64,000 nt of DNA from Neptuniibacter caesariensis. GTDB taxonomy: Bacteria; Pseudomonadota; Gammaproteobacteria; Pseudomonadales; Balneatricaceae. Every line of letters begins with the position of its first letter. Position 1 is the stretch's first letter. The position numbers were made by a program, and so were the translations under genes. Of this stretch, positions 1 through 64,000 are shown piece by piece. The DNA is taken from positions 596,287 through 660,286 of the forward strand of contig NZ_CH724127.1 in the NCBI RefSeq assembly GCF_000153345.1, written 5' to 3'. Under the pieces are notes generated by a model, which was not told where the DNA came from, ran no database searches, and saw only the letters and a program-made list of their open reading frames with translations.

Positions 1-683
1 CCTGTGAATTTGATGCTTGCTGGGATCGCCATACAGCGGAGGGGGTTGTCAGAAAAGTCCTTCGCTTTCAGCCGGATATGGTACTGCACGCCGTACAGCC
101 ACATACCCGGATAGGTCACTATCTGTTTGCACCGGTTGATTGGCAGATCGCCCGAAAATGCCCGGTACCTGTGCTGTTTGTAAAAGATCGCTCTTGGCCC
201 GAACGCATGAGGATAGTGGCTTGTATTGACCCTTTGCACGAAGGGGATCGACGAGCAGAGCAAGATAAAAACCTATTGAACAAAACGCTCGCCCTTGCGG
301 ATGGTAATCATGAAATGCGCGTGCTGCATTGCTATAACACTTTACCGCACGATGCGATTTTTGATGAACACATGGTGACCGACTATGAAGCGCTGCAAGA
401 TAAGGTGGAGAGGAGCCATTTCAAAGAGTGTAATGGCATTTTAGAAGAGTTTGGTTTAAGCACCTCTTCTGATGTTGTCGATATCATCAAAGGTGAATCT
501 GAGCTAACGATCAGTAACTACGCTAAACATAACAACATTGATGTTGTTGTGATGGGGGCTGTTGCCCGAAGCGTGTTTGACCGTTTACTGGTCGGTAGCA
601 CTATGGAATATGTGGTGGATCATGTAGATTGTGATGTATTGATTGTTAAACATCCCGACTTTGTTTGCCCCGTATCAGAATAG
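1..683 (+). CDS. uspE: Universal stress protein, UspE-like, 5' end cut by the window
   Basis: The frame is open from base 3 with no stop, so the gene starts before the window and only the C-terminal part is present. Visible are the end of a first Usp domain, the linker with RKCPVPV and FVKDRSWPE (in E. coli UspE the equivalent is RKCPSPV...VKDQPWPE), and a complete second Usp domain ending in DCDVLIVKHP. The second domain has VVMGAVARS and GSTMEYVVDH, the usual nucleotide-loop region, although the glycines are not all conserved. Tandem-Usp proteins act in the cytoplasm in stress resistance and motility/adhesion; their biochemical role is unclear. The family call is firm; the exact symbol is by similarity to UspE. 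Confidence 0.85.
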   Translation, partial: CEFDACWDRHTAEGVVRKVLRFQPDMVLHAVQPHTRIGHYLFAPVDWQIARKCPVPVLFVKDRSWPERMRIVACIDPLHEGDRRAEQDKNLLNKTLALADGNHEMRVLHCYNTLPHDAIFDEHMVTDYEALQDKVERSHFKECNGILEEFGLSTSSDVVDIIKGESELTISNYAKHNNIDVVVMGAVARSVFDRLLVGSTMEYVVDHVDCDVLIVKHPDFVCPVSE

Positions 684-946
684 TGCGTTATCTAATCGGC
701 CTTTTTCTACCAGCATTGTTTCAGGGACTCGTTGTCCTGATCATCATCTCGATGAATCAGGGCAACGGGTCATGGGCAGGCTTAGCTGCTTTCCTTTTAG
801 GTATGATAGCGATACCGCTGACAGCGCTGATTAACGGCCTTTATGTCTGGAAAAATCCACAGGTTTCAATACTCACCGTGATTGCTAAGACATTTAGCTT
901 AGCGGTGATTGCTCCGTTACTTTGCATGGTTACGTTGATCCTTTAG
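683..946 (+). CDS. Small hydrophobic membrane protein of unknown function
   Basis: About 87 residues, starting at a GTG that shares its first G with the UspE stop codon (TAGTG). A TTG 18 bases upstream is an alternative start. The protein is almost wholly hydrophobic, with three likely membrane segments (about residues 3-23, 30-52 and 64-86) joined by short loops. I do not recognise a family. The overlap with uspE suggests translational coupling and co-expression. No clear ribosome binding site is visible at either start, and the gene ends four bases before the convergent marR-type gene. It is real mainly because of length, hydrophobic pattern and coupling. Confidence 0.55.
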   Translation: MRYLIGLFLPALFQGLVVLIIISMNQGNGSWAGLAAFLLGMIAIPLTALINGLYVWKNPQVSILTVIAKTFSLAVIAPLLCMVTLIL

Positions 947-950
947 CCGT

Positions 951-1454
951 TTACGCATCTTCCAGAAGGCTTAAAATCTTACGTAGCGCATTATCAAGCT
1001 GCTGTTGCTCATCTTCAGTTAGTGGCGAGAGTATTCTTTCCAGGTTTTCTGTATGGGCGGTCACTGCTTTATCAATTAACTGAAAACCTTCTTCCGTCAG
1101 TTCCACCAGCATACTGCGAGCGTCTTCCGGGTTTGCCGTTCTTGCAATCAGTCCTCTTTTCTCAAGTCCTTTCAAGCGATGTGTCATGGTTCCTGAGGTG
1201 ACCATCAAGGTAGAGAAAAGCGCAGTTGGTGCCAGGGAGTAGAGGCTGCCTGCGCGGCGCAGGGTTGCCAGTACATCGAATTCCCAGTAGTTAAGCCCAT
1301 ATTCTGCAAAGGTTTTTTCTAGCTTGTGCTGAACCAGTGCAGAACTGCGTTTGATTCTTCCGGGGATCCCCATCAGTTCAGAATTCAGTTCAGGGCGTTC
1401 GTTTTTCCATTGATCAACAATTAGATCAACCGCATCCATTTTTTTATCGGCCAT
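951..1454 (-). CDS. MarR family transcriptional regulator
   Basis: 167 residues, typical for MarR proteins. The winged helix lies around residues 60-125: a recognition-helix region with LMVTSGTMTHRL, then KRGLIAR and the wing with PEDARSMLVELTEEG. The C-terminal helix (about 140-165) would form the dimer. It is divergent from the EamA exporter at 1563, and the shared 108-bp intergenic region carries two near-identical palindromes that are good MarR operators, so it probably represses both itself and the exporter-nitroreductase operon until a small aromatic or toxic ligand binds. The start has an AGGAT box about eight bases upstream. Family call is certain; ligand unknown. Confidence 0.93.
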   Translation of the reverse strand: MADKKMDAVDLIVDQWKNERPELNSELMGIPGRIKRSSALVQHKLEKTFAEYGLNYWEFDVLATLRRAGSLYSLAPTALFSTLMVTSGTMTHRLKGLEKRGLIARTANPEDARSMLVELTEEGFQLIDKAVTAHTENLERILSPLTEDEQQQLDNALRKILSLLEDA

Positions 1455-1468
1455 AATAAAAATCCTAT

Positions 1469-1530
1469 TTTATCTTGAGTTCAAGATAAATTGATGTCAT
1501 TGTTTAATTATATCTTGAATTCAAGATAAA
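1469..1530. promoter_or_regulatory. Twin palindromic MarR operators
   Basis: Site 1 (1469-1490) has ten-base arms TTTATCTTGA/TCAAGATAAA around a central GT. Site 2 (1511-1528) is the perfect 18-bp palindrome TATCTTGAATTCAAGATA. Their centres are 40 bp apart, close to four helical turns, so two dimers would bind on the same face of the DNA. They lie between the divergent marR-type gene and the exporter operon. The palindromes are directly visible; binding by the neighbouring regulator is inferred. Confidence 0.8.
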
Positions 1531-1562
1531 TTTCTATTCTCACTTTAGCAGAGGCTTGGTTT

Positions 1563-2462
1563 ATGAATATTGGTCTGAGCGGTGTCATTCTTTTAACTGC
1601 GCTGGCACCGATGATTTGGGGATCAACCTATATTGTCACGACGGAATTGCTACCTGCAGACATGCCTTTTACGGCTGCTTGTATTCGTGTTCTACCGGCA
1701 GGCTTATTGTTGGTGCTTTATAGTCGAAACCTTCCCAAGGCGAATGAGCTGGGCAAGTTATTGGTATTGGCTGGATTAAATATTGGATTTTTCCAGGCTC
1801 TTTTATTTGTCGCGGCTTATCGGTTGCCTGGCGGGATTGCTGCGGTCCTGGGGGCTTTACAACCGATTATGGTCATGGGGTTTATCTGGCTTTGTGACCA
1901 GAAGCGCCCCGCCGTTGTTAGTTTGATAGCCGCAATCTTTGGGGTTTTAGGTATGGCTGTGATGCTGATATCCCCTAATGGTCACTGGGATCTGATTGGG
2001 ATACTGGCTGCTTTCTTCGGTGCGATGTTCATGGCATTGGGGACTTTTCTTTCACAACGTTGGCAGAATTCGATGCCACTTCTGGGCTTTACGGGTTGGC
2101 AGTTATTGCTGGGCGGGTTGATGTTACTACCCATTTCACTGCTGTTGGATCCGCCGATGCCGGAACTGGGCATTTCAGAACTGCTGAGCTTTAGCTATCT
2201 GTCACTCTTTGGTGCGTTGCTCGCTTATGTGATCTGGTTCAGAGGGTTATCTAAATTGCCGTCGGTGGCGGTTTCCTCCTTGGGTCTGTTAAGCCCGATC
2301 AGTGCGGTTATCCTCGGGTGGGTGTTTCTTGATCAGGCTCTTTCAGGGGGAACGCTCTTTGGCATGATCGTTGTGTTGCTGAGTGTTTTGATCGTGCAGT
2401 TAGCAACGGTATCCATTCCCAAAATCTCAATTCGTAAATTTGTCCTCTTGCTTAAAAACTAA
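1563..2462 (+). CDS. EamA/DMT family inner-membrane exporter
   Basis: 299 residues with ten predicted membrane helices arranged as two repeated five-helix EamA domains (about 8-138 and 148-283). The start region MIWGSTYIVTTELLP and the second-repeat signature near LSPISAVILGWVFL are typical of the drug/metabolite transporter superfamily (RhaT/YdcZ-like exporters). Substrate is not predictable from sequence. It is the first gene of a two-gene unit with the nitroreductase 16 bp downstream and is preceded by two MarR operators, suggesting induction by the compound it exports. An ATG start with a purine-rich GAGG 10-13 bases upstream was used. Confidence 0.9.
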   Translation: MNIGLSGVILLTALAPMIWGSTYIVTTELLPADMPFTAACIRVLPAGLLLVLYSRNLPKANELGKLLVLAGLNIGFFQALLFVAAYRLPGGIAAVLGALQPIMVMGFIWLCDQKRPAVVSLIAAIFGVLGMAVMLISPNGHWDLIGILAAFFGAMFMALGTFLSQRWQNSMPLLGFTGWQLLLGGLMLLPISLLLDPPMPELGISELLSFSYLSLFGALLAYVIWFRGLSKLPSVAVSSLGLLSPISAVILGWVFLDQALSGGTLFGMIVVLLSVLIVQLATVSIPKISIRKFVLLLKN

Positions 2463-2478
2463 CTATTGGAGTTGAACT

Positions 2479-3096
2479 ATGAGTAATCAGTTGGAATCTA
2501 TATTGCAGTCACGGGCTTCTGTGGGTAAGTACCAAACAGGTAAGCAGATCCCGCAGCAGGATATACAGGAGCTTCTGCGTCTGGCCACGCTGTCACCGTC
2601 GGCGTTTAATATGCAGAACTGGCACTTCCTGGTGGTGAACTCGGATGAGGCTAAGCAACGGTTACACCCGATCGCTTACTATCAGCCACAGATACTCGAT
2701 GCCTCTGCAACGGTTGTTATCTGCGGTGATCTGGATGGTTATCAGCGCCTGGAAGAACGTTTAACCCCGAGTGTGGAAGCGGGCATCCTGAATGATGAGA
2801 TCGTTAAGGGATGGTCTGAGATGGTTAACTCCGGTTTTGCCGACAACCCCCAAGCACAAAGGGATGAGGCGGTTAGGGCTGCTTCATTGGCAGCTATGAC
2901 GCTGATGTTGGCAGCATCGGGTAAAGGCATAGCTTCAGGTGCGATGAGTGGTTTTGATGCGCAAGGCCTGCAAAAAGAGTTTGGGCTAGCTAAAGAGCGC
3001 CTGCCTGTTCTACTGGTCACTTTGGGATACCCTGACCAAGCAAGCTGGCCACAAAAACCACGGGTGTCAGTTCAGGACGTGATGTCGATTGTGTAA
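2479..3096 (+). CDS. Nitroreductase family FMN-dependent oxidoreductase
   Basis: 205 residues. The N-terminal SRASVGKYQ and the TLSPSAFNMQNWHFLVV segment are the FMN-binding signatures of the NfsB/YdjA-like nitroreductase fold, and ASGKGIASGAMSGFD plus LPVLLVTLGYPD form the C-terminal FMN contacts. Such enzymes use NAD(P)H to reduce nitroaromatics, quinones or enones in the cytoplasm. A good GGAG lies eight bases before ATG. It is only 16 bp behind the exporter and under the same MarR operators, so a detoxification pair (reduce and export) is the simplest reading. The true substrate is unknown. Confidence 0.92.
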   Translation: MSNQLESILQSRASVGKYQTGKQIPQQDIQELLRLATLSPSAFNMQNWHFLVVNSDEAKQRLHPIAYYQPQILDASATVVICGDLDGYQRLEERLTPSVEAGILNDEIVKGWSEMVNSGFADNPQAQRDEAVRAASLAAMTLMLAASGKGIASGAMSGFDAQGLQKEFGLAKERLPVLLVTLGYPDQASWPQKPRVSVQDVMSIV

Positions 3097-3100
3097 AGCG

Positions 3101-3127
3101 TCGGGAGCAGCATAGGACTGCTCCCGA
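3101..3127. terminator. Hairpin between convergent genes
   Basis: Perfect ten-base stem TCGGGAGCAG/CTGCTCCCGA with a seven-base loop, placed directly after the nitroreductase stop and before the stop of the convergent LysE gene. There is no run of T on either strand, so intrinsic termination is plausible but not textbook. Confidence 0.5.
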
Positions 3128-3133
3128 AAATAT

Positions 3134-3754
3134 TCACGCCAGGTAAGTCTCACGTAGCTCGTTGAGCACCGGTAGGACGGAGACCACTAAAAGTAGGGCC
3201 ATTGAGACGTTAAACATGCGTTGATAGTTGGGCTGATTTAGAAAGCGTTTTAGAACTGAGCCAAACAGTAGCCAGCTACCAACACAGGGAAAGCTAACAG
3301 CAAAGAACGACAGGCTGATCGCCATTACCTGTATAAGCATTTCAGTGCTTTGTGAGGTAAAAGCAGCCACAGCACCCGTTGCCATCACCCAGGCTTTCGG
3401 GTTGATCCATTGGAACAGGGCTGCCTGCATAAAGGTTAAGGGTTTAGATTCTTGTTCTTTGCTTTCTAGCGAAGATGGTGCAGCAGATGCCACCAGCCAG
3501 GCCAGATAAAGAAGATAGGCAACCCCGAGAACTTTAATGATCTCATGAAGAATAGGGAACTTATCAAAGATGGTGCTGAAACCCAGGCCTACAGCTGCCA
3601 CCATCAGTGGGAATCCCAGACAGATGCCTACCAGGTGTGGAACGCTACGTTTAATCCCATAATTCAATCCCGAAGTCATAATCATAATGTTATTCGGTCC
3701 CGGCGTTATGGTAGATGAAAACGCAAACACCAAAATGGCGATATAGAGTTCCAT
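3134..3754 (-). CDS. LysE family translocator (amino-acid or metabolite exporter)
   Basis: 206 residues, six membrane helices. The N-terminal signature STITPGPNNIMIMTSGLNYG (TPGP motif) and the mid-protein FQWINPKAWVMATGA motif are diagnostic for the LysE/RhtB family, which exports amino acids or homoserine-lactone-like compounds through the inner membrane. GGAGG is seven bases before the ATG. It lies divergent to a LysR gene across 308 bp that holds two inverted repeats, the usual arrangement for LysR-controlled exporters. Substrate unknown. Confidence 0.93.
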   Translation of the reverse strand: MELYIAILVFAFSSTITPGPNNIMIMTSGLNYGIKRSVPHLVGICLGFPLMVAAVGLGFSTIFDKFPILHEIIKVLGVAYLLYLAWLVASAAPSSLESKEQESKPLTFMQAALFQWINPKAWVMATGAVAAFTSQSTEMLIQVMAISLSFFAVSFPCVGSWLLFGSVLKRFLNQPNYQRMFNVSMALLLVVSVLPVLNELRETYLA

Positions 3755-4062
3755 ATTGTGGCCTCCGTGCAGATGATAAAAAAGTTGATGATGCTTATTA
3801 TCCAGTCTGACCTGGATAGGGTACAGATTCAGAAATGCTAAAAACGAGGTGCACAGATTTCTGATAAATACAGTTATCGTCAGTAATTAACAGTACAGAT
3901 TGTAAATATGGTAGACGGCGGTAAACACTGTATCTGCTGAAACTTATAAATTGAGGCATTTTCGCTTTTTACAAGTCAGGTTGATTATCTTTAACCGCTA
4001 GGATGCTTTCCTAAGGGAAAGGGGTAAACTAGGGAACCTGCGACTGAGAAGTAGAGTAAACA
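3755..4062. promoter_or_regulatory. Divergent control region between LysE exporter and LysR regulator
   Basis: Gene-free 308 bp. It contains an inverted repeat at 3799-3818 with seven-base arms (TATCCAG/CTGGATA, six-base spacer) and another at 3829-3864 (TCAGAAAT/ATTTCTGA, 20-base spacer). The word ACAGATT occurs three times (near 3823, 3853 and 3895). These fit regulator binding sites for the divergent genes. An 11-base match to the ends of the inverted-repeat elements described elsewhere lies at 4033-4043. No sure promoter hexamers were identified. Confidence 0.45.
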
Positions 4063-4974
4063 TTGAATCGATTAAACCTAAATCTACTGCGTGCATTGGC
4101 AGTTATGCTTGAAGAGCGGCATGTGACCCGTGCAGCAGAACGTTTGCACCTTACCCAGTCAGCCTTGAGCAGACAATTGAGCCAGTTAAGGGAGCATTTC
4201 TCCGATCCACTTCTGATCAGGGAGGGTAATGAATACTTGCTCAGTGCGCGTGCGAAACAACTGTTACCCAAGATTCAGGCAATCCTCACTGAGGTAGATG
4301 AGTTAAGCGAAGGCGACAGTTTTGACCCTTTGCAGTGCAGACGTCGGTTCAGCTTTGCCTGTACTGATCATGTTGCCCAGTTTATTTTTCCTGAAATCTT
4401 AGGGCGTTTACGTGATGAAGCGCCAGGAATTGATATTACTTTTGAGATGTGGCGCCCTGAATGGCTGGGTCGTTTAGGTCAGCTGCCACTGGATATTGCC
4501 TCAACCACTACTGCGAATCTTCCAGAGAATGTGCGGAGTATTCATATCGGTCAGGATAGCCCTGTATGCCTGATGGCCGAAAACCACCCTTTAGCCGCGT
4601 GTGAGCTTAGTATCGAAAAGATGCTGGAATATCCCTTCCTACGCCTGAATAGTGGTGGAGATAAAGATTCTTTCTTTGATAAAGCGCTCGAGTCGATGGG
4701 ATTGCAACGGCGTATTCAATATGAAGTGCCTTTCTTTTCTGCCGCTTTTCAGGCATTGGAAGGGAGCTCGTTACTGATGATTCTGCCTCATCACATTGCT
4801 ATGAATGCTCTGGAACACTTCCCTTTGGCGGTAGCTCAGCTCCCGTTAGCGGAAGTACCAAAGAATCAGTATCACATGTGTTGGCACGAGGTTCATGATC
4901 AGGATCCAGCCCATAGTTGGTTGCGCCAGTTGATTGCTGAGGTACTGAGGAAGGAGATGTATCTGGAGTCATAA
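4063..4974 (+). CDS. LysR family transcriptional regulator
   Basis: 303 residues. The N-terminal winged helix (about 5-65) has the classic ERHVTRAAERLHLTQSALSR helix-turn-helix followed by REHFSDPLLIRE; the remainder is a periplasmic-binding-type effector domain (about 90-295). A TTG start is used because it places the conserved NLNLLRAL at residue 4; no better start exists. It faces away from one LysE exporter and is followed 108 bp later by a second LysE exporter on the same strand, so it may control either. Effector unknown. Confidence 0.92.
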   Translation: MNRLNLNLLRALAVMLEERHVTRAAERLHLTQSALSRQLSQLREHFSDPLLIREGNEYLLSARAKQLLPKIQAILTEVDELSEGDSFDPLQCRRRFSFACTDHVAQFIFPEILGRLRDEAPGIDITFEMWRPEWLGRLGQLPLDIASTTTANLPENVRSIHIGQDSPVCLMAENHPLAACELSIEKMLEYPFLRLNSGGDKDSFFDKALESMGLQRRIQYEVPFFSAAFQALEGSSLLMILPHHIAMNALEHFPLAVAQLPLAEVPKNQYHMCWHEVHDQDPAHSWLRQLIAEVLRKEMYLES

Positions 4975-5082
4975 CGGTTAACTATTAGTTATGATTCTAA
5001 ATCATGGTAATGATGTTTAATTTGCATTTTTGTAATGTCTGATCAAGCACTACACTAGCCCTGTTTTCTATAGGGGTGTGAA

Positions 5083-5688
5083 ATGTCGTTAGCTATCTGG
5101 ATCTCTTTTGTCATTGTTTGTGTGCTTGGAACTATTTCTCCAGGACCTAGCCTTGCCGTTGTATTAAAACAAACCTTGAGTAATGGACGTCAGCATGGTG
5201 TGGTGACTGCGCTCAGCCATTCTGCGGGTGTCGCCTTATGGGCATTGCTGACGGTATGGGGGCTTGGTGTTGTCGTAGAGCAGCACCCCTTACTCTATAA
5301 GGTATTGACCTATACTGGTGCGGTTTACCTGGCCTGGCTGGGGATTAAAGCGATTCGTTCTGCCGGTAACTCAGGTCTGGCCGCCAAGGGCAGTAAAGGC
5401 CCTCTTTCAGAGGCTGCTCGTGATGGGGCGATGATCTCGGTTATGAACCCCAAACTTGCTATCTTCTTTATCGCACTGTTTTCACAGTTTGTCGCTGTGG
5501 ATCAGACCGTGCTAGAGAAATTTATCCTGCTTATCACCGTGGTTGTGATCGATATTCTTTGGTTCTGTGGCGTGGCGCTTTTACTCTCTCAAGAGCGTGT
5601 CGTTAAAGCGTTGGAGAAACAGTCAAAGAAAATCGATCGCGTCAGTGGTTTGGTGATGATCGGCTTGGCAGTTAGGGTTGCGTTTTAG
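5083..5688 (+). CDS. LysE family translocator (second copy)
   Basis: 201 residues with six membrane helices, SPGPSLAVVLKQTLSNG near the N terminus and MNPKLAIFFIALFSQF in the middle, both LysE/RhtB signatures. It is closer to the RhtB/RhtC threonine-homoserine exporter type than the copy at 3134, with which it shares only family-level similarity, so this is not a recent duplication. A purine-rich AGGGG precedes the ATG. It lies downstream of the LysR gene on the same strand. Confidence 0.92.
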   Translation: MSLAIWISFVIVCVLGTISPGPSLAVVLKQTLSNGRQHGVVTALSHSAGVALWALLTVWGLGVVVEQHPLLYKVLTYTGAVYLAWLGIKAIRSAGNSGLAAKGSKGPLSEAARDGAMISVMNPKLAIFFIALFSQFVAVDQTVLEKFILLITVVVIDILWFCGVALLLSQERVVKALEKQSKKIDRVSGLVMIGLAVRVAF

Positions 5689-5700
5689 GTTCAGGATAGA

Positions 5701-5728
5701 GTCAGCCGGAGTCAGCCGGAGTCAGCTG
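5701..5728. repeat. Short tandem repeat of a 10-bp unit
   Basis: The unit GTCAGCCGGA occurs twice, followed by a third incomplete copy GTCAGCTGG, between the convergent LysE and helicase genes. Probably replication slippage; no function is evident. Confidence 0.8.
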
Positions 5729-5731
5729 GCC

Positions 5732-6985
5732 TTAACTATTCTTCGCCGCCAACGCTGCGGCTTCTCTTAATTTATCTTTCTTGCTTTTACGTTTGCCTTT
5801 CACAGGAGCCTGGCCTTTTTTCTGAGTGACTTCCTTAGGCGGTTCTTGAGCCCTTTCAAATCCAGGGATCTGTTCCCGTGGAATTTTCATGCGGATACGT
5901 TTTTCGATCAGCTTAAAGTGTGCATCACTCTCATGATCGACAAAGGAGATGGCTAAACCCGCTTCACCCGCCCTGGCAGTTCGGCCTGCCCGGTGAACAT
6001 AGTCGGATGTTGCTCTGGGAAGGTCATAGTTGAGCACGCAGGGCAGGGACGGGATATCAATACCTCGTGCGGCCAGATCTGTGGCAATAAGGATTTTACA
6101 GCGGCCTTTGCTGAAATCTTCCAAAGCACCAAGGCGCTCTTTTTGGGTCAGATCACCATGCAGGGTCGAGGACTGGATTCCAGATCGATACAGTTTAAGT
6201 TCAATATTATTCGCCGTTCGTTTGCTACCTACAAAGATAAGTAATTGCTGCCATTTTTCCTGTTTGATCAGGTGCTTCAATAGCATGGTCCGGTTATTTC
6301 GATCGACCTCAATAGCCCTTTGATGCAGCTGATCGGGTAGGGTTGCTTCCTGTTTAACCGATATTTCAACAGGGTTGCGGAGTAACTCCTCCGTCAGCTC
6401 TTTGACTTTGTCAGGGAAGGTTGCAGAAAACAACAAGGTTTGAACGTTTCCTGGTGTTTGATCCAGAATGTCATCAAGCTCATCGGCAAAACCAAGATCC
6501 AGCATCCTGTCGGCTTCATCCAAAACCAGTGCTTTAAGACCACGAAGGTCAAGTGCATTTTTACGCATCAGATCCAGAAGGCGCCCCGGTGTTGCGACCA
6601 CAATATCGCAGCCTTTACTCAATGACTGCATCTGCGGATTGATCGCTGCCCCACCGTAGATCGCGACACTGCGGATTTTACGGGGGCAGTTTTCACTGTA
6701 TCTATCAACAGATTGACTCACTTGAACGGCTAATTCACGGGTAGGGACCAATACCAGGGCATGTGTCAGATTGTTACCCGGTGCTGGAATCGAATGCAGT
6801 TTCTCAAGCAAGGGAAGGACAAACCCTGCGGTTTTTCCTGAGCCAGTTTCTGCGGCAGCGATTAAATCATGCCCTTTGAGTACAGCGGGGATCGCTTTGT
6901 CCTGAATGGCGGTGGGTTCTTTATACCCAAGGGAGCTAAGCGTAGAGGTGAAAAAATCGGAAAGACCAAGAGAAACGAATGACAT
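5732..6985 (-). CDS. DEAD-box ATP-dependent RNA helicase, RhlE-like
   Basis: 417 residues from the chosen ATG (MSFVSLGLSD), which matches the usual N terminus of RhlE-type helicases; the frame extends 24 codons further upstream without conserved content. In order: Q motif with PTAIQ, Walker A AETGSGKT, PTRELA, TPGR, DEAD box VLDEADRML, SAT motif LFSATF, then the second RecA domain with ATDLAARGID and HRAGRTARAG. The C-terminal tail (about 370-417) is lysine-rich, as in RNA-binding tails. Expected roles are rRNA maturation, mRNA turnover and cold adaptation. It is a monocistronic gene here. Confidence 0.93.
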   Translation of the reverse strand: MSFVSLGLSDFFTSTLSSLGYKEPTAIQDKAIPAVLKGHDLIAAAETGSGKTAGFVLPLLEKLHSIPAPGNNLTHALVLVPTRELAVQVSQSVDRYSENCPRKIRSVAIYGGAAINPQMQSLSKGCDIVVATPGRLLDLMRKNALDLRGLKALVLDEADRMLDLGFADELDDILDQTPGNVQTLLFSATFPDKVKELTEELLRNPVEISVKQEATLPDQLHQRAIEVDRNNRTMLLKHLIKQEKWQQLLIFVGSKRTANNIELKLYRSGIQSSTLHGDLTQKERLGALEDFSKGRCKILIATDLAARGIDIPSLPCVLNYDLPRATSDYVHRAGRTARAGEAGLAISFVDHESDAHFKLIEKRIRMKIPREQIPGFERAQEPPKEVTQKKGQAPVKGKRKSKKDKLREAAALAAKNS

Positions 6986-7184
6986 ATAAAGAGCTGAGCC
7001 TGAATATAAAAACTCTATTCTATCAGAATTAAATAGCGGCCTTGGGCTAATCTTCAAGGCAGATAATTTCTGTTGCTACCTTTTATCTCAGTATAAGTGG
7101 CTGAATAGACGATATAATATAGGTAGAGCTGGATAGGAAAGTAAGTTTACAGAGGATGTTTCCACCGTCAGTTTGAGGAATGGA

Positions 7185-8336
7185 ATGGGTACTTTGTATA
7201 AAACATGTTTGGTTTTGCTTACTTTTCTGCTGATAGCGAGTTGTTCGGCGCAAAAAGAGCCGATCAAAATTGGCGTTGTATTACCGCTTACAGGCCCTTT
7301 TGAAATCTATGGCCAGCAAGGTTTAAATGGTGCACTGCTCGCGGTTGAAGATATCAATCAGCGAGGAGGTGTGCTCGGCCATCCGATTGAATTGGTGGTG
7401 AGAGACAATCAAACCGATCCAGCTTTATCTGTTAGGTTAAGCCGAGAGCTTATCCAGATTGAAGATGTGTTTGCGCTATTAGGCCCTGTCAGTAGTGCGG
7501 CCAGATATGCGATGTTTGATGTAGCGAATCAGTTCAAAATACCTATGTTTTACGGCATCGATTATGAAGGGAGGCACTATAATCGCTACCTCGTCTGCTA
7601 CAGCACCGTTCCTGAACATTACGTTGATCCTGTTATACCTTACCTTATAGAGCGTTCTGGCGATCGCTTTTATATTTTTGGCTACGATTACATCTGGCCC
7701 CATCGAATGTCGGAAAGAATTGTTGCTGAGGTTAATCGGGCGGGGGGAAAGATCAGTGGTAGAGAGTTCACCGCGTTCAATATTAAGGATTACAGCGCTG
7801 TTTTTGAAAGAATTAACCAGGCTGAAACGGATAACCTAATGCTTATACTGCCGGGTGCAGATGGGTTCCGTTTTCTGGAACAGATGGCCGAATTCAAATT
7901 TTCTAAGCCTTTAAAAACGGTCGCGTTTGCAGCCGATGAAACCTATCTGAATACAGTGAAACCTTCGGCACTGGAAGGCGTGATTTCCCCTTTGCATTTT
8001 GTCAGTGAGCGTCAGAACCCGGTTTTTAGCCGGTTTGTGGAGCGCTACCGTGAACGCTATGGAGAAAGTGCATCTGTAACTTATGCCAGTAAGTCGCATT
8101 ATGACCTTATCTTTTTCTTTAAAGGTGCTTTGGAAAAAGCGGGAGAGATGGATCGAGAGCGGATGTTAGATGCGCTTGAGGGTTTAACTTTATACAGTGG
8201 TGAATCAAAAGTTACGCTTCGCGGAGATAACCATTTTAATCTGCCCATGTTTTTAGCCGAGTATCAGTCAAACAGATTAAATGTCACTAAAGCGTTAGGC
8301 ACAATTTATCCTGATGACCAGAGAAAGGTTGATTAG
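7185..8336 (+). CDS. Amino-acid/amide-type periplasmic binding lipoprotein
   Basis: 383 residues from ATG 7185, which has GAGG seven bases upstream; an earlier in-frame TTG at 7173 is less likely. A short signal sequence ends in the lipobox LIASC (Cys20), giving a lipoprotein; Ser at +2 predicts the outer membrane. The body is a Peripla_BP_6 fold (LivJ/UrtA/AmiC group), with KIGVVLPLTGPFEIYG, GALLAVEDINQRGG and the Tyr/Ser-rich hinge. No permease or ATPase genes accompany it. Instead it abuts a membrane diguanylate cyclase with no gap (TAG then ATG), so it most likely senses a ligand for that enzyme rather than feeding a transporter. Confidence 0.88.
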   Translation: MGTLYKTCLVLLTFLLIASCSAQKEPIKIGVVLPLTGPFEIYGQQGLNGALLAVEDINQRGGVLGHPIELVVRDNQTDPALSVRLSRELIQIEDVFALLGPVSSAARYAMFDVANQFKIPMFYGIDYEGRHYNRYLVCYSTVPEHYVDPVIPYLIERSGDRFYIFGYDYIWPHRMSERIVAEVNRAGGKISGREFTAFNIKDYSAVFERINQAETDNLMLILPGADGFRFLEQMAEFKFSKPLKTVAFAADETYLNTVKPSALEGVISPLHFVSERQNPVFSRFVERYRERYGESASVTYASKSHYDLIFFFKGALEKAGEMDRERMLDALEGLTLYSGESKVTLRGDNHFNLPMFLAEYQSNRLNVTKALGTIYPDDQRKVD

Positions 8337-10169
8337 ATGTTGACGCTGAGAAAGAAGATCTTCATCTGGCTGTTACCGCTTGCGATATCTATTTTGCTGT
8401 TCGCCTATGCCTACTATAAAGCGCGTGAAGCGGTAATTGTTGAGCACATCTTACAAATCACAGAACTGAGTGCGGCGGTTGGAGAGAGGGAAATAGGTCA
8501 CTATCTGACGTTGCGGGAAAGTGAGTTCAAGTTGATGGAATCGGCTATGGACCTCTGCCTCAGGCCGCATGCTGGTTTAGAAGAGGCCAGCCAGAACGCG
8601 CTACGTTTCGCTAGTGGCTTTTCAGCCATAGTGGTTTCGGACGCTTACGGTGAAGTTATTCATACCGAGTTATCTTCCAATCAAAGTAACCAATATGTTC
8701 TTCGTAAAAATATAATCGGTCGTGAGGCTTTCGCTCGTTTGGACTTTTTAGAGGTGGAACATCGCTTTGATGAGTGGAAGCGAAAACTACCCGATCTAAG
8801 AAGGAAAAAGCGGGATCTGTTATCTGAAGTACAGCAGCTAAAAAATCGTGGCGAAGTTAATTCAATTCGTTATAGAGATATCCAGAGACAGCTCTTCGAT
8901 ATGCGAGCATTACTGAAGTCTCCCCATGCGGTTGTTACGCTGTCAGGTTATGAGTTAAGCAATGCTTTGGGTTTACCTTTTTCGGGCGATACTTTCCTGT
9001 TTACTAAACCATTACAAAACTGTGAGAACCAGTTGCTTGGCTATTACACGGCTTATCTGGATCGAACTCAATTAGAAGATCAAATATTTACGATCAAGAA
9101 CCGCTTGATTGACAATGGTTTGAAGCGGGCTGAAGTTGCGTTAATCGATAATAACGAACAGCGGTTTATCACGGATATTCGTTTGATTGATCAGGAAAAG
9201 TTTAGAAAAAGCCATCAATCTTTGATTGATTCCCCGGTTATGAACCCTTTTTTTTCGGGGATAGTCGTTAAGCGAAACATTGAGTTCTCTAAGTCTTTGA
9301 TGGAAAACTCGCATCTTCACAATGATACTGAACGCTTTCATAGTTTGGCCGAAAAAGTTTGGGCTGAACGCTCAAAAGGCATCAGTCTGTTAGTGTTTAT
9401 ATCTGACCAAGAGATAAAGAAACTTTGTGATCAACTCATGCAGGAAGTGCTTTTCTGGAGCGCTTTACTGATCGCAATCTTTGCCGCATTAGTAACTTTA
9501 CTGTCTCGGCACATTGTCGAACCTATTCTAAGTCTAAAAGAGCATGCTACTGCGCTGGCTGAGGGAAAGCGACAGAAAATCTCTGCCATGACTCAGAGAG
9601 GAGATGAGATTGGATTACTGGCTGAATCATTTGACCGTATGGCTGCAGCAGTCGAGACCAAAGAAAAAGTGCTCACTGAGATGGCTAGTCATGATCCTCT
9701 TACAGGTTGCCTGAACCGTCGAGCGCTGTTCTCAGCTGCCAGGGAGGAACTGCGAAGGGCCAGTCGAAGCGGTTCTAAATTATGTGTGTGCCTTATGGAC
9801 CTTGACTATTTCAAGCGGATTAATGATCGATTCGGCCACCAAGTGGGTGACAATGTCTTACGAGAGTTCAGTTCAGTGGTGAACAGTTGCCTGCGTGTTG
9901 AAGATAAGTTTGGCCGGATTGGCGGAGAAGAATTTGCGGTCTTACTCATAGGAAGCGGGCTTGAGTCTGCGGTTGAAGTCGCTGAGCGTATCCGAATGGA
10001 GGTCATGAAAATTGCCCTTCAGGGTATTGAACATGAAGATCTGGAAGTCACTGTGAGTATCGGGGTTAGTGAGTGGGCGGAAGTCGAACCTTTCGAGCAA
10101 GCTTTATCCAGAGCGGATGAGAAAATGTATAAAGCGAAAAATATGGGGCGTAATCAGGTACAAAGCTGA
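8337..10169 (+). CDS. Membrane-bound diguanylate cyclase with periplasmic sensor, HAMP and GGDEF
   Basis: 610 residues. A membrane segment at about 8-26, a large periplasmic region (about 27-365) with a predicted coiled coil near 155-190, a second membrane segment at about 367-390, HAMP (about 390-442) and GGDEF (about 450-608). The active-site signature is GGEEF and the inhibitory site RVED sits exactly five residues before it, so it should be an active, product-inhibited cyclase making c-di-GMP from two GTP. Its ATG directly follows the binding-lipoprotein stop. The layout is analogous to periplasmic binding protein/GGDEF pairs such as NspS-MbaA of Vibrio; the specific ligand is unknown. 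Confidence 0.92.
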   Translation: MLTLRKKIFIWLLPLAISILLFAYAYYKAREAVIVEHILQITELSAAVGEREIGHYLTLRESEFKLMESAMDLCLRPHAGLEEASQNALRFASGFSAIVVSDAYGEVIHTELSSNQSNQYVLRKNIIGREAFARLDFLEVEHRFDEWKRKLPDLRRKKRDLLSEVQQLKNRGEVNSIRYRDIQRQLFDMRALLKSPHAVVTLSGYELSNALGLPFSGDTFLFTKPLQNCENQLLGYYTAYLDRTQLEDQIFTIKNRLIDNGLKRAEVALIDNNEQRFITDIRLIDQEKFRKSHQSLIDSPVMNPFFSGIVVKRNIEFSKSLMENSHLHNDTERFHSLAEKVWAERSKGISLLVFISDQEIKKLCDQLMQEVLFWSALLIAIFAALVTLLSRHIVEPILSLKEHATALAEGKRQKISAMTQRGDEIGLLAESFDRMAAAVETKEKVLTEMASHDPLTGCLNRRALFSAAREELRRASRSGSKLCVCLMDLDYFKRINDRFGHQVGDNVLREFSSVVNSCLRVEDKFGRIGGEEFAVLLIGSGLESAVEVAERIRMEVMKIALQGIEHEDLEVTVSIGVSEWAEVEPFEQALSRADEKMYKAKNMGRNQVQS

Positions 10170-10197
10170 CTGGAGTAGGCTAACTGCTCCAGTCAGC
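10165..10197. terminator. Hairpin at the end of the diguanylate cyclase gene
   Basis: Eleven-base perfect stem GCTGACTGGAG/CTCCAGTCAGC with an 11-base loop; the first arm includes the stop codon. It lies between convergent genes and lacks a T run, so it is a probable but non-classical terminator or mRNA-end stabiliser. Confidence 0.5.
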
Positions 10198-10204
10198 GAT
10201 AGGT

Positions 10205-11020
10205 TTAAATATCCAGTTCTGTCCAGATAGGCGCATGGTCAGAAGGTTTTTCCATACCGCGAAGTTCATAGTCAACGCCGGCATCAGCACATTTTTCCAA
10301 TAAAGGGGCTGTCAGCAGAATCCCATCGATACGCAGGCCTCGTCTAGGCTCTGCTTCAAACCCGCGTGAACGGTAATCAAACCAGCTAAATACCTGGTCT
10401 TCGTCAGGGTTAAGGTGGCGGAAACTATCGGTTAATCCCCAGCCAGTTAGTTTTGCATACCACTCGCGCTCTTCTGGCTGGAAGCTGGCTTTGCCGGTTT
10501 TTAGCCAGCGTTTGCGGTTCGGCTCACCAATACCAATATCTTTATCTTCAGGCGAGATATTCAGATCGCCCATGACTACGATGTTTTGATCAGCGCTGCA
10601 GTGCTCTTCAAGATGTGCCTGAAGATCCGCATAGAATTTGCGCTTAGCAGGGAATTTAACCTCATGGTCAACACTTTCTCCCTGTGGGAAGTAACCATTC
10701 ATAACACGTACTGTATTACCTGAATCGGTTTCGTAATCACCCATAATCATGCGGCGTTGAGCATCTTCTTCGTCTGTCAGGTAGCCTTTTTGTACGTTAG
10801 TGAGAGGCTTTTTCGAAATCAGGCAAACACCGTAATGGCCTTTTTGGCCGTGTATCTCAACGTGATAGCCCATTGCTTCGACATCTGTCAGGGGAAATGC
10901 TTCGTCGTGTACCTTGGTTTCCTGAAGACCGATCACGTCCGGCTGATATTTATCGATTACCGCCTGAAGTTGGTGTAGGCGGGAGCGAAGTCCATTTACA
11001 TTGAAGCAGATCAGTTTCAT
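10205..11020 (-). CDS. xthA: Exodeoxyribonuclease III
   Basis: 271 residues, full length for the XthA type of the exonuclease-endonuclease-phosphatase family. Visible are the N-terminal [10 protein letters not shown], the metal-binding GLQETK, the catalytic [13 protein letters not shown] and the C-terminal SDHAPIW with the active-site histidine. The enzyme cleaves at abasic sites and degrades 3' ends in base excision repair in the cytoplasm. AGGAAT precedes the ATG. It is divergent from gor across about 175 bp, so the two may share an oxidative-stress control region. Confidence 0.95.
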
Positions 11021-11195
11021 GACTAAGGATTCCTGGTGAAAATAAAAAACGCATTCTAGTGAACAAAGCTACACTTTCATACTCATAATGGATTAGTAAA
11101 ACCTATTGGGGTATTTAAGTTTCTTAATTGGTACCCATAATAAGGTTTAAGTAGAGTTGCTCTATCAACAAGTTTCACAAGATAAGGAGCCGGAT

Positions 11196-12554
11196 GTGGC
11201 GGAATATGATTTTGATCTGTTTGTAATTGGTGCTGGTTCTGGCGGTGTGCGTGCAGCGCGTATGGCGGCAGGTATGGGCGTTAAAGTTGCTATTGCTGAA
11301 GATCGCCATCTGGGTGGGACTTGTGTGAATGTTGGTTGTGTACCGAAGAAACTGTTTGTCTATGCTTCTCATTATGCCGAGAGCTTTGAGGAAGCAGCAG
11401 GTTTTGGCCTGACGCATAACGGAGTGAATTTTGATTGGCCAACGCTGCGTGACAACAAAACTAAAGAGATTGAGCGCCTAAACGGTATCTATCAGAACCT
11501 GTTGGTTAATTCCGGTTGTGAACTGATTAACGGCCGAGCTGTGCTGGTTGATCCCCATACGGTTGCGGTAGGTGACAAACAGTACACGGCGGAACGTATT
11601 CTTGTTGCTGTGGGTGGCTGGCCAAATATTCCAGACATCCCGGGTAAAGAGCATATCATCAGCTCTAACGAAGTGTTTTATCTTGAAGAATTCCCTAAGC
11701 GCGCGCTTGTTGTTGGGGGCGGTTATATCGCTGTAGAGTTTGCCGGTATCTTTGCAGGTTTAGGTGCTGAAACGAAATTGGCATATCGTGGTGATCTCTT
11801 CTTGCGTGGTTTCGATCGTGAGATTCGTGAATTTACAGCGCAGGAAGTAGCTAAAAAGGGTGTGGATCTGCTGTTCAATAACAATATTGAGTCTATTGAA
11901 AAGCAGAGTGATGGTTCCTACCTGGCGAAGATGACAGATGGCTCGACGATCGAGACTGATCTGATTATGTATGCGACGGGCCGGAATCCTAAAGTGGAAG
12001 GTCTGGGACTTGAAGCGGTAGGTATCGAACAGGGCAAGAATGGTGCGATCGTCGTTAATGATGATTTCCAGACCAATGTCCCTTCTGTTTATGCTGTAGG
12101 TGATGTGATTGATCGTGTTCAGCTGACACCGGTTGCGCTTGCTGAGGGTATGGCTCTGGTACGTAATCTGTATGCGGGCATGAATCAGAAAGTTGATTAT
12201 GATCTGATTCCAACGGCGGTTTTCTGCCAGCCTAATATTGGTACTGTAGGGTTGAGCGAAGAACAGGCTCGTGAACAGTATGAGAATATCGAAGTTTATA
12301 AATCTGAATTCCGTGCAATGAAGCATACGATCAGTGGTAGTGAAGAACGTACCTTTATGAAGATGCTGGTGGATGCAGATTCCCGAAAAGTCTTGGGCGT
12401 ACATATGGTAGGCCCTGATGCGGGAGAGATCATTCAGGGTATCGGTATCGCTTTGAAAGCCGGAGCCACTAAAGAGGTGTTCGATTCAACTATTGGTATC
12501 CACCCTACGGCGGCTGAAGAGTTCGTTACAATGCGTGAGCCAAGTTCAAATTAA
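11196..12554 (+). CDS. gor: Glutathione-disulfide reductase
   Basis: 452 residues from GTG 11196, chosen because AAGGAG lies six bases upstream and the protein then begins just before the FAD-binding FVIGAGSGG. The redox pair is in [13 protein letters not shown], the NAD(P) domain has [12 protein letters not shown] followed by arginines typical of NADPH preference ([12 protein letters not shown]), and the second FAD site is YAVGDV. The C-terminal HPTAAEE carries the catalytic histidine. It reduces oxidised glutathione with NADPH in the cytosol. A strong terminator follows 26 bp downstream. Confidence 0.95.
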
Positions 12555-12580
12555 CTCACCGTTTTATTAAGCTTAAAATG

Positions 12581-12602
12581 GGCCCGCGCAGCGGGCCTTT
12601 TT
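12581..12602 (+). terminator. Rho-independent terminator of gor
   Basis: GC-only stem GGCCCGC/GCGGGCC with a three-base loop GCA followed by TTTTT. It lies just before the stop codon of the convergent MerR-methyltransferase gene. Confidence 0.9.
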
Positions 12603-13788
12603 ATTGTTTTCGTAATAACAAACATTGGTACCCAAACTGCCCAGCGTATTGCTCAAACATATCGATTTCGGCATCGCTGTCGTCATAGGCCCGGTGTTCT
12701 CCACGTTTGCCCCTGAGTATCTGAAGCTGGTTGCGCATGTCCTGATGAAAGCTGTCCCATGCAGACTGAGGTAGCGTTTTACTAACGATTAACTCAAAGC
12801 CAGCTTGTTGGGCTTGTTGTTCTCGGGTTGCGACATTACTCATTTCGGGGTAAGCGTCTTGCCAGAAGTGCTGCGGTTCCGGATCCGGTTTATCGGTCAG
12901 CCAGCACATCTCAGTGATGAATAGATAGCCATCATCACTGAGTAAGGGCTTCCAGGTTTTTAACGCATTAGTAAAGCCCATAATGTAGGCACTCCCTTCT
13001 GACCAGATAAGATCAAACTGCTTTTCTTTAAAGGGTGGGGAGAGCATGCTGGCGTCTATAACAGATACCCGATCTTCTAATCTTTCCGATTTAACCCATT
13101 TGCTAAGCTGATCAAGAAAGGTTTTAGCGTTATCGAGTGCAGTGATATTCGCGTTCAGATGTTCAACCAGGAACTGGGTGCCGGCACCTGTGCCAGAGCC
13201 CATGTCCAGGATAGACTTAATCTGTTCGTGGCTATCGATGTGTGAAAGTATTTCCAGATTTAAGGTGCTATCCCCTGGGCCCTGGCGCCTCATGTTGAGA
13301 AATAGCTCGTAAAAGCGTTCGGTATAGTCGTCATTGCCAGTCATATCTTTGGATATCCATCGAATTTGTAATGCTTGTAGTTCACTGAAACCCTGAGTTT
13401 TAAGCCAATTAAAATAAGTTTCGGGGGTTTGCCTTTCGAAATTTTGCTGCCAGTTACGGCTCTTTTCGCTGCTGCTTACACCAGATAATGCCTGTAGAAT
13501 TGAATAGGCTTGTTCTAGTCTGTTTATCTGCTCAGCTAAAGAGGATAAACGTTCATGCATTTGGCCAGGAGTTAGCTTTCCTTGAAGGCATGACAGGCTT
13601 TCAGAAAGGCTTAAACCACCCGCTTGTAACAGTTTAATAGCGCGGAGCTTATCTATTTCAGATTGGGGGAACAGTCGATAATTATTCGCAGGGTTTCTAA
13701 CCGCAGTGATAAGCCCTCGACGTTCATAATAGAGAAGTGTCGATCGACTAATATCGAGGGTTTCACAGACCTGAAAAACAGTAAACAT
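12601..13788 (-). CDS. MerR-type regulator fused to a SAM-dependent methyltransferase
   Basis: 395 residues with two unlike halves. Residues 1-70 are a MerR winged helix (VCETLDISRSTLLYYERRGL, then NNYRLFPQSEIDKL), 75-110 a coiled coil, and about 155-390 a class I methyltransferase with the SAM motif ILDMGSGTGAG, the acidic ITALDNA and the WSEGSAYIMGF region. An HTH normally reads a small ligand through its C-terminal part; here that part is an enzyme. An inverted repeat in the promoter suggests autoregulation. No strong ribosome binding site precedes the ATG. Domains are clear; the methyl acceptor and targets are unknown. Confidence 0.88.
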   Translation of the reverse strand: MFTVFQVCETLDISRSTLLYYERRGLITAVRNPANNYRLFPQSEIDKLRAIKLLQAGGLSLSESLSCLQGKLTPGQMHERLSSLAEQINRLEQAYSILQALSGVSSSEKSRNWQQNFERQTPETYFNWLKTQGFSELQALQIRWISKDMTGNDDYTERFYELFLNMRRQGPGDSTLNLEILSHIDSHEQIKSILDMGSGTGAGTQFLVEHLNANITALDNAKTFLDQLSKWVKSERLEDRVSVIDASMLSPPFKEKQFDLIWSEGSAYIMGFTNALKTWKPLLSDDGYLFITEMCWLTDKPDPEPQHFWQDAYPEMSNVATREQQAQQAGFELIVSKTLPQSAWDSFHQDMRNQLQILRGKRGEHRAYDDSDAEIDMFEQYAGQFGYQCLLLRKQ

Positions 13789-13801
13789 ACAATGGCCATA
13801 G

Positions 13802-13823
13802 TTAAGTTCGATAACTAACTTAA
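13802..13823 (-). promoter_or_regulatory. Candidate operator of the MerR-methyltransferase gene
   Basis: Inverted repeat TTAAGTT/AACTTAA with an eight-base spacer, 14 bp upstream of the start codon. MerR regulators bind dyads within long promoter spacers, so autoregulation is likely; this is an inference from position and symmetry only. Confidence 0.5.
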
Positions 13824-13866
13824 ACTATGAACCATTAGACAGGTCAACAGATAGATCAAATAATGC

Positions 13867-14508
13867 TTATTCCTGGATTATCTGGGCTATCTCTTTGGCG
13901 ATAGCTTCACCCAGTGTTTGGTGCTGTGGAGGGTCTAAATGGATACCGTCGACAACGCTTGCATCAGTTACCGAAGATGAATCGAAAAAGTTGCAGTTGT
14001 GCTCCTGGCATATCTGTTTCAATAGGTCACTATGCCCCTCAGCTCTGAGTTCTGCCTTTTGGAATTTATGTGCGATAGGTCCTTTAGGTTTGACCATTTT
14101 AGGTGGGGCGATAACCATAATTTCCGGAATGGGCATGCCGGGTTCGATGGGGGCCTGACGAACGATATTGATCAGTTTTGCCATGCCTTGAGCTGATAAC
14201 CAAGCATCATTGTTATGGGTGTTTTGGAAATCGTTAGTACCTAGCATTAGTACAACGAGCCTTAATGGTGAGTGCATCTCTATTACCTGAGCGAGATGCT
14301 CTGAACCATCGCGGCCCGGTTTGAATGGATCACTCCAGGTGGTTCGGCGACCATTCAGGCAGTTCTCAAGAATACGTACATTCATACCCAGAGCACGGAG
14401 ACCATTTTCACATACCCCTGGCCAGCGTTGCTCAAATGTTAGGCGCTTTCGGGTATCCGGAATAATGCCCCAGGTTAAGCTGTCTGAATAAACGAGAATC
14501 TGTTCCAT
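13867..14508 (-). CDS. SGNH/GDSL-type esterase or thioesterase
   Basis: 213 residues, no signal peptide, so cytoplasmic. Block I is VYSDSLTWG with the nucleophilic Ser9, block III is LMLGTNDFQ, and block V is DGIHLDPPQH with the catalytic Asp and His. This matches the arylesterase/TesA-like SGNH family that hydrolyses small esters or acyl thioesters. GGAGG stands upstream of the ATG. It lies between the MerR fusion and a chromate-type transporter on the same strand, with no functional link visible. Substrate unknown. Confidence 0.9.
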   Translation of the reverse strand: MEQILVYSDSLTWGIIPDTRKRLTFEQRWPGVCENGLRALGMNVRILENCLNGRRTTWSDPFKPGRDGSEHLAQVIEMHSPLRLVVLMLGTNDFQNTHNNDAWLSAQGMAKLINIVRQAPIEPGMPIPEIMVIAPPKMVKPKGPIAHKFQKAELRAEGHSDLLKQICQEHNCNFFDSSSVTDASVVDGIHLDPPQHQTLGEAIAKEIAQIIQE

Positions 14509-14552
14509 GATTAAATATCCTCCGCTTTAGAGGTTTTATCATAGTGGCTGAC

Positions 14553-15695
14553 TCAGATGCAAAGCCAGCCTGCAAGTGCGAACGCTGATACAAGCAGCAG
14601 AATGGGAGGTTTAAATTTTTGCAGAATAAAGAAACCTATCACAACCAGGGCCATATCTTGACCGGATGAAACCCCGCTGACGAATACTGGCTGGTAAAGG
14701 GCTGAAAGCAATAGCCCCACAACGGCCGCGTTGATTCCCCATACCGCGCCGGCTACTTTAGGTCGGGTTGCAAGAGATTCCCATGCGCCTTGCAGGCTGA
14801 GAACCAATAGAAAGCCTGGCAGGAATACGCCAAGTGTCGCAACGAGCGCACCTAACAGGGCAAAATCTTTTTGCAGATCGGCCCCCAGGAAGGTTGCTAA
14901 TGTAAACATAGGCCCCGGAATCGCTTGAGCAGCGGCGTAGCCTAATAGAAAACGATTAGGATCAACTGCTTCTCCCAGAGTTTGTTGGAGTAGTGGCAGT
15001 ACAACATGCCCGCCACCAAAAACCAGGCTCCCTGCCTGGTAGAAAGCAGAGAACAGTGCGGCCCAATCTGAAACAAGCGCAACAACCGGCAAACCAATGA
15101 ATAGCACTACAAAGATAAGCAGCGGGATTTTAGCTGGTTTGGTCGTATTGTTAGTGTCTGTACTTGAATCTGATTTCTTTAACCAAATTCCCAAGAGTGC
15201 GGCAATAATTAATACCCAAAATTGCGTCCACAGCGATGGTGCTATTAGTAATGCGCAGGCAGTTAGTATCGCGATGCTGAGCGTCCGGTTATCCTGACAA
15301 AAACTGCGCTGCATACTCAGTGTCGCATCGGCAACGACAACTACTGCCAATAGTTTCAGTCCATGGACCGCTCCCGACAGGGGGGAGCCGCTTTCAGTAT
15401 CGCTTGTTGCCAGGAAATATAGGATCAGAAAGGAGGGTAGGGTAAAGCCAACGAAGGCTGCTATACCGCCAGCTAAACCGGCCTGTCTTAATCCAAGTGC
15501 AAACCCTACCTGGCTTGAACCCGGGCCGGGTAGAAACTGACTGAGTGAGATAAGGCGGGCGTAGGCATCTTGTTCAATCCACTTTAAGTCCTGAACAAAG
15601 GTCTTCTGAAAATAACCAAGGTGTGCGGCAGGTCCACCAAAGCTGGTACAGCCCAGCAACAGAAATCGCCAGAAAACTTCAAAAGCTCGCTGCAT
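14553..15695 (-). CDS. Chromate transporter family (ChrA-like) protein
   Basis: 380 residues with two homologous hydrophobic halves (about 1-170 and 195-378), the long-chain ChrA architecture. Signatures are CTSFGGPAAHLGYF and LSQFLPGPGSSQVGFALG in the first half, and SLVFGGGHVVLPLLQ and AIPGPMFTLATFLG in the second. Family members export chromate across the inner membrane; many have no proven substrate. No chromate regulator (ChrB) or reductase accompanies it, so chromate itself is not assured. Confidence 0.9.
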   Translation of the reverse strand: MQRAFEVFWRFLLLGCTSFGGPAAHLGYFQKTFVQDLKWIEQDAYARLISLSQFLPGPGSSQVGFALGLRQAGLAGGIAAFVGFTLPSFLILYFLATSDTESGSPLSGAVHGLKLLAVVVVADATLSMQRSFCQDNRTLSIAILTACALLIAPSLWTQFWVLIIAALLGIWLKKSDSSTDTNNTTKPAKIPLLIFVVLFIGLPVVALVSDWAALFSAFYQAGSLVFGGGHVVLPLLQQTLGEAVDPNRFLLGYAAAQAIPGPMFTLATFLGADLQKDFALLGALVATLGVFLPGFLLVLSLQGAWESLATRPKVAGAVWGINAAVVGLLLSALYQPVFVSGVSSGQDMALVVIGFFILQKFKPPILLLVSAFALAGWLCI

Positions 15696-15754
15696 TCTAT
15701 CTACCCGTTTTCGTTAAAAATAGCGCAGATTAAGACAAAACTGTTACAAGGTGG

Positions 15755-17014
15755 TTACGCAGTTTGATCAGATTCCAGCTTGTTTTTTGCCTCAATCCAT
15801 TGCGACATATACTGTGTGCTCTTAAGGCTATGGTGGTTAAGCATCTGCCCCATAAAATTGTTTAAGCGGTGTTGCTGCAGATTATTTTTAATTGCCTCAA
15901 TTCTGTTAATCAGCATAGGTCCTGTCATCGAGCCATCATAGCGGGCTGACAAAACTGTACGGCTATAGCTGTTAGCTTCTTCCCAGGCTGTTTGGTTACT
16001 GTACAGTGAAACGGCTGCCTGAATAAACGCTTCATCGGTATCGGCAACCTTGCCAGGCCAATGCTGTTCATCGTCGAGCATCCCCTCACTGCCGATAGCG
16101 GTTGTGACACTTGGCGTTTGGCAAACCATTGCATCCAGTAGCTTACCTTTTATTCCAGCCCCGAAGCGCAGCGGCGCTAAACAAACTTTGGCTGAACTTA
16201 TAACCTGATAGGCTCTGTCCGCCCATCCTTTGATAAGAAACCCGGTTTTGGGGTTATGCAAAGCCGTTGCTTTTGGGGGAGGATAAGCGCCCCAGATGTG
16301 AAGCTCTGCTTCAGGGTGGCCTTGCTCTTTTAAACGTTTACGTACCTCAGGCCAGAGTTTTTGCATCTGTAGGACTGAATCCCAGTTAGGGGCGTGCCTG
16401 AAGTTACCGATCATCATAAAGTGCTGGCGATCAGCATAGCCAGGGCAATGCTCCGGGAGTTTTGCAAGATCGAGAAGAAAAGGTTGATGATGAATGATCG
16501 CTGCCGGCACTTTGAATTTTTGTTGTAACAGATCAAATTCAAAATCAGAGATAATCAGGGAAAGGTCGCAACGAAAGATCGCCGCGATTTCTCGTTTTGC
16601 AAGGTCGGAGAGCAGGTCGCCATCTTCCATTTTCCGCTCTTTCTTGATCGCATGATGTCGGGCATTGCGTAAGCATTGCAGATCTTCAGTATCTAAGATC
16701 CTCAGCGCTTCAGGGCAGCACTTTTCAACTCGCCAGCCAAACTGCTCCTCCATCATGAAACGGTCAAACATGACAATGTCAGGCTGTAGTTCAGTGACAT
16801 ACTGGTCAAAACTGCTGCAGTTCAGCGCAATAGGATGATAGCTGATTCCTTCATCCTGAAGGTCTATCATATGCTCGGTTTTCTGTGCCGGGCTGGCAAA
16901 ATTGACCCGCCAGCCTTGCTGACGAAAAAGCCTGAGTAGCGAGGTCATATGGTAGCCCGCAGCTGAGGAGTTGGGTTCCGGCCATACATAACCAATTACC
17001 AGCACAGAGAGCAT
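15755..17014 (-). CDS. Glycosyltransferase family 4-like protein
   Basis: 419 residues with a GT-B layout. The N-terminal half starts LSVLVIGYVWPEPNSSAAG, the usual acceptor-side beginning, and the C-terminal half has MMIGNFRHAPNWDSV, a donor-binding HIWGAYPPPK and LAPLRFGAGIKGKLLDAM, the nucleotide-sugar motif with an acidic residue in place of the EX7E ends. The last 60 residues are an extra helical tail. It is alone, not in a polysaccharide cluster, so its acceptor cannot be inferred. No membrane segment is seen; cytosolic or peripheral. Confidence 0.82.
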   Translation of the reverse strand: MLSVLVIGYVWPEPNSSAAGYHMTSLLRLFRQQGWRVNFASPAQKTEHMIDLQDEGISYHPIALNCSSFDQYVTELQPDIVMFDRFMMEEQFGWRVEKCCPEALRILDTEDLQCLRNARHHAIKKERKMEDGDLLSDLAKREIAAIFRCDLSLIISDFEFDLLQQKFKVPAAIIHHQPFLLDLAKLPEHCPGYADRQHFMMIGNFRHAPNWDSVLQMQKLWPEVRKRLKEQGHPEAELHIWGAYPPPKATALHNPKTGFLIKGWADRAYQVISSAKVCLAPLRFGAGIKGKLLDAMVCQTPSVTTAIGSEGMLDDEQHWPGKVADTDEAFIQAAVSLYSNQTAWEEANSYSRTVLSARYDGSMTGPMLINRIEAIKNNLQQHRLNNFMGQMLNHHSLKSTQYMSQWIEAKNKLESDQTA

Positions 17015-17121
17015 ATTAAGGACCTGATCAATTAAAGCGGACTATTTTACCTACTATGGGGCAGCTTTCTACAAGTTGTCATCTTAGTCTGTTTAGATTG
17101 TTTCTCTGCATAGGAGGCAAT

Positions 17122-17655
17122 ATGACATTGAAAGACCATTTCGAGCTTATGGCTCAATACAATCAATGGATGAATGAGAGTCTGTATGAAGCAGTTTCTG
17201 AACTGTCGGCAGCATCTTTGGAAAAAGATGAAGGCGCGTTTTTTGGTTCAATATCGGGCACCCTGAATCATGTGATGGTGGGGGATATTATCTGGCTCAA
17301 GCGCTTTGCTGAGCACCCTGCGGGCTATGCTGCTTTGACCACAGTAAAGGCTATGCCTCAACCCCAAGGTCTCGGGGCTACTCTGCATTCTGATTTTGAC
17401 GATCTGCGAAATGCTCGCTACTTATTGGATCGTACGATAATAGAGTTTTGTGATCAGATAGAAGTTTATGATCTGAATCTCCCCTTAGCTTACTGCAATA
17501 TGCAGGGTTACAAGTTTGAGAAGCGTTTTGGTTATCTGCTCCAGCATTTTTTTAACCATCAAACTCATCACCGCGGACAGGTGACTACGCTTCTGAGCCA
17601 AAAGGGAATGGATTTGGCGATTACTGATCTATTGGCCGTGATACCTGAAGCATGA
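17122..17655 (+). CDS. DinB family protein
   Basis: 177 residues from ATG 17122, which has AGGAGG seven bases upstream; the open frame extends 22 codons further upstream without support. The four-helix DinB/YfiT fold is indicated by MAQYNQWMNESLY, GTLNHVMVGDIIW (first metal histidine) and FNHQTHHRGQVTTLLS (second and third metal histidines). Members are metal-binding enzymes, often thiol-dependent transferases or hydrolases. Divergent from the glycosyltransferase gene and followed by the DUF1835 gene 58 bp later; a common transcript is possible. Function unknown. Confidence 0.88.
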   Translation: MTLKDHFELMAQYNQWMNESLYEAVSELSAASLEKDEGAFFGSISGTLNHVMVGDIIWLKRFAEHPAGYAALTTVKAMPQPQGLGATLHSDFDDLRNARYLLDRTIIEFCDQIEVYDLNLPLAYCNMQGYKFEKRFGYLLQHFFNHQTHHRGQVTTLLSQKGMDLAITDLLAVIPEA

Positions 17656-17713
17656 CCTGACCGGGGTAAAAGCGTATTCTTGAGCAAAGGATGATTGATA
17701 CCAGGAGTTGAAG

Positions 17714-18802
17714 GTGAAATTACACATCACAAATGGTGACTGTGCCGGTGAGATGATCAAGGATGCTAAAGGGGTTGAAGGTGAGGTGCTTTGCTGGAGA
17801 GACCTTTTACATGATGGCCCTTTGGCAATAGATAAGGCAACGCATCGTTGTAATCGAATTGAGTACCTCCAATGGTTTCTGGAAACGACCGGCAGCGCGG
17901 AAGAGGGTTCGCTTGCGCAAATAACTCAGGATTTTCTAGCGCGTGATCGGGTGATAGCGAGTCTGGATCAGTTTGATGAAATAGTGCTGTGGTTTGAACA
18001 CGACCTTTATGATCAGTTGCAGTTACTTGAGATATGCCATGTGTTATTGGATTTTGCGCATCAGCTGCCTGAGATATCGATCATCTGTATAGATGACCAT
18101 CCGAGTGTGCCGGTATTTCATGGTTTAGGTAACCTAACGCCGGATATACTTACTGAGCTATATCCGCAAAGAGTGCCTGTTTCCAGAGCTGATCTGAAAA
18201 TAGCAGGTGATATCTGGAAACAGTTAACAGAATCTACACCTCAGTCGCTTGAAAATATTATTTCAGAAGAGGTGCCTGGTTGGCCATTTATGAGCCGTGC
18301 TTTACGGCGGTTCTGCTGTGAGTTTCCCGCCACGGAAACCGGGTTGACCTTAACCCAAACCTATCTGCTGTTAACTCTCTTAAGAGCCCCTGATGAGTTG
18401 CCGGCATTAGAACAGCAACTGAAGGGGCTTGAGCGAAATGACGGCTTACCCGAAGGGAAGAGTGCTGAACAACGTTATTACGAAATCTTAACTGGACCTG
18501 CTTCTTTCAGACGGATTTTTCATCACCTGCAACAACTTGAAGTTGATCCTTTTATGGGGGATTTGTCAGTAAAGTTAGAGCTTGAGCGCTTATTAAATGC
18601 AGAGATTCCTTACGTTAAAACCACAGGGAGTGGTGATGATCCGCATTACAGTTTGACTCCGGAGGGGGCTGAAGCGCTTCAAGGCAGAAGGCAGTGGCAT
18701 TTAGATAACAAAATCGATCTATGGCGTGGTGGCATCCATATTACTAACGAAAACCTATGGATGTGGGATCAGCAAGATACCCAGTTTGCTTTTATTTGTT
18801 GA
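17714..18802 (+). CDS. DUF1835 domain protein
   Basis: 362 residues from GTG 17714, which has AGGAG six bases upstream; a TTG six bases earlier is also in frame. The N terminus (about 1-125) is the DUF1835 fold: LHITNGDCAGE, CWRDLLHDGP and LWFEHDLYDQLQL. The middle carries a winged-helix-like segment and the C terminus (about 300-362) ends WRGGIHITNEN, seen in family members. No catalytic role is established for the family. Two to four conserved acidic and histidine residues in the first 120 positions look enzymatic, which is only an impression. Cytoplasmic, no signal peptide. Confidence 0.85.
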   Translation: MKLHITNGDCAGEMIKDAKGVEGEVLCWRDLLHDGPLAIDKATHRCNRIEYLQWFLETTGSAEEGSLAQITQDFLARDRVIASLDQFDEIVLWFEHDLYDQLQLLEICHVLLDFAHQLPEISIICIDDHPSVPVFHGLGNLTPDILTELYPQRVPVSRADLKIAGDIWKQLTESTPQSLENIISEEVPGWPFMSRALRRFCCEFPATETGLTLTQTYLLLTLLRAPDELPALEQQLKGLERNDGLPEGKSAEQRYYEILTGPASFRRIFHHLQQLEVDPFMGDLSVKLELERLLNAEIPYVKTTGSGDDPHYSLTPEGAEALQGRRQWHLDNKIDLWRGGIHITNENLWMWDQQDTQFAFIC

Positions 18803-18832
18803 CGGATAGAAAAACGCAGAATTGAACAAATA

Positions 18833-18861
18833 TTGTGCAGCGCAAAAGAATGCTTTATACT
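18833..18861 (+). promoter_or_regulatory. Sigma-70-like promoter of the 79-residue gene
   Basis: TTGTGC (18833-18838) and TATACT (18856-18861) separated by 17 bp, 34 bp before the ATG at 18896. Spacing is ideal and the -10 box differs from consensus at one position. Confidence 0.55.
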
Positions 18862-18895
18862 TAAGTCTAGTCTGCAAGTTTTTGAGGTATTAAGC

Positions 18896-19135
18896 ATGAA
18901 TCTTAATGGTATGAAGTTTACTGGTGTAGCAAATGATGATCGCCGGATTGCCGCTGAACTGCAGGCAATGGGCGCGTTTGAAGGCCAGGAAGAGAAGGTT
19001 TCTATCTTTAGTCAAATGATCGAAGCCGTGGGTCAGTTCGTTACCTGGATGCGTTGGAAAGGTGAAGTGGGCGTGTATGGCTGCCGTGTTGGTGCTGCAC
19101 ATGCACGTAAGATGGAAGCCATTCACCTGGCGTAA
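18896..19135 (+). CDS. Small hypothetical protein, 79 residues
   Basis: Starts at ATG 18896 with GAGG eight bases upstream; the longer open frame upstream runs over the promoter and is not used. The sequence is soluble with a hydrophobic-aromatic stretch (VGQFVTWMRWKGEVGVYG) and a basic end (HARKME). I recognise no family. It has its own good promoter and a perfect terminator, so it is a compact, well-insulated single-gene unit, which supports it being real and possibly strongly expressed. Confidence 0.7.
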   Translation: MNLNGMKFTGVANDDRRIAAELQAMGAFEGQEEKVSIFSQMIEAVGQFVTWMRWKGEVGVYGCRVGAAHARKMEAIHLA

Positions 19136-19156
19136 GCTCATAAGCTGTAATTTTAA

Positions 19157-19184
19157 AAGCCGCAGTATTCACTGCGGCTTTTTT
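19157..19184 (+). terminator. Rho-independent terminator
   Basis: Nine-base perfect stem AAGCCGCAG/CTGCGGCTT, six-base loop, then TTTT. It ends the 79-residue gene and may also serve the convergent HD-GYP gene. Confidence 0.92.
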
Positions 19185-19203
19185 GTGTCTGCAAGCAGCC
19201 TGC

Positions 19204-20667
19204 TCAGGCAGCTAAACTGTCATCACTAAACTCAGCAGCAATTTGAGTAAAGCGCTCTTCGATACTGAGGAAGGCATCTACTACAGCCGGATCGAAGTGG
19301 CTGCCTCTTCCCTCAACAATAATATCTCTGGCCTTTTCATGGCTGAACGCGGGTTTGTAAACGCGCTTTGAAATCAGCGCATCGTAGACGTCGGCAACAG
19401 CCATTAAGCGACCAGAGATCGGGATGTCGGAGCCTTTAAGGCCGTTAGGGTAACCATTACCGTCCCATTTCTCATGGTGTGTCAGGCTTATTTCACGGGC
19501 AATTCGCAGGAAAGAGTTACTGCCCAACTGCTTTTCCGCTACTTCTAAAGCATCCGCACCAATCTGTGGGTGCTGCTTCATGATCGAGAACTCTTCATCG
19601 GTCAGCTTGCCCGGTTTCAACAATATATTATCGGGTATTCCGACTTTACCAACGTCGTGCAGCGGTGCCGATTTGTAGAGTAGTTCAATCGTTTCCTGAT
19701 CCAATTGGTCAGAAAACTCAGGTAACTTGCTCATCTCTTCTGCTAGCGCCCGCACATAGTTTTGAGTTCGTAGAATATGGCCACCTGTTTCGTTATCCCG
19801 GGTTTCTGCGAGACTCGCCAGACCAAGAATACTTGCATCTCTTGTTACGCTTAGTTCCTGGGTACGCTGGGCTAAGGCTTGAATCATACGATTCGTATGC
19901 AGCGCCATCAGGCCAAATTCGTCATTACTGGTAACAGGTACTTCTACTTGCAATTCGCCCTGCGAAACCTGTTTTAACGCCTGATTCTCGGCGAGAATGA
20001 AAAACTTCAGGTTACGGGAGTAGCCCAGAATAATGGCCAGGATGTAAGCCATAACGATCCCGACGACGAATAATATCTCTCCAAGGATATAACGCTGCGA
20101 GGTTGCCAGAGGAATGCTGTCACCGGTATGTACCAGCCACTCAAGGTCTTTGTTGATGACGAGAAAAACTACGCCAATAACGGATATTGCGCAGATTGCT
20201 GCGAACCAGCTGAATTTATGTGTTAAAGGGTATGGGTCGGCATCGGGTTCTATATGCTCGCTACGGGCACTTAGCTCACCGGCCAGCTGATATTCACGGT
20301 AAAGTGCAAGCTCACAAGCGATGAGGTAGCCAAGAACTGACATGCCGACTAATACTTTACCGCCGCTCTCCAAAGGGAATGAATACAGGACAGTATTGTA
20401 TAGGCCTAGCAAGATACCTGAACTTAGAAAAAGCCCTATATCGACTTTGAATTGAGCTCTAACCTGGCTCTTGTAAGGGAGCTGTTGAATCCATTTCTCC
20501 AGTACGGCTCTGATAGAACCCTGGGCGATAAACGCAACCAGGATTGGCGTTAAAAGCTGGGCCGGTGTCAGAGAATCAAGAAACGGACAAACCTGAATCC
20601 CATATACGGAAAACAGAATCATCGCGATTAGATAATGGGTAGCGGTGCGTTTTGAAATACTGGTCAT
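19204..20667 (-). CDS. HD-GYP domain c-di-GMP phosphodiesterase with membrane sensor
   Basis: 487 residues from ATG 20667; a TTG five codons earlier is possible. About six membrane helices fill the first 220 residues, a HAMP-like linker follows (about 220-275), then the HD-GYP domain (about 280-480) with LHDVGKVGIPD, the HHEKWDGNGYP signature and VADVYDALIS. All metal-binding residues appear intact, so it should hydrolyse c-di-GMP to GMP in the cytoplasm. Unlike response-regulator HD-GYPs it has no receiver domain, so the input is through the membrane part. Single gene. Confidence 0.93.
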   Translation of the reverse strand: MTSISKRTATHYLIAMILFSVYGIQVCPFLDSLTPAQLLTPILVAFIAQGSIRAVLEKWIQQLPYKSQVRAQFKVDIGLFLSSGILLGLYNTVLYSFPLESGGKVLVGMSVLGYLIACELALYREYQLAGELSARSEHIEPDADPYPLTHKFSWFAAICAISVIGVVFLVINKDLEWLVHTGDSIPLATSQRYILGEILFVVGIVMAYILAIILGYSRNLKFFILAENQALKQVSQGELQVEVPVTSNDEFGLMALHTNRMIQALAQRTQELSVTRDASILGLASLAETRDNETGGHILRTQNYVRALAEEMSKLPEFSDQLDQETIELLYKSAPLHDVGKVGIPDNILLKPGKLTDEEFSIMKQHPQIGADALEVAEKQLGSNSFLRIAREISLTHHEKWDGNGYPNGLKGSDIPISGRLMAVADVYDALISKRVYKPAFSHEKARDIIVEGRGSHFDPAVVDAFLSIEERFTQIAAEFSDDSLAA

Positions 20668-20802
20668 AAATGATGATTTCAACAGGTTCTCAGATTGTTT
20701 CGTTATAGCAGAATAACACGGGTTTTGTGATTCATCTATGACAGCAGGTCTGAGTAAAAGTTTAATTTATTGATCGTTTAATCAACAAATAACTGTATGT
20801 TT

Positions 20803-21888
20803 CTAAAGATCAATCCAATCGTCTTTTGTCAGACTGATCCCTTTTATCTGAACAAAAACCTGATCATCTTCTTGCAAGGCTAAGTCATCTTTAGCCCAGG
20901 CAGTAATATGTGACCACAGTTGATTGTCACCAAGCTTTAGATTGACTTCAATTTGCTGATTCGCATCAATCTTCATCGAACTAATTCTTCCTGGCAGGAT
21001 ATTTCTGATACTGCTGCTTTCTGGCATCTTTCGAGTCAGTGAAACATCGTTAGCCCTGATTCTGAGGCGGACTTGTTGCCCTGGAGATAAATCCAGTTTA
21101 GGCATCCACAGTGAAGTGTTTGCATCAAGAACAATGGAAGTCATCGGGTATTCTTTATGGTGCTGTTTAACTTCGCCTGTCAGAAGGCTACTTCGGCTGT
21201 CACCTTCTAGCCAGGGACGCATCTCTTCACAGCCCCAGATTTTTTCTACTTTCCCTGATTGAGTAATCTTGCCTTGATCCAGCAAAATCATATGGTCAGC
21301 TAACTGAATAATCTCATCAAGGCTGTGAGTTACGTATAGGATTGGAATCTCAAACTCTTTGGATAATCTGGATAAATAGGGAAGAAGTTCTTTCTTTCGA
21401 GGAAGATCCAGAGAGGCGAGTGGCTCGTCCATCAGCAAAAGATCGGGTTCAGTAAGGAGCGCCCGGCCAATCGCAACCCGCTGTTTTTCTCCACCTGATA
21501 GGGTAGTAGGTCTTCGATCGAGTAGTGTTTCAATCGCGAGTAGCTGGATTATCAATTGGAACAGCTCAGAATCACTTTTATTTCTTACTCCGTAAAGCAG
21601 GTTTTCCCGAACAGAATAGTGGGGAAATAATCGTGGTTCCTGAAATACATAACCAATATTTCGTTTCTCGGGAGGAAGATATATGCCTGTTTCAGAGTTA
21701 TACAGCTCTCTTCCATGGAGCTGAATCAATCCCGCTTCAGCACTTCGCAGGCCCGCAATATGGTTGATTAACGAGGTTTTCCCAGACCCCGAACGGCCAA
21801 AAATAGCCGTGACGCCTGTTTTAGGAACATCAAATGCGCAATCAAGGCAGAACTGGCCCAGACATGTATTAATCGAAACTTTAAGCAT
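20803..21888 (-). CDS. modC: Molybdate ABC transporter ATP-binding protein
   Basis: 361 residues. Walker A FGRSGSGKT, signature LSGGEKQRVAIGRALL, Walker B LLLMDEPLASLD and the switch THSLDE are all present. A C-terminal Mop domain (about 290-355) binds oxyanion, diagnostic for ModC over other ABC ATPases. Its ATG overlaps the modB stop by eight bases, the compact order modA-modB-modC. It powers molybdate import for molybdenum cofactor enzymes. Confidence 0.95.
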   Translation of the reverse strand: MLKVSINTCLGQFCLDCAFDVPKTGVTAIFGRSGSGKTSLINHIAGLRSAEAGLIQLHGRELYNSETGIYLPPEKRNIGYVFQEPRLFPHYSVRENLLYGVRNKSDSELFQLIIQLLAIETLLDRRPTTLSGGEKQRVAIGRALLTEPDLLLMDEPLASLDLPRKKELLPYLSRLSKEFEIPILYVTHSLDEIIQLADHMILLDQGKITQSGKVEKIWGCEEMRPWLEGDSRSSLLTGEVKQHHKEYPMTSIVLDANTSLWMPKLDLSPGQQVRLRIRANDVSLTRKMPESSSIRNILPGRISSMKIDANQQIEVNLKLGDNQLWSHITAWAKDDLALQEDDQVFVQIKGISLTKDDWIDL

Positions 21889-22579
21889 GTGGCGCCCCCA
21901 ATTTATGGCGTGTAGCGCGGGTTAACCACTCCGAAAGAAGAAGGGAGCTTAAGGCGATTACAACAGCAATAATACATAAACGGGCTGCCTCTGCTTCTGC
22001 GCCAGGTGTTTCAATAAATGAATACATCGCCAGAGGAATCGTGCGGGTGACTTCAGGGATGTTCGATACGAAAGTGATAGTCGCACCAAATTCACCTAAG
22101 GAGCGGGCAAAACCTAACACAGTCCCTGTAAGGATACCCGGCATCGTTAAGGGGAGGGTGATAGTCATAAATACGCGCCAAGGCGAGGCGCCAAGTGTTC
22201 GGGCGGCCTGTTCCAGTTTTATGTCAACCGCCTCAATTGCGAGCCTGATGGCTCTGACCATCAATGGAAAAGAGACGATCGCCGCAGCCAGCGCAGCGCC
22301 TTGCCAGCTAAAGCTGAAGCTAAGCCCGGTTAATTCATAAAGAGGCTTACCGATCCAGCCCTGACGGCCAAAAGAAATCAGCAGCAGGTAGCCTATAACG
22401 ACAGGGGGAAGTACCAATGGAAGGTGAACGATACCGTCTAAAAGGGTTTTACCCGGGAAGTTTTTTCTAGCTAATAACCAGGCGATGATAACAGCCAAGG
22501 GAATGCTGATGACAACAGAAGTCACAGATACTTTGAGACTTAAGATCAGTGCTGATAACTCATACTCGGATAAAAACAT
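21881..22579 (-). CDS. modB: Molybdate ABC transporter permease
   Basis: 232 residues with five to six membrane helices and the permease coupling motif EAARTLGASPWRVF-like segment (here EQAARTLGASPWRVFMTITL region) that docks onto ModC. The N-terminal LPLVLPPVVIGYLLL is typical of ModB/CysU-type permeases. Its start shares one base with the modA stop and its end overlaps modC, giving one operon. Inner membrane. Confidence 0.95.
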   Translation of the reverse strand: MFLSEYELSALILSLKVSVTSVVISIPLAVIIAWLLARKNFPGKTLLDGIVHLPLVLPPVVIGYLLLISFGRQGWIGKPLYELTGLSFSFSWQGAALAAAIVSFPLMVRAIRLAIEAVDIKLEQAARTLGASPWRVFMTITLPLTMPGILTGTVLGFARSLGEFGATITFVSNIPEVTRTIPLAMYSFIETPGAEAEAARLCIIAVVIALSSLLLSEWLTRATRHKLGAPHA

Positions 22580-23352
22580 TACTGGTGGGAGTCCAATACA
22601 ATAAACCCATAATGACGGAAAACAGATCCTGCTTCCTTCGAAAATAGATAATCGTAATATTGGCTTGCCGGGTCAAGCTTATCACCCCTTATAAGGCTGA
22701 CTTCATATCTTATAGGTGTGTGATAGCTCTCTGGGATAATGCTCAGGCGCTTTAATTTATTGGACTGTTGAATATCCGATTCATAGTGTATTCCAATAGG
22801 TGTTTCTTGTCGTTCTGTCAGTGCTAACGCTGAACGTGCGCTATTACTGGGTGCTAGCAGGGGGCGCCAGCTTTGCCATAAGCCTGAATTACTTAAGGCT
22901 TCTTTGGCATACATTCCCAACGGTACGTGTTCAGGGTTCCCTGTCGCAATTCGCCTTTGTGAGTCAAGCTTCAGTCGTTCAACTGAAGCGTGCTCAGGAA
23001 AAGAAAACGGAGCAATGTCTTGTTCCTTATGTGCCGCTATTACCAACCGGTTGCTTAAAATTGTGCGCCGGCTCTTTTGAAGGATTAAGTTATCTTTCTC
23101 AATGTAGTCCAGCCAATCAGGATTAGCAGTTATAAAAACTGATGCGGGAGCACCTTGTTTAATCTGCCTGGCAAGTGCCGAAGACGAAGCAAAGGTAATA
23201 GCGACCTCGATACCCGCTTTTTTAATAAAGTTGTTAGTGATGGACTGTAACGGAGCGGACAGAGAAGCGGCTGCAAATACGTGAAGACGGCTTTCAGCCT
23301 GAGCAGAAGCGGACATTAACAGCAGTATTAATAATGATGTTCTAAATAGCAT
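22579..23352 (-). CDS. modA: Molybdate-binding periplasmic protein
   Basis: 257 residues with a Sec signal peptide (about 1-19, cleavage after AQA). The mature start LHVFAAASLSAPLQSI and TFASSSALARQIKQGAPASVFITAN give the oxyanion-binding serines of ModA. It delivers molybdate or tungstate to ModBC. First gene of the operon; a possible ModE-like half-site lies about 35 bp upstream of the start codon. Confidence 0.95.
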   Translation of the reverse strand: MLFRTSLLILLLMSASAQAESRLHVFAAASLSAPLQSITNNFIKKAGIEVAITFASSSALARQIKQGAPASVFITANPDWLDYIEKDNLILQKSRRTILSNRLVIAAHKEQDIAPFSFPEHASVERLKLDSQRRIATGNPEHVPLGMYAKEALSNSGLWQSWRPLLAPSNSARSALALTERQETPIGIHYESDIQQSNKLKRLSIIPESYHTPIRYEVSLIRGDKLDPASQYYDYLFSKEAGSVFRHYGFIVLDSHQ

Positions 23353-23386
23353 GGCCCTAGTGTCAGCTAAACAGTCCAGCGTGTAA

Positions 23387-23414
23387 ATAGTTATATAAGG
23401 GAATGCTTAATAAC
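23387..23414 (-). promoter_or_regulatory. Possible ModE-like site upstream of modA
   Basis: On the minus strand TATATAACTAT at 23387-23397 differs by one base from the E. coli ModE half-site TATATAACGAT, with a weaker inverted match (GTTAT) ending at 23414. No modE gene is in the window. Tentative. Confidence 0.3.
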
Positions 23415-23587
23415 TAAGTGTCGAAAAACTAATGAATTGTTAATTTTAAATATTGATTATTTGTAAACGTGTTTCATTAATACAAAATCAGGAAAGTACC
23501 AGTGGAAAGCTAATAACGAAATTTCCTGATTGCTCGATGAGCTTTCGAGGATTTTGATCTGTGAATAATAATTGTATAAAAGAGTTC

Positions 23588-23607
23588 GGAGCTACCTAAG
23601 TAGCTCC
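23588..23607 (-). terminator. Hairpin after the GGDEF gene
   Basis: Eight-base perfect stem GGAGCTAC/GTAGCTCC with a CTAA loop, 31 bp after the stop of the upstream GGDEF gene. The minus strand has a T-rich stretch a few bases later (CTCTTTT). It would separate that gene from modABC. Confidence 0.5.
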
Positions 23608-23637
23608 TACTGTCCATTCCAGCGTTGAATTTTGTTC

Positions 23638-24672
23638 TTAAGAAGAGGAAGAGATAACAACCTGATTACGGCCGTTATTTTTGGCTTGATAGAGTGCCTG
23701 GTCGGTGCGTTCGATCAGCTGTTCAACCGTTTCAGCATCTGTTAGCTGAGACACGCCAAATGATGCAGTTATAGAGCTGATAATGTCCCCGGACTTCTTC
23801 TGTTTGATTCGGATAGCCTGAATTTTTAAGCGAACTTTTTCGGCAATTTCAAAGGCTTGTTCTTTGCTTGTTCCCGGCATAAGTACAGCAAATTCTTCGC
23901 CTCCGAATCTAACGGGTAGCATCGGTTCTAAACAGATATCTTTGAGTAACTTGCCAACATATTGCAGGACTTTATCACCCATCAGATGCCCATAGGTATC
24001 GTTGAACTTTTTAAAATGGTCGATATCAACCAGCACAAGTGAAGATGTAAATTCACTGCCATTTAAGCCAACAACCTGAGCTAATTCTGCATCGAATGCC
24101 CGTCTGTTGAACAGATTTGTCAGCGGGTCGACACGGGCATCCTGACGGGTTTTATTGAGTTCTTCTTTTAGTGATTCTATCTCTGCCTGAGCTTGTTCCA
24201 TTCGCTCTTGAAACATACGCGCCGTATCTGAGATAGATCGGGTATGAGTAGATAGCGATTGGATGATTGATTCCAAGGGAAGACTAATTTCGCCATCTTC
24301 TTTAGATTGCAGGCTATCGAGGCTTTCAGCCAATACGTCATTAAACTCTTCAGTTTTACTGGCGGTCTCACCTGCATGTTCATGAAGGTCATTGATAAGA
24401 CCAATCAGGCTCGCTTGAATATCATCAGTACCCTGAATCTCATCTTTGATCATATGCTCGCGGAACAACTGTTCACTCAGCATTGCCGGGCAAGTGCCGT
24501 AGGTGTTCAGTGTTTTATCGAGCTGTACATTTAGCTCCGGGACGCGATCACTGACGTAGGTATACCACAAGGCATAGTTCAGAGGGTTGGGTGGGATATT
24601 GTGCTGTACCATCAGGGGAATGGCCCGACGAAGATACTCTGCAGCCTGATTGTTATTCTCAGCGAACTTCAT
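23638..24672 (-). CDS. Cytoplasmic diguanylate cyclase (GGDEF)
   Basis: 344 residues, no membrane segments. Residues 1-90 form an N-terminal domain (EYLRRAIPLMVQHNIPPNPLNYALWYTYVS) found in many marine gammaproteobacterial GGDEF proteins, then a coiled coil (about 145-180) and the GGDEF domain (about 185-340) with FGGEEF. The usual inhibitory RxxD five residues before the signature is absent (LEPM there), so product inhibition may be lost. GAGG precedes the ATG. Monocistronic. Confidence 0.93.
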   Translation of the reverse strand: MKFAENNNQAAEYLRRAIPLMVQHNIPPNPLNYALWYTYVSDRVPELNVQLDKTLNTYGTCPAMLSEQLFREHMIKDEIQGTDDIQASLIGLINDLHEHAGETASKTEEFNDVLAESLDSLQSKEDGEISLPLESIIQSLSTHTRSISDTARMFQERMEQAQAEIESLKEELNKTRQDARVDPLTNLFNRRAFDAELAQVVGLNGSEFTSSLVLVDIDHFKKFNDTYGHLMGDKVLQYVGKLLKDICLEPMLPVRFGGEEFAVLMPGTSKEQAFEIAEKVRLKIQAIRIKQKKSGDIISSITASFGVSQLTDAETVEQLIERTDQALYQAKNNGRNQVVISSSS

Positions 24673-24941
24673 ACTACCTCTATCGCTATTCTGGTTGAAC
24701 GAACGTTAACATCATAAGAGCGCTCACAAAGTATACCTGCGCCGCGCTTAATTGATCGGCAACCTGATAACTTTAAAACAAGCGTTTAAATATGGGAACA
24801 GCTTCAGATGAAAAAATCCCTGTCATCACCAAAAACACTTAGTGGATTGTATCGGCGGGGTTATTGAATACTTCAATAAATTCCACCTTGCTCCTCAGTA
24901 TAATACTTTTTTTCAAGCTCGCCGGAATTTCTGTGAATAAT

Positions 24942-25013
24942 GGAACCTGCGAATAAGTCTCGGACTTTCTCAGTGGGCATAGAAAAGTCGTCCAGGACTT
25001 GTTCGCAGGTTCC
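24942..25013. repeat. 72-bp inverted-repeat element, MITE-like (copy 1)
   Basis: Ends are 18-bp inverted repeats with one mismatch, outermost GGAACCTGCGAA/TTCGCAGGTTCC. Its first 38 bases are identical to the first 38 of the larger element at 37860-38122. No target duplication is evident. It lies in the 373-bp gap (24673-25045) upstream of the GGDEF gene; the rest of that gap holds nothing I can name. The element is non-coding and would fold into one long hairpin. Confidence 0.75.
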
Positions 25014-25045
25014 TTCGGATGCTTGATAACGAGTGAAAGGGCGGA

Positions 25046-25660
25046 TCAGCTTTCCTGATCATCTTTATATTCAATAAGGTGCCAAACGTTAGTTAACGAC
25101 TGTTTCAGACTCTGTAAATCGTGAAGGGTGCCTTTCCCGGTAATTAGCAATTTATCAGTCCACTCTCTTTGATCTATCTGTAGAGTTGGGATTGCAAGGG
25201 CTCGCTCGATATCTCCAACGAGGTGGTGAGGAAGGGAGAGTGTAAAAGGGATCAGCTCAATTTTCTGCGTGGTAGCTAATTCTTTTAATGCTTGAGATAC
25301 CGCCTGGCTGTAAGCGCGGACAAGCCCTCCAGCCCCCAGTTTTATACCACCAAAATAGCGAGTAACAACGACCGTAATTTCACACAGTTCACTGTGTTCC
25401 AATACATTGAGCATAGGTTTACCTGCGGTGCCTTTAGGCTCTCCGTCGTCACTGCAGTTCCAGCACCTAAGGTTGTCTCTGGTACCCGCTATATAGGCCC
25501 AGCAATTGTGGTTGGCTTTGGGGTGTAGTTGATTTATCTCTACTATGAAGGCTTGTGCATCCTGAGGGCTAGGCGTGTGCTCAATGTAAGTGATAAAGCG
25601 ACTATGTTTAACTTCGGTTTCATACTGAAAGTTTTCAGAACATGGGTAATACTGATTCAA
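25046..25660 (-). CDS. yigZ: YigZ/IMPACT family protein
   Basis: 204 residues. The N-terminal UPF0029/IMPACT domain is clear: EVKHSRFITYIEHTPS, HNCWAYIAG, SDDGEPKGTAGKPML and VVVTRYFGGIKLGAGGLVRAY, followed by a ferredoxin-like C-terminal domain (about 130-200). Function is not established; the family is linked to translation control and binds nucleic acid or ribosomes in eukaryotic relatives. Its start overlaps the stop of the CDF transporter by four bases, so they are translationally coupled. Confidence 0.93.
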   Translation of the reverse strand: MNQYYPCSENFQYETEVKHSRFITYIEHTPSPQDAQAFIVEINQLHPKANHNCWAYIAGTRDNLRCWNCSDDGEPKGTAGKPMLNVLEHSELCEITVVVTRYFGGIKLGAGGLVRAYSQAVSQALKELATTQKIELIPFTLSLPHHLVGDIERALAIPTLQIDQREWTDKLLITGKGTLHDLQSLKQSLTNVWHLIEYKDDQES

Positions 25661-26838
25661 CCCTTATCTCCTACCGCGATAAAAATTTTGCCTAGCCAAG
25701 GTGCGCCGTCGTTCTCTGATTGGATCCTATTGCGAATCGCTGAAACCATTTGATTGGGTGTCAGCCCTTGTTTTTCAAGGGTAGAGGGCTGTGGGCAGCG
25801 AATGAGCACGTCAAGGTCAACCGAAGTTGATTGATAGAAAATTGCTAACCGGTAGAGCTCAATATCAGTATCAAGGCTGCTGAGCGTATCGGTTACTAAA
25901 GGCTCAAGTAATTGCCTGGAAGGGAGGGCGTTGCCGTCGGGAAGATCAATCTGTTCCCCTGCATCATCGGTTGTATCTATATGGTAAATAATGTGACCTA
26001 TATCGGGATCTACCATAAGCACCTTACAGACCTGTTGGCCAATGTAGTGGCCTTCTGATGCGCTCATAGCAGGATGAATTTGAAGATGAAGCTCTAAAAC
26101 CTTTTTGTTCGCGATCATACGCGTTTTGAAATCATGAACATTAACAACGCCATCGACTGCCAGGATTTGTTCACAGTATTTGTCGATCTCATCTTGAGGG
26201 AGAGCTGTGTTTACAAGTTGCTTAAGGCTGCTCCAACTAAGATCCCAGCCAATTTTGGCTATAAGTAATGCCACAGCAACAGTGGCCAGGCTATCTAGCC
26301 ATTCAAACCCAGACATAGCACCAGCAACCCCGATAAAAACGATGATAGAAGACAGTGCGTCAGTGCGGCTATGCCAAGCATTCGCAATCAGTAGGTCTGA
26401 TTTTAATTTCTTGCCGATCGACAGGGTATAGCGAAAGATCCACTCTTTTCCAAGTATTGATATCCCTGCAACGAGCAGAGCAGGCCATTCGGGAGATAGG
26501 AGCTCTCTATGACTGAATAATTGAGTGGCTCCTTCATATGCCATAGCCCCAGCCACTGCTATCAGAAGGCAACCGAGTATTGCCGTACCAATGGTTTCAA
26601 AATACCCGTGTCCCCAGGGATGTTCTCGGTCAGGGCCTTTGCCGGAAATGCGTAGAATAGCGACAATCAAAATGTCAGATAGAAGATCAGATAGTGAATG
26701 AACACCATCTGCAATCAGCGCGGTTGAATTAGCCACTTGGCCAACGAAGATTTTAATAATCCCTAAAATCAGATTAAGAGCTGCGCCAATCCAGGTAACT
26801 TTTTGCGCTGCAGCTTGTTGCTGCTGGTCCCTTTGCAT
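25657..26838 (-). CDS. Cation diffusion facilitator with C-terminal extension
   Basis: 393 residues, about 90 longer than usual CDF proteins. Six membrane helices (about 12-215) carry the metal-site motifs ADGVHSLSDLLSD in helix 2 and AWHSRTDALSS in helix 5; the cytoplasmic domain (about 215-295) has VHDFKTRMIANKKVLELHLQIHP. Residues 300-393 form an extra domain rich in acidic residues. Members export Zn, Fe, Mn or Co by proton antiport in the inner membrane; the exact metal is not predictable. Translationally coupled to yigZ. Confidence 0.92.
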   Translation of the reverse strand: MQRDQQQQAAAQKVTWIGAALNLILGIIKIFVGQVANSTALIADGVHSLSDLLSDILIVAILRISGKGPDREHPWGHGYFETIGTAILGCLLIAVAGAMAYEGATQLFSHRELLSPEWPALLVAGISILGKEWIFRYTLSIGKKLKSDLLIANAWHSRTDALSSIIVFIGVAGAMSGFEWLDSLATVAVALLIAKIGWDLSWSSLKQLVNTALPQDEIDKYCEQILAVDGVVNVHDFKTRMIANKKVLELHLQIHPAMSASEGHYIGQQVCKVLMVDPDIGHIIYHIDTTDDAGEQIDLPDGNALPSRQLLEPLVTDTLSSLDTDIELYRLAIFYQSTSVDLDVLIRCPQPSTLEKQGLTPNQMVSAIRNRIQSENDGAPWLGKIFIAVGDKG

Positions 26839-27405
26839 ATGTAAGTCTTATTTGGCTATTAGAATTTTTTATAAGCTCGATCGAAAACTATCAGCTTGTA
26901 AGTGAATCTTAGTTTATGGAGTTAGGTTCAGGCCAATATAGAGTAATTTTAACTTTCTGTATTGTTTGCTTTAGGGCTGTTGAATTATGTTCAGCGGAGC
27001 TTGTTTGAATATTTCTTCAAAGGTAGCGTTATTACGGCGTTTTGGTGCCTCGGCTGTTTCATCTGAAAATAGGTTTTACACCGCTTAGATTTTTTATGAA
27101 TATTCGCTCAAGTTTATAGGTGGAAATTGACTGTTTTTTTATATTGACATATATAACGTATTGATAATAAATAACATTTCTCGATCTGGTTAAAAAATAG
27201 ACAGTTTGTATGGTGCTCTGTAACTATGCGGGTTTGATGACGTTTTGAAGAAATAATTAACAGAGTTATCCACAGCTAATGTGGGTAGGGGGCTGCAAAG
27301 CCGATAATATGGGGAATTACCTGAATTTGACTCTTTTGGAGGTTCTTCATTGAGTGTTTTGGGTTAAGACCTTAGTATCGGGTTAATTTTGGTGAGGGAG
27401 TTATT
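26839..27405. other. 567-bp AT-rich gene-free region upstream of the BASS transporter
   Basis: No coding potential. It contains TTGACA at 27144-27149 with a poor -10 about 18 bp later, a perfect DnaA-box match TTATCCACA at 27266-27274, small inverted repeats CCACA/TGTGG (27270-27284) and GGCT/AGCC (27291-27302), and a GGAGG (27338-27342) seven bases before a five-codon open frame at 27350-27367. It may be a long leader for the transporter gene; nothing is certain. Confidence 0.4.
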
Positions 27406-28287
27406 ATGGGGAGCGAAGTAATCACGCAGGTCGTACTGCCTTTGGCGCTGTTTTTTATCATGTTGGGTGTTGGTCTGTCATTGCATGTTAGCCAGTTTAC
27501 TTCTCTCTGGCAGCAGCCGAGATCAGTTTTCGCCGGTGTTATGTTGCAGATGCTGCTATTGCCTGTGTTGGGTGTTGCTGTCGTAACCTTGTTTCAACTG
27601 CCAGCTCCGCTCGCAGTTGGCATAATGATTCTGACATTTGCACCAGGTGGTGCGACGTCTAATATGATTACCTACCTTTCCAGGGGGGATACTGCTTTAT
27701 CGGTTAGTTTGACAGCTCTCTCGGGCCTGCTGACCCCTTTCACTATGCCGCTGTTCACTGTTTTCGCGCTCAATTATTGGTTAGGTGAGAGCGCCGCGAT
27801 TAATTTCCCTGTGATAGAAGCGACAATAAAGCTTTTTGTTATTGCTGTACTTCCTGCTGTTCTCGGTATTGCTGTTAACCATCATTGGCCAGCTTTCTGT
27901 CGTAAAATTGAAAAAAGCGTGAAGTTCTTAGCGTGCTTGTTCCTGATCCTCATTGTCTTCGGAATTGTTAAATCTAATTGGCATTCGTTACCTGGATTAC
28001 TTGTTCAATTAGGGCCAGCTGTATTATGTCTGGTTGCTTTGGCAATGCTGGCAGGCTTTGCTGTTGCACGGGCAATCAAGCTTAATGAGTCCCAGCAAGT
28101 ATCGCTGGCTGTAGAGGTTGGAATTCAGAATGCAGCCACGGCGTTGTTAATTACGGGTGGAATATTGCAAAATGCGGAGATGTCGGCGAGTGCACTTATT
28201 TATGGGGTATTGATGAATCTGCCAGTCTTTGCGCTGATTGTTTATCGCAACCTACCCTTACGTGAGAGACTGGGGCGCTCTGCATAA
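27406..28287 (+). CDS. Bile acid:sodium symporter (BASS) family transporter
   Basis: 293 residues with nine to ten membrane helices. LALFFIMLGVGLSLH near the start, FAPGGATSNMITYLSRGDTALSVSLTALS in the middle and EVGIQNAATALLITGG toward the end are the crossover motifs of the SBF/BASS fold. Such transporters import organic anions (bile acids, pyruvate, pantoate) with sodium. GGAG precedes the ATG by eight bases. Marine relatives are common; the substrate here is unknown. Confidence 0.92.
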   Translation: MGSEVITQVVLPLALFFIMLGVGLSLHVSQFTSLWQQPRSVFAGVMLQMLLLPVLGVAVVTLFQLPAPLAVGIMILTFAPGGATSNMITYLSRGDTALSVSLTALSGLLTPFTMPLFTVFALNYWLGESAAINFPVIEATIKLFVIAVLPAVLGIAVNHHWPAFCRKIEKSVKFLACLFLILIVFGIVKSNWHSLPGLLVQLGPAVLCLVALAMLAGFAVARAIKLNESQQVSLAVEVGIQNAATALLITGGILQNAEMSASALIYGVLMNLPVFALIVYRNLPLRERLGRSA

Positions 28288-28314
28288 CCCAAAATGAAAT
28301 AAAAAAACTAACCG

Positions 28315-28947
28315 CTAGTCTATTCCAAGCACTTTATGGTTCTGTAGGCTCAATTTCCATTTTGGATGTTGCAAGCAATAATCGATGACCTCTTTGGTAT
28401 AGAGTTGGCGGGCTGGGCCGTCCATCGGTTGCAAGTAAAAGTGCCGGAAGTTGAGTGAAGCAAACTTTTCCGGCATCGCTAAGGCTTGTGGGTAGACTAG
28501 CTTTAACTCGTCACCTTTAGTGATGACAAGCTCAGCATCAGCTTTAGGGCTGACACAAACCCAGTCAATACCGGAAGGTAGGGGTTTGGTGCCGTTAGTT
28601 TCAACAGCTACTTCAAAACCATACTCATGACAGCAATCGATAAGATCCTGATCTAGCTGAAGGGCAGGCTCGCCACCTGTAAAGATAATGTAAGGTGGTA
28701 TTGAGGAGTTGTTTGGCCAGAATTCCTGTAAAAAATTACAAAGTGCTTGGGCCGTTTCAAACTTCCCCCCGTTCTGTCCGTCAGTACCAATAAAATCAGT
28801 ATCGCAGAAATCACAAACGGCTTTTTCTCGATCTTGCTCACGACCGGACCATAAATTACATCCGGCAAAACGGCAAAAAATTGATGCGCGTCCACTTTGC
28901 GCACCTTCACCTTGCAAACTGAAGAAAATCTCTTTTACGGAATACAT
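28315..28947 (-). CDS. queE: 7-carboxy-7-deazaguanine synthase
   Basis: 210 residues, radical SAM enzyme of queuosine biosynthesis that converts 6-carboxytetrahydropterin to 7-carboxy-7-deazaguanine. FFSLQGEGAQSGRASIFCRFAGCN and FTGGEPALQ are typical. The cluster cysteines are spaced C-x14-C-x2-C (Cys31, Cys46, Cys49) instead of the standard C-x3-C-x2-C; the same expansion is known in Burkholderia QueE, so it is a recognised variant rather than damage. queC/queD are not in the window. Confidence 0.94.
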   Translation of the reverse strand: MYSVKEIFFSLQGEGAQSGRASIFCRFAGCNLWSGREQDREKAVCDFCDTDFIGTDGQNGGKFETAQALCNFLQEFWPNNSSIPPYIIFTGGEPALQLDQDLIDCCHEYGFEVAVETNGTKPLPSGIDWVCVSPKADAELVITKGDELKLVYPQALAMPEKFASLNFRHFYLQPMDGPARQLYTKEVIDYCLQHPKWKLSLQNHKVLGID

Positions 28948-29049
28948 CTGTCTGTGATAGAAAGGGGGGTTAATTTACAAGGCGCTAAGTCTACACTTGC
29001 AGTGCCTTACTGCAAGTAAATTTATTTCATCCACTTCAGGGATATCGTT

Positions 29050-29562
29050 GTGCAGTTACAAGAGATCGACAAAGCCATCTATAAACAAAAGCAACGTAAG
29101 GTTGCTGTCGTGCTATGTATCATATTCGCTATTATTGGTTTGTCATTAAGTGCGTTGTTCAGGCAACAGTTTGGCAACCCTGAGGGTTCAAATACCTGGG
29201 TTAATCTAAGTGGGGTATTGTTAGGCGCGGTGATAACCATTGCTGGTTTTACTCAGGTTAAGAGTCGTCCCTATTTTGATGAACTGCGTTATGCATGGAA
29301 TTTGAAACGACAGGCTTTAAAGATACAAAACCATCGTCATCGCTGGGAAAAGCAGTTAGAAGAGGGTGATCAAACAGCTGCAACTGTATTGGCTTTCTAC
29401 CATAAAGCGACGCTTCAACTACAGAGCCTTGAAGGGAATGACTTTGGCCATGCTGATAGCCTTAAGCGTGAAGAGAAATTTATCGCCTTGTGTAATGAGA
29501 AGCAGTTGGACTCGGAGGCCGATAAATTCAGCGTTGATCTGCTTGAGGATCTAAAAGTCTGA
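29050..29562 (+). CDS. DUF3087 family membrane protein
   Basis: 170 residues from a GTG start. Two membrane helices (about 18-37 and 49-68) are followed by a charged cytoplasmic part (about 75-170) with YFDELRYAWNLKRQALKIQN, the conserved block of DUF3087 proteins of marine gammaproteobacteria. Function unknown. Divergent from queE. A perfect 18-bp palindrome begins immediately after the stop. Confidence 0.82.
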   Translation: MQLQEIDKAIYKQKQRKVAVVLCIIFAIIGLSLSALFRQQFGNPEGSNTWVNLSGVLLGAVITIAGFTQVKSRPYFDELRYAWNLKRQALKIQNHRHRWEKQLEEGDQTAATVLAFYHKATLQLQSLEGNDFGHADSLKREEKFIALCNEKQLDSEADKFSVDLLEDLKV

Positions 29563-29580
29563 AATAAGCAATTGCTTATT
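29563..29580. promoter_or_regulatory. Perfect 18-bp palindrome AATAAGCAATTGCTTATT
   Basis: It starts one base after the stop of the DUF3087 gene and 113 bp before the rhodanese start. There is no T run behind it, so it is either a weak terminator hairpin or an operator for the rhodanese gene. Confidence 0.5.
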
Positions 29581-29692
29581 GAGCTTATTCTAATGTCTTA
29601 TACTGGAGTTAATGACTTAGCCCCTGTTTTTGTGACAGAATCGCATATAACTTTACTGAATAAATATATAATAATAGATGAGAGGGTTGGCG

Positions 29693-30334
29693 ATGTTTAA
29701 GCAAACGGTAACAGGTATGGCGCTTGCCGCTGCATTGATTACTTCACCCATTACAATGGCTGAAGGTGGCGGAAAAAAAGCTATGATTGCACCGGGTGTG
29801 TATTCGATTACTGTGGAGCATGATGGCGAGCAAGTCGAAATTATGCGCAATCAGGATCCTAAAAATACCGTGCATGAGCTATATAGCACGACCTTCCGTG
29901 GCACTCCGCAGCCAATTCGCCCATTTGAGCCACACGATGTTGAAACGATTGCTGAACCCGAGTTCATTCAGTATATGAAAGATGCACAATCTGATGAGAA
30001 TGTCTTGATTGTAGATACGCGTACTGAAGGCTGGCACTACCGCTTAACGATTCCGGGCAGTGTAAATGTGCCTTACACAGTAATGAAAGAGGCAGAATCA
30101 GCAGCGGATGCCATGGACGAGTTTGGGGTTACCCAGAAATCTGATGGATCTTACGACTTCTCTGGGGCCAAAACACTGGCGATGTTCTGTAATGGTTACT
30201 GGTGCGGTCAGACACCTACTTTGATTCGGGCAATGCTTGAAGCAGGTTACCCAGCAAGCAAGATGAAATATTATCGTGGTGGCATGCAGGCGTGGACCAG
30301 TCTGGGCCTGACTACGGTCGGTGATGCTAACTAA
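29693..30334 (+). CDS. Periplasmic rhodanese-domain protein
   Basis: 213 residues from ATG 29693, which has AGAGGG upstream; ATG 29678 is the alternative. A signal peptide (about 1-23, cleavage after TMA) precedes an N-terminal region (about 25-85) and a rhodanese domain (about 90-210) with VLIVDTRTEGWHYRLTIPGSVNVPY and the catalytic-loop FCNGYWCGQTP, so Cys165 or Cys170 may carry persulfide. YRGGMQAWTSLGL is the typical end. It may handle sulfane sulfur in the periplasm. Followed by a bidirectional terminator and a convergent SLAC1-type gene. Confidence 0.9.
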   Translation: MFKQTVTGMALAAALITSPITMAEGGGKKAMIAPGVYSITVEHDGEQVEIMRNQDPKNTVHELYSTTFRGTPQPIRPFEPHDVETIAEPEFIQYMKDAQSDENVLIVDTRTEGWHYRLTIPGSVNVPYTVMKEAESAADAMDEFGVTQKSDGSYDFSGAKTLAMFCNGYWCGQTPTLIRAMLEAGYPASKMKYYRGGMQAWTSLGLTTVGDAN

Positions 30335-30360
30335 TTTCCTAAGTTGCCGAAGATAAAAAA

Positions 30361-30384
30361 AACCGCCTAAATGGCGGTTTTTTT
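30361..30384. terminator. Bidirectional Rho-independent terminator
   Basis: Stem AACCGCC/GGCGGTT, five-base loop TAAAT, flanked by A7 on one side and T7 on the other. It lies between the convergent rhodanese and SLAC1-type genes and can stop transcription from both. Confidence 0.92.
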
Positions 30385-30403
30385 ATGCGCTTAAGAGCTG
30401 CTT

Positions 30404-31372
30404 CTACTCAGGTTTACAGATTTCATTACGGTAGATGGCCAACATTGTTCTGGCAAACAGGATGGTAATGACCGTAGTCGAGAGTGCGAGTAATCCAATT
30501 GAAAGCCCGTACAGAAAAGCAGATGGCGTTAACTGGTACATGAGCATGGCAGCGACAGAGGACGCTGCAAGAGGGAACGAATAAGCCCACCAGGACATAA
30601 AGAACTTAATACGGGTGAACTTGGGTAATTGTGATAACAGTAACATAACCAGAAACATCGCGGCGTAAAAAAGAATGCGGCCGAAGTTATCTAGTTCTCC
30701 GTTTAATTTAGTGTAGGAGATAAAGCCAACTGCGGGTGGGGCAATCAAGATAAACAGCGTTGGGAGTAGCTTCTCGGGAAGTGGATCATGAAAAAACATG
30801 CGGTTGAAAATAAGTGTTTTGAGCAGGATCCAATAAACCAGGCCGATAGAGAAGAAGAACCAGCTTACCTCGATATAACCATGTTCTACGCCTGAAATAG
30901 GCACCAATATGTTTCCTACTACCGGAATAAACCAGGCGGGAGTGCTGTGGTTTACCTGAAACTTAGGGTGATGTAGCCACTGTCCCAGTACATAGAGGGT
31001 GAAAATTAGATGGATAGATGCACCTAGAATCCAGATATATTCTGAAAGCGAAGCCGAGATCTGCAAAGTCGCAACACTGAGAAGAATCAAACCGATGCTG
31101 AAGGCAGGAAAGAAACTCATTTTAATTGGATGGTTGAATTCTGCGGTTACCGCCTGAGGGTGGCGAACGATTTTGAACAGATAGATCAAGACAATGATCA
31201 AAAATGAGCAGGCACTTATAATCAGCAGGGTTTTAGGGATCAGGATTGAGCTGGAAAATACCTGAGAGGCCTTTTCCCAGGCTAGCGTCAAACCAGTAAG
31301 GCCCATAACCATAGCAAAAAATGCAGCAGGAAAATGGGCCAGTTTTGAGTATGAATTGTGCTCTGCTTTCAT
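30404..31372 (-). CDS. SLAC1/TehA-type anion channel or TDT family transporter
   Basis: 322 residues with ten membrane helices, the tellurite-resistance/dicarboxylate (TDT) fold. HFPAAFFAMVMGLTGLTLAW at the N terminus, TPAWFIPVVGNILVPISG in the middle and SWWAYSFPLAASSVA near the end are family hallmarks. TDT members pass anions (malate, sulfite, nitrate, formate-like). The neighbouring rhodanese suggests a sulfur anion, which is inference. A perfect 16-bp AT-rich palindrome lies just upstream of its start. Confidence 0.88.
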   Translation of the reverse strand: MKAEHNSYSKLAHFPAAFFAMVMGLTGLTLAWEKASQVFSSSILIPKTLLIISACSFLIIVLIYLFKIVRHPQAVTAEFNHPIKMSFFPAFSIGLILLSVATLQISASLSEYIWILGASIHLIFTLYVLGQWLHHPKFQVNHSTPAWFIPVVGNILVPISGVEHGYIEVSWFFFSIGLVYWILLKTLIFNRMFFHDPLPEKLLPTLFILIAPPAVGFISYTKLNGELDNFGRILFYAAMFLVMLLLSQLPKFTRIKFFMSWWAYSFPLAASSVAAMLMYQLTPSAFLYGLSIGLLALSTTVITILFARTMLAIYRNEICKPE

Positions 31373-31388
31373 GTAAATACCGCTATAA

Positions 31389-31404
31389 ATTAGATATATC
31401 TAAT
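31389..31404. promoter_or_regulatory. Perfect palindrome upstream of the SLAC1-type gene
   Basis: ATTAGATATATCTAAT, 17 bp before the start codon. The length, AT content and symmetry fit an ArsR-family or other dimeric repressor operator. No regulator gene is adjacent. Confidence 0.55.
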
Positions 31405-31486
31405 ATATTATTCGTTATTACACAAAAGTACCATAGGTAAGCTTTTCAGATCGACCAGATTATTACTCGATGGGAGCTATATTAAT

Positions 31487-32401
31487 TCATGGACGTTGAG
31501 CTTCACCGCCAAATGCAGCAATCAGTGCTGGATAAAGTTTGGCAAATTCCAGGCCCATCTGAACCATATCAACATCAAACTGCGCGACTTCATCTTCGGC
31601 GGCTTCATCGGCCATTTTTTCCTGAAGTTGCTCACTAAGTTTTAGTCGTTTGATAGCCAGATCTTCCTGGAGCATAAAGCGCAGTTGCTCATCCCACTCA
31701 AGTGCAAGTTTTACCACGCGTTTACCCGCTTCAAGGTGGGCTATGAACTCTTCATCTTCAAGTTGCTGGCCTTTGATGCGAATGACGCCGCCTTCCAGAA
31801 CGTTATCACGTAGCTCGCACTCGTCTTGTACTTCGAAGCCCTGAGGCAGGCTATCGTTATGTTCAAGCCAGTTTGACATGACAGCTGAAGGAGACTGTTG
31901 AACATCCGGTAATGCAATCGGAAGGCTGCCAAGGGTGCCGCGTAGATGTGAAAGCAGTTCCTCTGCGCGTTTGTGACTGGATGCATCTACCGCTATCCAG
32001 CCTTGAGCAGGTGCGATTAGCGCGTAAGTCTGCTGAAATTTACTGAACGCTCTCGGAAGTAGATCAAGAATGACTTCGTCTTTAAGCTGGTCGCGTTCTT
32101 TTTTATAGACCTTTCGAGCTTGTTCGTTTTCGATACGAGCGACTTTATCGCCAACTGCTTCTTTAATAACCGCACCTGGCAATATTTTCTCTTCTTTACG
32201 TGCTGCCAGCATAAACATGCCGTGGACCTGATGAGCATACATTTCATCAAGTTGCTGGCATGGAGATACCCAGCCGTAACGACTTAATTCCTGGCTTTTA
32301 CATGGCGTGAAAGCCTGTTCTTTAAGTTTTTCCTGGAGTTGCTCCTGGCTATATTCAAACGCTTCGTTGAGACGATAAAAAATGACATTCTTAAACCACA
32401 T
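31487..32401 (-). CDS. rdgC: Recombination-associated protein RdgC
   Basis: 304 residues, full length for RdgC. MWFKNVIFYRL at the start, LSRYGWVSP, ELRDNVLEGGVIRIKGQ and AKRVVKLALEWDEQLRFML-like blocks are the family core. RdgC forms a ring around duplex DNA and restrains RecA. GGAG stands eight bases before the ATG. It is at the end of the minus-strand run apt-hydrolase-thioredoxin-rdgC, probably separately expressed since 73 bp separate it from the upstream gene. Confidence 0.95.
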   Translation of the reverse strand: MWFKNVIFYRLNEAFEYSQEQLQEKLKEQAFTPCKSQELSRYGWVSPCQQLDEMYAHQVHGMFMLAARKEEKILPGAVIKEAVGDKVARIENEQARKVYKKERDQLKDEVILDLLPRAFSKFQQTYALIAPAQGWIAVDASSHKRAEELLSHLRGTLGSLPIALPDVQQSPSAVMSNWLEHNDSLPQGFEVQDECELRDNVLEGGVIRIKGQQLEDEEFIAHLEAGKRVVKLALEWDEQLRFMLQEDLAIKRLKLSEQLQEKMADEAAEDEVAQFDVDMVQMGLEFAKLYPALIAAFGGEAQRP

Positions 32402-32474
32402 AGCAACTCCAATGAGATAAATCGGCAGTGCATGTTAGCAAGTTTTTTCATCGATGGAAGAGGGGAAAAGAAGA

Positions 32475-32951
32475 TCAGGGGTTTATTTTTATAAATCCTT
32501 TTTCGAGGGAGCGATCTACGTAATAACCATAGAGTTCAAGCGTATTGATCCCGACCATCTTATTGGACACTTCACGACCTTGTCCGTCCAGGAAAAGAAG
32601 TGTTGGGGTTGCCCAGGCGTTATAGCGTCGGGCAAATTGTGTTGCATCGACCTTCTCTCCATTGAAGTCGACAATCTGCCCGCCTGTGTTGATCTCCAGC
32701 TCACTGAATACGGTGGTTTGTTTGTAATTACCGCTGATCAGCATAGGTTTGAGGATCTCTTCGGTAATTTGTACACAATAACTACAGTTGGGTTGTGAGA
32801 CCAGCAGGAGAACAACCTTGCCCTGACCCTGGTTGTTTAAACCATTTTTGTTATAGGCAGCTTGAAGATCTTTCGTCATAGGCATGCCCGCAGCCAGGCT
32901 TAATCCGGGTAGCAGGCAGAAGAGAGCTATGAGGGCTTTTAGTAAAGGCAT
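32475..32951 (-). CDS. Periplasmic thioredoxin-fold protein (SoxW/DsbC-like)
   Basis: 158 residues with a signal peptide (about 1-21, cleavage after LAA). The redox motif is CSYC in VSQPNCSYCVQI, and the cis-proline segment is WATPTLLFLD. It is therefore a thiol-disulfide protein of the thioredoxin_2/SoxW type acting in the periplasm. It starts four bases after the stop of the alpha/beta hydrolase, so the two exported proteins are co-expressed. Partner substrates unknown. Confidence 0.88.
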   Translation of the reverse strand: MPLLKALIALFCLLPGLSLAAGMPMTKDLQAAYNKNGLNNQGQGKVVLLLVSQPNCSYCVQITEEILKPMLISGNYKQTTVFSELEINTGGQIVDFNGEKVDATQFARRYNAWATPTLLFLDGQGREVSNKMVGINTLELYGYYVDRSLEKGFIKINP

Positions 32952-32955
32952 CTGG

Positions 32956-33840
32956 TTAGAGTTGCTCCATAAATTCCAGCGAATATTCTATCACCTCATC
33001 CATGTACAAATCGCGGAAGAAATGATCAGCGCCTTCAATTTCAAGGGTGGTAACCAGCGAGTTATTAATACTTTCCATGGCGCCGGGTAGGTCTTTGACT
33101 GTGGTGTCTTCACTGCCTGCAATCACCAGCGTCGGTATGGTGGCTTTTTTTAACAGTGTGGGAGTATCGAATCTGTTATCTGGCTGATAGTAGCTGATGA
33201 AACTGGATGCTTTAACTTCAGTATCTTCGCAATAGATAAAATCAGTTTTATTTAGGTTCTTATCTGTTTTCTGTTGTAACGCATTAGCTAGGATCGGCGC
33301 GAGAGGTTGTTTGTAGCGTTCTTCATAACTGCTTATCTCCTCATCTTCAGACCATGTTTGTGGGGCCAGAAGGATCTGCGCTTTGATGTTGTCATTATTT
33401 ATTTGATTGCTAAACCAGGCAGTTTGGTTTCCGCCTCTGGAGTGGGCGGCGAGTATAATCGATTCAGCACCTTTTTTTTCAGTTAGCCACTCGACCCAGG
33501 CGTTAATTTCATCGATAGCGTCAGTATGCTTGTGGGTATGCGCGGTCGCACAATCATACATCCCCTTTCGGTTATCTAGCCCAAGGCTAAGATTGATTGC
33601 CAGACTAGGGATCTCTTCATCAGCAAGAAGTTCCTGCCAGCTTTGGATGATCTCCATGTCTTTGTGAGCCAGCGTGCCGTGGGTAATTAAAACCACCCGC
33701 TCAAGGTTACCTTCGTTTACTCCTTCAAGATCAGCATTCAATGTGATTCCATTAAAAGGAAGGGCAACCTCTTCAGCATGAAGTATTGGGGAGAGGCTAA
33801 GAGTGCAAGCGACAAGTAACGTAGGAATAAAGCGGCGCAT
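32956..33840 (-). CDS. Exported alpha/beta hydrolase
   Basis: 294 residues with a signal peptide (about 1-22, ILHA-EE). The fold is indicated by VVLITHGTLAHKDME (oxyanion loop), the nucleophile elbow AAHSRGGN with Ser at the centre, TLVIAGSEDTTV with the catalytic Asp region and GADHFFRD with the catalytic His. It resembles dienelactone-hydrolase/peptidase_S9-like periplasmic enzymes; substrate unknown. Overlapping spacing with the thioredoxin-fold gene downstream indicates one transcript. Confidence 0.85.
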   Translation of the reverse strand: MRRFIPTLLVACTLSLSPILHAEEVALPFNGITLNADLEGVNEGNLERVVLITHGTLAHKDMEIIQSWQELLADEEIPSLAINLSLGLDNRKGMYDCATAHTHKHTDAIDEINAWVEWLTEKKGAESIILAAHSRGGNQTAWFSNQINNDNIKAQILLAPQTWSEDEEISSYEERYKQPLAPILANALQQKTDKNLNKTDFIYCEDTEVKASSFISYYQPDNRFDTPTLLKKATIPTLVIAGSEDTTVKDLPGAMESINNSLVTTLEIEGADHFFRDLYMDEVIEYSLEFMEQL

Positions 33841-33945
33841 AGAGGCTCCAGAACGGCTTGTTTTTGTTTTGAGTTATATTGATATTCTCAAAAGAAATAT
33901 GCAAGCCGTTTAGGAGGTTTTTAGATCAAGGTCTAAAGATTCGGT

Positions 33946-34488
33946 TTAGATGCCTTCAAAAGCTAGGAGGCTGTGAACAGGTACACCTGCGTCTTGAATC
34001 TTGCTGGAGCCTTGCAGGTCAGGAAGATCAATCAGCGCTGCTGCTTCGTAAACCTCAGCTCCCAACTCTTTAATCAGGCTGCATGCGGCCAGAATTGTTC
34101 CGCCAGTGGCGATCAGATCATCAAAGACGAGCACTTTATCGCCTTCAGTTACTGCATCTAGTTGCATCTCAACCGCAGCTGTACCGTATTCAAGTTTGTA
34201 CTCCTGGTGAATAGTCTCACCTGGCAGTTTGCCTTTTTTACGTACCAGTACTAACGGAATATTCAGATGGTAAGCCATGATAGAGCTGATCAGGAAACCA
34301 CGAGCATCGATACTGGCAATATGAGTGATTTCACTATCGATATAGCGCTGGATAAACGCATCGGAGATCATGCGTAGAGCTTTGGGGTCTTTAAACAGCG
34401 GAGTGATGTCTCTGAACTGAACGCCCGGTTCAGGCCAGTCTGGAATAGTTCTGATGACAGACTTCACATAACACTCGTCATATGACAT
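33946..34488 (-). CDS. apt: Adenine phosphoribosyltransferase
   Basis: 180 residues. PGVQFRDITPLFKDP, IDARGFLISS, LVRKKGKLPGET and the PRPP loop VFDDLIATGGT are all APT signatures. It salvages adenine to AMP in the cytosol. GGAG stands upstream of the ATG. It is downstream of fnr on the same strand, separated by 168 bp that hold a 19-bp imperfect tandem repeat and a strong plus-strand terminator. Confidence 0.96.
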   Translation of the reverse strand: MSYDECYVKSVIRTIPDWPEPGVQFRDITPLFKDPKALRMISDAFIQRYIDSEITHIASIDARGFLISSIMAYHLNIPLVLVRKKGKLPGETIHQEYKLEYGTAAVEMQLDAVTEGDKVLVFDDLIATGGTILAACSLIKELGAEVYEAAALIDLPDLQGSSKIQDAGVPVHSLLAFEGI

Positions 34489-34519
34489 GAAAAACTCCTT
34501 AGCGGCTACGATTTGACGT

Positions 34520-34556
34520 GGCTCAATGTTTTAATTTGGCTCAAACGTTTTAATTG
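34520..34556. repeat. Imperfect tandem repeat upstream of apt
   Basis: Two adjacent copies of about 18-19 bp, GGCTCAATGTTTTAATTT and GGCTCAAACGTTTTAATTG. They lie 32-68 bp upstream of the apt start and could be twin regulator sites or a slippage product. Confidence 0.6.
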
Positions 34557-34604
34557 GGGTGTTGGGTTACACATTGAGATGGCTACTTAATTGTGCAACT
34601 AGCG

Positions 34605-34637
34605 AGCACCGGTAAGCATGCTTACCGGTGCTTTTTT
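34605..34637 (+). terminator. Strong plus-strand terminator with no upstream gene
   Basis: A perfect 28-bp palindrome (AGCACCGGTAAGC arms around a central AT) followed by T6 on the plus strand. On the minus strand it is followed by CGCTAG-type sequence with no T run, so it points the wrong way for fnr. It implies a plus-strand transcript across the apt-fnr gap. Confidence 0.75.
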
Positions 34638-34656
34638 ATGTCTGAAGTGCTCTAGA

Positions 34657-35451
34657 TCAGGAGCAATTTCCTTTGTTACACATCAAAGGGTTTTGCTCGA
34701 CAGCTTCTTCCTGCTGACACTCTCCAGACAGTTCATACAGCTTGTCCAGATCTTCGATATGAACTTCCTTGCCTTCAACCTGAAGAAGGTTGGATTTCTG
34801 GAAGCGGGTAAAGATACGGCTAACGGTTTCAACTGCAAGGCCAAGGTAGTTACCGATCTCATTCCGAGACATCGAAAGACGGAAGCTGGTTTCTGAATAG
34901 CCTCGTACTTTGAAACGATGGGATAGCTTAACCAGGAAAGTAGCAACTCGTTCTTCTGCATTTTTCTTAGATAGTAGCAGCATCATCTGCTGCTCTTCAC
35001 GAATCTCTTTACTCATGGTTCTAAGAAGCTGACGGCGTAATTCTGGCAGCTGCCCAGAAAGCTCATCCAACCTTTCGAAGGGGATTTCGCAGACCGTGGT
35101 GGTTTCCAGAATCTTTGCAGAAACAGGATATTGATTACTATCAAATCCACTCATGCCAACCAATTCACCAGGGAAATAGAAACCGGTGATCTGCTCTTCA
35201 CCTTCGTTAGTAATGGTGTAGGTCTTAACGGTTCCTGCGCGGATGGCGTAAACGCTGGCAAAAGGGCCGCCCTGATGGAACAGGTGTTCACCTTTCTTTA
35301 ACGGACGACTTTTCTCAATGATGTCATCCAGTCGTTCCATTTCAGTCATGTTCAGGGAAACGGGCAGGCATAGCGAGCTGAGGCTACACGTATTACAGCT
35401 AACCTGCTGCAAGCTCCGCAGTTTCCCTTCTGTTGCCTTATTATCACCCAT
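34657..35451 (-). CDS. fnr: FNR/Anr-type oxygen-responsive transcription factor
   Basis: 264 residues. Cluster cysteines Cys19, Cys22, Cys28 ([11 protein letters not shown]) and Cys121 match the [4Fe-4S] ligands of FNR. The effector domain spans about 45-150, the dimer helix with [10 protein letters not shown] follows, and the CRP-type helix-turn-helix has [20 protein letters not shown]. The C terminus carries two extra cysteines (Cys258, Cys263). Active under low oxygen, it should switch on the cbb3 genes and hemN. AGGAC precedes the ATG. It directly follows hemN on the minus strand with 72 bp between. Confidence 0.95.
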
Positions 35452-35472
35452 AGTTGTGTCCTGTCGTGTTAT

Positions 35473-35495
35473 ATCAAGTGGCTACTTAGCTTGAT
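35473..35495. promoter_or_regulatory. Inverted repeat in the fnr promoter region
   Basis: ATCAAG/CTTGAT arms with an 11-base spacer between hemN and fnr. The arms are the FNR half-site words but in the wrong order (ATCAA then TTGAT), so this is not a standard FNR box; it could be another regulator's site. Confidence 0.35.
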
Positions 35496-35523
35496 TATGT
35501 AATATTTGCACAGATTCGGGAAG

Positions 35524-36912
35524 TTAAATAATCCGCGAAAAACGCTGTGTTGACTGATCCTTAGGGATATAAGCATCAAACGCCATACAAATACGACGGA
35601 TAAGCAATCGACCAGCAGGCGTCACTTGTATCAGGTTTTCTTCTAGTGCGATCAGCCCGTCAGTTGTGAATGCCTGTAGCTCAGCCAGAGCATCGGCGAA
35701 GTAATCATCAAATTTGATTGAATAGGCTTCTTCGATAGTGCGCTTGTCTAATTCGAAATGGCAGATCAGTTGAGTGATAACCTGGCGACGGATAATGTCG
35801 TCTTGTGTCAGAGAAACGCCGCGCTTAATAGCATTTTGATTATCTTCAACAGCAGCGCTGTAAGCAGCCATTTCGTGCTCGTTTTGATAGTAAACAGAAC
35901 CTACCTGGCTAATTGCAGAAACACCCATCGCAATCAAATCGCACTCAGCATGGGTGGTATACCCCTGGAAGTTGCGGTGCAGGTTCCCGGTGCGCTGGGC
36001 AACAGCCAGTTCATCATCTGGTTTGGCAAAATGGTCCATACCGATATAAACATAGCCCGCTTCAAGCAGCTTATTAATTGTCGATTCCAGAATCGCCAGC
36101 TTGGTTTCAGGTGATGGAAGTGTGTCTTCCTGAATATGACGTTGCGGCCTGAAACGATCAGGTAGGTGGGCATAATTAAACACTGACAGACGATCGGGGT
36201 TCATCTCGATCACAGTATCCAGCGTCGCGTTGAACCCTTCTAGGGTCTGATAAGGCAGGCCGTAGATCAGATCCAGGTTCAAAGAACGGAAGCCTAAGCG
36301 ACGTGCTTCTTCCAAAATTGCAGCGGTTTGTTCCACCGACTGAACACGGTTAACGGCTTCCTGCACTTTAGGATCAATATCCTGAAGCCCCAGGCTGATG
36401 CGATTAAAGCCAATGTCGCGCAGGACTTTAATGGTTTCCAGTGAAGCTTCCCGAGGATCGATCTCGATAGAGTAATCACCACTGTCATCATCAAGCAGGT
36501 TGAAATGCTTTCTCATCTGGTCCATCAGCTCGATCATCTGCTCGTGACTGATAAAGGTTGGCGTGCCGCCTCCCCAATGGAGCTGAGTAACAGGTCGGTT
36601 GTTGCTGTACCATTTTGATAACTGTTCCATTTCTCGATAAACCGTATCGAGATAGGGTTGAGCTTTCTTACGGTTACGGGTGATGACTTTGTTGCATGCG
36701 CAGTAGTAACAAACGTGTTCACAGAATGGAATATGCACATACAAAGAAAGAGGTGCTTCCAGATCAGCAGTAGTCTGGCCTGTTTCTACCAAGTCCTGTT
36801 GAGACAGCTCAGGATCAAACTGAACGGCTGTAGGATAAGAAGTGTAACGCGGGCCGGAAAGATCATAGCGTTTGATCAGGTCCAGATCCCATTTAATCAA
36901 ATTATTATCCAC
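35524..36912 (-). CDS. hemN: Oxygen-independent coproporphyrinogen III oxidase
   Basis: 462 residues from GTG 36912 with GAGGA eight bases upstream. The radical SAM cluster motif is HIPFCEHVCYYCAC, preceded by GPRYTSYPTA, which separates true HemN from HemW. HWGGGTPTF and LNLDLIYGLPYQT follow. It converts coproporphyrinogen III to protoporphyrinogen IX without oxygen, supplying heme for the cbb3 oxidase under low oxygen. It lies 30 bp after the membrane protein gene and 72 bp before fnr, fitting an FNR regulon. Confidence 0.96.
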   Translation of the reverse strand: MDNNLIKWDLDLIKRYDLSGPRYTSYPTAVQFDPELSQQDLVETGQTTADLEAPLSLYVHIPFCEHVCYYCACNKVITRNRKKAQPYLDTVYREMEQLSKWYSNNRPVTQLHWGGGTPTFISHEQMIELMDQMRKHFNLLDDDSGDYSIEIDPREASLETIKVLRDIGFNRISLGLQDIDPKVQEAVNRVQSVEQTAAILEEARRLGFRSLNLDLIYGLPYQTLEGFNATLDTVIEMNPDRLSVFNYAHLPDRFRPQRHIQEDTLPSPETKLAILESTINKLLEAGYVYIGMDHFAKPDDELAVAQRTGNLHRNFQGYTTHAECDLIAMGVSAISQVGSVYYQNEHEMAAYSAAVEDNQNAIKRGVSLTQDDIIRRQVITQLICHFELDKRTIEEAYSIKFDDYFADALAELQAFTTDGLIALEENLIQVTPAGRLLIRRICMAFDAYIPKDQSTQRFSRII

Positions 36913-36942
36913 GAAAGCGTTCCTCGAAAACTATTAAAACTT

Positions 36943-37608
36943 TTACAACCCAGCTAAGCCGGCCCATGGGATGGTGAATAATCCCATTAATATGATGATG
37001 ATGCCGGCAATATGCTTAGTCAGCTTCATCTGGAGTATCTCTTTGGCCTGCTTGGCCAATAACCCTGTCAATAACATGCTGGGAAGTGTACCCAAGCCAA
37101 ACATAATCATTAAAAGGGCGCTTAATTGCCAGTCTGAAGCCGCGGAGGCCCAGATTAGAGTGCTGTAGACTAAACCGCAGGGCAGCCAGCCCCATAATAG
37201 CCCAAGCAGGCCGGCTTGATATAAATTCTTAACTGGTAATAACCGACTAGCGGCTGGGCTGATTCTTTTCCAAATGTGCCCGCCAGCTTGCTCCAGCTGG
37301 GTTAGTACTTGCCACCATTGAGCGATGTATAAGCCCATTAATACCAGCATTAATCCTGCAAAGCTGCGTAGTATGAGCTGAATCGTAATATTTTCTATTA
37401 ACCAGCTAAGGCTGCCAAAGATAGCTCCGGCAATAGCATAACTAATGATTCTTCCGCTGTTATAACCTAAAAGCAGTGCAACGCCTTTACCGCCGGATGG
37501 TGCGCCCATCGAGACGGTTGCAGCGATACCACCGCACATACCCAGGCAATGGGTTCCACCTAAGAGTCCTAGAAGAAAAGCGGTGGTCAGGCTTACGGCT
37601 TCAGTCAT
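36943..37608 (-). CDS. Sulfite exporter TauE/DsbD-like membrane protein of cbb3 clusters
   Basis: 221 residues with six membrane helices. AFLLGLLGGTHCLGMCGGIAATVSMG contains the paired cysteines LGMCGG typical of the DsbD_2/UreH-like family found beside ccoS in many proteobacteria; WLPCGLVYSTLIWA is the second signature. It probably helps copper or heme handling for the oxidase, though its function is not proven. It overlaps ccoS by eight bases, so it is translated with it. Confidence 0.88.
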   Translation of the reverse strand: MTEAVSLTTAFLLGLLGGTHCLGMCGGIAATVSMGAPSGGKGVALLLGYNSGRIISYAIAGAIFGSLSWLIENITIQLILRSFAGLMLVLMGLYIAQWWQVLTQLEQAGGHIWKRISPAASRLLPVKNLYQAGLLGLLWGWLPCGLVYSTLIWASAASDWQLSALLMIMFGLGTLPSMLLTGLLAKQAKEILQMKLTKHIAGIIIILMGLFTIPWAGLAGL

Positions 37609-37795
37609 CCTGTTTGTTGTCCGGTTTTACCCTGGCATCTTCTGGAATGAGATCTTCATCATCGTCATACAGTATGCTGTGAGCCGGGCTTTCCAGATCA
37701 TCATACTGGCCGTTGTTTACGCTCCAAAAGAATGCCCAGATGGCAAATCCGGCAAGGACAATAGCGATTGGAATAAGTAGGAAAATGATATCCAT
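37601..37795 (-). CDS. ccoS: cbb3 oxidase maturation protein CcoS
   Basis: 64 residues. One membrane helix (about 3-24) with LIPIAIVLAGFAIWAFFWSV followed by NNGQYDDLESPAHSIL, the conserved CcoS block, and an acidic tail. It is needed for cofactor insertion into CcoN. In most bacteria ccoS directly follows or overlaps ccoI; here 305 bp containing an inverted-repeat element separate them, so it probably now depends on its own or read-through transcription. Confidence 0.95.
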   Translation of the reverse strand: MDIIFLLIPIAIVLAGFAIWAFFWSVNNGQYDDLESPAHSILYDDDEDLIPEDARVKPDNKQDD

Positions 37796-37859
37796 TGTAT
37801 CTACATCAGTTGGTCAAAATTGCCCTTACATTCTACCTGAAATTAAGAGATAGGGTTAG

Positions 37860-38122
37860 GGAACCTGCGAATAAGTCTCGGACTTTCTCAGTGGGCAATA
37901 AAGCGACTTAGTGCGCGAAAGGCAGAGCAGTGTAATGACTGGTCCTTTCCAAACTGCCTGACAAAGCAGGAAGTCGCTTTAGTGCCCACCCAAAGGGGCT
38001 TTAAGAGCGATTCAATCTCTGCGCTAACGATCTTCGACGTACAACCAGTATGTCTGTAATCGTTGCCTTGATCTTGAACCGCTCTGAAAGCCTGAGTCGT
38101 TCAAGACTTGTTCGCAGGTTCC
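37860..38122. repeat. 263-bp inverted-repeat element with nested stems (copy 2)
   Basis: Outer ends match those of the 72-bp element at 24942 (GGAACCTGCGAA/TTCGCAGGTTCC, extended to 18 bp with one mismatch); its first 38 bases are identical to that copy. Inside are further pairs: 37891-37909 with 37971-37989 (one mismatch), AGGCAG/CTGCCT (37920 and 37954), 38004-38015 with 38074-38085 (one mismatch) and AACGAT/ATCGTT (38026 and 38059). No transposase is encoded. It is MITE-like and would form a branched RNA fold. Its right end overlaps the ccoI stop. Confidence 0.75.
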
Positions 38123-40623
38123 ATAACCTCGATGGTTTTCTGACCATTGGCTGTTTCTTTAGGGCTTATGCTTTTAGGTCGTTTGGGTTTTCCGTTAAGT
38201 CGCATGGCATTACCTACTACAACGAGCGAACTGGCAGACATGCCAAGCGCGGCCATATAAGGTGCGATAAAGCCAAGAGCCGCCAGAGGTAGTGCAAGTA
38301 GGTTGTAGCAAAGCGACCACCCAAGGTTCTCGCGAATAATGATTCGTGTCTTTCTCGCCAGGGTGATACCGTCGACCAAGCGTAGTAAGTCATGGCTGAT
38401 AAGTACGCCGTCAGCATTGGTTTTAGCAAGGTCAGTAGCGCTGCCCATGGCAATAGAAGTTTGCGCTCCGGCGAGGACCGGGATGTCATTAATACCGTCA
38501 CCGACCATGATAACCTGCGCTCCCTGCTCCTGAAGCTGCCTTACATGCTCAAGCTTTTCAGAGGGGGATACACCTGAAATAGTGGTATCGATACCTAAGG
38601 CATTTGCCACTTCGGTTACTGCGGAAGAGTTATCACCGGTCAGCATTTCACACTTGAGCCCCAGTTGCTTTAGGTAACCGATCGCTTCCTTGGCCTCTCG
38701 GCGAATCTGATCATTGAGACGGAACCAGGCAATTGGTTTTGTATCACTACACAGAAGTAACCATTGACCGCTCGTGGCTGGAAGTGCAGGCGCCGTGTTG
38801 CCGCATATCTCGGCAGCGAATTCAGGTTTCCCGATGCGGAAAGCCGCGCCGTCAATTAACCCGGAAATACCCTGGCCAACCTTGTTATTGATGTCGGTAG
38901 CCAACAGTTCCTGGGATAGCTCGGTAAATGCTCTCGCGATGGGATGCTCGCTATGCTGTTCCAGTGCTGCGGCGATCTTGATGCATTGTTCAGCTTCAAT
39001 ATCGGTCAGCGGGACAACTTCCTGAAGGCTCAGGTTGCCTTCTGTCAATGTGCCTGTTTTATCAAATACGACATGGCTTGCTGTGGCCAGGCTTTCCAGA
39101 ACATGCCCGCGCGTAATCAGAAGGCCGTTTTGGCGCAATGTGCCAGTGGCAGCGGTCAGTGCAGTTGGTGTTGCTAATGAAAGCGCGCAAGGGCAGGTAA
39201 CAACGAGCACAGAAAGGGTTATCCAGAAGGCATTAGCAGGGTCTACGACCCACCATCCAAGCCCTACGCCTGTTGCAGTGAGAAGGACCGCGGCTACGAA
39301 ATAGCTGGCAACCTTGTCAGCGATCTGGGCCGCTTTAGGCTTATCTTCCTGAGCGCGCTCAAGTAGACGAACGATCGCTGAAAGCTGAGTTTCCTGCCCT
39401 ACTTGTGTGATCTCAACGGTAATCGGGTTTTCCACGTTGATGGTGCCGCCCACTACTTGTGCTTCAGTTTCCTTACGGATAGGAAGGTACTCGCCAGTTA
39501 GTGCTGATTCGTCAACCGAACTACTTCCGGAGACAATAATGCCATCTGCAGGAATCGTATGGCCTGGCTTAATCAGCACCACATCACCGACCTTCAGATC
39601 TCCCGCCGGTACGAGCTGCTCTTCTCCATCGATGAGTTTTGTCGCACTGGCTGGAATTAGGTTAAGTAACGCATTTCCTGCGCGCCCGGTTCTGTGGCGG
39701 GCCTGCATTTCAAGAAAGCGGCCAATCAGAAGGAAGAAGGTAAACATCGTTACGGAATCGAAATAGACTTCGCCGCTATCGGTGATCGTGGCCCATACAC
39801 TGGCCAGATAAGCGCCATAAATAGCAATCGATACCGGAACATCCATGGTTAGATGGCGTGTCTTGATGTCACGAATCGCTGCGATGATAAAAGGCCGCGC
39901 AGAATAAAAGATAACGGGGGTAGCAATGACCATGCTCGCCCAGCGAATAAAGGTGACATACTGATCATCAATGCCTTGAAGGGCACCACCGTAGAGTGCA
40001 ACGGCTAGCATCATGGTCTGCATCATGCCTATGCCGGCTACACCTAATCTGCGGGTGGCGCGTTTCTTTTCCTGCTCAAGTAGCTGTTCTTCTTTATCGG
40101 GATGGTAAGGGTGGGCCTGGTAGCCAATCCGATAAATTTCGGCGAGCAGATGGCTAAGTTTGCATTCCGCGCGTAGCCAAGTGATTCGAGCCCGGTGATT
40201 GGTCAGGTTTACACTGACTTTAGTGACACCAGGGATGTTTCTGATGTGGTTCTCAAGAAGCCATACGCACGCCGCGCAGGTGATACCTTCTATGACAAGA
40301 ATGGCTTCAGATTCTTCGTCATTGCTGGTAACAAAACTGCTTTGGACGTTTTCATCGTCGTAGAGCCCCAATTCAAGAAGAAGGTTTTCAGGTAGTTCTT
40401 TTGCGTTGACTTCAGGGGCGGCTGCGGATTCAGTGCGGTGCTTGTAGTAGTTATCGAGGCCACTATCGACAATGGTTTGAGCAACGGCCTGACACCCAGG
40501 GCAACACATTGCCTTGGGTTGGCCGTTAATGATGGTCTGATACTTTGCGCCAGGCGGAATTGAAAGGCCGCAATGATAACAATCTGACGCAGTAGCAGGG
40601 GTTTCTATAGCTGGATCTTGCAC
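38101..40623 (-). CDS. ccoI: Copper-transporting P-type ATPase of cbb3 assembly
   Basis: 840 residues from GTG 40623. The N terminus has a zinc-ribbon-like part (CYHCGLSIPPG, CCPGCQAVAQ) and a heavy-metal domain with GITCAACVW; then eight membrane helices with TCPCALSLATP, the phosphorylation site FDKTGTLT, and GDGINDIPVL. This is the FixI/CcoI group that exports copper for the CuB centre. The final residues MEPANKS and the stop codon lie inside the inverted-repeat element, so the natural C terminus was altered by insertion. It follows fixH by 19 bp. Confidence 0.95.
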   Translation of the reverse strand: MQDPAIETPATASDCYHCGLSIPPGAKYQTIINGQPKAMCCPGCQAVAQTIVDSGLDNYYKHRTESAAAPEVNAKELPENLLLELGLYDDENVQSSFVTSNDEESEAILVIEGITCAACVWLLENHIRNIPGVTKVSVNLTNHRARITWLRAECKLSHLLAEIYRIGYQAHPYHPDKEEQLLEQEKKRATRRLGVAGIGMMQTMMLAVALYGGALQGIDDQYVTFIRWASMVIATPVIFYSARPFIIAAIRDIKTRHLTMDVPVSIAIYGAYLASVWATITDSGEVYFDSVTMFTFFLLIGRFLEMQARHRTGRAGNALLNLIPASATKLIDGEEQLVPAGDLKVGDVVLIKPGHTIPADGIIVSGSSSVDESALTGEYLPIRKETEAQVVGGTINVENPITVEITQVGQETQLSAIVRLLERAQEDKPKAAQIADKVASYFVAAVLLTATGVGLGWWVVDPANAFWITLSVLVVTCPCALSLATPTALTAATGTLRQNGLLITRGHVLESLATASHVVFDKTGTLTEGNLSLQEVVPLTDIEAEQCIKIAAALEQHSEHPIARAFTELSQELLATDINNKVGQGISGLIDGAAFRIGKPEFAAEICGNTAPALPATSGQWLLLCSDTKPIAWFRLNDQIRREAKEAIGYLKQLGLKCEMLTGDNSSAVTEVANALGIDTTISGVSPSEKLEHVRQLQEQGAQVIMVGDGINDIPVLAGAQTSIAMGSATDLAKTNADGVLISHDLLRLVDGITLARKTRIIIRENLGWSLCYNLLALPLAALGFIAPYMAALGMSASSLVVVGNAMRLNGKPKRPKSISPKETANGQKTIEVMEPANKS

Positions 40624-40642
40624 TGCTTACTACCCCTAAAAG

Positions 40643-41164
40643 TTACTCTACGTTTGGAGCGAGCTGCACTATTTTCTGATCGTATGGAGGTACAATCTCT
40701 GCACGAAGCTGCCAGCTTTTGTCCTGTGGTTCTAGCATCAGGTAACGCTTACCTTTAAGTGCCGCTAGTAAGTTTCCAGTGTACGCCTGGCTGCCTTCAA
40801 CTCGCTTAAGTGTGAGTGTCTGGTCATATTTCTTATGGGTAGGGCTAACAATATTGAGGGTTAGCTGGGTAGGCAAATCTGAAGCAGTGCTTCGGTAATG
40901 TAGCATCAGATCGCCAGTCAGGTTGTCGATATTGAGTGTACCAACAATACCTAAAGATTCGGCTTTTTGAGCTTTTGAAGGGTCAACAAAGTAACCACGA
41001 GCTACCTTGTAGTAGTCGTCTTTTACGATACCGTCATGGGTGGTAATCGCCATATAAAGGAAAAAGGTGCCATAAAAAAACACGGCAATCAGCGGCGCAA
41101 GAATGAACCAAAGCCACGGTTGCTTATACCAAGGTGCTACGGGTGTATTGCTGTCATTACTCAT
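40643..41164 (-). CDS. ccoH: FixH/CcoH family cbb3 assembly protein
   Basis: 173 residues. One membrane helix (about 17-40) after a short cytosolic start, then a periplasmic FixH domain with HDGIVKDDYYKVARGY and LMLEPQDKSWQLRAEI. FixH/CcoH binds the oxidase assembly intermediate and is usually located between ccoG and ccoI, as here. A strong terminator upstream shows it starts a new transcription unit after ccoG. Confidence 0.93.
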   Translation of the reverse strand: MSNDSNTPVAPWYKQPWLWFILAPLIAVFFYGTFFLYMAITTHDGIVKDDYYKVARGYFVDPSKAQKAESLGIVGTLNIDNLTGDLMLHYRSTASDLPTQLTLNIVSPTHKKYDQTLTLKRVEGSQAYTGNLLAALKGKRYLMLEPQDKSWQLRAEIVPPYDQKIVQLAPNVE

Positions 41165-41178
41165 TGAAACTGTACCTA

Positions 41179-41229
41179 CAAAAAAGCTGCTAAGCTCAGA
41201 CAGTGATTACTAGTCTGAGCAAAGCAGCT
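41179..41229 (-). terminator. Terminator after ccoG
   Basis: On the minus strand AGCTGC/GCAGCT and GCTCAGAC/GTCTGAGC stems separated by a symmetric internal loop, with an 11-base apical loop and T6 at the end. It separates ccoG from ccoH-ccoI. Confidence 0.88.
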
Positions 41230-41294
41230 ATTCTACCCTAAATATCAGATAGATGGACGGGTTTTCGTACCTTGTTCTATTGACCCCAATCAGT

Positions 41295-42719
41295 TCATCG
41301 TTTGGGGGCAGGGCCGATAAATCGGTTTTCCTCTTCAACAACAATGCTTGGGTCATCAAGCGCTTCTACTTTAAATAGAATGTTGTTGTTGGAAGAAGGG
41401 AGGTACTTCTGTTCAATGTTAAGACGGACAGCCATATCAAGCAGCTCACCTGATTTGATCGTAACAACCTCGTCTCCAAAATACTCTATACCGTCAAGAC
41501 CCAGAATCGAGATCCGATACTGATGATCGACCTGTTCTTTATTGGCGAGTTTAAGAGTATAAACGTTTTCGATCTTACCAGAAGAGGTTTCAGTGTAGAG
41601 CTGACCGCGATCCCTAAGGATATCCACTTCTAGTGGGATACGACTGAAAATGGTATAGCTGAACGCAATAAACATCGCGCAGAGTACGGCAAAGTAACCG
41701 ATCAGGCGTGGACGCAGGATATGGGTTTTATTGCCGTCAAGTTGATGTTCTGTTGTATAGCTGACGAGCCCTTTGGGATAGCCAACACGTTCCATCATAT
41801 CGTCGCAAGCATCGACACAGGCGCCGCAAGCTACGCATTCGTATTGAAGGCCATCACGGATATCGATACCCACAGGGCAAACATGAACACAAGCATTACA
41901 GTCTATGCAGTCGCCTAGCCCCTTAGCTTTGTAATCGGAGCCTTTTTTTCGTTTACCGCGATTCTCACCACGTTTTTCATCATAGGAGATGATCAATGTG
42001 TCCTGATCAAACATCACTGACTGGAAGCGCGCATAAGGGCACATATAAATGCATACCTGCTCACGTAACCAGCCAGCGTTACCATACGTCGCAACCGCAA
42101 TGAACCCAAGCCACCAGGTTTCCCACGGGCCAAGGTTCCAGGTAGCGATGCTGTTTAGCAGCTCTTTAATTGGAGTAAAGTACCCGACGAAAGCGATTGC
42201 GGAGGCTACGGAGAAAACAATCCAAAGTAGGTGTTTTAAGCCTTTCTTGCGGATTTTTTCCGCGGTCCAGCCCTTTTGTTTATCGAGTTTCATCCGGGCA
42301 TTTCGATCACCTTCAGTGTGGTTTTCGATCCAGATATAGATCCAGGTCCAAACAAACTGGGGGCAGGCATAGCCACACCACAGGCGACCCGCGAACACGG
42401 TAAAGAAGAATAGGGCAAAGGCAAGAATAATGAGTAGCCAGGACAGCAGCATGAAATCCTGAGGCCAGAACGTCATACCAAAGACATGGAACTGTCGGTT
42501 TGGTAGATCGAATAGTACCGCTTGTCGGCCATCCCAGGTGATCCAGGAAAAGCCAAAGAACATCAGCAGCATGATAAAGCTGCTGATCTGGCGGAATTTT
42601 TTAAAGATACCTGTATAGTTCTTTACGTAGATATGCTCACGTTTAGCGTATAGGTCGTAGGATTCTCCCTGAGCCTTTTTGGACTTGGGGGTGACATCTT
42701 TAACCGGAATCTGACTCAT
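41295..42719 (-). CDS. ccoG: Cytochrome c oxidase accessory protein CcoG (RdxA/FixG)
   Basis: 474 residues from ATG 42719 with GGTGAG seven bases upstream; GTG 42731 is an alternative. Four to five membrane helices, then two ferredoxin-type [4Fe-4S] motifs (CIDCNACVHVC...C and CVACGACVDAC) and a C-terminal Ig-like FixG domain (about 355-470). CcoG reduces copper during cbb3 assembly in some organisms. It lies 140 bp downstream of ccoP, after a terminator, so is a separate unit. Confidence 0.95.
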   Translation of the reverse strand: MSQIPVKDVTPKSKKAQGESYDLYAKREHIYVKNYTGIFKKFRQISSFIMLLMFFGFSWITWDGRQAVLFDLPNRQFHVFGMTFWPQDFMLLSWLLIILAFALFFFTVFAGRLWCGYACPQFVWTWIYIWIENHTEGDRNARMKLDKQKGWTAEKIRKKGLKHLLWIVFSVASAIAFVGYFTPIKELLNSIATWNLGPWETWWLGFIAVATYGNAGWLREQVCIYMCPYARFQSVMFDQDTLIISYDEKRGENRGKRKKGSDYKAKGLGDCIDCNACVHVCPVGIDIRDGLQYECVACGACVDACDDMMERVGYPKGLVSYTTEHQLDGNKTHILRPRLIGYFAVLCAMFIAFSYTIFSRIPLEVDILRDRGQLYTETSSGKIENVYTLKLANKEQVDHQYRISILGLDGIEYFGDEVVTIKSGELLDMAVRLNIEQKYLPSSNNNILFKVEALDDPSIVVEEENRFIGPAPKR

Positions 42720-42816
42720 ACTGTTGCTCACCAGTGATAATTAAGTCTTTGTTTCTATTAAACCCTATGCTCTGCAAGGTCTATTAGAAGAATTGAATAT
42801 TATAATAGAGGAGCAC

Positions 42817-42855
42817 AAAAAAAGGCGACATGATCTAAATCATATCGCCTTTTTA
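42817..42855. terminator. Bidirectional terminator after ccoP
   Basis: Stem AGGCGA(C)ATGAT / ATCAT(A)TCGCCT with a CTAA loop and one mismatched pair, A7 before and T5 after. On the minus strand it ends the ccoNOQP operon with T7. Confidence 0.93.
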
Positions 42856-42871
42856 TTTTCAGATCTTGTCC

Positions 42872-43774
42872 TTATTTATTGGACAGGCTGTAAACGTATG
42901 CAGTGATCAGGTGGATCTTGTCATCGCTCAGCAGATCTTTGTGAGCAGGCATCACACCGTTACGACCGTTACGAATAGAGTGTGCAACTTTCTCGAAAGA
43001 ACCGCCGTACAACCACACATCGTCAGTCAGGTTTGGTGCACCCAGTGCCGCCAGACCTTTGGCATCAGCACCGTGACAAGCTGCACACAGTGCTGTGAAC
43101 TGTGCTTTACCACGCTCAGCGCCTTCAGCATCAACTTCGTTACCGCTTAGTGAAAGAACGTAGTTAGTTACATCACGCACGCCTTCTTCACCCAGTACAG
43201 CACCCCAAGGAGGCATTGCACCGTTACGGCCGTTAGCAATAGAGGCTTTGATCGTATCAGCCTGACCGCCGTACAACCAGTCAGCATCAGTCAGGTTAGG
43301 GAAGCCGTGTGCGCCAGTTGCAGCTGTACCGTGACATACGGAACAGTTGTTAGCGAACATGCGCTGACCCATTTTCAGACCCGTTGCGTTTTCTGGTTTA
43401 ACCAGCTCTTCAACAGGCATTGCTGCATATTTTGCGAAGATTGGTTTGTAAGTTTCTTCCGCGTGCTTCATCTCTTCTTCCCACTGACCGTGAGAAGACC
43501 AGCCTAGCAGACCCTGGAAGTTGCCCAGGCCTGGGTACAGAGCCAGGTAAGCGATACCGAAGATCACTGTACCGATGAACATCTGGAACCACCAGCGTGG
43601 CAGAGGGTTGTCATACTCTTCGATACCATCGAAAGCATGACCTACGGTTTCTTCTGTTGTTTCTTTGTGTGTTTCGCTCTTACGGGTAGCGAACAGCAAC
43701 CATGTACAACCAAAAATGACTGCCAGGGTAATTACAGTTACCCATACACTCCAGAAGGTATTCATGTCACTCAT
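42872..43774 (-). CDS. ccoP: cbb3 oxidase di-heme cytochrome c subunit
   Basis: 300 residues. An N-terminal membrane helix (about 8-26), a second hydrophobic segment (about 62-80), and two class I cytochrome c domains with heme motifs CSVCH and CAACH. Periplasmic methionine-type axial ligands occur in WGAVLG and VMPAHK regions. It passes electrons from soluble cytochromes to CcoO/CcoN. Its ATG overlaps the ccoQ stop by four bases. Last gene of the ccoNOQP operon. Confidence 0.97.
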   Translation of the reverse strand: MSDMNTFWSVWVTVITLAVIFGCTWLLFATRKSETHKETTEETVGHAFDGIEEYDNPLPRWWFQMFIGTVIFGIAYLALYPGLGNFQGLLGWSSHGQWEEEMKHAEETYKPIFAKYAAMPVEELVKPENATGLKMGQRMFANNCSVCHGTAATGAHGFPNLTDADWLYGGQADTIKASIANGRNGAMPPWGAVLGEEGVRDVTNYVLSLSGNEVDAEGAERGKAQFTALCAACHGADAKGLAALGAPNLTDDVWLYGGSFEKVAHSIRNGRNGVMPAHKDLLSDDKIHLITAYVYSLSNK

Positions 43775-43959
43775 TTATCTTTTCTCCCGTTATTGATCTC
43801 ACTATTCACGACCGGTTCGTCATCAGGTTCCTGAAGAGGCATGTTTGCTGCGTCATCGTACTTGGCCTTGTTCTTAGGGTTGAGCACCCAGGCAAACAGG
43901 GCCAAGAACGTGATCAGCATCACGACCGGAATATATGGACCATAAACTTCGTAGCTCAC
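43771..43959 (-). CDS. ccoQ: cbb3 oxidase small subunit CcoQ
   Basis: 62 residues with a single membrane helix (about 10-28) followed by LNPKNKAKYDDAANMPL, the usual CcoQ pattern. It stabilises the interaction of CcoP with the CcoNO core. Seven bases separate it from ccoO and it overlaps ccoP by four. Confidence 0.94.
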   Translation of the reverse strand: MSYEVYGPYIPVVMLITFLALFAWVLNPKNKAKYDDAANMPLQEPDDEPVVNSEINNGRKDK

Positions 43960-43966
43960 GCGTTAC

Positions 43967-44587
43967 TTACCGCTTGTTAGTATATTCAGAGTGCATTTTG
44001 CCCAGAGCCTGTAGGTACGCTACGAGAGCATCGATCTCGTATTTACCCTGAACGGCATCCTGTGCACCAGCGATCTGTTCGTTAGTAAACGGTACGCCCA
44101 GCGCCTGCTGTGCTTCCATTTTCTTAACGATGTCCTTACCTGTTAGCTTGTTCTCGAACAGCCAAGGGTAAGATGGCATCTTGGACTCAGGTACAACGTC
44201 ACGTGGGTTGTACATGTGAGCACGGTGCCAGTCATCAGAGTAACGTCCGCCTACACGAGCCAGGTCTGGACCTGTACGCTTAGAACCCCACAGGTGTGGA
44301 TATTCAAATACGAACTCGTTAGCGGTAGAGAAGTGACCGTAACGCTCAGTTTCCGCACGGAATGGGCGGATCATCTGAGTGTGACATACGTTACAACCTT
44401 CACGGATGTAGATATCACGGCCTTCAAACTCTAGTGGAGTGTATGTACGCAGGCCTTCGATCGGCTTAGTAGTCGAAGTCGAGAAGAACAGAGGTACAAT
44501 CTCAGCCAGACCACCACCACTGATCACGATGATGATCAGCAGGATCATTAGGCCGATATTCTTTTCAATCGTTTCGTGTTTGATCAT
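43967..44587 (-). CDS. ccoO: cbb3 oxidase mono-heme cytochrome c subunit
   Basis: 206 residues. N-terminal membrane anchor (about 10-28) followed by a cytochrome c domain with the heme motif CNVCH and [11 protein letters not shown], typical of CcoO/FixO. It shuttles electrons from CcoP to the catalytic subunit. Starts 20 bp after ccoN ends and is followed by ccoQ. Confidence 0.97.
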
Positions 44588-44607
44588 TTCTATCTGCTCC
44601 TATGACC

Positions 44608-46038
44608 TTAAGCTGCCTGTGCAGAAGCTTCCGCTTCTGGTGCAGTGCTGCCTTTACGAACAGTCTGCCAAGTGTTGTAGGCCATCAGAACCATACCTGC
44701 CAGGAAGAATACACCGCCCAACCAACGTACGAAGTAGCCTGGGTGAGATGCTTCCAGAGCTTCTACGAAGCTGTAAGTTAGTGTGCCGTCTTCGTTTACT
44801 GCACGCCACATCAGGCCCTGCAGGATACCGTTTACCCACATCGCGCAGATGTAAAGTACAGTACCAACTGTTGCCAGCCAGAAGTGTGTGTTAATTAGGC
44901 CAACGCTGTACATCTGAGCCTTACCGAACAGGCGAGGCAGCATGTGGTATACAGCACCGATAGAGATCATAGCAACCCAGCCAAGTGCACCTGCGTGTAC
45001 GTGACCAACAGTCCAGTCAGTGTTGTGAGACAGAGCGTTTACTGTCTTGATGGACATCATTGGGCCTTCGAACGTAGACATACCGTAGAAAGACAGGGAA
45101 ACAACCAGGAAGCGAAGAACAGGGTCAGTACGCAGTTTGTGCCATGCGCCAGACAGAGTCATCATACCGTTGATCATACCACCCCAAGATGGAGCCAGCA
45201 GGATCAGGGACATAACCATACCAACAGACTGAGTCCAGTCAGGCAGCGCAGAGTAGTGCAGGTGATGACCACCAGCCCACATGTAAGTCGCGATCAGTGC
45301 CCAGAAGTGAACTACAGACAGACGGTAAGAGTAGATTGGACGTTCAGCCTGTTTAGGTACGAAGTAGTACATCATACCCAGGAAGCCTGCTGTCAGGAAG
45401 AAGCCTACAGCGTTGTGGCCGTACCACCACTGAACCATTGCATCAACAGTACCAGGGTATACAGAGTAAGACTTGAACAGGGTAACAGGAATGGCAGCAC
45501 TGTTTACGATGTGCAGAACAGCAACCGTAATAATGAAGGCCATATAGAACCAGTTACCGACGTAGATATGAGATGTCTTACGAATCTTCACTGTCGCCAG
45601 GAAGTTGATTGCGTAAGCTACCCAAACAACTGCGATTAGCAGGTCGATTGGCCACTCAAGCTCAGCGTATTCTTTGGAGGAAGTCAGACCCAGTGGCAGC
45701 GTAATCGCTGCAGCCAGGATAACTGCTTGCCAGCCCCAGAAAGTGAACGCCGCCAGCCCGTCAGAGAACAGGCGAACCTGACTCGTACGCTGTACAACGT
45801 AGTATGAAGTTGCAAACAGGGCGCATCCGCCGAATGCAAAGATAACTGCGTTAGTGTGCAGTGGACGCAGACGACCATAGGTCAGCCACGCTGTATCAAA
45901 GTTCAGTGCAGGCCAAACCAACTGTGCAGCGATCAGGACACCGACGGTCATACCGACGATACCCCAGATTACTGTCATAATGGCGAACTGGCGCACCACT
46001 TTATAATTGTAGGTGGGGTGTTCAGTTGCTGTGCTCAT
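44608..46038 (-). CDS. ccoN: cbb3 oxidase catalytic subunit
   Basis: 476 residues, twelve membrane helices. Heme-copper histidines are visible in [14 protein letters not shown] (low-spin heme), [18 protein letters not shown] (CuB), and [11 protein letters not shown] (high-spin/low-spin heme). There is no cross-linked tyrosine in helix VI, as expected for C-type oxidases where it lies in helix VII. It reduces oxygen to water with high affinity and pumps protons. First gene of ccoNOQP, with GAGAG upstream of ATG and a long promoter region containing FNR-like words. Confidence 0.97.
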
Positions 46039-46411
46039 GTCAGGCTCTCATCAACAAGCTATTTATGGAAATTTTGAGTTTCGCTCGCAATTATCTTGGA
46101 ATAGTGCTGTATTTTCAATGTGTTTAGGGCAGGAAATGAGGCATTTTGTCGCAGGTGCGTAATATCGACCTAGGTCGTATTGTTGTCCTACTTTATATCG
46201 ATAGTGGTTTCTAACTTATTGATATGTAAGAATTAAGGTCGATTGTTGTTGCTTGCATAAGGTTATATGATTTTAGAATAAGCTGTTATTTCTTGACCTA
46301 TGTCTAGGTTTTGCGCACTTTCAACCGGCGGTTTTTTTGTTTTTAGTTGATGTAAGTCAACTTTGGAATCGCCCTGATCCTTTGTTTTTACCTCTAATCG
46401 GAGCTAACCCC
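46039..46411. promoter_or_regulatory. Divergent control region of ccoN and the hydrolase gene
   Basis: Gene-free 373 bp. Two sites share a GAC-N4-GTC core: the palindrome CGACCTAGGTCG at 46166-46177 and TTGACCTATGTCTA at 46293-46306, the latter having one perfect FNR/Anr half-site (GTCAA on the minus strand). A weaker TTGAT half occurs at 46219-46223. They are 128-268 bp upstream of ccoN. Control by the FNR protein encoded in the window is plausible. Confidence 0.45.
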
Positions 46412-47014
46412 GTGTTAATTAATGGAAAACCTATTTTTGGAAGGGTTATTTTTGCCCATGGCGCCGGAGCTGGAATGGAAAGCCCCTTTATGCAGGATCT
46501 TGCTGAATCAATGGCTGAGTTAGGGCTCGAGGTCATTCGTTTTGAATTTCCATATATGCAAAAAAACCGACAAGATGGAAAGCGTCGCCCTCCTGACCGT
46601 ATGCCAAAAATAATTGAGGCTTTTGAAAGGGTTATCAATGCCTATGCAAAAGATGATATCCCTCTGTATCTGGCAGGTAAGTCTATGGGGGGGAGGGCTG
46701 CGTCGATGCTGCTTGACCATCCCGCAATCAGGGCCGGTTTTGTTTTTGGATTTCCATTCCATCCACGAGGTAAGCCAGAAAAACTGCGTACCGAGCACTT
46801 AATTGATAATAAGAGGCCATTGCTGATTTTTCAGGGGGAGCGTGACCCTATGGGTTCACTTCTGGAGGTTAAAGAGTACAATCTGCCGGACTCTGTGCAA
46901 CTCCATTGGCTCAACGATGGTGACCATGATTTAAAACCACGGAAGTCATCAGGCTTTTCCCATGAAGAGCACAAGGCTACTGTTGTAAATGTAATAAAGG
47001 GCTTTATTGAGTGA
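46412..47014 (+). CDS. Small alpha/beta hydrolase (KANL3/Tex30 type)
   Basis: 200 residues from GTG 46412, chosen because GGAG lies eight bases upstream and the protein then starts just before FAHGAGAGMESPFMQ, the family start; a longer TTG-started frame exists from 46337. The elbow AGKSMGGRAAS carries the nucleophile Ser, FQGERDPMG the Asp and NDGDHDLKP the His. Cytosolic hydrolase of unknown substrate. Its stop overlaps the GTG start of rlmM by four bases, so they are coupled. Confidence 0.85.
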   Translation: MLINGKPIFGRVIFAHGAGAGMESPFMQDLAESMAELGLEVIRFEFPYMQKNRQDGKRRPPDRMPKIIEAFERVINAYAKDDIPLYLAGKSMGGRAASMLLDHPAIRAGFVFGFPFHPRGKPEKLRTEHLIDNKRPLLIFQGERDPMGSLLEVKEYNLPDSVQLHWLNDGDHDLKPRKSSGFSHEEHKATVVNVIKGFIE

Positions 47015-48078
47015 CCTATTTTAATCGCTTGCTTCTGCAGTGCCGCTCAGGTTTTGAGAAAGAGGCTGCAGCAGAAATAACTGACCAGTGTGCGAACGTT
47101 GGTATCTATGGCTACTGCACACTAAATGAAGGTGAAGGGTACCTTATTTTTAATGTTCAGCAGTCGGGTGATGCTGAACGAGCGATTAGAGATATTAGCT
47201 TTTCTGAGCTTATTTTTATCCGCCAATGGTTGGTCTGTGGTGATTGCCAAACGGTTGCTAAAGAAGATCGTATTAGTGATATACAAAATATCCTTGGTGA
47301 TTTTCCGCCTTGTGAAGAGGTATGGACTGAATATCCGGACACAACTGATGGGCGCGAGATGGCAACCTTTTCTCGAAAGTTTGCTTCTGCTCTGTCCCAG
47401 AAATTGAAACAATCTGCTTTTTTACCCAAAAAACCGCGTCGTTCTGGCAACAGATTAATGCTGTTTGTTCTTAGTGGCTGTCAAATGTATGTGGGTTACA
47501 CGCAGCAGAAAAACTCAGCGCCCTGGCCTCTGGGAGTGCCTCGTCTGAAGTTTCCTAAATCAGCGCCAAGTCGATCAACACTTAAGCTTGAAGAGGCCTG
47601 GCACTGGTTTATACCCAAGGATGAATGGGATACGCGTCTAGCGCATGGCTCTACAGCGGTCGATTTGGGAGCCGCTCCAGGGGGATGGACTTGGCAGTTA
47701 GTCAAGCGCAGTATGTTTGTCACAGCGGTTGATAATGGGCCTATGAATGAAGATTTGATGGCGTCGGGTCAGGTTACCCATGCAACAGAGGATGCTTATC
47801 GTTTTGTGCCTGATGCGCCTGTGAATTTGATGGTATGTGATGTTGTGGATAAACCGGTTAAAACCGCTAATATGGCCGCTGACTGGGTAATTCAGGGCTG
47901 GTGTCAGGAAGCAATCTTTAATCTGAAACTGCCAATGAAACAACGTTACCAGGAAGTTGTAGCTTGTACGAATGTTATTGCTGAGCGCTTTATGCAGGAA
48001 GGCATCGCTTATGAACTGTCAGCCAAGCAGCTTTATCATGACAGGGAAGAGATAACGTGCCATCTAAGGCTTATCTGA
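47011..48078 (+). CDS. rlmM: 23S rRNA 2'-O-methyltransferase RlmM (C2498)
   Basis: 355 residues from GTG 47011 (GTGA overlap with the upstream stop). An N-terminal THUMP-like domain with RSGFEKEAAAEI is followed by a Rossmann methyltransferase with VDLGAAPGGWTWQL and the catalytic lysines and acid in VCDVVDKP and FNLKLPMK. It uses SAM to methylate the ribose of C2498 in 23S rRNA. Pairing with a hydrolase gene is unusual but not meaningful by itself. Confidence 0.94.
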   Translation: MTYFNRLLLQCRSGFEKEAAAEITDQCANVGIYGYCTLNEGEGYLIFNVQQSGDAERAIRDISFSELIFIRQWLVCGDCQTVAKEDRISDIQNILGDFPPCEEVWTEYPDTTDGREMATFSRKFASALSQKLKQSAFLPKKPRRSGNRLMLFVLSGCQMYVGYTQQKNSAPWPLGVPRLKFPKSAPSRSTLKLEEAWHWFIPKDEWDTRLAHGSTAVDLGAAPGGWTWQLVKRSMFVTAVDNGPMNEDLMASGQVTHATEDAYRFVPDAPVNLMVCDVVDKPVKTANMAADWVIQGWCQEAIFNLKLPMKQRYQEVVACTNVIAERFMQEGIAYELSAKQLYHDREEITCHLRLI

Positions 48079-48098
48079 TCGATGGCACGTATATTCAT

Positions 48099-48380
48099 TT
48101 AATGTTCGAAGACGGTGATCTTCTCTTCTGTTTCTAACATAGGGTTAATGGTTGCCATCATCTCAAGCCTTTCAGATGAGCTGTGCCAGCGTTGCCAATC
48201 CTGAAGTGTGCGGTAAGTCGCAACCACTAAGCGGTGGTTAGGATCATAGGCATTTTGTAGTGCTTCACCTGAAATATAGCCGTGTGCTTGCATTGCCATT
48301 TGCATTGTTTCTCTGGCAGCTTTGTCGTAATGGTGGCCCAGATCGTCGGCTATGTGTCGTTCAATTAATACTCTAATCAT
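48099..48380 (-). CDS. Antibiotic biosynthesis monooxygenase-like (ABM) protein
   Basis: 93 residues with the ABM ferredoxin-like fold: IRVLIERHIADDLGHHYDKAARE, HGYISGEALQ, and TYRTLQDWQRWHSSSER. ABM proteins act as small cofactor-free oxygenases or heme/quinone-binding proteins, with many of unknown role. Single gene, convergent to rlmM and divergent to tusA. Confidence 0.82.
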   Translation of the reverse strand: MIRVLIERHIADDLGHHYDKAARETMQMAMQAHGYISGEALQNAYDPNHRLVVATYRTLQDWQRWHSSSERLEMMATINPMLETEEKITVFEH

Positions 48381-48530
48381 GGCTTGTCTCCATCTGAAAA
48401 CTTCGATCCTGTCTATTAGAATGGTTCATTTCAGAGTTAAAAGCGATTTTCATAGCGTATTAACTCTTAAATTACTTTTTCTGTCATGGGTAATTTGAGA
48501 CAATACGCCACTTTCTGCAAGAGACAAAGA

Positions 48531-48767
48531 ATGACTGACATCAAAGTGGACCATATTCTTGACGCGCAGGGGCTGTATTGCCCTGAGCCTGTAATGATGT
48601 TGCATAATCGTGTTAGGGATATGCAAGCAGGTGAAGTGCTGAAAGTGGTTGCCACTGATCCATCCACCCAACGTGATATTCCAAAGTTTTGTACCTTTTT
48701 GGGTCATGAGCTTGTAGAGCAACACGTAGAGGCTGAGATTTTTATGTACTTTATCCGAAAAGGGTAA
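48531..48767 (+). CDS. tusA: Sulfurtransferase TusA
   Basis: 78 residues from ATG 48531 with a purine-rich AAGAGACAAAGA upstream; the longer open frame is rejected. [21 protein letters not shown] has the conserved Cys-Pro of SirA/TusA proteins and [16 protein letters not shown] follows. TusA carries sulfane sulfur from IscS toward tRNA 2-thiouridine and other sulfur pathways in the cytosol. The downstream T-rich run (from 48794) may end its transcript. Confidence 0.93.
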
Positions 48768-48889
48768 TGTCGAGCGTCTCAGAAAGATGTTAGCGTTTTT
48801 TTTTTAACTAAAGCAATTATTGATCAGCTGGATAGGATGCGCCGATTAGCTTTCGGTAGCAGATACAGATCCAGTCAGAGGCAAACAAG

Positions 48890-49306
48890 GTGAATGACGT
48901 AGTTAATAAAGCGCCAAAGGCGAAATCCAAAAACCGAGCTGCAAATATGGCTGCTTTGCAGCAGTTGATGGAAGCCTATCCGAAAACCTTTGATCGAAAG
49001 AATGTTAGGCCTCTTAAAATTGGTATTCAGGAAGACCTGATTGCTGATGAGAAGGTTGCAAAGAATAAGATAAAGCGTGCTCTTGCAAGTTATGTCCGTT
49101 CTTTGAACTATTACCGTTCACTACGTGAAGGTGCTGAGCGTATTGATATCAATGGCGAAGCCGCAGGTCAGGTGACAAAGGAAGAGTCAGATCATGCGAA
49201 AGATAAGCTTAAAGAGATCAATAAGGCTCGTCAGGAAAAGCGTAAAGAGCAGGAACGTGAAGAGCGTTTGAGTAAGAAATTAGAGATGCTGGTTACACGA
49301 AAGTAA
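48890..49306 (+). CDS. proQ: ProQ/FinO domain RNA-binding protein
   Basis: 138 residues from a GTG start. The FinO/ProQ domain (about 20-100) shows AYPKTFDRKNVRPLKIGIQ and RALASYVRSLNYYRSL, the core RNA-binding face. A basic-acidic coiled tail (about 105-138) follows, shorter than the E. coli ProQ linker and without its Tudor domain, so this is the minimal type. It binds structured 3' ends of sRNAs and mRNAs. Ends at a strong terminator. Confidence 0.88.
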   Translation: MNDVVNKAPKAKSKNRAANMAALQQLMEAYPKTFDRKNVRPLKIGIQEDLIADEKVAKNKIKRALASYVRSLNYYRSLREGAERIDINGEAAGQVTKEESDHAKDKLKEINKARQEKRKEQEREERLSKKLEMLVTRK

Positions 49307-49320
49307 TCATCCTGCACTGA

Positions 49321-49351
49321 AAAAAAACGGCGCTAATCGCGCCGTTTTTTT
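49321..49351 (+). terminator. Rho-independent terminator after the ProQ gene
   Basis: Stem ACGGCGC/GCGCCGT with a TAATC loop, preceded by A7 and followed by T7. It can also end the convergent lapD transcript. Confidence 0.94.
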
Positions 49352-49369
49352 ATGCCAGTTGCGTAGCTT

Positions 49370-51316
49370 TTAAATTGCTCGAGGTGCTCCATGAAGGTAG
49401 CCCTGTGAGCCATCGGCTTCCAGTGCATTGAGAATTTGCAGTTGGCTTTCACGTTCAACATGTTCCGCATAAGCCTTAACGCCCAGGCTGTGGGCGGCAC
49501 CAATGAGGCTGCTGACAAAGAATTTGTCCTCAGCATTTTCATCAATATCTCTAATGAGAGAACCATCGATTTTTACGTAGTCTGGCTGTACCGAGTATAG
49601 ATAGGCAAAGCCGCTTGGGTGTACACCTACATGATCAACACCAAAGCCTATGCCATGCGACTGAAGCAGTTTTCTGAATTGAACTGTTTCGGTCACATTA
49701 TTCAGAACGCTGGTCTCATCGAGCTCAAACTGGAGCTTTCCAGAGTAATTCGAAGATTTTAAGGTCTGGGTTAGCCAGTCCATAAAGCTAAGATTGGAAA
49801 CCGCCTCTGGACTAAGGTTGATGGTAAGAGGGCATGCTGATGCACTGGTGTGTTTAAGGGCTGTTTCAATAACGGCTTTGTCCATATCAGCCATTAATCC
49901 AAGTTCTTTTACCACGCTAAGGAATTCACCTGCTGAAGCGGGTTTATCTTGCTGGTTGAGAATTCGGGCGAAGATCTCATCCTGAATTGGCATTGAGCTT
50001 GGGCTTTTACTGAAAACACTCTGTACCTGAAGGAAAACACGTCCTTTGTTGATAGCATTAGCAACATGTTGTTTCCATTCCGTTTGATCTGGTTGGCTTG
50101 CGGATTGCTCGGCACTGTTAAAGTGCTTCCAGAGCACTTGTTCCTGCGATGCCTCATTAGTTGCGATACGCGCTTCTGAAAGTAGCTGGCTGCTGTTAGT
50201 GCTGTCGTTACATTCACAGCTACCGATGCAAATAATTGGGCCTTCAACATTAGTATCGGAAAATTGAGCCAGTTGCTTGCGGCTTTCATTATCGATCTGT
50301 TCAAGCTTCAGTTTTAGCTGGTCTGTATCTGTCTGGTTGGTTAACAGTAAAAAGTCAGCACCCGTAATCCTGCCCAATACTCCCTGATCAGCCTCTCTGG
50401 ATAGCTCTTCCAGTTGGGAGGCTAAATGCTTTAACAGGTTGTTGGTTTTATCAACACCTATAAGTTGGTTGATATGTTGAAGATTGTTTAAATGGATATT
50501 GAGCAGGGTGCCGCGTCCGAAATCTTTTCGATAATCCAGGCGTTCTGCAAGCTGCGCTTCCGTTGCTCTTTGATTTGAAAGCCCTGTCAGGCTGTCCTGA
50601 TAGGCGCTGCGGCGTAACTCTTCGATGTTTCGAGTCTGTTCCTCAAACATGCTTTTTACTTGGCGAACCATACGGTTCATCGCATTCACAACACTTTTAA
50701 GCTCACGCGTTCCAGGTAGCTTTTCCTGCTCAATGTAGCGTTTTTCAGAGAGCGCGATCGCTTGTTGTTCAACCTTGTTAAGCGGGCGAAGCAGATATCG
50801 AATCAATGAGCTAATCGCTAAAAGGCAGACAATCGATAATGAGACGAATAGTATGATGCTATCCTGAGCGCCTTTCCAAAGCTTCTCGTAGGCGTAGCCG
50901 GCACGGCTTTGGACATAGATTTTTCCTGCTGGCTGCCAGCCATAAGTAACATCTCTGAACATGGAAGGCGGGGTTATTTTCACCATTTCCTGAAACCATT
51001 GCGGAACTTCATCGCTGATCTCAGGTGGTGTATTTTTCTCGAAAATAGCTGCACCATCGGCATTGGTCACAAGGATGCGCTGATAAAAACCACTATCAAA
51101 GATCGCGTTAACCGCTGTTTCAACAGTAGCGCTATCATTCTCTGCCATATAGGGGGCAAGATATAACCCCAGATGTGTTGCTGAATCCTGCGCGTGAGAT
51201 TCCAATTGATCCTGCAAAACAGAGCGGGAACTTTCGGACATAATGTATAACGTGCCAGACACCAGTCCTATCAGCACCGCAAAAATGGCTGCTATTAGTT
51301 GGTTAACCAGTGACAT
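49370..51316 (-). CDS. lapD: c-di-GMP receptor LapD with degenerate GGDEF-EAL domains
   Basis: 648 residues. Membrane helix 1 (about 5-25), a periplasmic LapD_MoxY_N-type domain (about 26-150), helix 2 (about 153-173), HAMP, then GGDEF (about 235-395) with ITGADF instead of GGDEF and EAL (about 410-640) with DEIF instead of EAL and DHVG in place of DDFG. Both domains should be inactive and act as a c-di-GMP sensor, as in LapD. GAGGAG precedes the ATG. lapG follows 24 bp away on the same strand. Inner membrane; holds LapG away from its adhesin target when c-di-GMP is high. Confidence 0.9.
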   Translation of the reverse strand: MSLVNQLIAAIFAVLIGLVSGTLYIMSESSRSVLQDQLESHAQDSATHLGLYLAPYMAENDSATVETAVNAIFDSGFYQRILVTNADGAAIFEKNTPPEISDEVPQWFQEMVKITPPSMFRDVTYGWQPAGKIYVQSRAGYAYEKLWKGAQDSIILFVSLSIVCLLAISSLIRYLLRPLNKVEQQAIALSEKRYIEQEKLPGTRELKSVVNAMNRMVRQVKSMFEEQTRNIEELRRSAYQDSLTGLSNQRATEAQLAERLDYRKDFGRGTLLNIHLNNLQHINQLIGVDKTNNLLKHLASQLEELSREADQGVLGRITGADFLLLTNQTDTDQLKLKLEQIDNESRKQLAQFSDTNVEGPIICIGSCECNDSTNSSQLLSEARIATNEASQEQVLWKHFNSAEQSASQPDQTEWKQHVANAINKGRVFLQVQSVFSKSPSSMPIQDEIFARILNQQDKPASAGEFLSVVKELGLMADMDKAVIETALKHTSASACPLTINLSPEAVSNLSFMDWLTQTLKSSNYSGKLQFELDETSVLNNVTETVQFRKLLQSHGIGFGVDHVGVHPSGFAYLYSVQPDYVKIDGSLIRDIDENAEDKFFVSSLIGAAHSLGVKAYAEHVERESQLQILNALEADGSQGYLHGAPRAI

Positions 51317-51340
51317 AGTAATTACTCCTCATAATTGAAC

Positions 51341-52045
51341 CTATTGCAGGTTAATGTCCTTATTTTCGATTCTTGATTGCAGTTTCACCCAGGGTTTTAC
51401 GCGATCAGATGTTCCCACCAGAGTGGTTCGTCTGCCCATTTTGGATAGCCATAACTTATCGCCATTAAAACTGTATACATGGAGAAGGTCTGGGCGTTTA
51501 GATGCCGGGAGAATGCGTTTATTTATATTATCCAATACCTTTGGTACTGACCGAGGTGATGGATAATAGGTGAGCACCATGTGGGCCTGGTTGTATTCCA
51601 GCGCTTTAACATAGGCAAGATTCATTTTCGCTACAGGCACACCCAGTTCTTTAAGTGTGTAGTATTTAGCGATACTAAAATCTTCACAGTCTCCGCCGTT
51701 TGTAATAAGAAATTCAACGGGGGTGGCCCAGTAATCCTTCTTCTTCCAGTGTTTAATATCGTCAATAAACCTGACCTGGTTGAAAAAATCGTTCACCCGT
51801 TCAAGCTTGTATTCTTCATCTTCGTTGGCAAGTTCAGTCAATAGACTCTGCCAGTTCTCAAGTCGCCTTTGAGCCTTAGCACCGTATGTTTTACCTAGCC
51901 TTTCCAGATCCGCCTTACTTAAGCGGATACTATCAGCGTCGACTTGAATAAATAAGATGCAGGAGATCGAAAACAGAAACGCCAACAAGGGGCTACTGCA
52001 CTTGTTTGTCCTGTTGCGCTTTTGAAATGGGAGTCTGTTGCTCAC
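51341..52045 (-). CDS. lapG: Periplasmic cysteine protease LapG
   Basis: 234 residues from a GTG start. A hydrophobic signal anchor (about 20-37) precedes a transglutaminase-like protease domain (BTLCP family) with the catalytic triad Cys120 (GGDCEDF), His155 (AHMVLTYY) and Asp172 (VLDNINK), matching the spacing of characterised LapG. Its target in the literature is a large RTX adhesin (LapA/BapA), cut at a double-alanine site. No such adhesin gene is in the window. Co-oriented with lapD, the DUF3080 lipoprotein and the MATE exporter. Confidence 0.93.
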   Translation of the reverse strand: MSNRLPFQKRNRTNKCSSPLLAFLFSISCILFIQVDADSIRLSKADLERLGKTYGAKAQRRLENWQSLLTELANEDEEYKLERVNDFFNQVRFIDDIKHWKKKDYWATPVEFLITNGGDCEDFSIAKYYTLKELGVPVAKMNLAYVKALEYNQAHMVLTYYPSPRSVPKVLDNINKRILPASKRPDLLHVYSFNGDKLWLSKMGRRTTLVGTSDRVKPWVKLQSRIENKDINLQ

Positions 52046-52070
52046 GTCTCGATCCGTAGCCGAATAGGTA

Positions 52071-53165
52071 CTAGTTTGTCTTTGTCGGCATCATGCCACA
52101 TTGTTTTAGCAGATTCTGCCAGGCCTGGGTATGTTTATCTCTTGCATTGATATAGTCCATCCAAATACTTCCCTGAGATGATTGAGAAACGACCTGTGTC
52201 ACGTATTGTTCCATGCTGCCATGAATAGGGACATTTAGCCCAGCTAAACGTTCATATATTTTTAACTGCAGCTTTAACCATCTATCTGAATAGCGATGGC
52301 TTTGGGCAATGTAGGGCTGTACTTCGCCAATGTAGTACTTGTAAAACACATTACGCATGATTTGGGCCTGATTGCCAGGGCGTTGATTAAAGCATAACGG
52401 TCTGCCACTGAGGCGAAGGTTGATCATATCAGTCGCCTGGCTTAGCTTCGAGGTCAGAAGTTCCAGCGAGCTGAACAGTTTGGGACCTGAGTTGTTAACA
52501 AAGAGAACCTTATATGCTTCTTCAAGTTGAATAAGCTGGGCCTGATCGCTTTGAGGTTTGAAGAAGTCCTGCTGTAGAAAGTCAGAAATTTGTTTCAAGG
52601 CATTGATGCTTGCTGAAGTGCTAGCATCATCTTGCAGAGGTAAGGGCTGAAACTTCCGGCTAAAGTTTTTTTCGATACTTTCCGATGTATAGATACCGTT
52701 CCAGACTTCCTTGAAAATATGTCGGGTTTTGATGGAGTAAAGCTCTGAGGTTAGCGTTATTAATTCCTGATCAGGGTTGCTCATTGCTTCAAGTCTGGTG
52801 ATGCAGTGGTTTAGGCGTTTCAGAAATTCTATTTCGTAGCGCATTTTTAAAGAGGGGCGATAAACTTTTCCCAGTGAGCTATTACGTTCGGCAATTAGAG
52901 AAGTAAGCTGGCACTCTTTAAGCTTTAGGACATCAAGTAAGCCCTCTCTCATATCAGGAATTTCAATTTTCCTATTCCGGCGGTGGGGGAATAAGGGACG
53001 TACAGGAATGTCTATCTTTTCACCTTGTTCAACATCTATAGCGTTACTCAACCTATAGAGATAGTTGTCCAGCATTGCTTCAGGCGAATGATCAGAGCAG
53101 CCATAAAGAGATAAGCTGATCAATGAGATGAGCAGGAATTTAATGGGCTTTATAAAGTGAGTCAT
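52071..53165 (-). CDS. DUF3080 family lipoprotein
   Basis: 364 residues. A signal peptide with the lipobox SLYGC (Cys23) makes it a lipoprotein. The rest is mostly helical, with conserved cysteines (for example KLKECQLTSLIAERNSSLGKV) and RLSGRPLCFNQRPGNQAQIM. DUF3080 proteins sit in gammaproteobacteria next to a MATE exporter, as here; function unknown. The start directly abuts the MATE stop (TAG then ATG), implying co-translation. Also upstream of lapG on the same strand with 25 bp between. Confidence 0.83.
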   Translation of the reverse strand: MTHFIKPIKFLLISLISLSLYGCSDHSPEAMLDNYLYRLSNAIDVEQGEKIDIPVRPLFPHRRNRKIEIPDMREGLLDVLKLKECQLTSLIAERNSSLGKVYRPSLKMRYEIEFLKRLNHCITRLEAMSNPDQELITLTSELYSIKTRHIFKEVWNGIYTSESIEKNFSRKFQPLPLQDDASTSASINALKQISDFLQQDFFKPQSDQAQLIQLEEAYKVLFVNNSGPKLFSSLELLTSKLSQATDMINLRLSGRPLCFNQRPGNQAQIMRNVFYKYYIGEVQPYIAQSHRYSDRWLKLQLKIYERLAGLNVPIHGSMEQYVTQVVSQSSQGSIWMDYINARDKHTQAWQNLLKQCGMMPTKTN

Positions 53166-54515
53166 CTAGTGGCTAGGCTCAGGGTTTCTGCTTCTCCACA
53201 ATAATCGAGTAAATAACAGTATAGCGCCGATAGTCAGGCCTATGAGTAAGCCTACCCAAAAACCTAATGGTCCCATTGGCTCTGTGATTAACTCTGTTTT
53301 GCCCAGAATATATCCTGCGGGTAATCCTACCAGCCAGTAGGCAATAAAGACCAATAGCAGTGGGATGGCAGTATCTTTGTAACCACGCAGAACGCCTGAA
53401 CAAGTGATCTGTATTGCATCTGAGAACTGAAACAGTGCTGCAACGATTAGCAGGGTGCTAGCAATCTGAATGATCTGCTCGCTCTCTGTATAGAGAGAGG
53501 CAATGGGTACTGCAAACAATGCCATCAGAGCTGAGCTAAACAGGGCAAGGGTAAGCGTGATCATCAGGCCGGTAAAGGCTGTATACTTGGCTGCAGTGAA
53601 GTTTTGTGCTCCCAGGCTATGGCCTACATGAATAGTCAGGGCGAGTGAAATACTGAGCGGTAACATAAAAATGAGCCCGGTAAAGCTAATTGTGATCTGA
53701 TGTGCGGCTATCATTACTTCACCCAGATCAGCTAAAAGCAGAGCGATCACAGAAAACATACTCACTTCAATCAGCAACGCTATACCGATGGGGGTGCCCA
53801 GTTTGAGGAACTGTTTAAATTCGTCAGCGGGTGCTAGCTTCCAGTTACAAAACGGTTTGATGCCTCGAAAGGTGGGTGATTTGGTTAAATAGAGAATTCC
53901 GGTAATGCACATGATCCACATGACAAGGGCGGTGGCCCAGCCGCACCCTACGCCTCCCATTTCGGGTAGCCCAAATTTTCCATAAATCAGCACATAATTC
54001 AGTGGAATGTTACAGGCTAGGCCAAGTATAGCTATCTTCATAGCGGGACTGGTTTTGCCAAAACCTTCAATGTAGCTACGTATCAGCTGGTAGAGCAAAA
54101 CAGCAGGGAACCCCCAGGATATAGCTTGCAGGTATCGTGCTGTGAGGTCAGCCAGTTCCTCTGTTACACCCATTAAGTTCAGTAATGGCAAACTGTTATG
54201 CAGCAATATGATTGAGATAAGGCTTAGTACACCAGCTATCAGCATGCCCAGATGAAGGGATGTTTTGGTTTGTTCTTCCCGACCACCACCAACCAGATGC
54301 GCAACGATAGGTGTTGTTGCCATCAGAAGGCCTTGGCTAGCCAGAAAAAGCGGTAACCATATACCTGAGCCTAATGCGATCGCTGCCAGGTCGGTTGAGC
54401 TGTAGCGTCCGGACATCAGTGTATCTACAAAGCCCATTGAGGTTTGGGCCAGCTGAGCAATGATTATTGGCAAGCCTAGTGCAAATATGCGCTGGATTTC
54501 TGCAGTGCGTTTCAG
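53166..54515 (-). CDS. norM: MATE family efflux transporter, probable CTG start
   Basis: 449 residues if started at CTG 54515. Twelve membrane helices; LPIIIAQLAQTSMGFVDTLMSG, PIVAHLVGGG and WGFPAVLLYQLIRSYIEGFGK are MATE signatures. The first ATG/GTG/TTG-type codon (TTG at 54473) would cut into helix 1 and leave out KRTAEIQRIFALG, which aligns with the NorM N terminus. The frame has no other usual start back to a stop; the CTG has GGAG eight bases upstream. Sodium- or proton-driven exporter of cationic drugs in the inner membrane. Symbol by family only. Confidence 0.88.
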   Translation of the reverse strand: MKRTAEIQRIFALGLPIIIAQLAQTSMGFVDTLMSGRYSSTDLAAIALGSGIWLPLFLASQGLLMATTPIVAHLVGGGREEQTKTSLHLGMLIAGVLSLISIILLHNSLPLLNLMGVTEELADLTARYLQAISWGFPAVLLYQLIRSYIEGFGKTSPAMKIAILGLACNIPLNYVLIYGKFGLPEMGGVGCGWATALVMWIMCITGILYLTKSPTFRGIKPFCNWKLAPADEFKQFLKLGTPIGIALLIEVSMFSVIALLLADLGEVMIAAHQITISFTGLIFMLPLSISLALTIHVGHSLGAQNFTAAKYTAFTGLMITLTLALFSSALMALFAVPIASLYTESEQIIQIASTLLIVAALFQFSDAIQITCSGVLRGYKDTAIPLLLVFIAYWLVGLPAGYILGKTELITEPMGPLGFWVGLLIGLTIGAILLFTRLLWRSRNPEPSH

Positions 54516-54930
54516 GGCAGTCGCTCCAGAAAAAAGGTGAGTGCTATCAGCAGGTTGGTTGTTGCAGTTAGCGGGATCTCATAATGAGAAGCTATTTTTG
54601 AGTATTAGTAGGTTAACTTCAAGGCCGAGCCTTATTTAGTCGTCAATTGAGAGCAATTTGGCTTATAAAGGATGGATATTCGACCAATGTTGGATAAATT
54701 ATAAGCAGAAAAAACGGGAAAGCTTGAATTTGGTCATTTTTTTAACATCTTTTTAGGCTATGATCAGATGGCTAGAAAAAGAATACAGCTTGCAAGATTG
54801 ACGGTGGTACTGCATCAGTCCTCCTATTTAGCATGGGTAATTCGTTTTTTCTCAGCTCCAAAGGTCATGAACAAGGACGGTTACCTTGGTTCTGACAAAT
54901 TACTAATGTCCAAATTAGGATGATACAAAT
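54516..54930. other. 415-bp gene-free region upstream of the cold shock gene
   Basis: AT-rich, with no coding potential. Cold shock genes usually have a long structured 5' leader, and this region could include one. A TATGAT-like word is at 54759-54764, but no matching -35 box was found. Confidence 0.4.
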
Positions 54931-55134
54931 ATGGCGACTACTGGCACAGTTAAATGGTTTAATGACGAGAAAGGCTTTGGTTTTATTGAGCAGGAAAATG
55001 GTCCTGACGTTTTTGCGCATTTCTCTGCGATTCAGGGTGATGGATTCAAGAGTCTGGCTGAAGGCCAGAAGGTAGAATTCACCATTACTCAGGGTCAGAA
55101 AGGACCACAAGCAGAGAATATCGTTAAGGTGTAA
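54931..55134 (+). CDS. Cold shock protein, CspA family
   Basis: 67 residues. [17 protein letters not shown] (RNP1) and VFAHFSAI (RNP2) are the nucleic-acid-binding motifs of the CSD fold. It acts as an RNA chaperone in the cytosol. It follows a long untranslated region and ends at a strong terminator, the common single-gene layout. Which paralogue it is cannot be told from sequence. Confidence 0.97.
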
Positions 55135-55148
55135 TTCCTGGCGAAGCT

Positions 55149-55180
55149 TAAAAAAAGCAAACCTATGGTTTGCTTTTTTT
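55149..55180 (+). terminator. Rho-independent terminator of the cold shock gene
   Basis: Stem AAAAAAGCAAACC/GGTTTGCTTTTTT with a TAT loop and trailing T run. Confidence 0.93.
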
Positions 55181-55224
55181 ATGCCTGATAGTTTTGATTG
55201 GGTCATTCCATCGTCAGATTACTT

Positions 55225-55458
55225 CTACGATGTACTTTGTTCGAGAAAAGAAAGAATCTGCATCGCTTCTTCTCTATTGTTGCCACAGAAGTCAGGTTCT
55301 GGGGTAAAGGCCGCACAAGCTTTGGGGCGCTCCGGTTTAATAAAGATTTTACAGCGAAAGTCTTCATCCAGGTGCTTGCACCGAATGCCTGCGGGTTTGT
55401 TTAGGGCGTTAATGCTAGGAGCTATACAGCAAGCTCCGCAGTTCTCTCTGCAGTCCAT
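55225..55458 (-). CDS. YkgJ family cysteine cluster protein
   Basis: 77 residues from ATG 55458, which gives MDCRENCGACCIAPS at the start as in other YkgJ proteins; a longer frame from 55509 is less likely. Eight cysteines in CxxC-type groups (CGACC, RCKHLD, FRCKIF, PKACAAF, DFC) suggest an iron or zinc centre. The family is proposed to bind Fe or Zn, function unproven. Convergent with the cold shock gene and followed by the mqo terminator region upstream. Confidence 0.87.
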   Translation of the reverse strand: MDCRENCGACCIAPSINALNKPAGIRCKHLDEDFRCKIFIKPERPKACAAFTPEPDFCGNNREEAMQILSFLEQSTS

Positions 55459-55511
55459 GGAAGTAATTCGAATTAATAAAGTCTCATTATAACGAAAGAG
55501 TTCACCCAATA

Positions 55512-55542
55512 AAAAAGGCCGGTTTGGTAACCGGCCTTTTTC
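55512..55542. terminator. Bidirectional terminator after mqo
   Basis: Stem AAAAGGCCGGTT/AACCGGCCTTTT with a TGGT loop, A and T runs on both sides. It ends mqo on the minus strand, 20 bp after its stop. Confidence 0.93.
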
Positions 55543-55561
55543 GATTCATGATGAATCTGAT

Positions 55562-57112
55562 TTACGCAGCAGTATCAGTGTCTTGATCCTGCAGGCTGTT
55601 GGTTTCAGCCTGCGCTTGAATCTTTTTTACGGTATCAAGCCCCAGTACTTTCAAGTTGTGGCTACGAACTCTATTCAGAAGTTCTGCATCCTGAGTCAGA
55701 TCTTGTCCGTATGATGGAATCATCGCATGGATCTTATCCTGCCACTCAGGTGAAGCCAGTTCTTCCGCGAAGCATTTTTCAACGATACTAATCATCGTTG
55801 CTACCGCAGTTGAAGCACCCGGTGATGCACCAAGTAGCGCAGCCAGCGAGCCATCTTCAGAAGAGATGACTTCAGTGCCAAACTCCAATTTGCCTTTACC
55901 ATTCTCATCTTTTTTGATGATCTGGACTCGTTGCCCAGCAAATGACAGTTCCCAGTCTTCATCCTTAGCATCAGGGAAGAAGTTGCGAAGCGCATCTACG
56001 CGCGCACTATGGGATTGCATCACTTCGCTGATCAGGTATTTGGTCAGGTCCATATTGTTCATGCCAACAGAAAGCATTGGGGCCAGGTTGCCCAAATTGA
56101 TACTTTTTGGCATGTCAAAGATAGAGCCTTTTTTCAGGAATTTAGTAGTAAATCCTGCAAATGGGCCAAACAGAAGCGCTTGCTCACCATTGATCACACG
56201 CGTGTCAAGGTGAGGGACGGACATTGGAGGCGCACCTATCGGAGCAGTGCCGTATACTTTCGCCAAATGCTTTTGAACGATCTCTGGTTTTTTACAAACC
56301 AGCCATTGACCACTTACCGGGAATCCACCATAGCCTTCGCCTTCGGGAATATCAGACTTTTGCAGCAGGGGAAGTGCGCCACCGCCAGCGCCAAGGAAGA
56401 CAAAGCGAGAGTTATAAACTTCTTTTTCGCCGGTCTGGTCGTTTTTCAACGTAACAGTCCAGCCCTTATCGCTGTTCTTCTTCAGATCTTTAACGGTACG
56501 GCTAAGCAGTAGTTCAAAATCATCCTGGCTGTCCAGGAAGTTAACCATGTTGCGTGCTAGGGAGCCGAAGTTGACATCCGACCCATAGCGGACACGGGTT
56601 GCTGCAACTTTCTCATTTGGATCCCGGTTTTCCATAACCAGAGGCATCCACTCTTTTAATGTGTCGTGGTCCTCGCTGTATTCCATATCAGCAAACTGAG
56701 GAGTAACGCTCAGCGTTTCGAAACGCTTGCGCAAAAACTCAACATTACTTTCACCCCAGACAAAACTCTGATGTGGAACCGGATTGATGAACTGTGTAGG
56801 TTCCGGCAGGGCACCCTGCTCAACCAGGTAGGACCAGAATTGTAGGCTCACTTCAAAGGATGCGTTGATAGCGAAAGCTTTAGTTGCATTAATGCTTCCG
56901 TCCTGCATCTGAGGCGTGTAGTTCAATTCACAATAAGCCGCGTGTCCAGTACCGGCATTATTCATACCGTCAGTACTTTCATGTGCGACATGATCGAGGC
57001 GCTCTACCATGCTGATTTTCAGAGATGGGTCCAGCTGCTTGAGCATTACACCAAGTGTAGTACTCATCGCTCCCGCGCCGACTAGCAATACGTCTACTGA
57101 TTTTGTGGTCAT
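55562..57112 (-). CDS. mqo: Malate:quinone oxidoreductase
   Basis: 516 residues. FAD-binding LLVGAGAMSTTLG, MNNAGTGHAAYCELNYTP, PVSGQWLVCKKPEIV and GASPGASTAVATMI are Mqo hallmarks, and the length is right. It oxidises malate to oxaloacetate and passes electrons to the quinone pool at the inner membrane, feeding the same respiratory chain as the cbb3 oxidase. Regulation is suggested by TATAAT 57291-57296 on the minus strand, about 180 bp upstream of the start. Single gene. Confidence 0.96.
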   Translation of the reverse strand: MTTKSVDVLLVGAGAMSTTLGVMLKQLDPSLKISMVERLDHVAHESTDGMNNAGTGHAAYCELNYTPQMQDGSINATKAFAINASFEVSLQFWSYLVEQGALPEPTQFINPVPHQSFVWGESNVEFLRKRFETLSVTPQFADMEYSEDHDTLKEWMPLVMENRDPNEKVAATRVRYGSDVNFGSLARNMVNFLDSQDDFELLLSRTVKDLKKNSDKGWTVTLKNDQTGEKEVYNSRFVFLGAGGGALPLLQKSDIPEGEGYGGFPVSGQWLVCKKPEIVQKHLAKVYGTAPIGAPPMSVPHLDTRVINGEQALLFGPFAGFTTKFLKKGSIFDMPKSINLGNLAPMLSVGMNNMDLTKYLISEVMQSHSARVDALRNFFPDAKDEDWELSFAGQRVQIIKKDENGKGKLEFGTEVISSEDGSLAALLGASPGASTAVATMISIVEKCFAEELASPEWQDKIHAMIPSYGQDLTQDAELLNRVRSHNLKVLGLDTVKKIQAQAETNSLQDQDTDTAA

Positions 57113-57543
57113 AGGAACTTCGCCATTTTTTAATAATAATAATGGTTTTGAAGTAACGCGGATAATAAGGCTTGTGGCCTGAACAGTGATTGGCTGTATT
57201 CAATTCGACTGTCATCAACCGCGACTTCAATCTGCAACCTCAAACATAATTTTATGACAGCTTTGAGATGTTGCAGTGCAGTTGGCGCGAATTATACGGA
57301 TTCTGTCTGTAATGTCTTGGGCAATTGGGTTAAAGGTGTTAGCAATTTGGCTTAGATTTAACCTAAAGTATTACTTATTAGGGCTTAAGTACCAGAATTT
57401 AAATAATTTTTATTTTTTATAGGTATATGTATATATCTAATTCTCATAAAAGGGTTCTGAAGGATTTATTCTGTTCTCGTCATTTACATCTATTAATAGC
57501 TGGTCTAGTCTGCCGGTCAAAATTCAAGGGCGTGGGGTGTTAA
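57113..57543. promoter_or_regulatory. Divergent region between mqo and the SUKH gene
   Basis: 431 bp without genes, strongly AT-rich in its second half. On the minus strand TATAAT (57291-57296) is preceded 16 bp upstream by AAGACA (57313-57318), a possible mqo promoter. Nothing else was recognised. Confidence 0.35.
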
Positions 57544-57945
57544 ATGGAAGATATTATTGAATTACTGCGTGAAAAAAATGCTGAGGTACCTGTACCTCTC
57601 GATCTGCCTGATGAAGATGATCTGGTTGAAATTGAAGAGCAGATTCTCATTTCGTTGCCCGATGAATATAAGTTTTTCCTACTCGAGGTGAGTGATGTAG
57701 TGTTCGGTTCGATAGAACCAGCTACGGTGACTGATAGCTCTTCACATACCTTTTTACCAGAAATGGCTGCGACTGCGTGGGATAGGGGAATGCCAAGAGA
57801 GTTTATCCCCATCTGTGAGCATGCTACTGGATACTACTGTATCACTCAGGAGGCAGAGATTTTACGTTGGCAGTTTGGTGATGGGATTGTTGATGAATGG
57901 CCATCGATCTGGAATTGGGCAAAAGAAGTGTGGCTGGAGAGCTAA
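57544..57945 (+). CDS. SMI1/KNR4 (SUKH) family protein
   Basis: 133 residues. The SUKH fold is supported by EIEEQILISLPDEYKFFLLEVSDV near the start and ATGYYCITQEAEILRWQFG and EWPSIWNWAKEVW at the end. SUKH proteins are often immunity proteins against polymorphic toxins but also occur as general scaffolds. No toxin gene is adjacent. It is followed two bases later by a TPR-like gene with its own ribosome binding site, so the pair is one unit. Confidence 0.85.
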   Translation: MEDIIELLREKNAEVPVPLDLPDEDDLVEIEEQILISLPDEYKFFLLEVSDVVFGSIEPATVTDSSSHTFLPEMAATAWDRGMPREFIPICEHATGYYCITQEAEILRWQFGDGIVDEWPSIWNWAKEVWLES

Positions 57946-57947
57946 TA

Positions 57948-58358
57948 ATGAGTTCAAAACTATTTCGCCAAGTAGAAGAGTTGGCTGAGGCTATGTTACA
58001 AGCTGCTGAAGCCGATGCTGAAACGCAGTTTTATGCTTTGTATGTGGATCTTAAGCAATTGTGTGAGGCTGCAAGTGGAAAAAAATCTGAGCACCCTGTT
58101 CTTTGGGAAACGCTTGCTGATTTCACTGAAGAGAATGATGAGGCTATTCGCTTTTACGAAAAAGCTTATCTGCTGGCGGATGCGCAAAAAGAGAATGAAT
58201 ACAAAGCGTCGATAAAGTTCTCTATGGCATGCCGCTTTCAAGAGATGGAAAAGCAGAATGAAGCATTAGAAGCGGTGGAACAAGCCGGCAAGTTTGCAAG
58301 CTTCACCGAAGATGATGAGCTAAAGCAGGATATAGTGGAGCTACGAGAGCAGCTTTAA
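57948..58358 (+). CDS. TPR-like helical repeat protein
   Basis: 136 residues from ATG 57948 (ribosome binding site CTGGAG eight bases before). Helical pairs with WETLADFTEENDEAIRFYEKAYLLAD and ACRFQEMEKQNEALEAVEQAGKF fit two to three tetratricopeptide-type repeats. No other family is recognised. It begins two bases after the SUKH stop and ends at a strong terminator, so it probably partners with the SUKH protein. Confidence 0.78.
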   Translation: MSSKLFRQVEELAEAMLQAAEADAETQFYALYVDLKQLCEAASGKKSEHPVLWETLADFTEENDEAIRFYEKAYLLADAQKENEYKASIKFSMACRFQEMEKQNEALEAVEQAGKFASFTEDDELKQDIVELREQL

Positions 58359-58375
58359 TCGATCAAAACAGACAT

Positions 58376-58407
58376 AAAAAAACGGAGCTATCAGCTCCGT
58401 TTTTTTA
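58376..58407. terminator. Bidirectional Rho-independent terminator
   Basis: Stem ACGGAGCT/AGCTCCGT with an ATC loop, A7 before and T7 after. It separates the convergent TPR and phaC genes and can serve both. Confidence 0.94.
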
Positions 58408-58420
58408 TTTTGGCAAGCTA

Positions 58421-60181
58421 TTAATCGATACGTACAGCGACATAACGACCTGGAGCGTCTTCTATCGCTTTGTAGGTGTCGTTACCTGGCGCTTTCGGTG
58501 CCGGAACTTTTTTGCCTGCGCGTCGCTTCAGCCACTCAGCCCAGTGAGGCCACCATGAACCTTCCTGACGTTCTGCAGTTTCAAACCATTTCTCAGAACC
58601 TTCGCCCAGCTCACCGTTGATCCAGTAGTTTCGACGGTTTTTTGAGGCAGGGTTGATAACGCCTGCAACGTGACCACTTGCACCTAGTACAAATTCATTC
58701 TTACCTTTAAGAAGCTCCGTACCTGAGAAAGTGCCTTTCCAAGGTGCGATATGGTCTTCGATAGTAGACAGGAAGTAGCAAGGGATTTTGATTTTGCTCA
58801 AATCGATCTTTTCACCGCAAAGCGAAATCTGATCTTTCTGAGTCAGGCCGTTTTCCATGTACATTTTATTGATGTAGAACGTGTACATATCCGCCGGAAG
58901 ATTGGTCGAATCGCTGTTCCAGTAAAGGATGTCAAACGGAGGAGGCGTCTGGCCTTTCAGATAGTTATTAACTACATAGGACCAGATCAGGTCATTGGCG
59001 CGGAGCATGTTGAATGATGTTGCCAGCTCGCGACCGCTGAGGAAGCCCTGATTCTCAACTTTCTCTTCTAACTGTTTAACTTGCTGTTCATCGATAAATA
59101 CACCAATGTCACCTGGATCGGTGAAATCCATTAATGTCGTGAAGAATGTAGCGGAAGCAATGGAGGCATCCTTACGGGCAGCCATCACAGCCAGGGATGT
59201 AGCTAGCAGAGTACCACCAACGCACCATGCGACAGCATTGATCTTATCTTCACCGGAGATCTCTTTTACAACACGAGTTGCTTCCAGGATGCCCTTCTCG
59301 ACATAGTCATCCCACGAAATGTGGCCCTGCTCTTCGCTTGGGTTTGCCCAGGAAACCAGGAAGGTTGTCTGACCCTGATCGACACAGTATTTAACGTAAG
59401 AGTTATGTTCCTGCAGATCAAGAATATAGAACTTGTTGATCATTGGCGGAACGATCATCGTCGGACGAGAGAATGTTTCTTCAGTGGTTGGTTTGTACTG
59501 AATCAACTGGAACATCTCGTTTTCAAAGACAACAGTGCCTTCTGTCGTCGCGATGTTTTCGCCGAGTTTGAATGCGGTCTCATCGGTCATGGAGATGCGA
59601 CCCTTTTCGGAATCAGTCAGTAGATTCTTAAGGCCGTCTACAAGGCTCTGACCCTTGGTTTCAAGTGCTTGCTGAAGTACTTCAGGGTTAGTTGCCGCGA
59701 AGTTGGTTGGAGACATCGCATCGATATACTGTTGCGTGTAAAACTCCAGCTTTTTCTGTTCCTTATCGGACAGGTTGGCGTTTGAGGCCATCTCCTGAAG
59801 CAGTTTAGAGCTCAGAAGGTAAGATTGTTTGATGTAGTCGAAAACGGGGTTCTTTGACCATTCTTCAGCCTGGAAACGACGGTCGCCGCGGGCAGGTTCA
59901 GCTACAGCGTTATCTGTTTTTCCAGTGAGTAAGTTGGTCCAAAGGTTAATCTGACTCTGTTGATAATCTGTGATCGCGCGAATCCAGACAGTTGGGTCTT
60001 CCCAGGAGCGATTAGCCAGCTCAGTCCATGACTGAGTGAATTGAGTAAAGATGTCGTCGCCACCTGATTGAGAGAACATCTCCAGAACTTTTTGGGTTTC
60101 CGTGTTCAGGTAGTCAATAAACTCCTGAGGGTTGGAGAGTAGATTGCTATTGTTGTCCATTGATTCGCCTTTCTTTGTCAT
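58421..60181 (-). CDS. phaC: Class I polyhydroxyalkanoate synthase
   Basis: 586 residues from ATG 60181 (AAGGA five bases upstream); the frame is open 21 codons further and another ATG exists at 60160. The lipase-like box is AWCVGGT with the catalytic Cys (Cys320, close to Cys319 of the Cupriavidus enzyme), then EDHIAPW (Asp) and SGHVAGV (His). It polymerises hydroxyacyl-CoA into storage granules. No phaA/phaB/phaP genes are adjacent, so precursor supply is encoded elsewhere. Confidence 0.95.
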   Translation of the reverse strand: MTKKGESMDNNSNLLSNPQEFIDYLNTETQKVLEMFSQSGGDDIFTQFTQSWTELANRSWEDPTVWIRAITDYQQSQINLWTNLLTGKTDNAVAEPARGDRRFQAEEWSKNPVFDYIKQSYLLSSKLLQEMASNANLSDKEQKKLEFYTQQYIDAMSPTNFAATNPEVLQQALETKGQSLVDGLKNLLTDSEKGRISMTDETAFKLGENIATTEGTVVFENEMFQLIQYKPTTEETFSRPTMIVPPMINKFYILDLQEHNSYVKYCVDQGQTTFLVSWANPSEEQGHISWDDYVEKGILEATRVVKEISGEDKINAVAWCVGGTLLATSLAVMAARKDASIASATFFTTLMDFTDPGDIGVFIDEQQVKQLEEKVENQGFLSGRELATSFNMLRANDLIWSYVVNNYLKGQTPPPFDILYWNSDSTNLPADMYTFYINKMYMENGLTQKDQISLCGEKIDLSKIKIPCYFLSTIEDHIAPWKGTFSGTELLKGKNEFVLGASGHVAGVINPASKNRRNYWINGELGEGSEKWFETAERQEGSWWPHWAEWLKRRAGKKVPAPKAPGNDTYKAIEDAPGRYVAVRID

Positions 60182-60397
60182 ATCCGTCCTTCCATCTTCT
60201 TTAGCATCACATCTTTGTAAGATATTGAGGCGGGAATTACACAATTTTCACAGGGATTTCAGATTATTCTTGCTTCCGTTCGATTGCAAGAGCATGAAAT
60301 GTTGTTTATGCATATTCTCTTGTGCGGCGCAATGTATCAAGGTATCCCTTGGTCGATCACACTAAGGTGTTAGGGAAACTACTTAAAAATTCCTACA

Positions 60398-60423
60398 AAG
60401 TGGACTGGATTTAGTCCACTTTG
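60398..60423. terminator. Hairpin after the chemoreceptor gene
   Basis: AAAGTGGACT/AGTCCACTTT with a six-base loop, 29 bp after the receptor stop. Only short T stretches follow, so termination is moderate. The 270-bp gap upstream of phaC holds nothing else recognised. Confidence 0.5.
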
Positions 60424-60451
60424 TTGGTTTTTCCAGCTAACAGGCTGCCCA

Positions 60452-61942
60452 TTACATCGCATGTCGTTCATCGATCATATCATCGATATATTGCAGTATT
60501 TTGTAACTTTCTTCCTCAGCTGTGCGCATGTTGGCAACAATGTTGTTACGAATTGCTTCGTCTTTACGCCAATTATCATCGCGCATAGAAACCGCCTTGA
60601 AAACCGACTGGTGTACCAGTTCATGGGGGGCTTCCAGCTTGCTGTAAGCTCGAGTTGACTGGAATGACTCTGCGCCAAAGCCCTCGTAATACCATTTGCC
60701 CAGGCGGCACTCAGTATGGGTTTTAGATACTGCATCAATTTCTGAACTTCTGGATTTAGAATCATCCAAAGCGATATAACCATTTTGTTTAAAGATGACA
60801 TGGTCGGCTTTGGCCAGAGATCCGAAGGTTCTGTCTTTTGCATAAGAGATATAGCGTTGTGTGTCCTCTGCGGAGCGGGAGATATCAGCAAACTGCTCCC
60901 TGAAATGCTGCACTCGCTCACTAATCTCTTCAGCCGCCTGAGAAGAAACATCGGATTGGCGAACCATCTCAGCCACACGTTCGCTGAAGCTGTTGATGGT
61001 TTCCGTTACTTCAATTGCTGCTTCCTTGGTTCGATTGGAGAGGGCTTTGACTTCATCGGCTACAACGGCAAAGCCTCGGCCCTGTTCGCCAGCCCGCGCG
61101 GCTTCGATGGCTGCGTTAAGCGCGAGAAGGCTGGTTTGGTCAGCGATATCGGTAATGATAGACAGCGATTCTGATACTTTAGAACTGTCTGCCTCGAGCG
61201 CTTTAGTGACATCAGAAACACCGTTAATATTTTTGGTAATGCTTTCAAGCGAAACACTCATGTCTTCAACGGTGACTTGGCTTTTTGATGCCGCTTCGCC
61301 GTTCTTGGATGCTATTGTCTCTACTTGCTCCATCTCTTCTGATATCTTCACCAGGTCGGCCTGGTTTCGCTTCAGGTTCTCAATCAGGTGAGTCGTATTT
61401 AGGTTGTGAAGCTCTGATTTAAGTTGGTTTGATACCAGAAACTTCGTCCCTTCCTCCATCTTCTCCAAAGAGGTATTTATTTGCGAAAGTGATTTACGCA
61501 GTCTTCCAGGCATACCTTTGTAAAGCGCTTTACGATCGTACCGACCTTCGGCAACGTAACTAAAACAGGCATCCACTTCTTTGAAATAGGATTCGACTCG
61601 GTCGAGGAGGTCATTAAGTTCCCATGCGACCTTGCCTACTTCACCTAAACCTGCAACAGAGGTAATTCGGCAACTGAAATCGCCATCATTGGCTTTGCTA
61701 AGTGTGCTGTTTATTCGCTCAAGCGCATTAGTGGCGTAATCATTTGATTTAACTGTGTATATCGCCAATAGGATGGTGAAAATAGCAGGGCCAATGACCC
61801 ACCACTGAAGCCCGTTAAGAACGGACGTGGTTATCAGCGTAGCAATAATTAACGTAAGCCAGCTGCACACGATGATACGTGTTCTCGAGCGTAAAGAAGG
61901 TATGCCGCGGCTGGTGGAATTAGAATAGTGTTTCTTACCCAT
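60452..61942 (-). CDS. Methyl-accepting chemotaxis protein with CZB domain, no periplasmic sensor
   Basis: 496 residues. Two adjacent membrane helices (about 26-66) with almost no periplasmic loop, HAMP (about 68-120), the signalling hairpin tip [21 protein letters not shown], and a C-terminal CZB zinc-binding domain (about 375-490) with [10 protein letters not shown] (zinc ligands His and Cys) and further histidines in DHVIFKQ and PHELVH. Sensing must be intracellular, through zinc or a partner. It begins three bases after the stop of the PAS protein gene, so the two likely form an Aer-like pair. Confidence 0.93.
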
Positions 61943-61945
61943 AAT

Positions 61946-62473
61946 TCAGTCCTTATCCAAACTCATTACCAGGTCAAAATAGCTGACACCTAGTTCTTCA
62001 AGCTTGGACTGTAATAATGCAATAGAGGCATCTGCGGCATTCTTAGTGCCAACACGCTGTTCCTCTGCAAGCATCTCCGCGTAGACAGCAGAGAGAGTAT
62101 CGATTGCTTTCTGGCTAGGCTTACGACGTACGGAGTAATAGCCCATCAGGTTACCTTTGTCGTCGTAATCAGGGGTGACATTAGCGAAAACCCAATAGAA
62201 CGAACCGTCTTTGCACATGTTTTTAACATAGCCAAAGAACTCTTTTTCCTGTTGGAGTGTTTGCCATAGAAACTTAAAAACCCCTCGCGGCATATCCGGA
62301 TGGCGTACGATATTATGTTGTACGCCTAAGAGTTCGGCTTCGCTGTAACCTGCGATATGCATAAAAACGCGGTTAGTATATGTAATGACACCCTTGCGGT
62401 CGGTTTTGGAGACGATAAACTCATCATCTGCCAAGCGAACTTCATTGTTCTTTGGAGTGATTTTATTTTTCAT
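61946..62473 (-). CDS. PAS domain protein, Aer-like sensor
   Basis: 175 residues from ATG 62473; an upstream open frame of 22 codons is not supported. The PAS fold (about 15-125) has NRVFMHIAGYSEAELLG, NIVRHPDMPRGVFKFLW and KDGSFYWVFANVTP, which closely match the FAD-binding PAS of Aer/energy-taxis receptors (HPDMP, and the conserved Trp). A helical tail follows. In E. coli this PAS is fused to the receptor; here it is a separate soluble protein directly upstream of the CZB receptor. Confidence 0.9.
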   Translation of the reverse strand: MKNKITPKNNEVRLADDEFIVSKTDRKGVITYTNRVFMHIAGYSEAELLGVQHNIVRHPDMPRGVFKFLWQTLQQEKEFFGYVKNMCKDGSFYWVFANVTPDYDDKGNLMGYYSVRRKPSQKAIDTLSAVYAEMLAEEQRVGTKNAADASIALLQSKLEELGVSYFDLVMSLDKD

Positions 62474-62596
62474 TATGGGACTTTCATCAAGCTGCGCGTA
62501 CTTTGTGTAGGGAAGTCTAGCATGTTCTGGAACGTACATTCCGTGATCTGGCGCAGGGTAAACGGTCTGTAAAATAAATTTTGGATAAAATAGGCG

Positions 62597-62842
62597 ATGC
62601 GAGAATTAGAATTGATGGGAACTTTGGGTTGCCATCTTTGTGAAGTTGCTGAGGCATTGATCGTCGCAAACGTAGATATGCAAAAGTATGCTGTATATCA
62701 GGTAGATATAGCAGAAGAGGATGCATTGATGGATAAATACGCGGTGCGTATTCCAGTGCTGGTAGATCTTAACAGTGGTGCTGAACTTGACTGGCCATTC
62801 GGCCAGCCTGAGTTAGAGAGCTTTCTTAATCAGTTGGTTTAG
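62597..62842 (+). CDS. Glutaredoxin-like (DUF836) protein
   Basis: 81 residues. MGTLGCHLCEVAEALI carries the redox pair CxxC in a thioredoxin-like fold and the cis-proline segment is VRIPVLVD. These small proteins resemble YruB/glutaredoxin and may reduce mixed disulfides. The stop overlaps the stop of the convergent tatD gene by four bases. Divergent to the PAS gene across 123 bp. Confidence 0.9.
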   Translation: MRELELMGTLGCHLCEVAEALIVANVDMQKYAVYQVDIAEEDALMDKYAVRIPVLVDLNSGAELDWPFGQPELESFLNQLV

Positions 62843-63645
62843 TGGGTATCACCCAACCCAAAAAAGTGCTGAGTATTGATCTGGACCTGGTATTTCAACT
62901 CTTCAATCGTGGTGCCTCGAAGCTCTGCAACTTTGGCTGCTATATGGGGTAGGTAGAGTGGCAAATTACGCCTGGACTTGGGTTTCGGTTTAAGATCTCG
63001 TGGGATTAAATAGGGCGCATCGGTTTCCAGCATTAAACGATCTTCAGGAATATCTTTTGCCAGCATCTGTAGCTCTTGCCCTCTGCGTTCATCACAGATC
63101 CAGCCAGTGATCCCTATGTGCAGATCCAGATCAAGGTAATTATAGAGTTCAGACTTTGTGCCGGTAAAACAGTGTGCCACCGCTGCTGAAATGTCATCTC
63201 TATGACTCTGTAGCATTTCAATCTGCTTTTTATGCGCATCTCTTTCGTGTAAGAAAAGCGGCAGTTTGGTCTCGGAGGCCATCTCCAGCTGTTTTTCGAA
63301 ACACAGAACTTGCTGTTCGGGTGTTGAAAAATTGCGGTTAAAATCCAGCCCGGTTTCGCCTACGGCGACGACGCAGTCTTCTTTATATAAGCTACGCAGG
63401 CTTTCAAATTGCTGTGTGGAGTGGTCTTTAGCATAGTGGGGGTGTATACCGACTGTGCAAAACAGCTGATTTGGGTAGCGCTGACATAACTCTATCGCCT
63501 GATGGCTTTCCTCCACCGTTGTTCCTGTAATAATGAGCTTTTCTATATTGTGCTCGTAGGCTTGATCGATTACTTGTTCTCGATCTTTATCAAAACTGCT
63601 ATCGGTAAGATTGACACCGATATCTATCCAGAAGTTGTTGGTCAT
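62839..63645 (-). CDS. tatD: TatD family metal-dependent deoxyribonuclease
   Basis: 268 residues. DIGVNLTDSSFDKDR, VGIHPHYAKD, VAVGETGLDFNRN, LHERDAH and LETDAPYLIPRD are the metal-binding motifs of TatD in order. It is a 3'-5' exonuclease acting in DNA fragment and oxidative-damage turnover. The name TatD (over YcfH or YjjV) is by the N-terminal and PRDL features. It follows the lytic transglycosylase stop by 14 bp. Confidence 0.92.
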   Translation of the reverse strand: MTNNFWIDIGVNLTDSSFDKDREQVIDQAYEHNIEKLIITGTTVEESHQAIELCQRYPNQLFCTVGIHPHYAKDHSTQQFESLRSLYKEDCVVAVGETGLDFNRNFSTPEQQVLCFEKQLEMASETKLPLFLHERDAHKKQIEMLQSHRDDISAAVAHCFTGTKSELYNYLDLDLHIGITGWICDERRGQELQMLAKDIPEDRLMLETDAPYLIPRDLKPKPKSRRNLPLYLPHIAAKVAELRGTTIEELKYQVQINTQHFFGLGDTH

Positions 63646-63659
63646 GTCTGTTCTTTGAT

Positions 63660-64000
63660 TTAAAGGGCTGTTCGCTTACTTTGATTTAAGGCCAGTAACT
63701 GTACCTGTTTCTCAGATAATAAGCTTGGTTGACGCCCTTCAAGTCGGTCGTAGATAACCCTAAAGGCCAGTACGTTTTGGACATATTTGCGAGTCTCTTT
63801 AAATGGAATGGTTTCTATCCATACATCCAAAGGTAGGTGACCACGTTGTTTTAACCACTTCTTCACGCGGTGTGGACCAGCATTATAGGCAGCTGCAGCG
63901 TAGGCGGGATTGTTGTCAAAACGTTTGAGCATATCTCCCAGGTAAGCTGAGCCCAGAGTAATATTTGTTTCCGGGTTGTAGAGTTCAGAGATCTTTTTAT
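63660..64000 (-). CDS. slt: Soluble lytic murein transglycosylase, 3' end only
   Basis: C-terminal ~113 residues of a gene cut by the window end. PETNITLGSAYLGDM and PAYAAAAYNAGPHRVKKWL are the Slt/MltC-type goose-lysozyme-fold signatures, after the catalytic Glu, which lies outside the window. The C-terminal YVQNVLAFRVIYDRL is typical of Slt70. It cleaves peptidoglycan glycan strands in the periplasm. Confidence 0.9.
   Translation of the reverse strand, partial: KKISELYNPETNITLGSAYLGDMLKRFDNNPAYAAAAYNAGPHRVKKWLKQRGHLPLDVWIETIPFKETRKYVQNVLAFRVIYDRLEGRQPSLLSEKQVQLLALNQSKRTAL

What the first reader, a model, noticed from the sequence alone, without database searches (positions are those of the whole stretch)
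37860..38122. Two related MITE-like elements sharing identical ends
The elements at 24942-25013 (72 bp) and 37860-38122 (263 bp) share the same 18-bp terminal inverted repeats (one mismatch between arms) and their first 38 bases are identical. Neither encodes a protein. This pattern fits a non-autonomous transposable element family, with the short copy an internally deleted relative. I know no named family that matches, but cannot search.
Basis: seen in the sequence. Interest (0 to 1): 0.65.

Follow-up and report, generated by a model that had tools for sequence, protein, structure and literature searches.

The report
Y-shaped two-armed transposable DNA element
The two look-alike stretches are small parasitic DNA elements that other elements' enzymes most likely move around the genome, and the longer one carries a Y-shaped folding core that also turns up, often with quite different ends, in many other bacteria of its class.

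Summary
The 263-bp element has 16 full-length copies in its own genome plus deleted copies of 27-174 bp. All 10 other genus genomes lack it at the focal site. Ends and target site (4-bp YTAR duplication, 29 of 97 copies against 9.0 expected) are of the IS5 group. IS5-family insertion sequences with near-identical ends occur in relatives; none was found in the host.

The core is new. 68 of 97 copies are exactly 263 bp. They fold into a Y: terminal repeats as stem, then two homologous ~97-bp hairpins in inverted orientation around a 7-base mini-hairpin; 66 of 95 pairs change on both sides. The core recurs in sampled genomes of the order and class, often with unrelated ends. In other families G-T mispairs outnumber A-C in the first arm of each strand (78 against 18), as if each strand carried one working arm. 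In the window's own family the same per-sequence test is level (20 against 21).

I file it as an IS5-group MITE, new variant. What the core does is inferred, not shown.

The parts
37860..38122 (+). Full-length two-armed element (263 bp)
   Evidence: absent at the orthologous site in all 10 other genus genomes
37860..37877 (+). Left terminal inverted repeat, GGAACCTGCGAATAAGTC
   Evidence: paired with 38105-38122
38105..38122 (-). Right terminal inverted repeat, GGAACCTGCGAACAAGTC when read on the minus strand
37860..37890 (+). 5' side of the basal stem (terminal repeat plus covarying extension to the junction)
   Evidence: helices 1-2
37891..37989 (+). Arm B, ~99-bp imperfect hairpin with conserved internal loops and tip
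   Evidence: model R1, 107.6 bits; covariation
37990..37996 (+). Mini-hairpin CC-nnn-GG between the arms
   Evidence: pairs that never vary, helix 6
37997..38092 (-). Arm D, ~96-bp hairpin, homologous to arm B in inverted orientation
   Evidence: R1 on the minus strand 21.0 bits against 9.2 on the plus strand; covariation
38093..38122 (+). 3' side of the basal stem
24942..25013 (+). Internally deleted 72-bp relative
   Evidence: second copy with the same junction at C5:1362091-1362162
38101..38122 (-). Part of the element read as the last codons (EPANKS, stop) of the P-type ATPase gene 38101-40623

Best explanation
The element is a non-autonomous DNA transposon (MITE) moved in trans by IS5-group DDE transposases. 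These would bind the 18-bp ends and insert the element at YTAR, duplicating 4 bp. YTAR contains the stop codons TAA and TAG, which probably explains why many copies sit directly at gene 3' ends. Shown here: insertion against an empty site, copy families, ends, target duplication, and IS5-family elements with near-identical ends in relatives. Inferred: that those transposases move it. Beyond its ends it has a Y-shaped core of near-constant size: basal stem, two homologous ~97-bp hairpins in inverted orientation, and a 7-base mini-hairpin. This core recurs elsewhere in Gammaproteobacteria with terminal repeats often unrelated to these, so it is an inherited module and not a by-product of one set of ends. 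My preferred, inferred account of the core: each arm acts as a folded single strand (RNA, or single-stranded DNA) of its own sense. The two arms have opposite sense, so whichever strand is read, its 5' arm is the working one, and an insertion works in either orientation. Such an arm could shield neighbouring genes as an RNA hairpin or aid transposition as folded DNA. I give the MITE part about 0.93, the conserved terminus-independent core about 0.9, and this role of the core about 0.35 (raised from 0.3 after the strand test was mended).
For: Copies: 27 matches in the own genome, 16 full length; 31 of 116 family genomes, 7 of 16 genera. Empty site: the ATPase gene is followed by the next gene without the element in all 10 other genus genomes. 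Target: 29 of 97 copies have identical 4-bp flanks against 9.0 expected by mixing, mostly TTAG and CTAA; of lengths 1 to 8 only 4 is clearly enriched. IS5 inserts with motif YTAR (PMC10359306, passages). Partners: IS5-type ends and length (1158-1171 bp) in 12 of 20 fetched transposase loci and 4 of 30 earlier ones. Two of them carry GGAACCTGCGATTAAGTC at both ends, 17 of 18 letters. Two IS proteins hit NCBIfam IS5_4 at 3e-105 and 2e-107. Fold: -128.1 kcal/mol, z -11.9; 66 of 95 pairs changed on both sides against 38.8 shuffled and at most 27 slid, score 0.411 against 0.160. Core elsewhere: arm models hit 46 and 45 of 390 order genomes and 35 of 369 class genomes. A sequence-only profile of the core hits 59 of 75 such loci and 0 of 75 reversed ones. 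60 of 65 have flanking inverted repeats 240-285 bp apart, against 0 of 65 placed 700 bases away. Sense of the arms: other-family arms show G-T 78 and A-C 18, 45 arms against 9; alignment counts for the two arms of 45 family copies give 126 and 54 in the same frame.
Against: No PF05598 or PF01609 protein was found in the host genome, so the mobiliser is not resident or lies in the missing part (completeness 98.14%). The focal copy has TTAG on the left and ATAA on the right, not a perfect duplication; it is one of 68 of 97 copies that lack one. On the window's own family the per-sequence strand test shows nothing: G-T 10 and 10, A-C 10 and 11. The role of the core rests on sequence signs alone; there are no transcription or transposition data.
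Confidence: 0.85

Rival explanations
1. The whole Y is one structured RNA made from one strand, which spreads by hitching on transposon ends.
For: Very stable fold, strong covariation and conserved internal loops. G-T exceeds A-C on the plus strand in the basal stem and in arm B: 65 against 18 and 70 against 23 in 45 copies.
Against: Arm D leans to the opposite strand (plus strand 31 against 56), and so do arms in the same position in other families (34 against 12 when read on the opposite strand). No Rfam family matches at gathering thresholds in the window, and only two hits of E 2.6 and 4 near the element.
Confidence: 0.15
2. The pairing is not selected: replication template-switching in imperfect palindromes copies one side onto the other and so keeps the sides complementary.
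For: About 92% of cells are Watson-Crick, and between 75 pairs of nearest neighbours 187 pairs changed on both sides.
Against: Internal loops stay unpaired and conserved (alignment A3; folds), whereas correction should erase them. The G-T excess on one sense of each arm is not expected. Single changes are common too: 244 to G-T, 161 to A-C, 200 other.
Confidence: 0.1
3. An ordinary IS5-derived MITE whose core similarity across families is only the similarity of any long hairpin.
For: Covariance models reward palindromes: arm B scores 39.8 bits even on its wrong strand.
Against: A sequence-only profile without the terminal repeats finds 59 of 75 loci at E<=0.001 and none of 75 reversed loci. 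Arm D lies beside arm B in 11 of 15 loci checked.
Confidence: 0.05

Closest known systems
IS5 group of the IS5 family (IS5 of E. coli) and its MITEs
   Same: End form GGAAnnTGnGAAnAAGTC; YTAR target and 4-bp duplication (YTAR from PMC10359306, passages read); relatives carry full IS5-family elements with such ends. The end sequence of E. coli IS5 itself is recalled.
   Different: The core is not a visible remnant of an IS5 transposase gene, and it recurs in other families with ends unlike these.
CIR repeats of Caulobacter and Brucella
   Same: Two long inverted repeats forming two arms joined by a linker (PMC2229807, passages).
   Different: By that text CIRs differ from elements with a 5'-3' end stem and expose GANTC at a loop; sequence not compared here.
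ERIC, Correia/NEMIS, YPAL
   Same: Small intergenic mobile palindromes with stable predicted RNA folds, some thought to affect neighbouring mRNAs (PMC2229807, passages).
   Different: By that text repeat units are ~100-200 bp long stem-loops without arms, most with TA at the ends; these are ~263 bp, Y-shaped and YTAR-flanked. Sequence not compared.
QMITE1 and QMITE2 of Coxiella
   Same: Highly structured gammaproteobacterial MITEs (PMC5896051, passages).
   Different: About 400 and 190 bp; direct repeats of 2-4 and 7-9 bp; sequence not compared here.

Membership tests
IS5-group MITE | Terminal inverted repeats of IS5-group form | tested here: met
   18-bp ends; near-identical to ends of 1158-1171 bp IS5-family elements in relatives
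IS5-group MITE | 4-bp YTAR target duplication | tested here: met
   29 of 97 against 9.0 expected; the focal copy itself is imperfect
IS5-group MITE | No transposase inside, many copies | tested here: met
IS5-group MITE | Insertion relative to an empty site | tested here: met
   all 10 other genus genomes
IS5-group MITE | Matching transposase in the same genome | tested here: not met
   no PF05598 or PF01609 match in G000; desirable, not defining, since the source may be lost
IS5-group MITE | Mobilisation in trans demonstrated | not testable with these tools
   needs a transposition assay
Structured RNA family (Rfam 15) | Match to a curated family | tested here: not met
   0 at gathering in the whole window; two hits of E 2.6 and 4 near the element
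Structured RNA made from one strand | G-U pairs tolerated more than A-C on that strand throughout | tested here: inconclusive
   plus strand 167 against 97 but reversed in arm D; in other families each arm favours its own, opposite sense; own family level by the same method
CIR repeats | CIR sequence, GANTC in a loop | not tested
   only passages of a description were read

The most novel reading that the evidence does not exclude
A class-wide superfamily of two-armed mobile elements whose unit of inheritance is the Y-shaped core, not the ends. The core has repeatedly acquired terminal repeats of different transposases, and its two arms are the same folded-strand device placed once in each sense. 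It therefore works in either orientation of insertion, raising its own spread or making insertions harmless.
Probability: 0.48. Interest if true: 0.83.

Novelty: new variant of a known kind. Interest (0 to 1): 0.68.

Why it matters
MITEs are usually seen as decayed transposons defined by their ends. Here the interior is what lasts: near-constant length and a conserved fold, with different ends in different families. If right, that makes it testable whether MITE interiors carry a function that selection sees, how non-autonomous elements change their mobilising enzyme, and whether two arms of opposite sense are a way to work in both orientations.

Tried and rejected
Autonomous partner in the host genome: none by PF05598 or PF01609; other transposase families were not searched there. 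Rfam: nothing credible. Plasmid and phage collections: no match to the 263-bp query. Viral contigs with the ATPase protein: no relative. Chance similarity of hairpins: rejected by reversed decoys.

They are not, so its counts (G-T 10 and 9, A-C 14 and 14) mix strands and are void. reverse that. One search used the covariance-model strand, which can be biased towards G-T: 15 to 7 for R2 hits and 17 to 1 for R1 hits. needs no strand choice, since it reads the first arm of either strand.

Papers: the listings showed no description of this element that I recognised. The library is open-access only, and only passages of seven papers were read.

Rows dropped: of 102 candidate copies 5 scored below the cut and were left out of the 97; L075 was left out of the 96; 3 of 42 copies lacked flank; 10 of 76 loci lay too near contig ends, which also held one own-genome copy, left out; 6 of 59 loci lay too near contig ends. 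Among the 75 loci, two places are held twice (L267/L285 and L277/L290).

Full report
Observation. Both elements are as described: 37860-38122 (263 bp) and 24942-25013 (72 bp), identical for the first 38 bases, with 18-bp ends that differ by one base between the two sides. The one correction is that the right end of the longer copy is translated: it forms the last codons and stop (EPANKS, stop) of a P-type ATPase gene.

Copies. The own genome (3.92 Mb, 6 contigs, 98% complete) has 27 matches, 16 of them full length at 68-100% identity. The end pattern shows further pairs spanning 27, 39, 47, 48, 51, 52, 55, 72, 84 and 174 bp. So there is a series of internal deletions. Some keep perfect flanking repeats, such as CTAG around a 39-bp copy and TTAG around a 52-bp copy. 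Two copies are 72 bp with the same internal junction. In the family, 31 of 116 genomes and 7 of 16 genera match, the own genome included. An exact arm pattern found 45 stretches in named genomes, all titled Neptuniibacter, Amphritea, Pontibacterium, Marinobacterium, Oceanospirillaceae bacterium or Osedax symbiont Rs2. From shared contig lengths (for example G068 and Neptuniibacter sp. PT1, 3952146 bases) I infer that the window's genus is Neptuniibacter. NCBI places it in Oceanospirillaceae, Oceanospirillales; the GTDB names Nitrincolaceae and Pseudomonadales are recalled, apart from the word Nitrincolaceae in some titles.

It is an insertion. All 10 other genomes of the genus have the ATPase gene (one of them, G065, as a partial match), and in all 10 the next gene follows without the element. 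For the 72-bp copy the test is weaker. Of 9 loci of other genomes, one (L103) keeps the neighbouring diguanylate cyclase start and shows no such ends between the genes. One (L105) could not be read, and the other 7 have a different downstream region.

How it moves. Among 97 full-length copies, 29 have identical 4-bp flanks against 9.0 expected by mixing flanks. No other length from 1 to 7 is enriched and length 8 has a single case. The motifs are TTAG (15), CTAA (9) and a few others. IS5 inserts with the motif YTAR (PMC10359306, passages). Insertion sequences of 1158-1171 bp with ends such as GGAACCTGCGATTAAGTC stand in 12 of 20 transposase loci fetched from the family. Eight of the 12 have identical 4-bp flanks, though the search gave such flanks a bonus. 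Four of 30 loci fetched earlier show the same type. Two of these IS proteins (L325, L315; 321 aa) hit NCBIfam IS5_4, and L325 hits Pfam DDE_Tnp_1 and DUF772. One such IS lies in the same genome (G104) as full-length copies, with right end GGAACCTGCGAATAAGTT, but its frame carries a stop. The host genome itself has no match to DUF772 or DDE_Tnp_1. The focal copy has TTAG and ATAA at its flanks, not a perfect duplication.

Where it sits. Of 39 copies with enough flank (of 42 tried), 38 are intergenic (12 divergent, 8 convergent, 18 tandem) and 1 lies inside an ORF. By my count from that listing, 16 of 34 neighbouring gene 3' ends lie within -25 to +11 bases of the element, against 4 of 42 gene 5' ends (simple ORF calls, the range chosen after looking). 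YTAR contains TAA or TAG, so insertion at a stop codon is an easy explanation (inference).

The core. 68 of the 97 copies are exactly 263 bp. As RNA the plus strand folds at -128.1 kcal/mol (z -11.9, none of 200 shuffles as good) and the minus strand at -126.6. The shape is a Y: the terminal repeats and 13 further bases form the stem, then arm B (37891-37989), a CC-nnn-GG mini-hairpin (37990-37996) and arm D (37997-38092). On 31 diverse copies, 95.4% of cells pair (shuffled 82.0%, slid at most 42.2%), 66 of 95 pairs change on both sides (shuffled 38.8, slid at most 27), and the covariation score is 0.411 (shuffled 0.160, slid at most 0.071). The structure came from the same family's copies, so the slid control leans in its favour. 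Arms B and D are homologous in inverted orientation: the arm B model scores arm D at 21.0 bits on the minus and 9.2 on the plus strand.

Beyond the family. The arm D model hits 46 of 390 genomes of the order (26 of 142 genera), the arm B model 45 of 390 (29 genera), and the arm B model 35 of 369 genomes of the class (29 of 272 genera). The own genome is included each time, and only 10 or 11 candidates per genome were scored. Such models reward any palindrome (arm B scores 39.8 bits on its wrong strand). I therefore ran a sequence-only profile of the core without the terminal repeats: 59 of 75 loci at E<=0.001, none of 75 reversed loci even at E<=1. 60 of 65 loci with enough flank have inverted repeats 240-285 bp apart around the core, against 0 of 65 positions 700 bases away. 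The median span was 267; because a palindromic target duplication can lengthen the repeat, the true span is often shorter, and 42 of the 57 loci gave 260-267 bp. In 11 of 15 loci checked, arm D sits beside arm B. Yet the ends differ. Of the 59 loci, 25 have ends no more like GGAACCTGCGAATAAGTC than 10 of 18, the range of 57 of 59 shuffled flanks; 5 have 11 and 29 reach 12 or more (end positions extrapolated from the profile match). Words include GGAGCCTCTGAATAAC, GGGCACCTCTAATAATTG, GGGCCTGTTGACGTTTCG, TAGTGTAGCGTC and TTACTAAGACAAACG.

Sense of the arms. A folded single strand tolerates G-T (G-U) better than A-C, and on the other strand the two swap. On the family alignment the plus strand of 45 copies has G-T 167 and A-C 97. 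Arm B favours G-T (70 to 23) and arm D A-C (31 to 56), so each arm favours G-T when read in its own sense. In other families, reading the first arm of either strand 5' to 3', which needs no choice of orientation, B-position arms give 44 to 6 (42 arms after removing near-duplicates) and D-position arms read on the opposite strand 34 to 12 (36 arms). Together this is 78 to 18, and 45 arms to 9 (53 loci). Against this, the same per-sequence method on the window's own family gives 10 to 10 and 10 to 11, and related arms are not independent. An earlier version of the test mixed strands and is void. I read this as selection on a folded single strand of each arm, RNA or single-stranded DNA, with the two arms in opposite sense. 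Template-switch correction of palindromes would not give such a bias and should erase the conserved unpaired loops.

Verdict. Membership: IS5-group MITE, with the mobiliser inferred from relatives. New: a conserved two-armed core that persists with unrelated terminal repeats. Its function is open; I prefer a device that works in either orientation because each strand carries one arm in the right sense, at about 0.35. Odds changed by the mended strand test: role of the core 0.3 to 0.35, one-strand RNA 0.2 to 0.15, template-switching 0.2 to 0.1, novel reading 0.45 to 0.48 (its interest 0.82 to 0.83), overall interest 0.66 to 0.68.

Noticed in passing
38101-38122: The element's right end supplies the last residues and the stop codon of the P-type ATPase (ccoI-like) protein; orthologues in the 10 other genus genomes end differently.
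   Followed up: yes
L017 and L018 (G000 C3:504895-505003, C5:1377320-1377429): Two truncated copies begin at nearly the same point in the tip of arm D, share the same altered right part, and have TTAG near both sides, as if a form with almost no left repeat had moved.
   Followed up: partly
L141, L026 and G000 C5:1186117-1186155: 39-bp copies that are little more than the two terminal repeats back to back, L026 with a perfect CTAG duplication.
   Followed up: partly
L266, L267, L276, L277, L284, L285, L288, L290: In four genomes of one family (f8) the core carries ends GGGYCTGTTGACGTTTCG with TA beside the right end, suggesting another transposase type.
   Followed up: no
L264 and L280: Variants in which the second arm is replaced by a short simple hairpin (203 bp in all) or by a longer, different fold (313 bp).
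   Followed up: no
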